Positions 1 through 35,497 of a DNA stretch of 35,497 nucleotides are shown here, one piece after another. The translations under genes and the position numbers were made by a program. Every line of letters starts with the position of its first letter. Positions within the stretch are counted from its first letter, which is position 1. The notes under the pieces were generated by a model. The model worked only from the letters and a program-made list of their open reading frames with translations. It was not told where the DNA came from and ran no database searches. Origin of the DNA: a virus; IMG/VR virus record IMGVR_UViG_3300031885_000065, positions 1 through 35,497 of that record; one strand, 5' to 3'.

Positions 1-1
1 A

Positions 2-73
2 TTATTTTCTAAAATTTTTGAAACAAGACTTACTTCATTCGAAGATCAACTATCTAAATTTGAAACAATATAA
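2..73 (+). CDS. Partial CDS, C-terminal 23 residues only
   Basis: An open frame enters from the left edge and stops with TAA at 71-73. The visible tail reads LFSKIFETRL and ends KFETI. It is two bases upstream of the next start codon and in the same direction, so it is probably the preceding gene of the same operon. Too little is visible for a function. Confidence 0.55.
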   Translation, partial: LFSKIFETRLTSFEDQLSKFETI

Positions 74-75
74 TT

Positions 76-879
76 ATGAGTACAAATAAAATATCAATTA
101 TACTTCCTATTAAATCAGGAAGAGCAATAGCATTTGAAGATTTTTTCAATAAATGCATCCAATCAGTTAAACACCAAAAAGATTTTTTAGAAGAATTAAT
201 AATTGTTCACGGTAATGAAGACACTTTAATCTCATTTCTTTCTTCTTATGATTTTGAAGATTTAAATGTTCGTTTAGAGTCTTGGAATGAGTCACCTAAT
301 TTTGCAAGTCAAGTTAATCACGGTGTAAAAGTTTCTAACTCAAAATGGTGTTCAATTTTAGAATTTGACGACGAATACTCAAACATTTGGTTTAAAAACG
401 CATCTAAATATATGGATATTTATAACGATGTAGATGTTTTTCTACCAATAGTTGTTGATGTTGACGATAAGTTAGTTTTTGCGGGTTTTACAAATGAGGC
501 CACTTTTGCCGCAAATGTTTCTTCCGAGATTGGGATTTTGACAAATGAAACTTTACAAACCTTTCAAAACTTTCAAATTTCTGGTATGGTATTTAGTAAA
601 GATAAGTTTTTAGATATGGGTGGTTTAAAATCCAATCTTAAGTTGGTTTTTGGTTATGAATTATTTTTAAGACTTACACACAATTCTTTAAAAATAATGA
701 CTATTCCAAAAATTGGATACAAACACATGAATTTAAGAGAAGGTTCAATTTTTTGGAACTACAAAAATGGGGAAGAAAAAATGACACAGGAAGAAGCAAT
801 ATTTTGGATTGAATCAGCAAAGAAAGAATATTTCTACAACAATGACAGAGAAATAAAATATGAATCTCAAGAAATTTAA
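76..879 (+). CDS. Family 2-type glycosyltransferase (GT-A fold)
   Basis: This 267-aa protein probably transfers a sugar from a nucleotide-sugar donor. It opens with a GT2 strand (KISIILPI, residues 5-12), followed by IQSVKHQ, ELIIV and a region ending in a DXD-like acidic cluster, EFDDE, at 96-100; this is the usual order of donor- and metal-binding elements. There is no signal peptide or membrane segment, so it should act in the cytoplasm. Targets could be phage DNA bases, virion proteins or host polysaccharide; the sequence does not decide. The last base of its stop codon is the first base of the sigma factor start (TAATG), which implies translational coupling. Fold assignment is good, substrate unknown. 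Confidence 0.75.
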   Translation: MSTNKISIILPIKSGRAIAFEDFFNKCIQSVKHQKDFLEELIIVHGNEDTLISFLSSYDFEDLNVRLESWNESPNFASQVNHGVKVSNSKWCSILEFDDEYSNIWFKNASKYMDIYNDVDVFLPIVVDVDDKLVFAGFTNEATFAANVSSEIGILTNETLQTFQNFQISGMVFSKDKFLDMGGLKSNLKLVFGYELFLRLTHNSLKIMTIPKIGYKHMNLREGSIFWNYKNGEEKMTQEEAIFWIESAKKEYFYNNDREIKYESQEI

Positions 880-1622
880 TGTCTGAAAATGAAACGGATT
901 TAACTTTAGAAAAGAAAAAGAAAGGTAGAAAACCAACAACAAATAATTATTTTGATGAAAGAGAAGAAACTGCGGTAAGATCGTTTTTAGTTGCTGAAAC
1001 TCAAGAAGAAAAAAATAAGATTTACAATGAGTTTTTAAAAGAGCCTTTAGATAAAATGATATCCTCAATCATAAGAAGATATAAATTGTATAGGAGAGAT
1101 ATGAATTTTGAAGAGGTTCATACTGACACACACTCTTTTCTTATGACCAAAATTGATAAGTTCAAGCCTTCAAAAGAAAAGAAGGCTTATTCTTATTTTG
1201 GTACAATTTGTAAGAATTATCTTATGGGTCAAATCATGAAAGACCAAAAAGAAATGAATCGAAAAATTTCTTATGAAGACATATCTTATGATTTGTCAAA
1301 TAGGCCTGATTTTTCTTACACTATAGATGAAGACGATATGACCTCAGAAATTATAATAAAAAAATTTTTAGAAAAATTAAAAGTAGACTTAGACGAATCT
1401 ATCATTAATGAAGACGAAAAAAAATTAGGATCCGCAATTTACGACTTATTTGAAAATTACAGTTTAATTTTTCCTGACAGTAATAACAACAAGTTTAATA
1501 AAAACATAATACTTTTTGAACTTCGTGAAATGACGAATCTTTCAACAAAAGAAATTAGGATATCAATCAAAAAGTTTAAAAAGTTGTATTTTGATTTAGT
1601 CCAAGAAATATTAAAAGACTAA
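879..1622 (+). CDS. Late-transcription sigma factor (T4 gp55-like)
   Basis: A 247-aa sigma-70-type protein. After a basic N terminus, residues about 45-125 resemble sigma region 2: a helical stretch (SSIIRRYKLYRRDMNFEEV), then FLMTKIDKFKPSKEKKAYSYFGTICKNYLM, split here as the K-I-D-K-F-x-P motif and the Y-F-x-T-I-x-K-N-Y-L motif that bind the -10 element and core polymerase. The C-terminal half has a helical LSTKEIRISIKKFKKLY segment that may serve as a region 4 substitute. T4-type phages use such a protein to direct host RNA polymerase to late promoters. The TATTTAT boxes in front of most virion genes here are the likely targets; that link is inference. Confidence 0.8.
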   Translation: MSENETDLTLEKKKKGRKPTTNNYFDEREETAVRSFLVAETQEEKNKIYNEFLKEPLDKMISSIIRRYKLYRRDMNFEEVHTDTHSFLMTKIDKFKPSKEKKAYSYFGTICKNYLMGQIMKDQKEMNRKISYEDISYDLSNRPDFSYTIDEDDMTSEIIIKKFLEKLKVDLDESIINEDEKKLGSAIYDLFENYSLIFPDSNNNKFNKNIILFELREMTNLSTKEIRISIKKFKKLYFDLVQEILKD

Positions 1623-1630
1623 TATTTATA
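1623..1630 (+). promoter_or_regulatory. Putative late promoter box
   Basis: TATTTATA lies between the sigma gene stop and the ATG at 1634, leaving only 3 nt before the start codon. Confidence 0.5.
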
Positions 1631-1633
1631 GGT

Positions 1634-2005
1634 ATGCCAAGACCAACAAAAAAAGAAATTAATCTAAGTAAAGAGTCAATGTTATCTCTAATGCAAGAGA
1701 TTTATAATGAACTTGTTGAGCAAAGAAATACCGCAATAAGAATTCAAAATAAAATGTTGACAATGATGAAAGAACCTGAGGATATGACACTTATTGGTCC
1801 TGTAATCGAAAAACAACAAAAAATTATTAACGACTGTGTTGAAAAAAAATTAACTCTGTCTAAATTGCAGTCGAGTATTTGGCAAAAAAGTAGTGAAAAA
1901 GAACAAGATTTTACTTTATCTGATTTGGATATTAATGATGAGACATTTCAAAATTTACTAAAAAAGGATGTAGAAAGCGATGGTAAATATAAAATGACAA
2001 AATAA
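1634..2005 (+). CDS. Hypothetical helical protein
   Basis: A 123-aa charged protein, predicted by composition to be almost wholly helical, with heptad-like stretches (LSKESMLSLMQEIYNELVEQ and VIEKQQKIINDCVEKKLTL). The N terminus MPRPTKKEINLSKES is basic. It sits between the late sigma gene and a large structural gene, with its own TATTTATA box 3 nt before the ATG. I do not recognise the family. A small tail- or baseplate-assembly protein is plausible from position only. Confidence 0.65.
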   Translation: MPRPTKKEINLSKESMLSLMQEIYNELVEQRNTAIRIQNKMLTMMKEPEDMTLIGPVIEKQQKIINDCVEKKLTLSKLQSSIWQKSSEKEQDFTLSDLDINDETFQNLLKKDVESDGKYKMTK

Positions 2006-2011
2006 TTTTTT

Positions 2012-3955
2012 ATGGCCATAGATGTAAACAAGGATGTACAGGACATTTCAAAAACCATAACTGGTTACCAACAATATAAAGAATTCAAACAAAGTTATGA
2101 CGAATTAAAAAAAATTGGAGGAACCTCATTTGAGGAAGACAAAAAGAAAATTGTTAAACAGTTAGATAAGTACAATAGAAAGAAAAATAAACAAGATAAT
2201 ACTTGTACTCCATTCTTAGAACATTTAGTAAAACAACTACAAAAATTAAAAGGATCAGGATTAGACACTGACAAATTTGTAAAAAAAATATATTTAGATT
2301 CTTTAAAAGAAACAAAAAAAGGAATTCCTGAGTTATTAGTGGAGTTAACTAAAGAATTTTTAAACTGCGGTGAAAATCAAGCCTACAATTTTAATACATC
2401 ATTTTATATACCTGTTTCCGAAATTGATCTTTTTGGTGTCCTACAAACATCACCAACAGACAGAATAGGTAAATTTTTTTATGAGCAAAAACCTGAGGAT
2501 TTTCAACTATATTCATCAGATCCAACTAATGAACCATTTTCTATGAATAGGGAGTTGTATAAAAGAACTCAAAATTTAAATCAATCGTTTTCATCCACTG
2601 CCGGTAGTAACTATATCGGTACATCATTACAAAATTTAATTGATATAACATATGTTGAAACTTATGTTGATCCTATAACTGTCCAACCAATACAAGGTAG
2701 TTTTTTTAAAATTGATTTAAAACCAAGACAAACATTCCCAACCGTTGACGAATTTTTAAATGATTATTATTCGTCTATTAATGTTTTAGAAATTAAAACA
2801 TTATTCACATATTTAGTCGATTTAACAACTGGTGCAATTTCTTTTGCTCAAAATGAGGGAAAATCCAAATTAGATTCGTTACAAAAAGTTATGGCAATAA
2901 ACAAAAGAATTTCTTGTTTATGTTCCGACACAAAAAAAGAAATTTCAGTAAATAGTAACGCTAAAATTTCCGAAATTGATAATACCACAGATTCTTTTTT
3001 TGAATTAACCGATGTTGAATTAAGAATTATTGAACAAAACATATCAAATATAAAAAAAGGAGTTATTGAATTTGAGGATTGTGATAATGTACAAGTTCCT
3101 TTAAATGTTGACGCAACTTTAGTTGCTTTAGATAATTTAACTTATAATGAAGACACTAACAATCAAAATGAAATTGAAGATGCTTTGAATATTCTATACC
3201 CAACTAGTGATCAAACATTCAAACCTTCGCTAGATAAGGGATTTTTAGAACAATTCTTAAACGCTATGGCGGCATCAGTACTTTCACCAAAAACTATTTT
3301 ACCATTTTTAACAATGGCATATGCGACTAATCAACCAATACCTGCCGGCGTAAATAACATTTTAAAATTTTCAAAAGATTATAGAAATTTTTACACAACA
3401 TTTATCTCAAGACTTTTGGCTCAATTAACAGGAAAAGTATTCAAATATTTAACTAAAGAAATTATAAAATTAACCAAATTTATAAACTCAGATATTGTTA
3501 CAGAAAAAAGAAATAAAATAACAAAAATAATTTTAGCAATAATTGCTTTAATTGGAGCGCCTCTTAACTCTATTTTGAACTTTCAGGAATGTAAGTCATG
3601 TATTGATGAATTATTAAGATTACTCAACTTGGCCGTAAATGCCTCAAGGGCAAAAATACTACAAGTTGGTGGTGAAATACCTCTACCACTTTTATTGGCA
3701 TCAAAAGCATTAGCCGGATATTCTTCAACAAGAGCGTTCATGAACACTATGGAAAACCTTGAGGCAATAGGAGTACCTGTTGGTCCTATGCCGGACGGTA
3801 GTCCAAATAAATTTGTGGCGTCCATGTATGCGATTATTGAAGGTCAAGAAAGAGAAAATATCCAAAATGGAAAACTCGCAGCTGGTGTTCCACCATTAAC
3901 AGTATTACCAATAGGGTTAACAATACCAGCAAGTGCATATGGAAAATCATTTTGA
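2012..3955 (+). CDS. Large virion structural protein, probably baseplate or tail
   Basis: This 647-aa protein is unrecognised but clearly real: intact frame, tight spacing to both neighbours, same operon as the hub-like gene at 4172. The N-terminal 130 residues are lysine-rich and helical; the centre (about 140-260) is Asp/Asn/Thr-rich beta-like sequence with FYIPVSEIDLFG; the C-terminal 200 residues contain hydrophobic helices, including IILAIIALIGAPL at about 508-520 and LLLASKALAGYSS. The end is Gly/Pro-rich. The hydrophobic helix resembles a buried or membrane-interacting segment in a tail protein, but there is no signal peptide. The next gene starts inside its last 17 bases. Confidence 0.7.
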   Translation: MAIDVNKDVQDISKTITGYQQYKEFKQSYDELKKIGGTSFEEDKKKIVKQLDKYNRKKNKQDNTCTPFLEHLVKQLQKLKGSGLDTDKFVKKIYLDSLKETKKGIPELLVELTKEFLNCGENQAYNFNTSFYIPVSEIDLFGVLQTSPTDRIGKFFYEQKPEDFQLYSSDPTNEPFSMNRELYKRTQNLNQSFSSTAGSNYIGTSLQNLIDITYVETYVDPITVQPIQGSFFKIDLKPRQTFPTVDEFLNDYYSSINVLEIKTLFTYLVDLTTGAISFAQNEGKSKLDSLQKVMAINKRISCLCSDTKKEISVNSNAKISEIDNTTDSFFELTDVELRIIEQNISNIKKGVIEFEDCDNVQVPLNVDATLVALDNLTYNEDTNNQNEIEDALNILYPTSDQTFKPSLDKGFLEQFLNAMAASVLSPKTILPFLTMAYATNQPIPAGVNNILKFSKDYRNFYTTFISRLLAQLTGKVFKYLTKEIIKLTKFINSDIVTEKRNKITKIILAIIALIGAPLNSILNFQECKSCIDELLRLLNLAVNASRAKILQVGGEIPLPLLLASKALAGYSSTRAFMNTMENLEAIGVPVGPMPDGSPNKFVASMYAIIEGQERENIQNGKLAAGVPPLTVLPIGLTIPASAYGKSF

Positions 3956-4175
3956 TTTAGATAAGAAAAGAGTCCAAGCGGAGGAAATCTTAAAGATTAT
4001 TAAAGATTATAAAGAAAAATCCAATAAGGATTTACATACAGCTATGGAGTTTATTAATGAAGACTTTAAAGTTACAAAAGAATCTATAATTAAATTAACG
4101 CACCATTTAGACTCGTTAGAAAATACTTATAATTTAATACATAAAGAATATACCGAAAGGATTAAATCAAAATGA
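3939..4175 (+). CDS. Small coiled-coil protein
   Basis: A 78-aa helical protein starting MENHFDLDKKRVQAEEILK, with regular heptads through LTHHLDSLENTYNLIHKEY. I place the start at the ATG at 3939 rather than the in-frame GTG at 3933. It overlaps the end of the upstream structural gene, and its stop overlaps the downstream ATG (ATGA at 4172), so the three genes are translationally coupled. Such small coiled coils often act as baseplate chaperones or connectors; no family is recognised. Confidence 0.65.
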   Translation: MENHFDLDKKRVQAEEILKIIKDYKEKSNKDLHTAMEFINEDFKVTKESIIKLTHHLDSLENTYNLIHKEYTERIKSK

Positions 4176-5722
4176 GTGAATTAAAAGTAATATTTCAAGG
4201 ATATGTGATTAACAATCAAGATCCTTTGATGTTGGGTCGTATTAGAGCGGTACCAATTGAAGAAACTGAATCCGCTCTTTTACCTGATAATTGGAACCCT
4301 GAAAAAGATATATGGACTGAAAGAGATCCATTAATTTATTTACCGTTACTTCCATACTATTTGAGTCAAGTACCAAAAGAAAACGAATATATTCATATAT
4401 TCTATTACAACACAAGTCAAGTTGTAGACAATACTAAATTTTACATTCAAGGGCCAATTACAAGACCACAAAATAATGGTTTTGAAAACTGGCACAATTC
4501 AGAATCAATGTTAGCTAGTGGTACATTCTTAAAACAGGCAAATAATATTAAAGACCCTTTAAGTTTTGAAATTAAAGGTCAGGCTAATGGAATTTACCCG
4601 GAACCAGGGGATAACTCTTTATTGGGTAGAGGTACCGCAGATGTTATTGTAAAAGAAGATGAGATTTTAATAAGGGCAGGAAAAAACATCAAAACTCAAA
4701 CCGCAGGATTTAATTTACCAAACCCAAGGCAAAACAGAAGTTTTCTTCAGTTATCAAGTTTTTCTTTAGAAAGAAAAAAGTTAGATGATTTAAAAAAAAC
4801 TTTATTCTCATCAAAATCTCAATTAGTTAAAAAATTAATTGAGTGGGAGATTACAAATGAATTCCAAACTACAGGACCAACTCCAAATGGTGGGGTAACA
4901 GCCACAACAGTATATAACGGAAATATTAAATTATATTCTTTATTACCTAAAGATCAGACCAAATCTACGGAGATTAATATGAACACCCCTTTGGACGCTT
5001 ATAAAAGTGGTCCTGAATATACTTTAGAATTTACAAGTAAAACAAAAGATGATAGTATTAAATTAATTAATCAATTCATTGGTGGAGTCAATAAAGGTAA
5101 AATCACTATTGAGGGTTATACCCAATACCCTTTTGAAAATGACACAAAATTAGAAAAACAATTTCCATTTTATTTTAGACCTACCTATAATAATATAAGC
5201 AAACTTTCGTCAACGGCAGCCACAGAATATAATATGGTAAATGACTTCTTTAAGAAAGTTAAATTATTACCATCAGATAGACAATTTGGAAGTGCGTTAG
5301 TTTGGGCTCAAAATGTTATTGGACAACAATTAGTAAAAGAAACAATAACACTAAAACAGATTGTTTATAATCAAAAACCTGTAACTTACGGAACTATGGC
5401 TGGTGATTTTTTATACCTATTATCTCACAAAACGGACATTCCATCTAAGTCAAAAATTAATTTATTACCAAGAGATACTTTATATGGGATTACCCAAGAT
5501 TATTTTGTAAACAATGTGTTACCAAATACTGATCCTATGGTAAGAGGTAATGAATTAATGAAACTTCTTAAGTTGATTGTAAAGTTTTTAAGATCTCATG
5601 TACATAACCCAAATGAAGCCCCAATACCTATTGGAACAGATGGTACAAGTATAGATAATATTCAAAAAATACTCGATGATGCGGACAATTCAATTTTAAA
5701 TCAAAATATTAGAATTAATTGA
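4172..5722 (+). CDS. Baseplate hub-like protein with N-terminal OB-fold (gp5/VgrG-like)
   Basis: A 516-aa protein. The N terminus (KVIFQGYVINNQDPLMLGRI, then RAVPIEE) matches the start of phage hub OB-fold domains, where a G-R-I/V-x-V strand follows a short D-P-x-x-L-G turn. Residues about 60-115 continue with EYIHIFYYN and FYIQGPI, typical of that fold. The C terminus has a His-rich turn, SHVHNPNEAPIPIG (about 475-488), as found near the ends of phage spike and hub domains. No lysozyme motif is visible, unlike T4 gp5; the wall-degrading activity may be supplied by the hydrolase at 33472. Role in the tail tip is inferred. Confidence 0.5.
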   Translation: MSELKVIFQGYVINNQDPLMLGRIRAVPIEETESALLPDNWNPEKDIWTERDPLIYLPLLPYYLSQVPKENEYIHIFYYNTSQVVDNTKFYIQGPITRPQNNGFENWHNSESMLASGTFLKQANNIKDPLSFEIKGQANGIYPEPGDNSLLGRGTADVIVKEDEILIRAGKNIKTQTAGFNLPNPRQNRSFLQLSSFSLERKKLDDLKKTLFSSKSQLVKKLIEWEITNEFQTTGPTPNGGVTATTVYNGNIKLYSLLPKDQTKSTEINMNTPLDAYKSGPEYTLEFTSKTKDDSIKLINQFIGGVNKGKITIEGYTQYPFENDTKLEKQFPFYFRPTYNNISKLSSTAATEYNMVNDFFKKVKLLPSDRQFGSALVWAQNVIGQQLVKETITLKQIVYNQKPVTYGTMAGDFLYLLSHKTDIPSKSKINLLPRDTLYGITQDYFVNNVLPNTDPMVRGNELMKLLKLIVKFLRSHVHNPNEAPIPIGTDGTSIDNIQKILDDADNSILNQNIRIN

Positions 5723-5730
5723 TATTTATT
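5723..5730 (+). promoter_or_regulatory. Putative late promoter box
   Basis: TATTTATT immediately after the hub gene stop, 12 nt before the ATG at 5743. Confidence 0.5.
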
Positions 5731-5742
5731 AAATAAAAGTGA

Positions 5743-7212
5743 ATGTCAATTAATAACTCTTATTTTAATAGAAATAACACAATCATTTACCAAGATTATG
5801 CAAATACAGGAAGAAATCCCGTTATGCAACTATTTTATGGTGATGGAGGTATTTCCAATCCCATAGGTTATTCAAGATTTATCTTTGATTTAGACTTAAC
5901 TTTTTTAAAAGAAAAAGTTGCTGAAGGCATTATTTCTTTGAATTGTGGTGTTAGTGGAATGAATCATAAGTTAAAGATGACAAATACCTCAACATTCAAT
6001 CAAGATTTGTTAAATACATCAATGCCAGATGGAAGTTTAAGGGCAACTTCGTTTGATCTTATTCTTTTTAGAATTCCTCAATTTGATTTTGACCCAAATC
6101 AACCACAATATTGGGATGAAGGTGTTGGTTATGATTTTTCAGATTATGGAGACCCATTTGAATTTAATAAAGCTTATTCAGACAGACCTTCAAATTGGTA
6201 TCAAACAACAACAATTAAAAATTGGCAAGTCCCTGGTATATACAATAATGAAAATTTGGGCCCTGTTCCCTATTCGGCAATTACAATAGTTGACATTCAA
6301 CATTTTGAATTTGGTAATGAAAATATTGAATTTGATATGACAAATGAAATCAATCAAATTCTTAGTGGATCTTTTATTAACCCCGCTGGATGGGGTATTG
6401 CATATCTTCCTCAGGTTGAGAATTTAATTGGCACAACAGGAACATACTCAGTAGGATTTTTTACACGACATACTCAAACATTTTATGAGCCTTACCTGTT
6501 AACAACATATGATGATTTAATCGAAGACGATAGAAATAATTTTACTTTAGGTAAATCTAACAAATTATATCTATACATCTATGAAGATGGGGATTTTCAA
6601 AACTTGGATCAAAATCCTACAGTTACAATTTCTGATTCATCAGGTACCCCAATTGTGGGACTTCAAAACCTACCATCATGTTTAAGAACAAAAGGTGTAT
6701 ATGAAATTACATTACCCCCACTTACAGGTTATAAAACTCCCTGTATGTTTACGGACACATGGTCAAATTTAATATTAAATGGTTTTACATTACCAAACCA
6801 AATAAATGAATTTACGGTATACCCTATTAAAAAATCCATACAAATTGGAACAAATACAAACGATCCTTTTCAATACGGATTTAGTTATTACGGATTAAAA
6901 CAAAATGAACAAATATTAAACACCGAATTAAGAAAAGTTGGTGTAATAATCAAACAAGCTTATACAACAAACAAACAGTTACCAAATATTAATGGCCAAT
7001 ATAGAGTTTATGTTAAGGAAGGCACAACAGAGGTAATTGTTCAAGATTGGACAAAGTTAAATAGAACGCCTAATGAGTACTATTTTATCTTCGATACAAG
7101 AGATAAAATACCTAACGAATATTTTGTTGACATCAAAGTAACTACATCAGGACAGGTTAATGTTTATAAACAACAAATTAATTTCATGATTGTTAATCAG
7201 AAAGTTGAATAA
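5743..7212 (+). CDS. Beta-rich tail or baseplate structural protein
   Basis: A 489-aa protein rich in Asn, Tyr, Thr and aromatic residues and low in Lys/Glu runs, the composition of an extracellular virion protein. The first 240 residues (YSRFIFDLDL, then FDMTNEINQILSG, AGWGIAYLPQVEN and FFTRHTQTFYEPYLLTTY) resemble the DNRLRE-like beta-sandwich layout seen in adhesins and fibres. The C-terminal half has repeated beta-strand segments such as YRVYVKEGTTEVIVQDW. No secretion signal, as expected for a virion protein. It is likely a host-contacting or baseplate-wedge component; the fold call is tentative. Confidence 0.6.
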   Translation: MSINNSYFNRNNTIIYQDYANTGRNPVMQLFYGDGGISNPIGYSRFIFDLDLTFLKEKVAEGIISLNCGVSGMNHKLKMTNTSTFNQDLLNTSMPDGSLRATSFDLILFRIPQFDFDPNQPQYWDEGVGYDFSDYGDPFEFNKAYSDRPSNWYQTTTIKNWQVPGIYNNENLGPVPYSAITIVDIQHFEFGNENIEFDMTNEINQILSGSFINPAGWGIAYLPQVENLIGTTGTYSVGFFTRHTQTFYEPYLLTTYDDLIEDDRNNFTLGKSNKLYLYIYEDGDFQNLDQNPTVTISDSSGTPIVGLQNLPSCLRTKGVYEITLPPLTGYKTPCMFTDTWSNLILNGFTLPNQINEFTVYPIKKSIQIGTNTNDPFQYGFSYYGLKQNEQILNTELRKVGVIIKQAYTTNKQLPNINGQYRVYVKEGTTEVIVQDWTKLNRTPNEYYFIFDTRDKIPNEYFVDIKVTTSGQVNVYKQQINFMIVNQKVE

Positions 7213-7217
7213 GATAG

Positions 7218-7225
7218 TATTTATA
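7218..7225 (+). promoter_or_regulatory. Putative late promoter box
   Basis: GTATTTATA box, 11 nt before the ATG at 7237. Confidence 0.5.
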
Positions 7226-7236
7226 AAGAAAAAGAT

Positions 7237-7995
7237 ATGCCAAATTATATTATAAATGAATGTATAACTAATGATGTATACATTCTTTCTGCAGTAACAT
7301 TAACTTCGGGAGCCACAGTAGAGTTCGGTATTAGCGAGACTCCATTTTGTGGTACTGTTGGGGCAGTAACATTGAGTGCTGAAACTCTAAATATAAACTT
7401 TGTTAAACTATATGACGATTGTTGTGCGTGTTTAGAAGGTGATGGTAGAGAGTCATTAAATTTTCATTTTATACGATGTGGTACAGATGAAGATATTTCT
7501 ATAGAAGCAACTAACTTTTGTAGTGAATATGGTGTTCCTACAACAGGTCTTACTTATGAAATACAATTTAGTTCTGGAACACCATTTTGTGCTACTTTTG
7601 AGGGATTAAGTGATTCAGGAACAACAAATTATTTTTACGTTTCAGGATCCTTTTCGGGTTGCGAAGATTGTGAAGAAGTACCGCCGACACCAACCCCTAC
7701 ACCTACAGTAACACCAACAAACACACCAAGTGTTACCCCAACTAAAACGGTTACCCCAACGGTTACCCCAACAAAAACGGTAACACCAACAGTAACACCA
7801 ACAAATACACCTACACCATCTTTTACACCTAATTACACATATTCTTCAGGTACTGAATATGTTGATTGTGTTATTTGTGACACTGTGGCAACAACTGTCA
7901 ATGTACCACACCCTGTGGCAGTTAATAACCAAGGAAATGCAGTTGTTCAACTTGGAGCGGTTACTTTAGGTGGACCTAACGGATTAAATAATTAA
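7237..7995 (+). CDS. Cys-rich virion protein with Pro/Thr repeat stalk
   Basis: A 252-aa protein with three parts. Residues 1-148 are beta-like and Cys-rich (DDCCACLEGDGRE, GCEDCEEV). Residues about 149-195 form an extended Pro-Thr stalk of repeated T-P-T and TVTP units. The C-terminal about 55 residues (YVDCVICDTVATTVNV onward) form a small head. A rigid Pro/Thr stalk between two small domains is typical of surface fibres or decoration proteins, and Thr-rich stalks can be glycosylated; the glycosyltransferase at 76 is a possible partner (inference). The underlying DNA is a degenerate tandem repeat, a hot spot for length change. Confidence 0.6.
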   Translation: MPNYIINECITNDVYILSAVTLTSGATVEFGISETPFCGTVGAVTLSAETLNINFVKLYDDCCACLEGDGRESLNFHFIRCGTDEDISIEATNFCSEYGVPTTGLTYEIQFSSGTPFCATFEGLSDSGTTNYFYVSGSFSGCEDCEEVPPTPTPTPTVTPTNTPSVTPTKTVTPTVTPTKTVTPTVTPTNTPTPSFTPNYTYSSGTEYVDCVICDTVATTVNVPHPVAVNNQGNAVVQLGAVTLGGPNGLNN

Positions 7996-7999
7996 TAAT

Positions 8000-8467
8000 A
8001 TGAGAAATTTAGATTCAATTATAAGGAAAGTAATTAGAGAGACTCACGAAGAAAACTCTCAGAGATATATGTTTTTTTCTAATTTAGAACAAATGAGAAG
8101 ACAATGTGATATATTATTAGATATGGACCACGATATGATTGAGTCTATATTAGATAATGGACATGATTGGGCTCAAGACCATATTTCTGAATCTAAAAAT
8201 AATATGGATCAGGTATTTGATTTCTTAATGAATGAATCAAAAAAAGACGGTATGGAAATGTCTATGAATATGGATAATGAAGATATGGTCATGGCAGAAA
8301 GTAAGAAAAAAACAGGAACCCCACTTTGTGCTCGTGGTAAAGCATCTGCCAAATCTAAATACGATGTTTATCCTTCGGCATATGCTAATGGACATGCTGT
8401 TCAAGTATGTAAAGGTAAAATCAAAGGTCTTGACGGTAAAAAACACTGTTCAGGAGCTTATTGTTAA
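8000..8467 (+). CDS. Small Cys/Lys-rich protein with capsid-targeting-like leader
   Basis: A 155-aa protein. Its first 14 residues, MRNLDSIIRKVIRE, nearly match those of the gene starting at 9704 on the other strand and end in I-R-E before Thr, the I/L-x-E cleavage rule of T4-type prohead proteases. The middle is Met/Asp-rich and helical. The C terminus (KKKTGTPLCARGKASAKSKY, then YPSAYANGHAVQVCKGK) is basic with four cysteines; similar Y-P-S-A-Y-A-N-G tails occur in many large viruses. My reading is an internal head protein whose leader is removed after packaging. Function unproven. Confidence 0.65.
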   Translation: MRNLDSIIRKVIRETHEENSQRYMFFSNLEQMRRQCDILLDMDHDMIESILDNGHDWAQDHISESKNNMDQVFDFLMNESKKDGMEMSMNMDNEDMVMAESKKKTGTPLCARGKASAKSKYDVYPSAYANGHAVQVCKGKIKGLDGKKHCSGAYC

Positions 8468-8504
8468 TTTTTTTAAAATTTTTTTTTTATTCAAATAATT
8501 TATA

Positions 8505-8512
8505 TATATTTG
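8505..8512 (+). promoter_or_regulatory. Host-type promoter -7 element
   Basis: TATATTTG matches the Bacteroidota -7 consensus TAnnTTTG exactly and ends 22 nt before the ATG at 8535. The -33 position is only a T-run, so this is a half-strength match. Confidence 0.4.
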
Positions 8513-8534
8513 TACAAACAAACAATATATAGAT

Positions 8535-8963
8535 ATGAAAAACAAAATAAAAAGATTCTTAAGTAGATTAAAACTTAAATTTTATATTTGGTCAAAAAAA
8601 TCTTCAAATATTATACCAACTTATCAAAATGAAATCCTATCATATGAAAAGACGTGTTTTAAAATATGTCTTAAAATAATTCAACATAAAGATACGGAAT
8701 TTATGATTGCCCCAATGTCTGATAAACGTTATCTTAAAAATGACGATATGAAAATTTTCATAACAATGACAGATCATAGAGTTGAGATCACTAATCACGT
8801 TTATAATTATAATGTTAAACTACATGATAGGGATTGGGAAAGATTAACATATATTTTTGATCTTGAGGCAGATAAGAGAAGACTTAATTATGAGGGTGAG
8901 GTTAATTCACAAATCACTAACTCTCTACACAATATCTTAGACCGAGTTTCTAATTTCGATTAA
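8535..8963 (+). CDS. Hypothetical protein
   Basis: A 142-aa protein with a strongly basic N terminus (KNKIKRFLSRLKLKFYIWSK), followed by a mixed alpha/beta domain (MKIFITMTDHRVEITNHVYN, WERLTYIFDLEADKRR). I do not recognise it. It has a TATATTTG host-type element instead of a late box, suggesting expression earlier than the surrounding virion genes. Its 3' end overlaps the convergent gene at 8937 by 27 bp. Confidence 0.65.
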   Translation: MKNKIKRFLSRLKLKFYIWSKKSSNIIPTYQNEILSYEKTCFKICLKIIQHKDTEFMIAPMSDKRYLKNDDMKIFITMTDHRVEITNHVYNYNVKLHDRDWERLTYIFDLEADKRRLNYEGEVNSQITNSLHNILDRVSNFD

Positions 8964-9704
8964 AATATTATTAACTAAGGAATCTACGGATTCCTTTTTT
9001 GTTTTATATGATGTCATTATTGGTTTTTGACCTTTTCCTGTTTGAGTATCTTTTTTCTCAGCGGTTCTTTTTTGTTGACATGCAGATTTTTTTTGTGAAT
9101 CACTCATTTTACCAGCAACTCCAGCCGCCCTACATTTAGGATATGAACCTTTAGAAGTATCTTGTCGTCCACAGGGAGGGTGTTTACCGTCAACTTTACT
9201 ACAAATGTTAACCCAAGGACCTTTTGGTTGAGAAGACCCCTTAGGTTTCTTCTTTTTACCAAACCAAACGGCAAGATCCTCATTTAATATTCCATTATCT
9301 GAAACCTCAACCCATTCATTAAATGGTACCTTTTCTGTGAATGGTTCCATTTTTTCTTTAAAACTTGGCAAACCTTCCTTAGACATAAATGGATTAACCA
9401 CATTACCATCATCATCTGAAAATGTTGATGAAGGATGTTTTTTAATATAATTTGTAATTTTTTTTGCGGTGGATTCTATTTTTTTTATCTGATCCAATCT
9501 TTCATCCATAGATCCATCATAACTATCATACGCCAAAAGTGGGCTATCATATTTAGAAACAGATTTTGTATAAGGACCTAATGAAGTTCCACTCCATGGT
9601 CTAAGTCCTGGTTGCATTGGTAATATATAAGTACCTCTAGATCCACTACTGTCTCCGGTAGCTTCTCTAATTATATTTTTTATGATTCTATCTAAATTTT
9701 TCAT
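8937..9704 (-). CDS. Cys/Lys-rich protein with capsid-targeting-like leader
   Basis: A 255-aa protein beginning MKNLDRIIKNIIRE followed by ATG..., so residues 1-14 form the same leader as the gene at 8000, with I-R-E before Ala as a likely prohead-protease site. The middle is polar and Pro/Ser-rich. Residues about 150-225 form a basic Cys-containing domain (GPWVNICSKVDGKHPPCGR, GSYPKCRAAGVAGKM, KKSACQQKRTAEKK) of a kind found in many large phages and algal viruses. The C terminus is an amphipathic helix (VDSLVNNILIEIRNSV). I infer a DNA-associated or internal head protein. A TATTTATA box lies 12 nt before the start. Confidence 0.65.
   Translation of the reverse strand: MKNLDRIIKNIIREATGDSSGSRGTYILPMQPGLRPWSGTSLGPYTKSVSKYDSPLLAYDSYDGSMDERLDQIKKIESTAKKITNYIKKHPSSTFSDDDGNVVNPFMSKEGLPSFKEKMEPFTEKVPFNEWVEVSDNGILNEDLAVWFGKKKKPKGSSQPKGPWVNICSKVDGKHPPCGRQDTSKGSYPKCRAAGVAGKMSDSQKKSACQQKRTAEKKDTQTGKGQKPIMTSYKTKKESVDSLVNNILIEIRNSV
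8977..9000 (+). terminator. Rho-independent terminator for the 8535 gene
   Basis: AAGGAATC-TACG-GATTCCTT makes a perfect 8-bp stem with a 4-nt loop, followed by a T-run. It lies inside the 3' coding end of the convergent gene, so the same bases are also coding on the other strand. Confidence 0.75.
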
Positions 9705-9716
9705 TTGATTATATTT

Positions 9717-9724
9717 TATAAATA
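9717..9724 (-). promoter_or_regulatory. Putative late promoter box
   Basis: Reads TATTTATA on the minus strand, 12 nt before the ATG at 9704. Confidence 0.45.
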
Positions 9725-9734
9725 TCTTATTATT

Positions 9735-9950
9735 ATGAATATGGAACAGGAAAATACAAACTATGGTAATTTATTTGGGACTATCGATCTACTAAGTGAA
9801 GAACACCTTGAAATAATACTATCAACGATGGATAATGATCACTCACTTTTTTATTTAATTGAGTCAGTTAAATCCGCTCATCAAAAAGGTTGTTATAGTA
9901 TTGGTGAAACTGAAGTTATTTCTAAAGCAATTAGAACTTTATTAAAATAA
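9735..9950 (+). CDS. Small acidic hypothetical protein
   Basis: A 71-aa protein starting MNMEQENTNYGNLFG (an ATG at 9741 is equally possible; the in-frame TTG upstream is rejected because it overlaps the promoter region of the divergent gene). The sequence is helical, with LLSEEHLEIILSTMDNDHS and GETEVISKAIRTLLK, and no recognisable domain. It overlaps the end of the convergent HNH gene by 9 bp. Confidence 0.55.
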   Translation: MNMEQENTNYGNLFGTIDLLSEEHLEIILSTMDNDHSLFYLIESVKSAHQKGCYSIGETEVISKAIRTLLK

Positions 9951-10622
9951 TTTATTTGATTTTTTAATATTATCAACACCCCACATAGGTTGTAAATTAT
10001 CTAATGACCAACATTTCATAAATTCACTATCTCCCATTTCTTGAATATTATAATGAGTTATTGGTAATTTATGGTCCACATGCCAATCACCGTAGTTATC
10101 CCAAGACATTTTATCTGTAAATTTATTTTCTAAATGTGATATTAGTTGTTCAGGTGTGTATTGTAGGATATCAAAATAGTGTTTGTTTTTTTCAACATTA
10201 CTTTCTTTTAATACCTGATATATTGCGGTTCTGAAATTACTGATTAGTTTATAGAGGGGGTCTCTCGATTTACGATTTCTTTCGTAATCTCGTTTGGTTT
10301 TTCTAATGTTATCTATATTTTTTTTACGGTATTCTTTAAGATATTCTTTACGATGTTCTTTGTTTTGTTCATACCAACTCTTAACATATTCTTTTACCGA
10401 TTCTTTATTTTTTTCTCTCCATTTTTTATCAGAAATTTTTTTACCACCAATATTTCTTCTACCTGATGAACCAAGAATAATACCATTACTTCTTAATGTA
10501 TTTAAAACAATTGTTTTATGTATTTTTAATTTTTCGCTAATAGTGGGGGAACCCAATAAATCTTCAGTATATAATTTTATAATTTCACTTATTTGTGACT
10601 CTGTTAATTCTATTTTTTTCAT
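9942..10622 (-). CDS. HNH homing-type endonuclease with N-terminal HTH
   Basis: I start this 226-aa protein at the ATG at 10622, because a TATTTATA box ends 5 nt before it; upstream in-frame ATGs lie before the box. Residues 1-60 form a helix-turn-helix (LTESQISEIIKLY, SEKLKIHKTIVLNTLRSNG) like those that help homing enzymes bind DNA. Residues 65-125 are a Lys/Arg/Glu-rich linker. The nuclease motif is at the C terminus: WHVDHKLPI (about 180-188) supplies the D-H pair and DNLQPMW (about 208-214) the Asn, followed by a Lys-rich end. It lies directly downstream of the major capsid gene, a conserved gene that such free-standing nucleases often exploit. Target site unknown. Confidence 0.8.
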   Translation of the reverse strand: MKKIELTESQISEIIKLYTEDLLGSPTISEKLKIHKTIVLNTLRSNGIILGSSGRRNIGGKKISDKKWREKNKESVKEYVKSWYEQNKEHRKEYLKEYRKKNIDNIRKTKRDYERNRKSRDPLYKLISNFRTAIYQVLKESNVEKNKHYFDILQYTPEQLISHLENKFTDKMSWDNYGDWHVDHKLPITHYNIQEMGDSEFMKCWSLDNLQPMWGVDNIKKSNKLF

Positions 10623-10627
10623 ATACA

Positions 10628-10635
10628 TATAAATA
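10628..10635 (-). promoter_or_regulatory. Putative late promoter box
   Basis: TATTTATA on the minus strand, 5 nt before the ATG at 10622. It decides the start of the HNH gene. Confidence 0.45.
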
Positions 10636-10676
10636 TAACCTATTTGACCAAAAAACATATAGTTAATGTGGGGCAT

Positions 10677-10704
10677 AAAAAAAGGGACAATAAATTGTCC
10701 CTTT
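10677..10704 (-). terminator. Terminator of the major capsid gene
   Basis: On the minus strand AAAGGGACAA-TTTA-TTGTCCCTTT forms a perfect 10-bp stem followed by seven T. The GGGACAA core is shared with the terminator of the large ncRNA at 32265. Confidence 0.85.
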
Positions 10705-10728
10705 TAGTGTTATTCTTTAAGATTTTGA

Positions 10729-12645
10729 TTATCTCAATTCTCTTAAATCGAATGTTCTAACACCATCTACAGTAATTCTTCCGTAAAACCGGTTATTTAC
10801 CATCTTTTTTGCGTATCTCGTCATTATTCCTTTGATCGGAGTAAAGTTGAACGGATTGTACATTGTAGGTGTTAATTGTAGAGGTACATACGGTGCGTAG
10901 ATGTAACCTGTGTCTAACAATGATGTTCCTTTGTGTCCAATCAAAACTTGGTTTGCTGGGAAGTAAGGATCACGATAAACTTGGTATCTACCTGATAATG
11001 TACCAACTCTTTCAATACCCATATTGTACTGATCTTGGTCAGGAGCCGCGTTAGATACATGGAAGTATTCTAAATCGTCAAAGATTGCAGAAACCTCAGA
11101 TGAAACAACGATCCAGTTAGCACCACCACGAAGAGTTGACTTGTGGATTTGTGCCGACAATTGATTGATTGCTGTAATCAAAGTTTGGTTCCAATCTTTC
11201 TGAGTGTAAGATGTTGTTTGAGAAATTCTTCTCCATCCGTTGTAATCCCATCGTAATTGCCAAGCCGCTCCTTTTCTCAAGTCACGAAGGATCTCACGAT
11301 CGATCTCAGCTGCTACTTGCTCAGATAACAATGCAGTTAACTCAGCTTCAGCGTCAATGTTATGGAATGCCGCAACATCTTGAGCTAATTCAGGAGACCA
11401 TTGTGCTCTTAGTTTTCTTTCTGTAACAGAAACTGTTACTGACTCAAGGTCAAAAGAAACCTCACCAATTTGATCTTCAAACTCAAGGTTAGCATATCTT
11501 CTATACCAAGCGATGAATGAAGTACCAGAAGTACCTGAGTAGATTGTAGTACCTGTGTATCCGTCAAGTGATGTTGCATCACAATCAGCACATACAGGAC
11601 AAGATAAATCTACCTCTAAGTAAATACATCCGTTATTATCACAGATATCGTTATAGTTACCACCGTTACCACCGTTAGTTGGGTCGTTAGGGTATGTACC
11701 ATTGTTGTTAAATACTGTGTTTGTGTTTTGTCCGTAAGCAACGATACCTTTACCATATATTTGAGTTACAACTCTAAATAATAAAGGAACAAAAACTGTT
11801 AGACCTCCTGTAGTTGCAGTTAATACATTACATGGTGTTGTATTCGCAGAAATAATTGAAGTTCCGTAGATTCTTAAGTCAGAAAGGAAAGATTCAGTAT
11901 CCATTTCGTTACCGTCTGGTCCGATAAGTTTTCCTGCTCCTGAGTTGTTAAATCCACAAAGTTTCATAACAACTTTTCTTGTGTTTCCTGAGTACGCTGT
12001 TAAAGGTGCGTCAACTAAGCTACTACCAGACCATACTTGTACAGCTGTGTTAGCGGTAACTGCAGTCCATTTACCTTTAGAGTAATCAAACAATCCTGGA
12101 GGATCTAAACCTGCCTCATTTCCTTCGTAGAATAAATCGTAAAGATCTTTTTTGTAAGGATAGTTAGGTGCGGTACCTCCTGGGTATCCAGCGTTTGTGT
12201 CAGTTGGCCCATTAGGTGCTCCGTAAGGTGCTTGGTGTACTCCACCTGCATCTGCTACTCCTGTTTGAGGGTAACCATTAGCGTCATAAGATGATGCGTT
12301 TTGGTATCCTTGAATACGAGGTACAAAGAAGAACAATTTACCGATAGGTAAGTTCATTGCTTGTACAGATACGATGTCGTTAGCCAACAATTTAGAGAAT
12401 ACTCTTCTCACGATAGGGAAGACAACAGTTTCGAATGCTCCGTTAGAAGATCCGTCAGAAGTTGCTTCGTTTATAAGGTGTGACGCTTGATTCTCATATA
12501 ATTGTGCCACATTTTCTTTTAAGTGACCTTTTAGACCTTCTAAGAAGCCTAACTTGTCCCATTTGTTAATTGTGTCTTCTTTGATAACTTTAAGGTGTTT
12601 TAACCCAATATTACCAACAAGACCTGATTCTAATAATGCTCCCAT
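10729..12645 (-). CDS. Major capsid protein (T4 gp23-like)
   Basis: A 638-aa protein. The block around residues 385-455 (LEFEDQIGEVSFDLESVTVS, RKLRAQWSPELAQDVAAFHN and AELTALLSEQVAAEIDREIL) is the signature of gp23-type HK97-fold capsid proteins. Residues 1-60 form a helical delta-like region ending SHLINE before ATSDG, a good I-x-E|A prohead-protease site and close to the 65 residues removed from T4 gp23. It is longer than T4 gp23 (521 aa) because of Gly/Asn/Tyr-rich insertions at about 118-165 and 305-375; the second has five cysteines (335, 340, 349, 352, 355). The gene looks less AT-rich than its neighbours, consistent with high expression. Upstream, at 12679-12686, a TATAAATA box reads in canonical T4 orientation, opposite to most boxes here. 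Confidence 0.93.
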   Translation of the reverse strand: MGALLESGLVGNIGLKHLKVIKEDTINKWDKLGFLEGLKGHLKENVAQLYENQASHLINEATSDGSSNGAFETVVFPIVRRVFSKLLANDIVSVQAMNLPIGKLFFFVPRIQGYQNASSYDANGYPQTGVADAGGVHQAPYGAPNGPTDTNAGYPGGTAPNYPYKKDLYDLFYEGNEAGLDPPGLFDYSKGKWTAVTANTAVQVWSGSSLVDAPLTAYSGNTRKVVMKLCGFNNSGAGKLIGPDGNEMDTESFLSDLRIYGTSIISANTTPCNVLTATTGGLTVFVPLLFRVVTQIYGKGIVAYGQNTNTVFNNNGTYPNDPTNGGNGGNYNDICDNNGCIYLEVDLSCPVCADCDATSLDGYTGTTIYSGTSGTSFIAWYRRYANLEFEDQIGEVSFDLESVTVSVTERKLRAQWSPELAQDVAAFHNIDAEAELTALLSEQVAAEIDREILRDLRKGAAWQLRWDYNGWRRISQTTSYTQKDWNQTLITAINQLSAQIHKSTLRGGANWIVVSSEVSAIFDDLEYFHVSNAAPDQDQYNMGIERVGTLSGRYQVYRDPYFPANQVLIGHKGTSLLDTGYIYAPYVPLQLTPTMYNPFNFTPIKGIMTRYAKKMVNNRFYGRITVDGVRTFDLRELR

Positions 12646-12681
12646 TTTTTTGGTTTTTTATTTTTTTTAGTTTATTTTTAT

Positions 12682-14460
12682 TTATAATTTACTCATTAAA
12701 TCTTTCATTCTTAAGAATTGAGGATTTTCGTAAGTTTTTGATTCAATCAAATTAGCTGCTGAACCTGACTCAACAGATCTATTAACAGTTCTTTCAATTG
12801 ATTCGGTTATTTTTTGTTCTGATGAAGAACCACCTGAATTTAATTCAGATTTTATAGCTCTGTACAGACTTTTTGATTCTTTCAAAGATTCAACATTATC
12901 AAATCTTCTAAGAACATTTATTTTTTCTTGTTTTGTCGTTGAGTGTTCGGTGAACAATCGTGTTGCGTAAGCTAGATTTGAATTGAAAACAGCAACCTCA
13001 TTCAATTTAATTCTAAAAATATCAAGAGCTTTTTTGTATTCTTCATTTTTCTCTCTTAACAATTGAACTTCTTGGTTTGTACTTTCGGAAATTTTGAATG
13101 GATTATATTCAAAATTTCTGTTGTTTGTTCTCGCTTTTCTCAAGCCACGACTACCATCTTTAGATCCATTACCATAAGTTCTTGACGCTTCTTTGGTCTC
13201 AACTTTTTTCATAGATCCTTTTTCCATGTTTTCACCTTCTTTATATTCAAACTTGGCTTTCCCTGTTCCCATCGCTTTTGTACCTTTACCGAAAGCTTCT
13301 TTTCTTTTTTGATCAAATCCGCCGCCCATATTAGGTTTTTTGTCGTATGCGAATTTAGGTCCTTTACCAATTCCGACTCCTTTTGCTTTAAGTGTTTTTT
13401 TGATAGCTTCCATTACTGTGTCCAAATCCACTGAATCTGATTCCATGTCTTCTTCCATTTCATAGTTATGTTCGTTTCCGTCATGCATTTCTTCCATTTC
13501 ATAGTCTTTGTAATGTCCGTCAACATCACCCATTTTATGACCATTACTTCTTTTAAAATCATGTTTGTTTCCGCCATACATTTCTTCCATTTCAGGATCA
13601 ACACCTTCTGCCATGTCATCTTCATAGTCTCTTTGTCTACGAGATCTGAATATATCTTCCATGTCATCTCCCATGTTATCTTCCATACGAGATCTTAGTC
13701 TATCTCTCATAGGTGTTTCAAATCTACCTTTATGAGATCTGATTGCATCTCTCACAGGAGTTTCAAATCCCATTTCATCTTCGTCTTCTATTGAAAAATC
13801 ATCATCATCATCGTCTTCTAATGAGAAATCATCATCGTCCTCATCATCCATTTCAATTTCATAGATAGCACCTTCCATGGTCTCATCGGCATATGGACCA
13901 GTATACAATTCATCATATTCCGATAATCCATCATAGGATGAGTCATTTGTTTCCATACCAAGTTCAGATTCACCTAAATGTATCATGTACTCGTCTTCGC
14001 CATCTTTAAGGTGAATGTTTCCACCTTCTTTTTTTACGATAATTCCATCTTCATCTCCCATCGCTTTAAAAACTCTAAGAACTTCAGAATCAGATGCGTC
14101 TGTCATGTCAATGGTTTCATCATCCATTTCATCGTCCTCGTCATCCATTTCATCGTCCTCGTCATCCATTTCATCGTCATCCATAGCCATTTCGTCGTCT
14201 TCTATGTCGAATTCATCATCTTCCATTTCATCGTCGTCGTCCATTGCCATTTCGTCGTCTTCCATATCTGTTTCTTCAGCGTCTGGTGTTAAGGGTTCAA
14301 TCTCATCTTCATCTTGTTCTCTAAGAGATTCTTTTACCAATTGTTTGATTTCTTCACTCATCGTTGACTGAAGTATTCCTTTTGCGTTTTCTTGAAGTGT
14401 CTCCTCCAAATTCTTGATTTGGAAAAGAGCGTCTTCCACTACATTTTTGTTATAACTCAT
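12682..14460 (-). CDS. Prohead scaffold/core protein (gp22-like position), highly acidic
   Basis: A 592-aa protein between the capsid and protease genes, the place of the T4 core scaffold gp22. Residues about 50-115 are an acidic low-complexity tract built from repeats of D-D-E-M and D-E; further acidic runs occur at about 200-230. The middle has repeated M-x-D/E-D and EMEEM-H-D-G-N-x-H units. The C-terminal 140 residues are helical and ordered (LLREKNEEYKKALDIFRIKL, LRRFDNVESLKESKSLYRAI) and end in MKDLMSKL. The stated role is to organise the assembling capsid; identification rests on position, acidity and helical C terminus, not on sequence identity. The acidic repeats make a Ser-rich open frame on the other strand, which is a shadow. 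Confidence 0.7.
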   Translation of the reverse strand: MSYNKNVVEDALFQIKNLEETLQENAKGILQSTMSEEIKQLVKESLREQDEDEIEPLTPDAEETDMEDDEMAMDDDDEMEDDEFDIEDDEMAMDDDEMDDEDDEMDDEDDEMDDETIDMTDASDSEVLRVFKAMGDEDGIIVKKEGGNIHLKDGEDEYMIHLGESELGMETNDSSYDGLSEYDELYTGPYADETMEGAIYEIEMDDEDDDDFSLEDDDDDDFSIEDEDEMGFETPVRDAIRSHKGRFETPMRDRLRSRMEDNMGDDMEDIFRSRRQRDYEDDMAEGVDPEMEEMYGGNKHDFKRSNGHKMGDVDGHYKDYEMEEMHDGNEHNYEMEEDMESDSVDLDTVMEAIKKTLKAKGVGIGKGPKFAYDKKPNMGGGFDQKRKEAFGKGTKAMGTGKAKFEYKEGENMEKGSMKKVETKEASRTYGNGSKDGSRGLRKARTNNRNFEYNPFKISESTNQEVQLLREKNEEYKKALDIFRIKLNEVAVFNSNLAYATRLFTEHSTTKQEKINVLRRFDNVESLKESKSLYRAIKSELNSGGSSSEQKITESIERTVNRSVESGSAANLIESKTYENPQFLRMKDLMSKL

Positions 14461-14481
14461 AATTTTTTTAATTAGTTTTCT

Positions 14482-14489
14482 AATAAATA
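14482..14489 (-). promoter_or_regulatory. Putative late promoter box
   Basis: AATATTTATT on the minus strand, 21 nt before the scaffold ATG at 14460. Confidence 0.5.
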
Positions 14490-14531
14490 TTCACTTTTTT
14501 AAAAAAAATTCGTATTGCGACAATTTTAAAC

Positions 14532-14570
14532 AAAAAAAAAGGGAAAAGAATTTTTTGTTCCTTTCCCTTT
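14532..14570 (-). terminator. Terminator after the 70-aa gene
   Basis: On the minus strand AAAGGGAAAG pairs with CTTTTCCCTTT (one bulged T) around a 12-nt loop and is followed by a T-run. It closes the transcript coming from the protease and 70-aa genes, so the scaffold gene needs the separate box at 14482. Confidence 0.7.
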
Positions 14571-14589
14571 CTATTTAATTTTTTGAGTT

Positions 14590-14802
14590 TTAATTTTCTA
14601 TAACCTCATCAATTTTTGATTCGACGATTGAAGTGATCCTCCAATCCATAGAATAATTTTCATAAACTTTTGTGACTTTTGCCTCTACATCAGTCGGTGA
14701 ATAACCTTTTACAAGTTTTTCTTCTCTAATTTTTTTAACTTTACCTGTATTCTCATCAGGCATGTCAGTTGTGATTTTTGCGATAAAATACTTTTCTTCC
14801 AT
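14590..14802 (-). CDS. Small DUF4494-like protein
   Basis: A 70-aa protein: MEEKYFIAKITTDMPDENTG, then KKIREEKLVKGYSPTDVEAK, then VYENYSMDWRITSIVES. The pattern of a short beta strand, a strand leading into a V-x-G/A-x-S-x-T-D/E-A-E motif and a final R-I-T-x-I strand resembles DUF4494, a family common in Bacteroidota and their phages. Function is unknown. It starts 7 nt after the protease stop, inside the head-gene operon. Confidence 0.6.
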   Translation of the reverse strand: MEEKYFIAKITTDMPDENTGKVKKIREEKLVKGYSPTDVEAKVTKVYENYSMDWRITSIVESKIDEVIEN

Positions 14803-14809
14803 AATTTTT

Positions 14810-15538
14810 TTATTTATCTAAATAATCGGATAATCTATTCATTAAGTCAAGCGATTTTGATCCAGTTGCTCCAATATGTCTATCAGCATTCATTTTTTTC
14901 TCCTCATCAAGATTATCCTCAAAACCCAATCTTTCGTTTGGTTCTTTAAAAAGATAAGCCCCTGGCGTTGACGGAGATGATACTAAGTCAAAACAAATTA
15001 ATTCAAAATCATCTTGTACTTCGTTTTGTTCCCCAACTTTTTTAAGTGATCCAACACCACGAGAAGATATACCCAATGTCACACCTTGTCTTAAATAGTT
15101 TGCTGCCAAATCTCCTTTTGTTGATACAATACCTCTTTCGTGAAAACCAGGACTTGTAAGTAATTTTAATTTACCTAACAATACAGGACCTTCCCACCAT
15201 ATATCGGTGATAGCGTGAGATACTCTATCTAAATCTATTAGAGATGATTCAGGGTGGTTTAACTCAGAAAGGGCGGTTCCTTTTTGTATTAGTTTTTTAT
15301 AGTTCTCGGATTCTCTTTTAAGAATCTTTTCAGGATAAATTCTTCCGTTTCTGTTAGGAGTATTATATTTCTGTAATACGGCATAAAATTCAAATGGTTT
15401 TGAATGGTCCAACATATCTCGATTTTCTCTAATCATAGATAAATTTCTTCTTTCATTTGGGTCTATATACCCTGCATCGTACTCAACAAGAATTCCACGG
15501 CCAGAATCTCTTGGTCCTAATATTTTTAGTTCGTCCAT
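14810..15538 (-). CDS. Prohead maturation protease (T4 gp21-like)
   Basis: A 242-aa serine protease that would cleave scaffold, capsid and internal proteins during head maturation. Family landmarks are in order: the N-R-N-G-R-I-Y-P motif at 62-69, SELNHPESS at 91-99 with the catalytic His95, GISSRGVGS at 156-164 with the nucleophile Ser at 158 or 159, and FDLVSSPSTPGAYL from 183 with an Asp at 184. Its expected specificity, I/L-x-E before a small residue, fits sites in the capsid protein (after residue 60) and in the two Cys/Lys-rich proteins (after residue 14). A TATTTATA box lies 14 nt before the ATG. Confidence 0.92.
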   Translation of the reverse strand: MDELKILGPRDSGRGILVEYDAGYIDPNERRNLSMIRENRDMLDHSKPFEFYAVLQKYNTPNRNGRIYPEKILKRESENYKKLIQKGTALSELNHPESSLIDLDRVSHAITDIWWEGPVLLGKLKLLTSPGFHERGIVSTKGDLAANYLRQGVTLGISSRGVGSLKKVGEQNEVQDDFELICFDLVSSPSTPGAYLFKEPNERLGFEDNLDEEKKMNADRHIGATGSKSLDLMNRLSDYLDK

Positions 15539-15552
15539 CTAATATTTTTATA

Positions 15553-15560
15553 TATAAATA
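15553..15560 (-). promoter_or_regulatory. Putative late promoter box
   Basis: AGTATTTATA on the minus strand, 14 nt before the protease ATG at 15538. Confidence 0.5.
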
Positions 15561-16028
15561 CTAAATAGTTTCCGTTTCTTTTTTAACAGGCTTTTGATTT
15601 CCAATTTTTGTCAAGTAAAACTTAAAATATTTGTTTTTACTTAAAACAGCTCCATACACAGACTTAATAAGATTCTTAACTTGTTTTTTTAATTTTGGGG
15701 ATTTAAAATCTAATGGTTCTATTAAAAATAAATTTATTTCTAAATTCATAAAAGATTTCTTTTTTAATTGTATGCCACTTGTTCTTAAGTCTAAGTCAAC
15801 AATAAACTTTGTATCAAAAGTTTGTTTGTTTATATTTTCTAAGACTGAGTGTTTTACATTTCTTGTCATATTCAATATGACTCTATTCCAATTTTCAACC
15901 TCTTCTTTTGGTTCTACCCAAGTTTGAATATTTAAAAATATTGATTTTAAATTTGTGGCATCAATTGTACCAAATTGGGATTTGAACGATCTGTACCCGT
16001 TCAATTTTACCGTTTTTCCTTTTTTCAT
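15561..16028 (-). CDS. Hypothetical head-region protein
   Basis: A 155-aa basic protein beginning MKKGKTVKLNGYRSFKSQFG. It has an alternating beta pattern (FDTKFIVDLDLRTSGIQL, FMNLEINLFLIEPLDF) and a Lys-rich C-terminal helix. I do not recognise it. It is located directly upstream of the protease in the same direction, so a virion or head-assembly role is likely from position. No TATTTAT box is seen in front of it; the short gap to the divergent bS21 gene contains AT-rich sequence only. Confidence 0.65.
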   Translation of the reverse strand: MKKGKTVKLNGYRSFKSQFGTIDATNLKSIFLNIQTWVEPKEEVENWNRVILNMTRNVKHSVLENINKQTFDTKFIVDLDLRTSGIQLKKKSFMNLEINLFLIEPLDFKSPKLKKQVKNLIKSVYGAVLSKNKYFKFYLTKIGNQKPVKKETETI

Positions 16029-16082
16029 AAAAATTTTTCATCTCTGAACTGTTTATTTTTATATAATTGTAACGAATTATTA

Positions 16083-16090
16083 TATTTATA
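16083..16090 (+). promoter_or_regulatory. Putative late promoter box for bS21
   Basis: TATTTATA on the plus strand, 18 nt before the ATG at 16109, which suggests that the ribosomal protein is made late, with the virion genes. Confidence 0.5.
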
Positions 16091-16108
16091 TCAACAACCC
16101 AAAAAATA

Positions 16109-16297
16109 ATGCTATTAGTAGAAGTAAAAAAAGGTAATATAGAAAAGGCCATCAAGGAGCTAAAAGGGAAACTTATTAGAACAAAACAAAATGCAATTCT
16201 TTTTAATCGAAAAGAGTTTACAAAAAAATCTGTAATTAAAAGAGAAGAAAATAAAAAGGCCGTTTATATTCAGAGAATTAAATCTCAAAAGGATTAG
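16109..16297 (+). CDS. rpsU: Ribosomal protein bS21, phage-encoded
   Basis: A 62-aa protein reading MLLVEVKKGNIEKAIKELKG, then KLIRTKQNAILFNRKEFTKK, then SVIKREENKKAVYIQRIKSQ and KD. The elements V-K-x-G-x-I-E-K-A-I, the R-K-E-F/Y-x-K-x-S-V-x-K-R-E core and a basic C-terminal helix are those of bS21, and the length is normal. bS21 sits on the 30S platform by the 3' end of 16S rRNA. In Flavobacterium it helps hide the anti-Shine-Dalgarno sequence, with a C-terminal tyrosine contributing; Tyr53 here is at about that place. It is the only + strand gene within the head block and overlaps the next gene's end by 4 bp. Phage bS21 genes are known, so identification is firm; effect is inferred. Confidence 0.9.
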   Translation: MLLVEVKKGNIEKAIKELKGKLIRTKQNAILFNRKEFTKKSVIKREENKKAVYIQRIKSQKD

Positions 16298-17010
16298 AGT
16301 CCCTTTCTCAAGTTTTTTAACTTGAGGTAATTAATTTCTGAAAAAGACTCTGTTTGTATTTTTTCAATAACTTGATCAATCGTTTTGATTGTTTCACCGT
16401 CATTCTCATTTTCTTTTTTTCCTGAAAGTGTTTCTAACACCAACTCTTTTTCTTTATTGTAATTTTCTTGGATTTTTTCTTTTGGCGAATTTAATATAGA
16501 GTTCAATTCCTTTTTTTCACTTTCAGTTAATGACTCAATAAAATTTTCAACAGTTCTGTTTGCAATTTTAACCATAGTATTTAAAGGAACTTTAAATGTT
16601 TCTTTTTTAACTAATTTTTGTTTTTTCAAACCTTCAATTAAAACTTTTTTACTTTTAATTTTACTTTCTAAAGTCAAAATATTTGATGAAAAAAGATTGT
16701 CTATTTCTTGATATTTGTTTTTACATTGTACATGACCAATCCAAGATTTTAATTCTTTTAAACTTGATGGTTGTACTTTGTTATAAAGGTTTTCATATGC
16801 AATTATAGATTCGTAAATAAACTCGTTAGCAACAGATTCGTTTAATCCTTTGTTTTCTGATAACTCGTCATAAAGAAAAAATATTTTTGAGATGTTTTTA
16901 TTTTTTAATACCAACTGCTCAAAAACAAATAAACTATCCTTAAGTTTATTTTTCTTATATGACTCAACTAAATAAGTATCAATTTTTGACTTTAACTCTC
17001 CAAATTTCAT
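16294..17010 (-). CDS. Hypothetical helical head-region protein
   Basis: A 238-aa Lys/Glu-rich, almost entirely helical protein. It opens MKFGELKSKIDTYLVESYKK, where L-V-E before Ser would fit the prohead-protease rule, and ends LKLKNLRKGL. Residues 110-150 and 175-215 are likely coiled coils. Unrecognised; its position between portal-side genes and the protease suggests a prohead core or internal head protein. The 3' end overlaps convergent bS21 by 4 bp. Confidence 0.65.
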   Translation of the reverse strand: MKFGELKSKIDTYLVESYKKNKLKDSLFVFEQLVLKNKNISKIFFLYDELSENKGLNESVANEFIYESIIAYENLYNKVQPSSLKELKSWIGHVQCKNKYQEIDNLFSSNILTLESKIKSKKVLIEGLKKQKLVKKETFKVPLNTMVKIANRTVENFIESLTESEKKELNSILNSPKEKIQENYNKEKELVLETLSGKKENENDGETIKTIDQVIEKIQTESFSEINYLKLKNLRKGL

Positions 17011-17024
17011 TTTTCTAATTTTCT

Positions 17025-17032
17025 TATAAATA
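17025..17032 (-). promoter_or_regulatory. Putative late promoter box
   Basis: GATATTTATA on the minus strand, 14 nt before the ATG at 17010. Confidence 0.5.
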
Positions 17033-17491
17033 TCAACTTATTTTGTTTATTTCATCAATATCGGTGTCAGTTGTTTCTTCATCATATTCATCTCTGTCAA
17101 TTATTTCACCCTCCCACCAATCTGGATTATCAAACCAATCCATAAACTCTTGAACATCGTTCTCATCTTCTAAGTAATTCTTAACCGTTGTTTTCCATAA
17201 TTCTTTAATACTAATTGTTGCATATCTTTTTGTAATAATTTCGTAAGTGTGTAATTCAGGAATTTTAATTGGTTCAATTTCATAATTAGGATTCATTCGG
17301 TATAACGAAAAAATAAATTGTAAATCTTTGGTTTCGGCCACCATTCCAATATCATCTAAAATGTCTTTAACTATTTTTTGATTAGCCCCCGAAACTAATT
17401 CTCTTGGTCGACCATAATCTCCAATATTATTATTCATCCTTTTTAAAAGGAACCTCATGTTTTTTTCAGTAAGATTTTTGAATTTACTCAT
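17033..17491 (-). CDS. Hypothetical protein next to portal
   Basis: A 152-aa protein beginning MSKFKNLTEKNMRFLLKRMN. It has a basic N-terminal third, a central alpha/beta part (IPELHTYEIITKRYATISIK) and a strongly acidic C terminus (WFDNPDWWEGEIIDRDEYDE). It follows the portal gene by 11 bp. I do not recognise the family; position suggests a portal- or neck-associated protein. Its box lies 3 nt before the ATG. Confidence 0.65.
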   Translation of the reverse strand: MSKFKNLTEKNMRFLLKRMNNNIGDYGRPRELVSGANQKIVKDILDDIGMVAETKDLQFIFSLYRMNPNYEIEPIKIPELHTYEIITKRYATISIKELWKTTVKNYLEDENDVQEFMDWFDNPDWWEGEIIDRDEYDEETTDTDIDEINKIS

Positions 17492-17494
17492 GAC

Positions 17495-17502
17495 AATAAA
17501 TA
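17495..17502 (-). promoter_or_regulatory. Putative late promoter box
   Basis: AGTATTTATT on the minus strand, 3 nt before the ATG at 17491 and abutting the portal stop codon. Confidence 0.5.
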
Positions 17503-19323
17503 CTAGTCACTTAAAAGTTTAGAAAGTTCATTTTCAATTAAACCTAAAGAACCATTCATTTTTTGAAAATCTAAAAAATCATCTTCATCAAAATCGTCTC
17601 CTGTGGTCTCTAATATTAATTTATTTTTTTCTCTTCTTACTGATTCAGGAATTGGTGGTGGTGCTCCCGCTTCAGGTCCCGGTGGTGGCGCTCCTCCAAA
17701 ATCTCCTCCTTCTGGTGGTGGCGGTGCCCCTCCTTCTCCGCCTATTGCTCCTGCAGGCGCGGTTCCTCCTGTAACTGTTTTATATAACTTATCCACAGTG
17801 TCAAATATACCAGTTTTAGTGATGATTGTTGCGGTATTATCAAGTTCTGCTGAAACCGCTCTTTCCATTCTTATTTGTAATAATTCATTTTTAATTTCAT
17901 CATCTGAGAAACCAAAAATATGTTTTTTGGCCCAAGTTGCTGATGTAGGTTGTATTGATTTTGCTACTTCCCCAACCATATCTTTATACAATAAAACTTT
18001 TTCTTTCCAAACATCAATCATTAATAAATCCGCTTGTTTTGACGGATTTGTAAGTTGTAATGTAAAATTTGATAATTCATCCTCAAACCCCATAAGGAAT
18101 AAATGAATGATTGCTATTTTATTCATTTCCGCAATTGCAGATTTTTGAATTCTATTAATTGTTCTTGCAAAACGAATATCAAGTAATGATAAGTTTTTAC
18201 CATCACCAACAACTTCTTCAAACCCTAAATATGCTTTAGGAACACGAAGTGCCGTTACTAATTTCTTTTGAATGTATTCAATATCGGCAATTTCAGATAA
18301 GTTTTGAGCTCCTGGTAAAGTATCGATTGGGTTGGCTTGTGTTGCGTCTCTAACAGGAATAAAGTAATCTTGATCTACCGCCATTTGGTTAAATCTTAAA
18401 TCAACATTTCCTGTTTTTTTATCAACAACTTGGTCTCTTTTGAATTTGTTTGCAACTCTTTGTACATACGGCTCAACATCTTTGTCATCCATGTTACCAA
18501 CAAAAACTTTAAATACTCTTCTTTCAGGGGCTCTTGATGTACGATAGATCAACATTGCGTCTTCAGATAAAACTAATTGTTTCCAAATACGACGAGCTTT
18601 TTCTAACATCGATGTTCCATAAGGAAGTTTTCTATCATCACCTAATAATCTAAAGTGAGCAACCTCCCAAGTATTAAATTCCGCATCTCTTGTTTTCCAC
18701 GCAAATTTTAGTGCTGTTCTATTAACATTTATTGTTGCACTATAAGTTCTGGCATCTATACCTCTTTCTAATCTTTCAATCTCAATATTAGGTAACTGTA
18801 AACAACCAGTTACTCCTTTTGTTGGGTCTAATTTTAAATACACAAAGTTATCACCATACTTACACATGTTTCTTATCCACATTGGTAAATTGGTATTAAT
18901 ATCTAATGTATTGACAAATAAATCAACTAAAATACTTTTAATTCTTTTAGATTCTGAATAAACTTGGAGAACATAACCGTTTTGATCCGGTGTGGTTGAC
19001 TCTTCTGAATATATATCAAGAGCGGTTGATATTTCGGGTGTGTATTCCATAGACTCATAGTCATAAAATGCCGCCAATCTTGTTGGTTCGTAATATATTG
19101 CCTGAGTATATAAATTATTTTCAACCTTTGCCCAATTAGTGCTCAAATAGAGAGATTGCTGATTTTGCAATTTAGCTTTCTCATATTCAGCTTTATCTTG
19201 AGTCTTTAAAATTTCTTTTTTATCTAACTTATAATCAGGTTGACCTTGACCTAATGTAGAATTAGGACCGAAAGTTGTTGCCAACCTTTGCCAAACCGTT
19301 AGATTTTGATTATTATTTTCCAT
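17503..19323 (-). CDS. Portal protein (T4 gp20-like)
   Basis: A 606-aa protein that would form the dodecameric DNA channel at the head vertex. Diagnostic stretches include DYESMEYTPEISTALDIYSE (about 88-107), MWIRNMCKYGDNFVYLKLDP, the WEVAHFRLLGDDRKLPYGTS segment, LVLSEDAMLIYRTSRAPERR and IQKKLVTALRVPKAYLGFEE. These follow the order of T4-type portals, and the gene precedes the terminase-distal head genes as expected. Unusual is a Gly/Pro-rich low-complexity linker at about 515-560 (runs of G-G-A-P-P-P-P) before a short acidic C-terminal tail, which would project as a flexible extension. Box 20 nt upstream. Confidence 0.92.
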   Translation of the reverse strand: MENNNQNLTVWQRLATTFGPNSTLGQGQPDYKLDKKEILKTQDKAEYEKAKLQNQQSLYLSTNWAKVENNLYTQAIYYEPTRLAAFYDYESMEYTPEISTALDIYSEESTTPDQNGYVLQVYSESKRIKSILVDLFVNTLDINTNLPMWIRNMCKYGDNFVYLKLDPTKGVTGCLQLPNIEIERLERGIDARTYSATINVNRTALKFAWKTRDAEFNTWEVAHFRLLGDDRKLPYGTSMLEKARRIWKQLVLSEDAMLIYRTSRAPERRVFKVFVGNMDDKDVEPYVQRVANKFKRDQVVDKKTGNVDLRFNQMAVDQDYFIPVRDATQANPIDTLPGAQNLSEIADIEYIQKKLVTALRVPKAYLGFEEVVGDGKNLSLLDIRFARTINRIQKSAIAEMNKIAIIHLFLMGFEDELSNFTLQLTNPSKQADLLMIDVWKEKVLLYKDMVGEVAKSIQPTSATWAKKHIFGFSDDEIKNELLQIRMERAVSAELDNTATIITKTGIFDTVDKLYKTVTGGTAPAGAIGGEGGAPPPPEGGDFGGAPPPGPEAGAPPPIPESVRREKNKLILETTGDDFDEDDFLDFQKMNGSLGLIENELSKLLSD

Positions 19324-19343
19324 ATTAAAAATTTAACTATAGA

Positions 19344-19351
19344 TATAAATA
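19344..19351 (-). promoter_or_regulatory. Putative late promoter box
   Basis: AATATTTATA on the minus strand, 20 nt before the portal ATG at 19323. Confidence 0.5.
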
Positions 19352-19360
19352 TTTCAATAG

Positions 19361-19543
19361 TTAGTTCCCAGTAGAACCACTTACAGGTTTATTTATAAAA
19401 TCAGAAGATTTAAATTGATATGGATTGGTTTTTTTTAAAAAGGTCACAGGAAAAACTTTTACGCCTGTTGTTGGTTGACCATTTACAATCATCCTTGATC
19501 CATTTGATATTCTAGCAGATACCGGTCTAATATTAAGTCCCAT
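19361..19543 (-). CDS. Small protein between terminase and portal
   Basis: A 60-aa protein starting MGLNIRPVSARISNGSRMIV and ending KPVSGSTGN. It is Ser/Gly-rich with no hydrophobic segment. Supported by its neat fit between the terminase stop and the portal promoter, with 4 bp to the terminase gene and the same strand. No function is recognised. Confidence 0.6.
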   Translation of the reverse strand: MGLNIRPVSARISNGSRMIVNGQPTTGVKVFPVTFLKKTNPYQFKSSDFINKPVSGSTGN

Positions 19544-19547
19544 TTTA

Positions 19548-21326
19548 TTATTTCATTAAACCACCAAATAACCAACCATATTTTTGATAGTCTTCTTTTG
19601 ATGCGCCATTATTATTTAATCCATATCTTTCATTCATAACATTTTGATTTGGGATTACTGGGTCAAAATGAGTTTCTCTACCGACAGCTTCATTATTCAC
19701 AACCGCCCAAGAGTTAATTAATGATTTTGCTTGTTCTGTTGCCTTTTCTAACTTTGAGAATGATGATTCTGCAATATAAATTGCCATGGATATGCCCATG
19801 ATAAGGTCATCATGGTGCCCTTTTTGGTGGTCAGGCCTACCATTCATGTAAATGAATGTACTCATTTCGTTATATAGTCTAACACTTCTTACTTTAAATT
19901 TATGTCTAATCCATTCCTCAAACGCCGCAATAATTTGAACTCTTTTGTTATTAAAGTTAATCCCCGGTATTTTTTCTACTGATGTTTTATTGTTAGCCCA
20001 AATGTTAAACGGATCAATTCCTTCAACATAAAGATTTTTATAACCAAGTTCTTGCATTTTCCTAACAGTTGTAATTCCCATACCACCTGTGATATCGACC
20101 ACAACAAACGCATTATACATCATTCCCCACTTATATGCAACTTCAGCTAAAGTATCGGGAGGAATCTTACCAACATATTCAAATACTTGTTCTCTTTCAT
20201 CAAAATCAATAATCTGAATTGATGAAAAATCTTCACTATCCCCTCTAGACACATCGACACCCATAATATATTTATGACCTTCAACAGGCTCTTTCCAAAG
20301 CCAAATGGAATTACCCATAAGTTTGGTGGTTGCATCAAGTAAAGAATTATTTTTTATTTCTTCTAATTGTTTATTATCAAACACATTATCTCCAGACCCT
20401 AAAAACTCACAATTTAACTCTTGGTTAATTTTTCTTTTATCGTACTTGAGTTTTTTAACCATTTTTTCGTACCAACTTGAACATGGTTTGTACCCTTGTT
20501 TGAAAAAGTGGGACATTTCATCATAGTCTCGTTTGTAAGGATCGGTATGTGCTAATGAAATATTTTTTGATTCGTCAAAATTATCTTTATTTAATAGATA
20601 ATGAACAATATCGTCCGATGGGACTAAATAAAGGTCTTTTGAATATCTTGGATCTCTATACCAATACATCTCAGAAATTTTAAATTGATTCATCCCTTTT
20701 AATGATTGATCATATATTTCATAATAAATTTGATCATATCCGTTTGGTGTAGAAACAACAATTACCTTACCACCTGTGGATAAGGATGCCATACAAGCAG
20801 GCCAAAAGTCACTATCGGCCTCAATAAACGCGGCCTCATCAAAAACAAGAATAGTTGGTGTAAATCCACGAAGTGCATCTTTTGAGGTTGCAACCGCCTT
20901 TACTTCGGACCCATTAGTTAATTTGTAGTGTCTTTGTGAATTTTTATCCACCGAAAATCCAACACCAAGCCAAGTTGGCCATTGACTAACAAACGCGCGA
21001 ATCTTATTAGCCATCTCCATAGATGTGTCTAATTTGTTTGCAATAATAAGAATTTTTTCAGGTTGTGTTTTTTTGGCAAATACCAATCTTTTTGATACCC
21101 AAGCCGCGGTTACTGTTGATACCCCCGCTTGACGATATTTTAATGCAATGTTCTCTTCAAATTCCTCATAGTCTTTTAATAAAGAAACCTGATCCGGGAA
21201 TAATTCCAATGGAACATATTGTGATACTGTATTGTCGTAAGTTTGTAGATATGTACGAAGTGCGTATGGGGTGTCCTGCATACATCTCACATATTCAATC
21301 ATTACCTGTTCTTTAGTTAGTCCCAT
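19548..21326 (-). CDS. terL: Terminase large subunit (T4 gp17-like)
   Basis: A 592-aa DNA-packaging motor. ATPase domain: Walker A-type RQAGVST at 65-71, Walker B ILVFDEA at 159-165, followed by the coupling motif VVSTPNG. Nuclease domain: IMGVDVSRGDSEDFS supplies the first acidic pair, VVDITGGMG the middle part and HHDDLIMGISMAIY the last acidic residues. This is the complete T4-type arrangement, so the protein should be both ATPase and headful nuclease. No small terminase gene was recognised nearby. A TATTTATA box lies 4 nt before the ATG. Confidence 0.95.
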   Translation of the reverse strand: MGLTKEQVMIEYVRCMQDTPYALRTYLQTYDNTVSQYVPLELFPDQVSLLKDYEEFEENIALKYRQAGVSTVTAAWVSKRLVFAKKTQPEKILIIANKLDTSMEMANKIRAFVSQWPTWLGVGFSVDKNSQRHYKLTNGSEVKAVATSKDALRGFTPTILVFDEAAFIEADSDFWPACMASLSTGGKVIVVSTPNGYDQIYYEIYDQSLKGMNQFKISEMYWYRDPRYSKDLYLVPSDDIVHYLLNKDNFDESKNISLAHTDPYKRDYDEMSHFFKQGYKPCSSWYEKMVKKLKYDKRKINQELNCEFLGSGDNVFDNKQLEEIKNNSLLDATTKLMGNSIWLWKEPVEGHKYIMGVDVSRGDSEDFSSIQIIDFDEREQVFEYVGKIPPDTLAEVAYKWGMMYNAFVVVDITGGMGITTVRKMQELGYKNLYVEGIDPFNIWANNKTSVEKIPGINFNNKRVQIIAAFEEWIRHKFKVRSVRLYNEMSTFIYMNGRPDHQKGHHDDLIMGISMAIYIAESSFSKLEKATEQAKSLINSWAVVNNEAVGRETHFDPVIPNQNVMNERYGLNNNGASKEDYQKYGWLFGGLMK

Positions 21327-21330
21327 ATGA

Positions 21331-21338
21331 TATAAATA
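21331..21338 (-). promoter_or_regulatory. Putative late promoter box
   Basis: GATATTTATA on the minus strand, 4 nt before the terminase ATG at 21326. Confidence 0.5.
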
Positions 21339-21364
21339 TCAATTCAAGTTTTTTCTTGTAAAGA

Positions 21365-22189
21365 CTACTTTTTTCCTATCGAAAACATTTTTGCTATTGG
21401 TAATTCCATAGGAGCTTCCTTTGAAAACATTGTCATTTTTTTTGGTCTACGAATAATCATAGATTTAGACTTTTTTTTTACTGCCCCAATTAGATCCTTT
21501 TTTGACATTTTTGCGTCAATATTATTGTCTACCATTTCTGAGATTTTTTTTTCTAAAAATTTTTCTAAATTTTCATTTGTTTTCTTTTTTTTGTCCTTAA
21601 CGGTTTTTTCAGGGTGAATTTTTTCAGGCATTTTTTTGTAATCTTTCTTAGATGTTGAATCTGAGAATTCTTTAGCCATTTTACACCATTTACATTTTTT
21701 GTCTGAACATTTATTACAACGAGCCCAAAATAAACCTTGTTGTGCTTTTGAATCAAATTTTTCATTTATCTCACCTTCGGTTGCAAGATCTTCTTCTTTA
21801 TCTATTGTTGCATCACCTAAATCATCCATTCCGTCAGGTGCTTGCACTTGATGTGGATCTTGTGATATTTCACCGGCAGTTGCATTATTTTTATCAACAG
21901 TAACATCTTCAGTAACTTCACCTTCTTTTGTTACTACAGTTACCATTCCACTTGCCTGATCATATTTTACATTACCATCTTTTACATCAACACCTGTTTG
22001 TGCCAAATCAGCTAAACTACCTTTTAATTGTGTTTGCGATGGAATTGTAACTTTTTCGAACGCTTCCTTTTCTTCAGATTTTTTGAATTTCTCAACCAAA
22101 ACTTTAACTTGATTATCAGTCATTTTACCAATAACTTTTGATGATAAACCATTTTCAACCAAAAACAAAATATTTTTTTTATTTTTCAT
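21365..22189 (-). CDS. Hypothetical protein with Cys-rich segment
   Basis: A 274-aa protein. I start it at the ATG at 22189 (MKNKKNILFLVENGLSSKVI), which overlaps the end of the upstream gene; an in-frame ATG at 22207 would add six residues. Residues about 10-45 are helical, 60-130 are beta-like and acidic, and 155-170 contain a cysteine cluster, RCNKCSDKKCKWCKMAKEF (C-x2-C-x4-C-x2-C), that could bind zinc. The C-terminal 100 residues are very Lys-rich and end in KMFSIGKK. Unrecognised; a DNA- or RNA-binding virion protein is possible. Confidence 0.65.
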   Translation of the reverse strand: MKNKKNILFLVENGLSSKVIGKMTDNQVKVLVEKFKKSEEKEAFEKVTIPSQTQLKGSLADLAQTGVDVKDGNVKYDQASGMVTVVTKEGEVTEDVTVDKNNATAGEISQDPHQVQAPDGMDDLGDATIDKEEDLATEGEINEKFDSKAQQGLFWARCNKCSDKKCKWCKMAKEFSDSTSKKDYKKMPEKIHPEKTVKDKKKKTNENLEKFLEKKISEMVDNNIDAKMSKKDLIGAVKKKSKSMIIRRPKKMTMFSKEAPMELPIAKMFSIGKK

Positions 22190-22586
22190 AAACAACATCC
22201 TTTTCAAATTCTAATACTATATCTCTTTCATATAGTTTGTTTTTAACACTTTCTTCGGATTCTCCAAAATTAAAAACTAATCTTTTAATTAAAGAAAAAT
22301 CTTTTTCATCATTTTCTTTTTCCCACCCTAACGCAATTACTGTGTCCATTGAGTCTATAATTGAAAAAACATCTGATTCTTGAACCAAATCAAATTGTAT
22401 ATTTTCATTAATCAATGTTCCCACTTTTTTAATGTATTCTATGTCAGGAGGAGAAGGGTAACCATTTGCTGGTTTAGATTCCCAATTTTCACCAAAAACC
22501 TCTAAAGTGTTAGAAAAAATAAATTCATAAATGTTATCCCCTTTGTAATTAGGGCCCAAACCATTTATGTAAATTAAATGATTCAT
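22179..22586 (-). CDS. Hypothetical protein
   Basis: A 135-aa protein beginning MNHLIYINGLGPNYKGDNIY. Motif-like stretches are NWESKPANGYPSPPDIEYIK and IDSMDTVIALGWEK, which give an alpha/beta look. It overlaps both neighbours by a few bases (ATGA-type overlap with the gene ending at 22583), so the three genes are translationally coupled. No family is recognised. Structural or connector role is possible from location after the terminase. Confidence 0.65.
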   Translation of the reverse strand: MNHLIYINGLGPNYKGDNIYEFIFSNTLEVFGENWESKPANGYPSPPDIEYIKKVGTLINENIQFDLVQESDVFSIIDSMDTVIALGWEKENDEKDFSLIKRLVFNFGESEESVKNKLYERDIVLEFEKDVVYEK

Positions 22587-24004
22587 ATAATTCTACCTAA
22601 TTTAGTAATAGAAACTTGATTAATACCTTCTTTAAAAATTAAATTCCCCTTATTTGATATTCCTACCATTCTTACTCTTGGGTTTTTATCAATATAGTTA
22701 AGTGCGGTTTCTAATTGTTCTTTAGATTCTGCAAGTTTAACTATATTTTGTTTACTATTTTTGTGTGTAATATTTGTTTTTTTATTTTTTTCTTCTTGAT
22801 AGTTTTTTTGTTCGTTTTCATTTAAAATAAAGTATTTGGAAAGGACTTTATCAACGCTTGATTCTGAAAATGTTCCATGTTCAAAACTATCTACTTCAGG
22901 ATAAAAATGTCTATTTCTTCTTTCTTTATAATATTCTTCCTCTTCACCCATCTCACTTCTTAATCCTTTAGAACTTTGAGCGGCAAATGACCCCCCAAAA
23001 TAATCATCAAAAGCATCATTTAAACTATCATAACCTTCAGCCATTTCAGGTTCAATAGGTGGTTCAGGAGACACTTCTTGTTCATCTTCCGTTTCGTCAA
23101 ATGTCACATCTTCTTCCTCGTCTTCCCCATCTTCATCATCTTCGGTTCCTTCTAATTTATCAATAATTTGTTCAATATCTTCTTCATCTAAAACTTCAAC
23201 ATCAATTGCAGATAAAATAGAATTAATAATATATTTTATTTCTTTAGCACTTAATTCTTTTTCTTCTTCGTAGGATCTAATTTTTTGAGCTAATTTTCCA
23301 ACAAGAATTTGAATTCTTTTAAGATCCGATACTTTTTTCTCTCTTGGTTTTTTTTCAATTTCAACCTCAGTTTCGTCTTCAACCTCATCTTCTGGCATAC
23401 CCATATCATCTGCAGGTGGTTCAGTACCCATATCATCTACAGGTGGTTCAGTACCCATATCATCTGCAGATGGTTCAGTACCTCCTTCAGGGGATAACAT
23501 ATTAGGTGCGGGAGCCGGTATTGGATCAGTCGATGGAGCCGGTATTGGATCAGGCGCAGGAGCCGGTATTGGATCAGGCGCTGGAGGTAGAGTTTCTGTT
23601 GCAGGTTCTGCAACATTATTTTTCTTAGTCTTTAGTATGAACTTTTTTTTTTGCTCACCTATTAGTGAGATACCTTCTTCGTTTTCATGAAGTACATTAA
23701 TTTCTTTAGCCATTAAATTTAGTCGTCTTAAGGCTTGTGAATACGAAGAATAGTATTTTCTTGACTTCATTTGGTTAATATAGTCAGAGTCTGACTCATT
23801 GATTGCAACTTTAATTATATAACCTTGCCTTTCCTTTTCAATACGGTATGTATTACCGTCTGCAAATTCTATACTATATTCTGTAGATTTTGTTTCGTTT
23901 ACCGTTTGTGGAATATTTTCATTATAACGAGCAATTTCCATTATTCGTTTAATTTTATCCATTCCCTCAAGTTTTTCACTTCCGATAGGTTTTAATCCTG
24001 CCAT
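22583..24004 (-). CDS. Hypothetical protein with Pro/Ala and acidic repeats
   Basis: A 473-aa modular protein. Residues 40-110 form a small domain (YSIEFADGNTYRIEKERQGY, then YYSSYSQALRRLNLMAKEI). Residues about 138-210 are two sets of tandem repeats: P-A-P-D-P-I-P-A units, then DDMGTEPP units. Residues 215-285 are helical (RIQILVGKLAQKIRSYEEEK, AKEIKYIINSILSAIDVEVL), then an acidic run, a Tyr/Arg-rich stretch and a C-terminal domain ending VSITKLGRII. It starts the three-gene unit behind the terminase. Function unknown; the layout resembles scaffold-like or tail-associated proteins with disordered linkers. Confidence 0.65.
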   Translation of the reverse strand: MAGLKPIGSEKLEGMDKIKRIMEIARYNENIPQTVNETKSTEYSIEFADGNTYRIEKERQGYIIKVAINESDSDYINQMKSRKYYSSYSQALRRLNLMAKEINVLHENEEGISLIGEQKKKFILKTKKNNVAEPATETLPPAPDPIPAPAPDPIPAPSTDPIPAPAPNMLSPEGGTEPSADDMGTEPPVDDMGTEPPADDMGMPEDEVEDETEVEIEKKPREKKVSDLKRIQILVGKLAQKIRSYEEEKELSAKEIKYIINSILSAIDVEVLDEEDIEQIIDKLEGTEDDEDGEDEEEDVTFDETEDEQEVSPEPPIEPEMAEGYDSLNDAFDDYFGGSFAAQSSKGLRSEMGEEEEYYKERRNRHFYPEVDSFEHGTFSESSVDKVLSKYFILNENEQKNYQEEKNKKTNITHKNSKQNIVKLAESKEQLETALNYIDKNPRVRMVGISNKGNLIFKEGINQVSITKLGRII

Positions 24005-24040
24005 GTCTTTTTTTTATTTAATGTGAATTATTTTTTTCTT

Positions 24041-24048
24041 AATAAATA
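24041..24048 (-). promoter_or_regulatory. Putative late promoter box
   Basis: TATTTATT on the minus strand, 36 nt before the ATG at 24004; a second, weaker TATTTATC lies just upstream. Confidence 0.4.
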
Positions 24049-24083
24049 TACAGATAAATATAATTATTCTAAATCGTGGTTAT

Positions 24084-24821
24084 TTATTGGTTCATTGATA
24101 ATTTTTTATCAATAATTTCTGTAGGTAACTCGTATAATTTCTCAACATATCCGTTTCTTCTCAAAAGTTTAAATACTAAATTTTCTAAAGACATTTCACC
24201 GCCCTTTTCAAGACCACAATTTCTAAATTTTTTAAGTTTTTCCTTATATTTTTTAACCAAACTTTTAATTTCATCAGGATCCTCATCTTCAATATTATCA
24301 AAAACACCATCAATAATTCTCATCCATTGATTTGCCTTTTCCTTGAGAAGTTCTATATCAATATTTTTTTTATCAAGTTTTTTTGGTTCGTTTACCCACA
24401 TATCGTACAAAACAGAATACACACCACTACTAAATGGTGTTTCAGCCTCATTTTGAACAAAACATTCAACATCGTATCCAAATAGTTTTATGTCGTGTTT
24501 GTCGTTAAATATTATTTTTTTTAAATCAAAAAATTCAATATATAATTCTTGCGAGTTGTTTGGAAATTGGTTGTAATTTACAACTATATGTAAATCTATG
24601 TCTGAAAATTTTGACCAGTTGTAATTGACTAATGAACCGATCATAACTATATCCGTTACAATTACATCAACCCCTAAAAAATCTATAAAAATATTTGTGG
24701 TTTCTAAAAGTTTCTCTCTTACTTCAGGTTTCATCATATACGATTTACCTTCCTTTTCCCAAATTTTTGGGTTTAGTTCGTCTTTTGATTCAAAACTTTT
24801 TATAATTTCTGAAGTATTCAT
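24084..24821 (-). CDS. Nucleotidyltransferase-fold protein
   Basis: I start this 245-aa protein at the ATG at 24821, because a TATTTATC box ends 3 nt before it; the open frame extends further upstream but overlaps the next gene. The NTase signature is clear: GS at 62-63, then SDIDLHIVV with Asp74 and Asp76 as metal ligands, and a third acidic position is available in YDVECFV. The rest is helical. Enzymes of this fold add a nucleotide to RNA, protein or small molecules; minimal NTases of toxin-antitoxin type are another possibility, though no partner is seen. Substrate unknown. Confidence 0.7.
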   Translation of the reverse strand: MNTSEIIKSFESKDELNPKIWEKEGKSYMMKPEVREKLLETTNIFIDFLGVDVIVTDIVMIGSLVNYNWSKFSDIDLHIVVNYNQFPNNSQELYIEFFDLKKIIFNDKHDIKLFGYDVECFVQNEAETPFSSGVYSVLYDMWVNEPKKLDKKNIDIELLKEKANQWMRIIDGVFDNIEDEDPDEIKSLVKKYKEKLKKFRNCGLEKGGEMSLENLVFKLLRRNGYVEKLYELPTEIIDKKLSMNQ

Positions 24822-24824
24822 AAT

Positions 24825-24832
24825 GATAAATA
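24825..24832 (-). promoter_or_regulatory. Putative late promoter box
   Basis: AGTATTTATC on the minus strand, 3 nt before the ATG at 24821. It decides the start of the nucleotidyltransferase gene. Confidence 0.45.
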
Positions 24833-24840
24833 CTTTATGA

Positions 24841-25083
24841 TTATAGTTTCTTGTATGTGTGTGTTTTAGAAATACTTTTATTAAAGAAGTTTCCTTGAGA
24901 TTCTGACATTCTAAATTGAGTGTAGGTTTGATGTGGAACATCACTATACTCATATCTCACTCCGTTTTTAAACTCTGCAATCATTTTTTTTGTTAATGTA
25001 TCATATTGTGTTCTAACAATATTTGAGGATTCTACTTCATTTAAAATTGTAGTTCCGTTAATTATTTCGCTTGTTATTGCCAT
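24841..25083 (-). CDS. KTSC domain protein
   Basis: An 80-aa protein. The order of SSNIVRTQYDTLTKKMIAEF, then GVRYEYSDVPHQTYTQFRMS, then SQGNFFNKSI and a final YKKL matches the KTSC domain: a short beta-rich fold with the G-x-x-Y-x-Y-x-x-V-P core and the S-x-G-x-F-F/Y-N end. The family is widespread in phages and bacteria and sometimes fused to RNA-processing proteins; its biochemical role is not settled. It shares a unit with the 95-aa gene upstream. Confidence 0.75.
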   Translation of the reverse strand: MAITSEIINGTTILNEVESSNIVRTQYDTLTKKMIAEFKNGVRYEYSDVPHQTYTQFRMSESQGNFFNKSISKTHTYKKL

Positions 25084-25090
25084 TTGGTTT

Positions 25091-25378
25091 TTATAATGGG
25101 GTTATGTCATCTATATGACGAAGTTTATCCATAATATAATACTGAACTTCGGTTCCGTCAACATTAAAACCATAATCACTGATTGTTTGGTCTATTTCTT
25201 GAATCAATGGTTTAATTCTTCTGTGTAATAACATTAAATCATCTGGGTAATACGGTGGTTTTTCAATATCCTTTTGTGACCACCCTTCTCTTTGGAATAC
25301 TTCTCTAATTTTAAAATAAGTTTTTTCTAACTCTTTTGTTAAATCTAAAGACTCTGCAAATTTTTTCCATCCTTCCAT
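25091..25378 (-). CDS. Hypothetical helical protein
   Basis: A 95-aa protein starting MEGWKKFAESLDLTKELEKT, with WSQKDIEKPPYYPDDLMLLH in the centre and ending DKLRHIDDITPL. Helical, acidic, no recognised family. Its box lies 3 nt before the ATG, directly after the dnaK terminator, so it starts a new transcript that continues into the KTSC gene. Confidence 0.6.
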   Translation of the reverse strand: MEGWKKFAESLDLTKELEKTYFKIREVFQREGWSQKDIEKPPYYPDDLMLLHRRIKPLIQEIDQTISDYGFNVDGTEVQYYIMDKLRHIDDITPL

Positions 25379-25381
25379 GGC

Positions 25382-25389
25382 TATAAATA
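25382..25389 (-). promoter_or_regulatory. Putative late promoter box
   Basis: ATATTTATA on the minus strand, 3 nt before the ATG at 25378. Confidence 0.5.
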
Positions 25390-25393
25390 TATG

Positions 25394-25421
25394 AAAAAAA
25401 AATCCACACTAAGGTGGATTT
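25394..25421 (-). terminator. dnaK terminator
   Basis: On the minus strand AAATCCAC and GTGGATTT form a perfect 8-bp stem around a 6-nt loop, followed by a T-run. It starts about 23 nt after the dnaK stop. Confidence 0.85.
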
Positions 25422-25443
25422 AATTTATTTTAATATTAAGAGA

Positions 25444-27303
25444 TTATTTTACTTCCTCAAATTCAACATTTTGGAAGTCTTCTTCAGTTATTTCGTCGTT
25501 TGGTGTTGTTTGTTCATACAACTTTTGACTTACTTCTTGGAATGTTTTATTAACTTCTTCCATCAAAGTTTTAACCTCAGAAATTTCTTTTTTAGTATGT
25601 GCTTCTCTTAACTTATCAACTTTTAAGTTAATTTCAGATTTTTCTTCTTCACTAATTTTATCCCCAAGATCCTCTAATGATTTACCAACTTGGAAAATCA
25701 AAGAATCTGCTGAATTTAATGTATCGATATCCTCTTTTAATTTTTTATCTGAATCGGCATTTATTTCCGCTTCTTGTTTCATTCTTTCAACTTCTTCTTT
25801 AGATAAACCTGAAGATGATTCAATTATAATAGATTGTACTTTATTTGTTGCGTTGTCCACCGCAGAAACATTAATAATACCATTCGCGTCAATATCAAAA
25901 GTTACCTCAATTTGTGGAGTTCCTCGTCTTGCCGGTGGAATCCCATCTAAATTAAATCTGCCGATAGATCTATTATCTTTTGACATTGTTCTTTCTCCTT
26001 GTAAGACATGAATCTCAACTATAGGTTGATTATCTACTGCCGTAGAAAATATTTCAGATTTTTTAGTTGGTATCGTTGTGTTAGAATTAATTAATTTTGT
26101 AAACACACCCCCCATAGTTTCAATACCTAACGAAAGTGGAGTCACATCAAGTAATAATACATCTGTAACATCACCCGCTAATACACCACCTTGAATTGCG
26201 GCCCCTAAAGCAACTACCTCATCAGGATTTACTCCTTTTGAAGGTTCTTTTCCAAAAAACTTTTTAACCGCTTCTTGAATCGCAGGAATACGAGTAGACC
26301 CACCAACCAAAATGATTTCATCAATATCAGATGGGGATAACTTAGCATTCTCCAAAGCCGATTTACAAGGTTTGATTGTTCTATTAACTAAAGATTGTGT
26401 TAATTGATCAAACTTAGATTTTGTAATAGTCATTACCAAGTGTTTAGGACCTGTGGAATCTGCCGTTACATAAGGAAGATTAATTTCAGTTTGTGGTGAA
26501 GAAGATAATTCGATTTTTGCTTTTTCGGCGGACTCACGAAGTCTCTGAAGTGCCATTGGGTCTTTTGAAATGTCCATTCCATTTTCTTTTTTAAATTCAG
26601 AAACTAAAAAGTCAATAAGTACTTGGTCAAAGTCGTCCCCACCTAAGTGAGTGTCCCCGTCAGTTGACAATACTTCAAATACTCCATCGCCGAGTTCCAA
26701 TACAGATACATCATGAGTTCCACCACCACAGTCAAACACCACAATTTTCATATCTTTAGACATTTTATCAAATCCGTACGCTAAAGCGGCTGCGGTTGGT
26801 TCGTTTATAATTCTTTTTACTGTAAGACCTGCGATTTCACCAGCTTCTTTTGTTGCCTGTCTTTGGGCATCATTAAAATAAGCAGGAACCGTAATAACAG
26901 CTTCAGTTACAGATTGCCCTAAATAATCTTCAGCAGTCTGTTTCATTTTTTGAAGTATCGCAGCTGAGATTTCTTGTGGCGAATAAGTTCTATCATTAAT
27001 TTGAACTTTTGGTGAGTTATTTTCTTTAACCAATTTATAAGGGACTTTTCTGATTTCGTTTTTAATATCATCAAAAGAACTTCCCATAAATCTTTTAATT
27101 GAGTAAATTGTTTTATCAGGATTTGTTACTGCCTGTCTTTTAGCCGGATCTCCAATTTTTCTTTCACCGTCTTTTACAAATCCTACAATAGATGGCGTGG
27201 TTCTTTTTCCTTCACTGTTAGCAATAACCACAGGATCCTTTCCTTCCATTACCGCAACACACGAATTAGTTGTCCCCAAGTCAATTCCAATTATTTTTCC
27301 CAT
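25444..27303 (-). CDS. dnaK: DnaK (Hsp70) chaperone, full length
   Basis: A 619-aa complete Hsp70. Nucleotide-binding domain: phosphate loop [15 protein letters not shown] at 4-18, the [20 protein letters not shown] segment, [15 protein letters not shown] and [14 protein letters not shown]. The linker [19 protein letters not shown] joins a beta substrate-binding domain ([14 protein letters not shown], then [20 protein letters not shown]) and a helical lid; the tail ends FEEVK. The GRF-x-LDGIPPA and [11 protein letters not shown] blocks look like Bacteroidota DnaK, implying capture from a host. No dnaJ or grpE gene is in the window, so host co-chaperones would be used. It is divergent from clpC and has an excellent host-type promoter, so it is not expected to be purely late. 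Confidence 0.97.
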
Positions 27304-27350
27304 TTTTTTATTATTTTATTTTTTATGTTTATTTTTTTTCACATTTATAC

Positions 27351-27381
27351 CAAATATATGCCATTTCAAAAAACATGTCAA
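27351..27381 (-). promoter_or_regulatory. Host-type promoter of dnaK
   Basis: On the minus strand TTG (27381-27379) is followed after exactly 20 nt by TATATTTG (27358-27351), a full match to the Bacteroidota housekeeping consensus. The predicted start is near 27345, giving a leader of about 40 nt. Confidence 0.8.
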
Positions 27382-27383
27382 TA

Positions 27384-27411
27384 TGTCAGTATATTTTTTT
27401 TTATACTGACA
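27384..27411 (+). promoter_or_regulatory. Candidate operator: perfect 10-bp inverted repeat
   Basis: TGTCAGTATA and TATACTGACA flank an 8-T spacer. It lies just upstream of the dnaK -33 element (27379-27381) and just upstream of the clpC -33 element (27423-27425), in the middle of the divergent promoter region. An extra half-site, ATGTCA at 27375-27380, overlaps the dnaK -33. The arrangement suits a shared regulator binding site; the regulator is unknown. No T-run follows either arm, so it is not a typical terminator. Confidence 0.55.
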
Positions 27412-27422
27412 AAATAACAATA

Positions 27423-27455
27423 TTGGACTTTTGTAAATTTATTTATTAGTTTTTG
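27423..27455 (+). promoter_or_regulatory. Probable host-type promoter of clpC
   Basis: TTG at 27423-27425 is followed after 21 nt by TAGTTTTTG, a near match to TAnnTTTG. The predicted start is about 14 nt before the clpC ATG. Confidence 0.5.
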
Positions 27456-27474
27456 AATGTAAAACAATATAAGT

Positions 27475-29514
27475 ATGTTAGAATTTATGGATGAAGGAAA
27501 TGATAAATCAAAAAAAAAGTCTGATACAGGTACACCTGTGTTAGATAATTTTAGTAAGGATTTAAACAAATTAGCTCAAGAGGGTAAGTTAGACCCTGTA
27601 ATTGGTAGAAAAAAAGAAATATTGAGAATTGCTCAAATTCTATCTAGAAGAAAGAAAAATAACCCAATTATTATTGGTGAACCTGGCGCGGGTAAGACTG
27701 CAATCGTTGAGGGTCTTGCAATGATGATTCATAACGGTGAGTGTCCTAAAACTTTAATGGACAAGAGAATTGTATCGTTAGATATGAATTCGTTAGTTGC
27801 TGGAACTAAATACAGAGGTCAGTTTGAGGAAAGAATGAAAGTAATTATTGAAGAACTTCAGGATGCCCCCAACATCATTTTATTTATTGATGAGATTCAT
27901 ACAATAGTTGGGGCCGGTAATAGTTCAGGTTCATTAGATGCCTCAAATATATTTAAACCGGCACTTTCTCGTGGTGAGATACAATGTATTGGTGCGACTA
28001 CTCTTGATGAATATAGGACAAACTTTGAGAAGGACGGAGCATTAGAAAGAAGATTTCAAAAAGTAATTGTAGACCCATCTACAAAAGAGGAAACTTTAGA
28101 AATTCTTAAATTAAGTAAGGAAAAATATGAAGATCACCATAAAGTAAGTTATGACGATGAAACATTATTGATATTTGTTGAGTTGGCGGATCGTTATATT
28201 ACAGATCGTGAATTTCCAGATAAAGCATTTGATATTTTAGATGAGGTTGGGGCAAGAATGCAAATTGACATAAAACTACCACAAGAAATTGAGAATCTTA
28301 AAGAAGAGGCAAATAAAATTAAACAAGAAAAACTTGATGTAATTAAAAGACAAGACTACGAACAAGCCGCGGAACTTCGTGATCGCGAAAGAAACATTTT
28401 GGTTAAACTTGATGATGAAAAAAAAAAGTTTGAGGAACATTTAAGGAGTAGTAAACGAACCATTCCAGAAGAATTAATATATGAAGTGGTTTCAAATATG
28501 ACTAAAATTCCAATTTCAAACATTAATGTTGATGAAAGAAATAGTTTAATAAATCTTACAAATAATTTAAGTTCAAAAGTTATTGGTCAAGAAGAAGCGG
28601 TATTGAAAATCACAAAGGCTATTCGCAGAAATAGAATGGGAATTAAAGACCCAAACAAACCAATTGGTTCATTTATTTTCTTGGGATCAACTGGTGTTGG
28701 TAAAACATATTTGGCAAAACAATTGGCAAAAGAGATATTTGGTAGTGAAGATAATATGATCCGTGTGGATATGAGTGAATACCAAGAGAAACACACTATT
28801 TCTCGTTTGATTGGTTCACCTCCAGGATATGTTGGTCACGATGAAGGTGGACAACTAACAGAACAGGTTAAAAACAAACCTTACTCTGTTGTATTGTTTG
28901 ATGAGATTGAGAAAGCACACAAAGATATTTTTTCAACACTTCTTCAGTTGTTAGATGATGGTCATATCACAGATTCATTGGGTCGTAAAATCAACTTTAA
29001 AAATTGTTTAATCATTATGACTTCTAATATTGGCGTTAGAAGATTACAAGATTTTGGAACTGGAGTTGGGTTTAAAACAAACAAAAGTGAGATTGTTATG
29101 GAAGAAGAAAAACAAGAGGTTTTGAAAAAAGAATTAAAGAAGTTTTTTGCTCCTGAATTTTTAAATCGTATTGATGATGTTATTATTTTTAACTCATTAG
29201 AAAAAATACATATTGACAAAATTACAAAACTTGAAATTGACAAATTATTAAAAAGAGTTAGTGAGAAAAAATATAATTTTACATACGAACAAGATCTTGT
29301 GGATTATATATCTAAAGTAGGGTTTGATGAAACATTTGGAGCTCGTCCAATCAAAAGAGCTATTCAAGATAAAATTGAGGATTTAATTTCTGAAAAGATT
29401 TTAATGATGGAGATTGAAGAGAATAAGGATTATGTTTTAAAAGTGGAAAATGATGAGGTTTTAGTTTCTAATAAAGAAGAAAAGGCCAAAAAAACAAGAA
29501 AAAAGAAAGAATAA
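27475..29514 (+). CDS. clpC: ClpC-type AAA+ unfoldase lacking the N-domain
   Basis: A 679-aa protein with two AAA+ modules. D1: Walker A GEPGAGKT at 68-75, Walker B ILFIDE at 135-140, arginine finger in ALERRFQKV. The short middle domain has a UVR-type motif (DYEQAAELRDRE, about 294-305), which marks ClpC and not ClpB. D2: Walker A GSTGVGKT at 404-411, Walker B VVLFDEIEKA and sensor 2 GARPIKRAI. A VGF tripeptide at 531-533 is where ClpC carries its ClpP-docking loop. Full ClpC has about 150 more N-terminal residues for adaptors; here the protein starts almost directly at TPVLDNFSKDL. So it should thread substrates into a ClpP, presumably the host's, with different substrate choice. No clpP is in the window. 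Confidence 0.93.
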   Translation: MLEFMDEGNDKSKKKSDTGTPVLDNFSKDLNKLAQEGKLDPVIGRKKEILRIAQILSRRKKNNPIIIGEPGAGKTAIVEGLAMMIHNGECPKTLMDKRIVSLDMNSLVAGTKYRGQFEERMKVIIEELQDAPNIILFIDEIHTIVGAGNSSGSLDASNIFKPALSRGEIQCIGATTLDEYRTNFEKDGALERRFQKVIVDPSTKEETLEILKLSKEKYEDHHKVSYDDETLLIFVELADRYITDREFPDKAFDILDEVGARMQIDIKLPQEIENLKEEANKIKQEKLDVIKRQDYEQAAELRDRERNILVKLDDEKKKFEEHLRSSKRTIPEELIYEVVSNMTKIPISNINVDERNSLINLTNNLSSKVIGQEEAVLKITKAIRRNRMGIKDPNKPIGSFIFLGSTGVGKTYLAKQLAKEIFGSEDNMIRVDMSEYQEKHTISRLIGSPPGYVGHDEGGQLTEQVKNKPYSVVLFDEIEKAHKDIFSTLLQLLDDGHITDSLGRKINFKNCLIIMTSNIGVRRLQDFGTGVGFKTNKSEIVMEEEKQEVLKKELKKFFAPEFLNRIDDVIIFNSLEKIHIDKITKLEIDKLLKRVSEKKYNFTYEQDLVDYISKVGFDETFGARPIKRAIQDKIEDLISEKILMMEIEENKDYVLKVENDEVLVSNKEEKAKKTRKKKE

Positions 29515-29537
29515 TTTTTTATTAACATTTATTCAAC

Positions 29538-29545
29538 TATCTTTG
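29538..29545 (+). promoter_or_regulatory. Host-type promoter -7 element of the peptidase gene
   Basis: TATCTTTG, an exact TAnnTTTG match and identical to the tmRNA and ncRNA elements, ends 15 nt before the ATG at 29561. The -33 position is a T-run only. Confidence 0.5.
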
Positions 29546-29560
29546 TGGAAACAATTTGAA

Positions 29561-30586
29561 ATGAATCTAAATAAATTTAAGGAACTTCTTTCTGTCCCAT
29601 CCAAAACTTATCAAGAAGATAAGATGGTGAAATACCTAATGGACGAATTATCACAAATGGAGGGAATTGAAGTGGTGTGTGATGACCATAAAAATATCTA
29701 TGTTACAAAAGGAACATTAGATGAGGGTGAGTATTACCCAATGTTTATATCACACACCGACACGGTTCATAACCTTGTTGATGAAATCATAGTTAAAGAA
29801 GAATATCTTCTTCGTCCTTACACATTCGGAAAAGAATTTGGTGATAAACAAGTATTATGTTTAAAGGCGTACGACAAAGACAAAAACCCAACTGGTATTG
29901 GTGGTGATGATAAATGCGGTATTTATATTTGTTTAGAATTACTTCGTCAATTAGATAAAGTTAAGGTTGCATTTTTTGTGTCAGAAGAAACAGGTTGTAA
30001 TGGGTCAAAAATGGTTAATACAGAGTTTTTAAACGATGTTGGTTATTGTACCCAATACGATGCACCAGGAGACCACTTAATTTCATATAGTTGTATGGGA
30101 ACAGTATTGTTTGATAAAGATGGTGAATTCTTTAATATTTCATTAAGATCAATTACCAAAGGGTTTAAAAATGAAATGATGGTTCAGAGTCATCCATACA
30201 CAGATATTATGATTATGAAACAAAAATCAGATTTATCCTGTATAAACATGTCTTGTGGTTATTATAATATGCACACAGCAAATGAGTTTGTTTGTATTGA
30301 TGATGTTGAAAGAGCAATTGTTGCAGGAAAAAACATGGTTGATAGTTTGGGATTAAAAAAGTATGAGTTCAAAACAGAACCAGAAACAATAACTACCACA
30401 ACGACTTTGTTTGATGATGAAAGCCCATTTTATGATGATGTACACCAATTATCATCTATTGATGTTATTGAAGAAAAGAATGGGTTTATAATTACAGATA
30501 TTTACGATGAAAATCAATTTTACATCGATGATGAGGATGGCTATAGACTATATGAGATATTAAAAGATCGTTATCGTCTTAATTGA
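29561..30586 (+). CDS. Di-zinc peptidase, M20 / peptidase T-like
   Basis: A 341-aa protein from the ATG at 29561 (an upstream TTG overlaps the promoter and is rejected). Metal and catalytic motifs are in family order: SHTDT with His65 and Asp67, GGDDKCG with the bridging Asp at 116 or 117, SEETG with the catalytic Glu142 and ligand Glu143, QYDAPG with Asp167, and a final NMHTANE His. These enzymes are cytoplasmic and release residues from short peptides. It lies 46 bp after clpC on the same strand, with an added promoter, so it could finish the breakdown of ClpCP products. A C-terminal extension of about 70 residues (after LGLKKYEF) is acidic and unrecognised. Exact family within the M20/M42 group is uncertain. 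Confidence 0.8.
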   Translation: MNLNKFKELLSVPSKTYQEDKMVKYLMDELSQMEGIEVVCDDHKNIYVTKGTLDEGEYYPMFISHTDTVHNLVDEIIVKEEYLLRPYTFGKEFGDKQVLCLKAYDKDKNPTGIGGDDKCGIYICLELLRQLDKVKVAFFVSEETGCNGSKMVNTEFLNDVGYCTQYDAPGDHLISYSCMGTVLFDKDGEFFNISLRSITKGFKNEMMVQSHPYTDIMIMKQKSDLSCINMSCGYYNMHTANEFVCIDDVERAIVAGKNMVDSLGLKKYEFKTEPETITTTTTLFDDESPFYDDVHQLSSIDVIEEKNGFIITDIYDENQFYIDDEDGYRLYEILKDRYRLN

Positions 30587-31716
30587 CCAGGTTGTATTCT
30601 AAAGTCAGCTGGGTTGAATAAACTTGGTTGGGTTGCCATTGCAATTACTGAATCAACAGTAGATAACCCGTATTGTCTATCTCCAAAATAACTATTTGAC
30701 CCGACAATATATTTTACTTCCAAAGTTTTGGTGTCAACTTTCTCAACTTTAATTCTTAATCCTTTTTGTCCTGGTATTTCTACACCACGATTAGAAAAAA
30801 GACCTAACTTAGTAAGTTTTTCCATTACTACTATATAGTCAGGATTAAAGTCTTCTTCAGCTTTTTCTATATACACATCAATTAGATCTTCTAATTTTTG
30901 ACAAGATTCAGAGTTAAAAATATCATTATCCATAAAATAACCTTCCATCTCGTAAGGATCTGGAAGAGTGTGTCTAAATTTCTTATCTATACTTTCAAGT
31001 ATCACATCAATAGCCCTTTTGTCAAATTCACCATTTTCAACATAAAGTTGGACCAAATTTCCCCAACTTATAAAATACAAACCAAAACACCATTTACCCC
31101 ACTTCTCAATACCAAATTCAGAAAGTGTTTCACAGTAGGCAGTTAAGATTGCTTGTTTAGCACCTTCTTCAGTTGCATTTGCTTTTGCTGAACATATTAT
31201 ATCATTAGCTTCATCACCAAGACTACTAAAAAATTTATCTAAAACATCTGTTATTTCTGATTCATCGTCAATTCTTCTACCGTCTTCTGAAATACTATCC
31301 GCCAAAGAAGGTGCAATTATTTTTAACAACTCTTTTAGTTTTAAACTAGCTTGATTACAAAAGTAACCTAAAACATAACCTTCACTCCAATCATTAGTAG
31401 ATCTATCAGAACATTCATATTCCCAATCATAAGAACCATGATACATTTGATCATAGTTTCGAGCATCCCACTCACCATCAGACCCGTCTTCAAAAACTTC
31501 AGGAAAAAAAAATTTTAAAAATTGATCTAAACCATCAAAGTCAAATAACAAACCATCATGTTGTACTCTAACACTATTAATATCAATCTTGTCTTCATAT
31601 TTATCACTTTTGAATTCAACTTCGTCAGAAGATAACTTTCTTTTGTTTAAAAGAAGTATTTTTTGGAAGTCATCTAACTCTGAGACATCATTTTCGATAA
31701 GAAGTCTTTTTCTCAT
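30571..31716 (-). CDS. Hypothetical 381-aa protein
   Basis: Starts MRKRLLIENDVSELDDFQKI. Residues 45-125 are rich in Asp, Tyr and Trp (YDQMYHGSYDWEYECSDRST), followed by an alpha-helical middle with several cysteines (ANDIICSAKANATEEGAKQA, WGKWCFGLYFISWGNLVQLY) and a C-terminal beta part (GLRIKVEKVDTKTLEVKYIV). I do not recognise it. The L-I-E after the basic start resembles the leaders of packaged proteins in this phage but is not a close match. It overlaps the convergent peptidase gene by 16 bp; the box lies 5 nt before the ATG. Confidence 0.7.
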   Translation of the reverse strand: MRKRLLIENDVSELDDFQKILLLNKRKLSSDEVEFKSDKYEDKIDINSVRVQHDGLLFDFDGLDQFLKFFFPEVFEDGSDGEWDARNYDQMYHGSYDWEYECSDRSTNDWSEGYVLGYFCNQASLKLKELLKIIAPSLADSISEDGRRIDDESEITDVLDKFFSSLGDEANDIICSAKANATEEGAKQAILTAYCETLSEFGIEKWGKWCFGLYFISWGNLVQLYVENGEFDKRAIDVILESIDKKFRHTLPDPYEMEGYFMDNDIFNSESCQKLEDLIDVYIEKAEEDFNPDYIVVMEKLTKLGLFSNRGVEIPGQKGLRIKVEKVDTKTLEVKYIVGSNSYFGDRQYGLSTVDSVIAMATQPSLFNPADFRIQPGQLRR

Positions 31717-31721
31717 ATATT

Positions 31722-31729
31722 TATAAATA
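31722..31729 (-). promoter_or_regulatory. Putative late promoter box
   Basis: ATATTTATA on the minus strand, 5 nt before the ATG at 31716; divergent from the tmRNA promoter. Confidence 0.45.
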
Positions 31730-31731
31730 TA

Positions 31732-31762
31732 TTGAATAATATAAATCTTTGTATTATCTTTG
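31732..31762 (+). promoter_or_regulatory. Host-type promoter of the tmRNA
   Basis: TTG (31732-31734), 20 nt, TATCTTTG (31755-31762): a full Bacteroidota consensus match. The predicted start near 31768 leaves a leader of about 26 nt before the mature 5' end, to be removed by RNase P. Confidence 0.8.
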
Positions 31763-31793
31763 TATTTATAATATTACAAGTTATTTGACATAT

Positions 31794-32177
31794 GGGGGCG
31801 TTTTTGGATTTGACAGGTATTGGCTGAGGAATAAGGGCATGTAGGGACTGAGTTAATCTCTTTAAGAACTGACTTAAGAATACAACTGGCAATGTGCTAA
31901 ACAAAATGGAAACTCTTGGTTTACTAAGAGGTTCTGAAGTTACTGTAGCTTAATAAGATACGGAAACGGGGGGTCGGCAGACATATAACCTAGCAACAGA
32001 AGTCGTAGTTGTGGTGGATTACTATTGAACCCTAAATCGAATGGTAACCATTGGTTGTTGATTTACGATGGTGAAGAACAAATCAACTATTTTGGGGTAT
32101 TAGAAAATACCAACCTAAACATGTAGTTCTTATCTGACAGGATAGACTGGACGAGGGTTCGAGGCCCTCCGCCTCCA
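31794..32177 (+). ncRNA. ssrA: Transfer-messenger RNA (tmRNA)
   Basis: About 384 nt. The 5' end GGGGGCG pairs with CGCCUCC at 32170-32176 (seven pairs, one G-U), and the conserved GGAUUUGACAGG D-arm element and the GGUUCGAGGCC T-arm are in place. CCA is not encoded (A is followed by CAA), so it must be added. The best tag frame resumes at GGC 31888 and ends in tandem stops TAATAA at 31951: 21 codons, starting GNVLNK and ending GSEVTVA. Gly as first residue is usual in Bacteroidota, but 21 residues and the -TVA end (instead of -LAA) are not. It frees stalled ribosomes and marks their products for proteolysis. Tag frame is inferred; the RNA call is firm. Confidence 0.96.
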
Positions 32178-32183
32178 CAAACT

Positions 32184-32213
32184 AAACTCCATCTCCACAG
32201 GTGGGGTTTTTTT
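32184..32213 (+). terminator. tmRNA terminator
   Basis: AAACTCCA pairs with TGGGGTTT (8 bp, one G-U), followed by seven T. Confidence 0.85.
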
Positions 32214-32223
32214 ATGCTTTAAA

Positions 32224-32261
32224 ATTATATTTTAGTGTTGTATGAATATTATATTTTAGTG
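32224..32261. repeat. 14-bp direct repeat between the two terminators
   Basis: ATTATATTTTAGTG occurs at 32224-32237 and again at 32248-32261 with a 24-bp period, in the short gap between the converging tmRNA and ncRNA terminators. Meaning unknown; it could be a remnant of slippage or duplication. Confidence 0.6.
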
Positions 32262-32264
32262 CAC

Positions 32265-32287
32265 AAAAAAAGGGACTAATTGTCCCT
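32265..32287 (-). terminator. Terminator of the large ncRNA
   Basis: On the minus strand AGGGAC-AATTA-GTCCCT forms a 6-bp stem followed by seven T. The GGGAC core is shared with the capsid gene terminator at 10677. Confidence 0.8.
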
Positions 32288-33204
32288 AAATGTCTTACAT
32301 ATGTTTTGATAAAAAAAACCTGAGATTACAGTTTTTAGTGAGAAAACTTTAGAAGGATTATTGTTTCCCTTCGTATCCACCATCTTTTGAATGGTATTTC
32401 TCAGTGACGATTGGTTAGACCAATCACTTCTTAAGATAACAGTTACTCTCTTATTACTCGACTCTCTCCGAGAATGCCTTCCCAGTTGGTCCTTGCGGGA
32501 CTAGAGGTGTTTGGTAAGAATACGATCAGACTTGCGATCCTCTCGTGCAATGAACGGCTCATTACTATGTAGTCACCTTTCACTATTACCTGACGAACAC
32601 TTTTGCTTTATAGTTCTTAGTTTTACTTAATTTCTGTAAAGTTTTTGTGTTGTAGATTGTAGAAGTAGTGGTCCGTCTCGGGCTTCGTCATCTTTTGAAC
32701 AACAAAATACTCAACTACTCCTTGAAATGTCCCCATTCCCATATTTTAAGATTACTTCGAGATTAATCTCTTGGTAGAGATTTATCAAGGACAATGTCAG
32801 CACCACCTGTTTGTTGTCATACCTTTCGGTTTTAAGTATCCTTTAATATTGGAACCCGCAATAACAATATTGGAAATATTGGTTCTTGCATCATCCCTAC
32901 GAGTTATTCCTATTAGAGTTCCCTCCTCAACAAGATGACCCACATCACCTCGTCATAAAATCACTTTTCCTACACCGTTGGCCTCGGTACTAAAGATTTT
33001 ATGGTATCTCGCCTGTGTACTCGACCTCAATATTCCGAAGACTATTAAGACGCAAACCCGTTACACTTGGGGGTTCACTTTATCCTACTTTCGTAGTTTA
33101 TTTTATGGACTATACACGGCCCAATATCTTTATCAGTTTCATTTCTTACTCCTGAATGGATAATCTAATTTTTCAAAGAACTTTTCAGGACTTTTCCTGA
33201 TTTG
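32265..33204 (-). ncRNA. Large structured noncoding RNA, about 940 nt, class not identified
   Basis: No credible reading frame covers this stretch, yet it has a consensus promoter and a terminator on the minus strand. Many local helices fit an RNA: 5' hairpin UCAGGA-AAAG-UCCUGA (33200-33185); CUAC-GAAA-GUAG (33096-33085); a 10-position stem with one mismatch capped by UUCG (33049-33026); CAUAAAAUC (33003-32995) pairing with GAUUUUAUG (32962-32954) around an inner ACCG/CGGU hairpin; a closed arm at 32940-32881; ACC-GAAA-GGU; a 7-bp stem with ACCA loop (32782-32765); GAUUGG-UCUAA-CCAAUC (32425-32409). Size, phage setting and neighbouring tmRNA recall GOLLD and ROOL RNAs, but I recognise no defining sequence of either. 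It is not a tRNA, rRNA, RNase P RNA or complete group I/II intron by eye. Confidence 0.75.
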
Positions 33205-33209
33205 TTTCA

Positions 33210-33240
33210 CAAAGATATGACATTTATTTTGATCTGTCAA
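33210..33240 (-). promoter_or_regulatory. Host-type promoter of the large ncRNA
   Basis: On the minus strand TTG (33240-33238), 20 nt, TATCTTTG (33217-33210). Same spacing and same -7 octamer as the tmRNA promoter. Predicted start near 33204. Confidence 0.8.
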
Positions 33241-33268
33241 GTACTTTGTGATATTTTTTTATTTTTTT

Positions 33269-33415
33269 TTATTCTACAACAATTTTTTCAACATAAACTA
33301 TGTAAGTGCCATAATGATTTGCTCTTATTTGTGCAAATTCAATATTTGATGACCACAATTCTTTTCCATTTGCAAAATACGCAAACATCTCAACTTCTTT
33401 TAATTCTTCACTCAT
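33269..33415 (-). CDS. 48-aa hypothetical protein
   Basis: Reads MSEELKEVEMFAYFANGKEL, then WSSNIEFAQIRANHYGTYIV, then YVEKIVVE and TAA. Balanced amphipathic composition with a beta-like C-terminal half makes it more credible than chance frames here. It lies between the hydrolase gene and the ncRNA promoter on the same strand, with a TATTTATG box 29 nt upstream. No function is recognised. Confidence 0.6.
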   Translation of the reverse strand: MSEELKEVEMFAYFANGKELWSSNIEFAQIRANHYGTYIVYVEKIVVE

Positions 33416-33444
33416 AATAATTTGTTTTTATAGAGAAATGATAT

Positions 33445-33452
33445 CATAAATA
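33445..33452 (-). promoter_or_regulatory. Putative late promoter box
   Basis: ATATTTATG on the minus strand, 29 nt before the ATG at 33415; the weakest match of the set. Confidence 0.3.
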
Positions 33453-33471
33453 TATTGTAGAGTCAACAAAT

Positions 33472-34851
33472 CTACAAAACTTTTTTAATTAAATCTAAAA
33501 TTCTTTCGGTTTCGTAATTAAATGATTCTTTAACCGCCTTAACTTCGGTTTTAGAGATTGCGGGAGGATTGATTTTTTTTGTTTTAAGTACTCTAGTAAC
33601 ACCTGTCCCAGTTCCCCATTTTTTCAAATCGGGACATTCTGCAATTTTAACCGCACCTTTATTACCTTTTAAACCATCAACAATACACTTATAATTTCCA
33701 TTCTTCATTGTTTTAACAGTTGCGTCAATACCATCTTGTTTGGTTTTATAATTTCTAACCCCACCAACACATTTATCGTTTTTCTTACTCAAACAATTCC
33801 ATAATGTTGACCCTTCTTTTGATTGTGTGGTATTGAATGGATTGTATGTTGATTTAGCTCCTTCGGCTTGCCTCCAAGCATAGAAAAATAATAAATTTTC
33901 TTTTGATATTGGTGCCCCTATATTTGATAAAACTTTGGTGTAGAATTCTTTGTCTTCACTTGATGGTTCTGTTATTTTATAATCTTTTAAATCTACGGTA
34001 ACATTTGGCAAATTTTTATCAACTTCTTTATCGTCTTCTTTATCGTCTTCTTTATCGTCTTCTTTATCGTCTTCTTTATCTAATGGATCTAAAATATTTC
34101 CAACGCTTGTTGTTTCTTTCTCTCCCCTCATCATTCTTGCTAATTTGGCAAATGCACCTAAACCTAATTTTTCAATTTGGGATTCCTCTGATGGTTTTTC
34201 TTCTGTGTTAACATTAGTTGATACATCTTCAGGTTTTTCATCTTTAGGTTTTTCATCTTTAGGTTTTTCATCTTTAGGTTTTTCATCTTTAGTTGGTGGT
34301 GATGAGGATGATCCAGCTTTATTTGAAATGTGTAAATGGTTGTAGTGATTCCCTCCAGTGTTTGTATGCCACAAAACAGCCTTGTCATTACCCCTCTCGG
34401 TATTCCAAGTATATCCCATTGACACTAAAGCATCTTTTAATTTAAACCCTAAATTTCTAAATTTTGCTAACCCATTTGTTGCGTTAGTGGCTTTTCCGGA
34501 ACCAACACCGTCTAATATTGAGACATCAACACCAGTACCGTTCATATGTCTACTTACATTTTTAGATTTTGTTAATCTACTATGTCCTGTTTTGGCGGTG
34601 GTTATTGTTGCAACAAGACCTACAGATTTTGCGGCAGCGTTTATATCATCTAATAACGGTTTATTTACAGAATCGTTTTGAGTCCCATCCTTATCATATT
34701 TTAAATTTGAATAATTAGTACTGTTAAGTTTAACTAAACTAAGTCCTTCATTAATGATATTTTTGTTATTTAATATATCACCATATTTTAAAATGATCTC
34801 TTTTATTATATCATTTTCTTTTATGTGATTTTTATGAAAATTATTGCTCAT
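33472..34851 (-). CDS. Two-domain peptidoglycan hydrolase (M15-like peptidase plus lysozyme-like domain)
   Basis: A 459-aa protein. Residues about 45-180 form an M15-type zinc peptidase: SRHMNGTGVDVSIL gives His102 and Asp109, and HYNHLHIS gives the final His at 172 or 174. Residues 187-265 are linkers with two exact tandem repeats, DEKPK-type units (18-bp DNA repeat) and KEDD-type units (15-bp repeat). The C-terminal domain (about 290-430: LLFFYAWRQAEGAKSTYNPF, then GVRNYKTKQDGIDATVKTMK) resembles phage lysozyme-like domains with a catalytic Glu in the A-E-G motif. No signal peptide, so release needs a holin or it rides in the virion. The N terminus has NIINE before Gly35-36, a possible prohead-protease site. 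Box 3 nt before the ATG. Confidence 0.82.
   Translation of the reverse strand: MSNNFHKNHIKENDIIKEIILKYGDILNNKNIINEGLSLVKLNSTNYSNLKYDKDGTQNDSVNKPLLDDINAAAKSVGLVATITTAKTGHSRLTKSKNVSRHMNGTGVDVSILDGVGSGKATNATNGLAKFRNLGFKLKDALVSMGYTWNTERGNDKAVLWHTNTGGNHYNHLHISNKAGSSSSPPTKDEKPKDEKPKDEKPKDEKPEDVSTNVNTEEKPSEESQIEKLGLGAFAKLARMMRGEKETTSVGNILDPLDKEDDKEDDKEDDKEDDKEVDKNLPNVTVDLKDYKITEPSSEDKEFYTKVLSNIGAPISKENLLFFYAWRQAEGAKSTYNPFNTTQSKEGSTLWNCLSKKNDKCVGGVRNYKTKQDGIDATVKTMKNGNYKCIVDGLKGNKGAVKIAECPDLKKWGTGTGVTRVLKTKKINPPAISKTEVKAVKESFNYETERILDLIKKVL
34018..34080 (-). repeat. 15-bp tandem repeat in the hydrolase gene
   Basis: Four copies of a unit read on the plus strand as TCGTCTTCTTTATCG-like, encoding K-E-D-D-x. 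The boundaries are approximate. Confidence 0.7.
34224..34292 (-). repeat. 18-bp tandem repeat in the hydrolase gene
   Basis: About four copies of TTTTTCATCTTTAGG-type units (18-bp period) encoding D-E-K-P-K linkers. Expected to vary in copy number between relatives. Confidence 0.75.
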
Positions 34852-34854
34852 GCT

Positions 34855-34862
34855 AATAAATA
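34855..34862 (-). promoter_or_regulatory. Putative late promoter box
   Basis: AGTATTTATT on the minus strand, 3 nt before the hydrolase ATG at 34851. Confidence 0.5.
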
Positions 34863-34866
34863 CTAC

Positions 34867-35340
34867 TTAAATTAAAAACCATTCGGGTATTTCTCTATTT
34901 TTCCATTTTGCAAAATATTTTTTTGCTCCAATATAGTAGTTTCTATAAGATTCTATAACATCATCCACTTTATATTCGTCAGGCATTGCCTTTGGTGGTG
35001 TGGTGAATTCTTTGTCACAAATGTTGGGTTTATTTGTAACACACCATTCTATCACTTCTTGAGACTTGTGTCGTTTACCATAACGATATGTGTATTCTTT
35101 ACAGAGTTCTAAACCAAGATCACAAAGGTATAGATAGTTAGATAAAGTTTCACGAGCCCAAATTGCACATGGGTGATTTTTGTGAGATAATTTATATGGG
35201 ACTTGGTCGGTTACTTGTTCGGTCATATGATGAACACCACACAATAGTTGTGCGGTCTCAAGGATCATTTTAACAACATGTTTGTCACAGTGGTATTGTG
35301 AGCATTTTTGGGTATCAAAATCTAAAAAGAAAATATTCAT
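34867..35340 (-). CDS. Conserved phage protein of unknown function
   Basis: A 157-aa protein of a family I recognise from many tailed phages but cannot name: MNIFFLDFDTQKCSQYHCDK, then HVVKMILETAQLLCGVHH, KLSHKNHPCAIWARE, a Y-T-x-R-Y-G-K-x-H-K-S motif, PKAMPDEYK, and AKWKNREIPEWF at the end. The invariant-looking His, Cys, Asp and Lys residues (HCDKH, NHPC) suggest an enzyme or metal site. The start is fixed by the family N terminus. A near-consensus host-type promoter ends 4 nt before the ATG, which would give a leaderless or nearly leaderless message. Confidence 0.8.
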   Translation of the reverse strand: MNIFFLDFDTQKCSQYHCDKHVVKMILETAQLLCGVHHMTEQVTDQVPYKLSHKNHPCAIWARETLSNYLYLCDLGLELCKEYTYRYGKRHKSQEVIEWCVTNKPNICDKEFTTPPKAMPDEYKVDDVIESYRNYYIGAKKYFAKWKNREIPEWFLI

Positions 35341-35344
35341 ACCA

Positions 35345-35374
35345 TAAAGATATGAACTTTAATTGTATTTACAA
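35345..35374 (-). promoter_or_regulatory. Host-type promoter of the 157-aa gene
   Basis: On the minus strand TTG (35374-35372), 19 nt, TATCTTTA (35352-35345); one mismatch to TAnnTTTG. Confidence 0.55.
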
Positions 35375-35376
35375 AA

Positions 35377-35496
35377 TTATTGTTCTAAATGTGTCATTAA
35401 CACTCCACCAAGAGCGGTGGCATAAACCTGAAGATGTTTTATTGAATCTTGATCAAGTTTAGTTTTTCTTTTTGTGTAATCAAGTCCTAAAGTTCC
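35377..35496 (-). CDS. Partial CDS, C-terminal 39 residues only
   Basis: A frame enters from the right edge on the minus strand: GTLGLDYTKRKTKLDQDSIK, then HLQVYATALGGVLMTHLEQ and TAA. The composition is protein-like and the spacing to the next promoter is sensible. Function cannot be judged from this piece. Confidence 0.6.
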   Translation of the reverse strand, partial: GTLGLDYTKRKTKLDQDSIKHLQVYATALGGVLMTHLEQ

Positions 35497-35497
35497 A

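Follow-up and report, generated by a model that had tools for sequence, protein, structure and literature searches.

Introduction

GOLLD forms a very large natural RNA-only assembly. Published accounts, used here in excerpt, describe GOLLD env-38 as a 14-mer cage with separate cap and ring domains and report for GOLLD an intermolecular kissing loop with a GC or CG loop dinucleotide, a rise of expression during lysis and the binding of GOLLD by ribosomes in pull-down assays (PMC12286853). Production of phage from a Lactobacillus prophage did not depend on its GOLLD (PMC7567579). Phage tmRNA and SmpB as such have already been reported, in mycobacteriophages and Bacillus phage G (PMC4131195) and in huge phages (PMC7162821). 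The excerpts of PMC6582537 and PMC5643018 treat tmRNA as an RNA separate from GOLLD, and the terms tmRNA and boxA are absent from PMC12286853. We found no description of a GOLLD-tmRNA pairing in the literature searched, which consisted of such excerpts and did not include the original description of GOLLD or a 2020 study of the Mycobacterium GOLLD. For boxA, the gamma-proteobacterial consensus is GYTCTTTAANA (PMC5725501).

Here, we report a phage locus in which GOLLD faces a tmRNA, both RNAs being preceded by the same promoter motif and a boxA-like leader element, and we document the recurrence of this arrangement among other virus records. The pairing gives a concrete lead to the role of GOLLD.

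Results

The window, by which we mean the whole 35,497-nt stretch of DNA analysed, corresponds to one entire virus record (IMG/VR IMGVR_UViG_3300031885_000065) and is probably a fragment. Its genes include those for a T4-like portal and terminase, an Hsp70 and a ClpA/B-like AAA+ protein, besides one that is peptidase-like. The genes for Hsp70 (861 bits), the ClpA/B-like AAA+ ATPase and the M20/M42-like peptidase occupy positions 25444-30586, a few kb from the tmRNA, and look like a phage protein-quality-control cluster. A neighbouring protein (30571-31716), unmatched in the phages collection, has relatives in 25 IMG/VR loci, one of them on a 272-kb contig. GOLLD itself was best matched in that collection by LR745206.1, an uncultured phage of 634,780 bases; no similar DNA turned up among plasmids. 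A Bacteroidota host is pointed to by the promoter type described below. Near the GOLLD promoter lies a minus-strand ORF of 459 aa (33472-34851) in which short repeats are visible and which matched no Pfam or PHROG family at E 0.001.

A preliminary description of positions 32265-33240, made from the sequence alone, had proposed a structured noncoding RNA without a credible gene, either a divergent member of the GOLLD or ROOL classes or a new class, and had suggested a search with the Rfam GOLLD, ROOL, OLE and HEARO models. In a cmscan of the window against 4227 Rfam families only GOLLD and tmRNA exceeded their thresholds, ROOL, OLE and HEARO remaining below theirs. The GOLLD match spans the whole of model RF02032 (positions 1-416) with 332.2 bits and E ~1e-94, which confirms the structured RNA as a full-length GOLLD; this identity is close to certain. 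Because the score stands at 332 against a gathering score of 150 bits, and because the Rfam 3' structure is kept and covaries, the RNA cannot be called very divergent, nor does it found a new class; of what had been proposed earlier, membership of GOLLD stands. It is a fresh member of GOLLD, and what is new is the tmRNA-linked, boxA-led locus. The Rfam model spans the 3' domain only; a second structured domain lies upstream of it, and together they exceed 800 nt, the length being taken from sequence signals (Table 1).

The minus strand of 32265-33240, which is the RNA strand, held no ORF of at least 60 aa, as the absence of a credible gene had led one to expect, and the only plus-strand ORFs overlapping the segment are of 61 and 71 aa, both with a TTG start. 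The GAAA and UUCG loops that had been pointed out are visible in the sequence. We give practically no weight to the idea that the segment is a decayed protein gene or belongs to another large RNA class such as ROOL, OLE or HEARO: no point in its support was found, and the cmscan result excludes the other classes, a new one included, while the lack of ORFs on the RNA strand and the strong compensatory change among homologues, a pattern that argues against coding, exclude a decayed gene.

Table 1. Positions of the GOLLD and tmRNA features in the window
Feature	Position	Strand	Evidence
GOLLD promoter TTG-N20-TATCTTTG	33210..33240	-	same motif upstream in 54/69 non-redundant GOLLD loci
boxB-like hairpin TCAGGAAAAGTCCTGA in GOLLD leader	33185..33200	-	hairpin counts in 65 loci
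boxA-like element GTTCTTTGA in GOLLD leader	33173..33181	-	as in Bacteroidota 16S rRNA leaders
GOLLD 5' domain, beyond Rfam model	32723..33169	-	two-sided changes in 73/105 pairs, 45 homologues
GOLLD 3' domain, RF02032 positions 1-416	32317..32722	-	332.2 bits; 66/93 Rfam pairs two-sided
GOLLD intrinsic terminator, AGGGAC-AATTA-GTCCCT stem and T run	32265..32287	-	sequence
tmRNA promoter TTG-N20-TATCTTTG	31732..31762	+	motif in 38/41 tmRNA loci, near-duplicates included
boxA-like element GTTATTTGA in tmRNA leader	31780..31788	+	GTTNTTT[GA]A in 40/41 leaders
Phage tmRNA RF00023	31794..32180	+	101.6 bits against a gathering score of 47 bits, whole model
Likely tmRNA tag reading frame GNVLNKMETLGLLRGSEVTVA	31888..31953	+	ends in stop; ARAGORN gives same frame and length in L236 only
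Terminator-like stem after tmRNA	32184..32209	+	sequence

The promoter and the terminator that had been proposed for the RNA are both borne out by the sequence, and their positions agree with the suggested length of about 940 nt. Judging by the promoter, the transcript would start near 33203 and run for about 940 nt on the minus strand. The promoter is of a type that we take to be that of Bacteroidota. Within the window alone its motif is unremarkable (7 matches vs 4.1 ± 2.1 in simulated sequence), and it is conservation that supports the housekeeping type claimed for it, from which expression early in infection had been conjectured: of the 69 non-redundant GOLLD loci, 54, the window among them, have the motif, searched as TTG-N19-21-TANNTTTG, at a distance of 370-620 nt upstream of the 3' domain. 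These 69 loci are what remained of 286 GOLLD matches in the gathered loci after restriction to the 241 with full flanks and removal of near-duplicates.

Covariation, which had been named as a check, proved strong in both domains. Among 45 homologues the Rfam structure of the 3' domain was paired in 94.2% of cells; two-sided compensatory changes affect 66 of its 93 pairs, and sliding the partners by 1-3 columns brought pairing down to 39-46%. The RNAalifold structure of the 5' domain was paired in 96.9% of cells, with two-sided changes in 73 of 105 pairs, against 35-40% in the slid versions, a contrast that is partly built in because this structure was derived from the same alignment, whereas that of the 3' domain came from Rfam. 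The 45 were aligned from 65 loci with a boxA-like element, and the 20 omitted (LR745206.1 among them) were mostly more diverged or shorter; the covariation counts therefore concern the nearer relatives. Between the window and one relative (G003), the 5' domains are 93% identical and the 3' domains 73-74%. This suggests that recombination can move the two domains as modules, in keeping with the split of env-38 into cap and ring (PMC12286853). At the presumed equivalent of the published kissing-loop hairpin, by our own mapping, the GOLLD of the window has GC; the loop of this presumed hairpin reads CGCAA in 38 of the 45 homologues and GTCGA in 5.

An element of type AATCCACRACAC stands at the start of the linker in the 3' domain (running down from about 32658 on the minus strand) in most of the 45 homologues. 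Pairing of this element with tmRNA was tried and rejected, the best alignments matching 7-10 of 12 positions and none being outstanding. Against rRNA, 15 of 25 Bacteroidota operons match it at 10 or more of 12 positions, vs 20% in simulated sequence, these matches not being independent because 23S is conserved. In 12 of the 25 operons the top match is located late in the operon, at a site of type GCGTTGTGGAGT with about 8 bp of complementarity. In one operon (L453) this site lies in 23S at about nucleotides 2157-2168, presumably near the L1 stalk by E. coli numbering. The complementarity is an unproven lead only and does not exceed what a single chance match could produce, given how conserved the molecule is. 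In one record (G062; loci L041 and L117) GOLLD is present twice, the copies being separated by about 16 kb.

The tmRNA that the preliminary description had placed opposite the RNA was confirmed (Table 1), and it is convergent with GOLLD across a gap of 136 nt. In the clade of the window, GOLLD is present in 16 of 23 searched IMG/VR records, and all 16 also hold a tmRNA on the 3' side of GOLLD in convergent orientation, with gaps of 111-938 nt. Outside this clade, samples were drawn with two independent DNA patterns, a GOLLD motif and a tmRNA motif, and among the matches listed 44 of 45 records with both RNAs have the tmRNA within 7 kb on the 3' side of GOLLD, 42 of the 45 being convergent. The GOLLD-motif set comprised, among the matches listed, 80 records, many of them fragments, 75 with GOLLD and 26 with tmRNA over cut-off; here the two RNAs lay within 7 kb in 24 of 25 non-clade records with both, the tmRNA always on the 3' side and convergent in 22. 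The tmRNA-motif set, again among the matches listed, comprised 50 records, 48 with tmRNA and 20 with GOLLD over cut-off, and in all 20 records with both RNAs these were within 7 kb and convergent. In listed records of at least 60 kb the RNAs were near each other in 11 of 12 and 10 of 10 cases, vs 1.6 and 1.4 expected from random placement, statistics that treat records as independent although they include several near-duplicates and the phages may be related by descent. A record reached by both routes (G022) was counted with the clade; L132 and L133 were left out as the same match as L131, L301 was skipped as the same contig as G009, and the further loci L083-L119 and L310-L365 were uncounted.

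Three records depart from the common arrangement, one with the RNAs 174 kb apart (G095) and two with both on one strand (G034, G067). The link between GOLLD and tmRNA is not universal, and many records have one RNA alone. LR745206.1 (634 kb) holds GOLLD and had no tmRNA over cut-off, two isolates, an Acinetobacter phage and a Streptococcus phage, have GOLLD but, over the roughly 12 kb scanned in each, no tmRNA, and 28 of the 48 tmRNA-positive records of the tmRNA-motif set, among the matches listed, lack GOLLD over cut-off; one of these 28 (G134) has a partial sub-cut-off GOLLD match at its contig end. A substitute large RNA beside the tmRNA was looked for in 17 loci lacking GOLLD and rejected, as no other large Rfam match appeared. 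Five ORF-free stretches of 351-427 nt remain among these loci.

The gap between the two RNAs varies in content. Three loci (L223, L228, L230) have an ORF of 274 aa there with a sub-threshold NUMOD3 motif (19.9 vs 20.4 bits in L223), others a rhomboid or unrelated ORFs, and in 8 of 41 pair loci (L242, L244-L248, L257, L258) a tRNA-Met follows directly 3' of GOLLD on the same strand. Pairwise identities of the tmRNA correlate with those of the 5' domain (Spearman 0.59) and of the 3' domain (Spearman 0.27); the former value is what plain co-inheritance would give. Wholesale swaps of GOLLD against tmRNA, suspected from identities that counted gaps, were discarded: with gaps ignored, no pair combined a 3' domain identity of at least 0.88 with a tmRNA identity of at most 0.72. 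Four pairs had tmRNA identities of at least 0.90 with 3' domain identities of at most 0.75, gaps likewise ignored.

Downstream of the GOLLD promoter in the window, the boxB-like hairpin precedes the boxA-like element. Such an element, GTTCTTT[GA]A, follows the promoter within 75 nt in 51 of the 54 motif-bearing GOLLD loci and occurs somewhere between 300 and 560 nt upstream of the 3' domain in 65 of the 69; a hairpin of at least 5 bp is found within the 28 nt before it in 51 of these 65 loci vs 17% in shuffles. The tmRNA leaders carry the form GTTNTTT[GA]A in 40 of 41 phage loci and the promoter motif in 38, near-duplicates included. GTTCTTTGA is also the commonest 9-mer of Bacteroidota 16S leaders, being present in 28 of 77, whereas 640 kb of flanking sequence, counted over both strands, contains it 4 times. 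Of the 77 leaders, 40 are reached by a wider boxA pattern, and 37 have none of the patterns tried. This 16S control consisted of genes with a Bacteroidota-type start, 77 of 80 loci having enough upstream sequence and one (L398) being labelled Saccharibacteria. Host tmRNA leaders, from the 26 of 29 Bacteroidota genomes with a tmRNA over cut-off, have a boxA-like element in one case, and a further leader has GTTCTTT at its end, where it borders on the gene. Because 13 of 17 phage tmRNAs without GOLLD have such an element by a loose pattern, the boxA-like leader is not specific to the pair and is general to these phage tmRNAs.

It could be argued that GTTCTTTGA is no boxA and instead contributes to the GOLLD fold, for example by forming a short terminal helix together with the 3' end; in the RNAalifold consensus of the full length, its TTGA is paired with that end. 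The proposed helix is of 4 bp only, however, and the frequency of the 9-mer in 16S leaders, the presence of a variant before the unrelated tmRNA and the usual position behind a hairpin in GOLLD all speak against this explanation, which we regard as improbable.

ARAGORN missed the tmRNA of the window. A related tag frame of 21-22 aa is present in all 41 tmRNAs of the pair loci, 40 ending in VA and one in VAA, and related tags were found in 15 of the 17 tmRNAs of phages without GOLLD. The tags of Bacteroidota host tmRNAs differ from these likely phage tags in having 9 aa and ending in LAA or MAA in 21 of 23 ARAGORN calls. Among the pair loci (L219-L258 and the window), ARAGORN called a tmRNA in 3 of 41: its tag agrees with ours in L236, is shorter but in frame in L243, and lies in another frame in L239. 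Since all 41 have an Rfam match, phage tmRNAs of this type, with a re-coded tag, are likely under-called by ARAGORN and under-annotated in this group. The long tag may steer tagged proteins away from host proteases or toward the phage Clp-like ATPase.

Pfam SmpB was found in 10 of 77 records searched, and in 8 of the 60 searched records with both RNAs. In five of these eight (G101, G103, G113, G119, G136) it occupies the gap between the two RNAs and shares the strand of GOLLD; in two (G053, G098) it is about 5 kb upstream of GOLLD and in one (G032) about 97 kb away. There are fewer than eight independent cases, because G113 and G136, and likewise G053 and G098, are alike in position and gap length. 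The Pfam search found no SmpB in the window, in its 272-kb relative (G021) or in any of the 15 clade records searched, the window included; host SmpB would therefore have to serve in the clade.

Discussion

Two findings direct attention to the translation machinery: the recurrent neighbourhood of tmRNA, in some records with SmpB, and a leader motif that rRNA also carries. We favour, with a probability of roughly 0.55 for the explanation as a whole, that GOLLD here is part of a phage ribosome-rescue locus with rRNA-like transcription, its cages acting on the translation machinery. Membership of the GOLLD family, the conserved structure, the promoter and boxA-like motifs, the pairing and the placement of SmpB are all direct readings of the sequences. 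An RNA of about 940 nt would be made from its own Bacteroidota-type promoter, through an rRNA-like leader with hairpin and boxA-like element, to an intrinsic terminator. By homology its 5' domain would fold as a cap and its 3' domain as a ring, and its copies would assemble into a homo-oligomeric cage. The rescue locus would be completed by the convergent tmRNA, which shares the promoter type and likewise has a boxA-like leader, joined in some relatives by SmpB located between the two RNAs. The boxA would recruit host Nus factors, allowing RNA polymerase to make long untranslated RNAs without Rho termination, and these factors could aid the folding of GOLLD and tmRNA as they do for rRNA. The cages may then act on ribosomes, tmRNA or tRNAs by holding or shielding them, while the tmRNA would free ribosomes stalled on decaying mRNA, the purpose being a rescue pool kept for the phage. 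We infer for the window RNA transcription itself, Nus factor use, cage formation and contact with ribosomes or tmRNA. The dispensability of GOLLD in a Lactobacillus prophage (PMC7567579) counts against a rescue locus. A bolder version makes GOLLD the compartment of phage ribosome rescue, with boxA/Nus-driven synthesis and folding and a cage holding tmRNA-SmpB or stalled ribosomes as a private, protected pool that has its own long degradation tag during host shutdown; we consider it rather unlikely.

The main competing explanation is that of a stable-RNA island, in which GOLLD and tmRNA merely share a non-coding hot spot of related phages, together with tRNAs and mobile ORFs, and their order reflects ancestral synteny with no functional coupling. 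The gaps often contain unrelated ORFs, the one with the sub-threshold NUMOD3 motif and the rhomboid among them, a tRNA-Met adjoins GOLLD in some pair loci, and GOLLD elsewhere is found near tRNAs (also PMC6582537, in excerpt). The phages may moreover share ancestry, which the placement probabilities ignore, and the 5' domain correlates with the tmRNA in identity. Against an island, order and convergence are kept in 42 of 45 non-clade records, among the matches listed, despite differing gap content, and the 3' domain correlates only weakly with the tmRNA. That host tmRNAs mostly have no boxA leader (1 of 26) and that SmpB lies inside the gap in five records also speak against it. Taken together, we hold the island to be a substantial possibility that falls short of even odds.

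With a rescue locus as the preferred explanation, the question of what GOLLD does becomes directly testable. Compared with known systems, the RNA of the window resembles env-38 and its relatives (RF02032) in its whole 3' model, a separate 5' domain, a length above 800 nt and a phage origin, here seen in the T4-like portal and terminase. It differs in its neighbour: GOLLD often lies near tRNA genes, but no tRNA was found in the window, and its GOLLD adjoins a tmRNA 136 nt away, not a tRNA array. ROOL is likewise a giant cage-forming phage RNA (PMC12286853), but has no over-threshold match in the window. Mycobacteriophages, phage G and huge phages have a phage tmRNA and sometimes SmpB, as found here, with no GOLLD neighbour mentioned in the excerpts of the respective papers. 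Nor is a hairpin-boxA leader, as borne by the GOLLD of the window, described for GOLLD in the excerpts of the literature examined. Its closest counterparts are the rRNA leaders with boxB-boxA that serve Nus antitermination (PMC5725501, in excerpt), in which a hairpin and then boxA follow shortly after the promoter, as in GOLLD. The gamma-proteobacterial consensus has A where most of the elements in this study have G, and the rRNA-type leader, with its candidate boxA, here precedes a giant phage RNA and a tmRNA.
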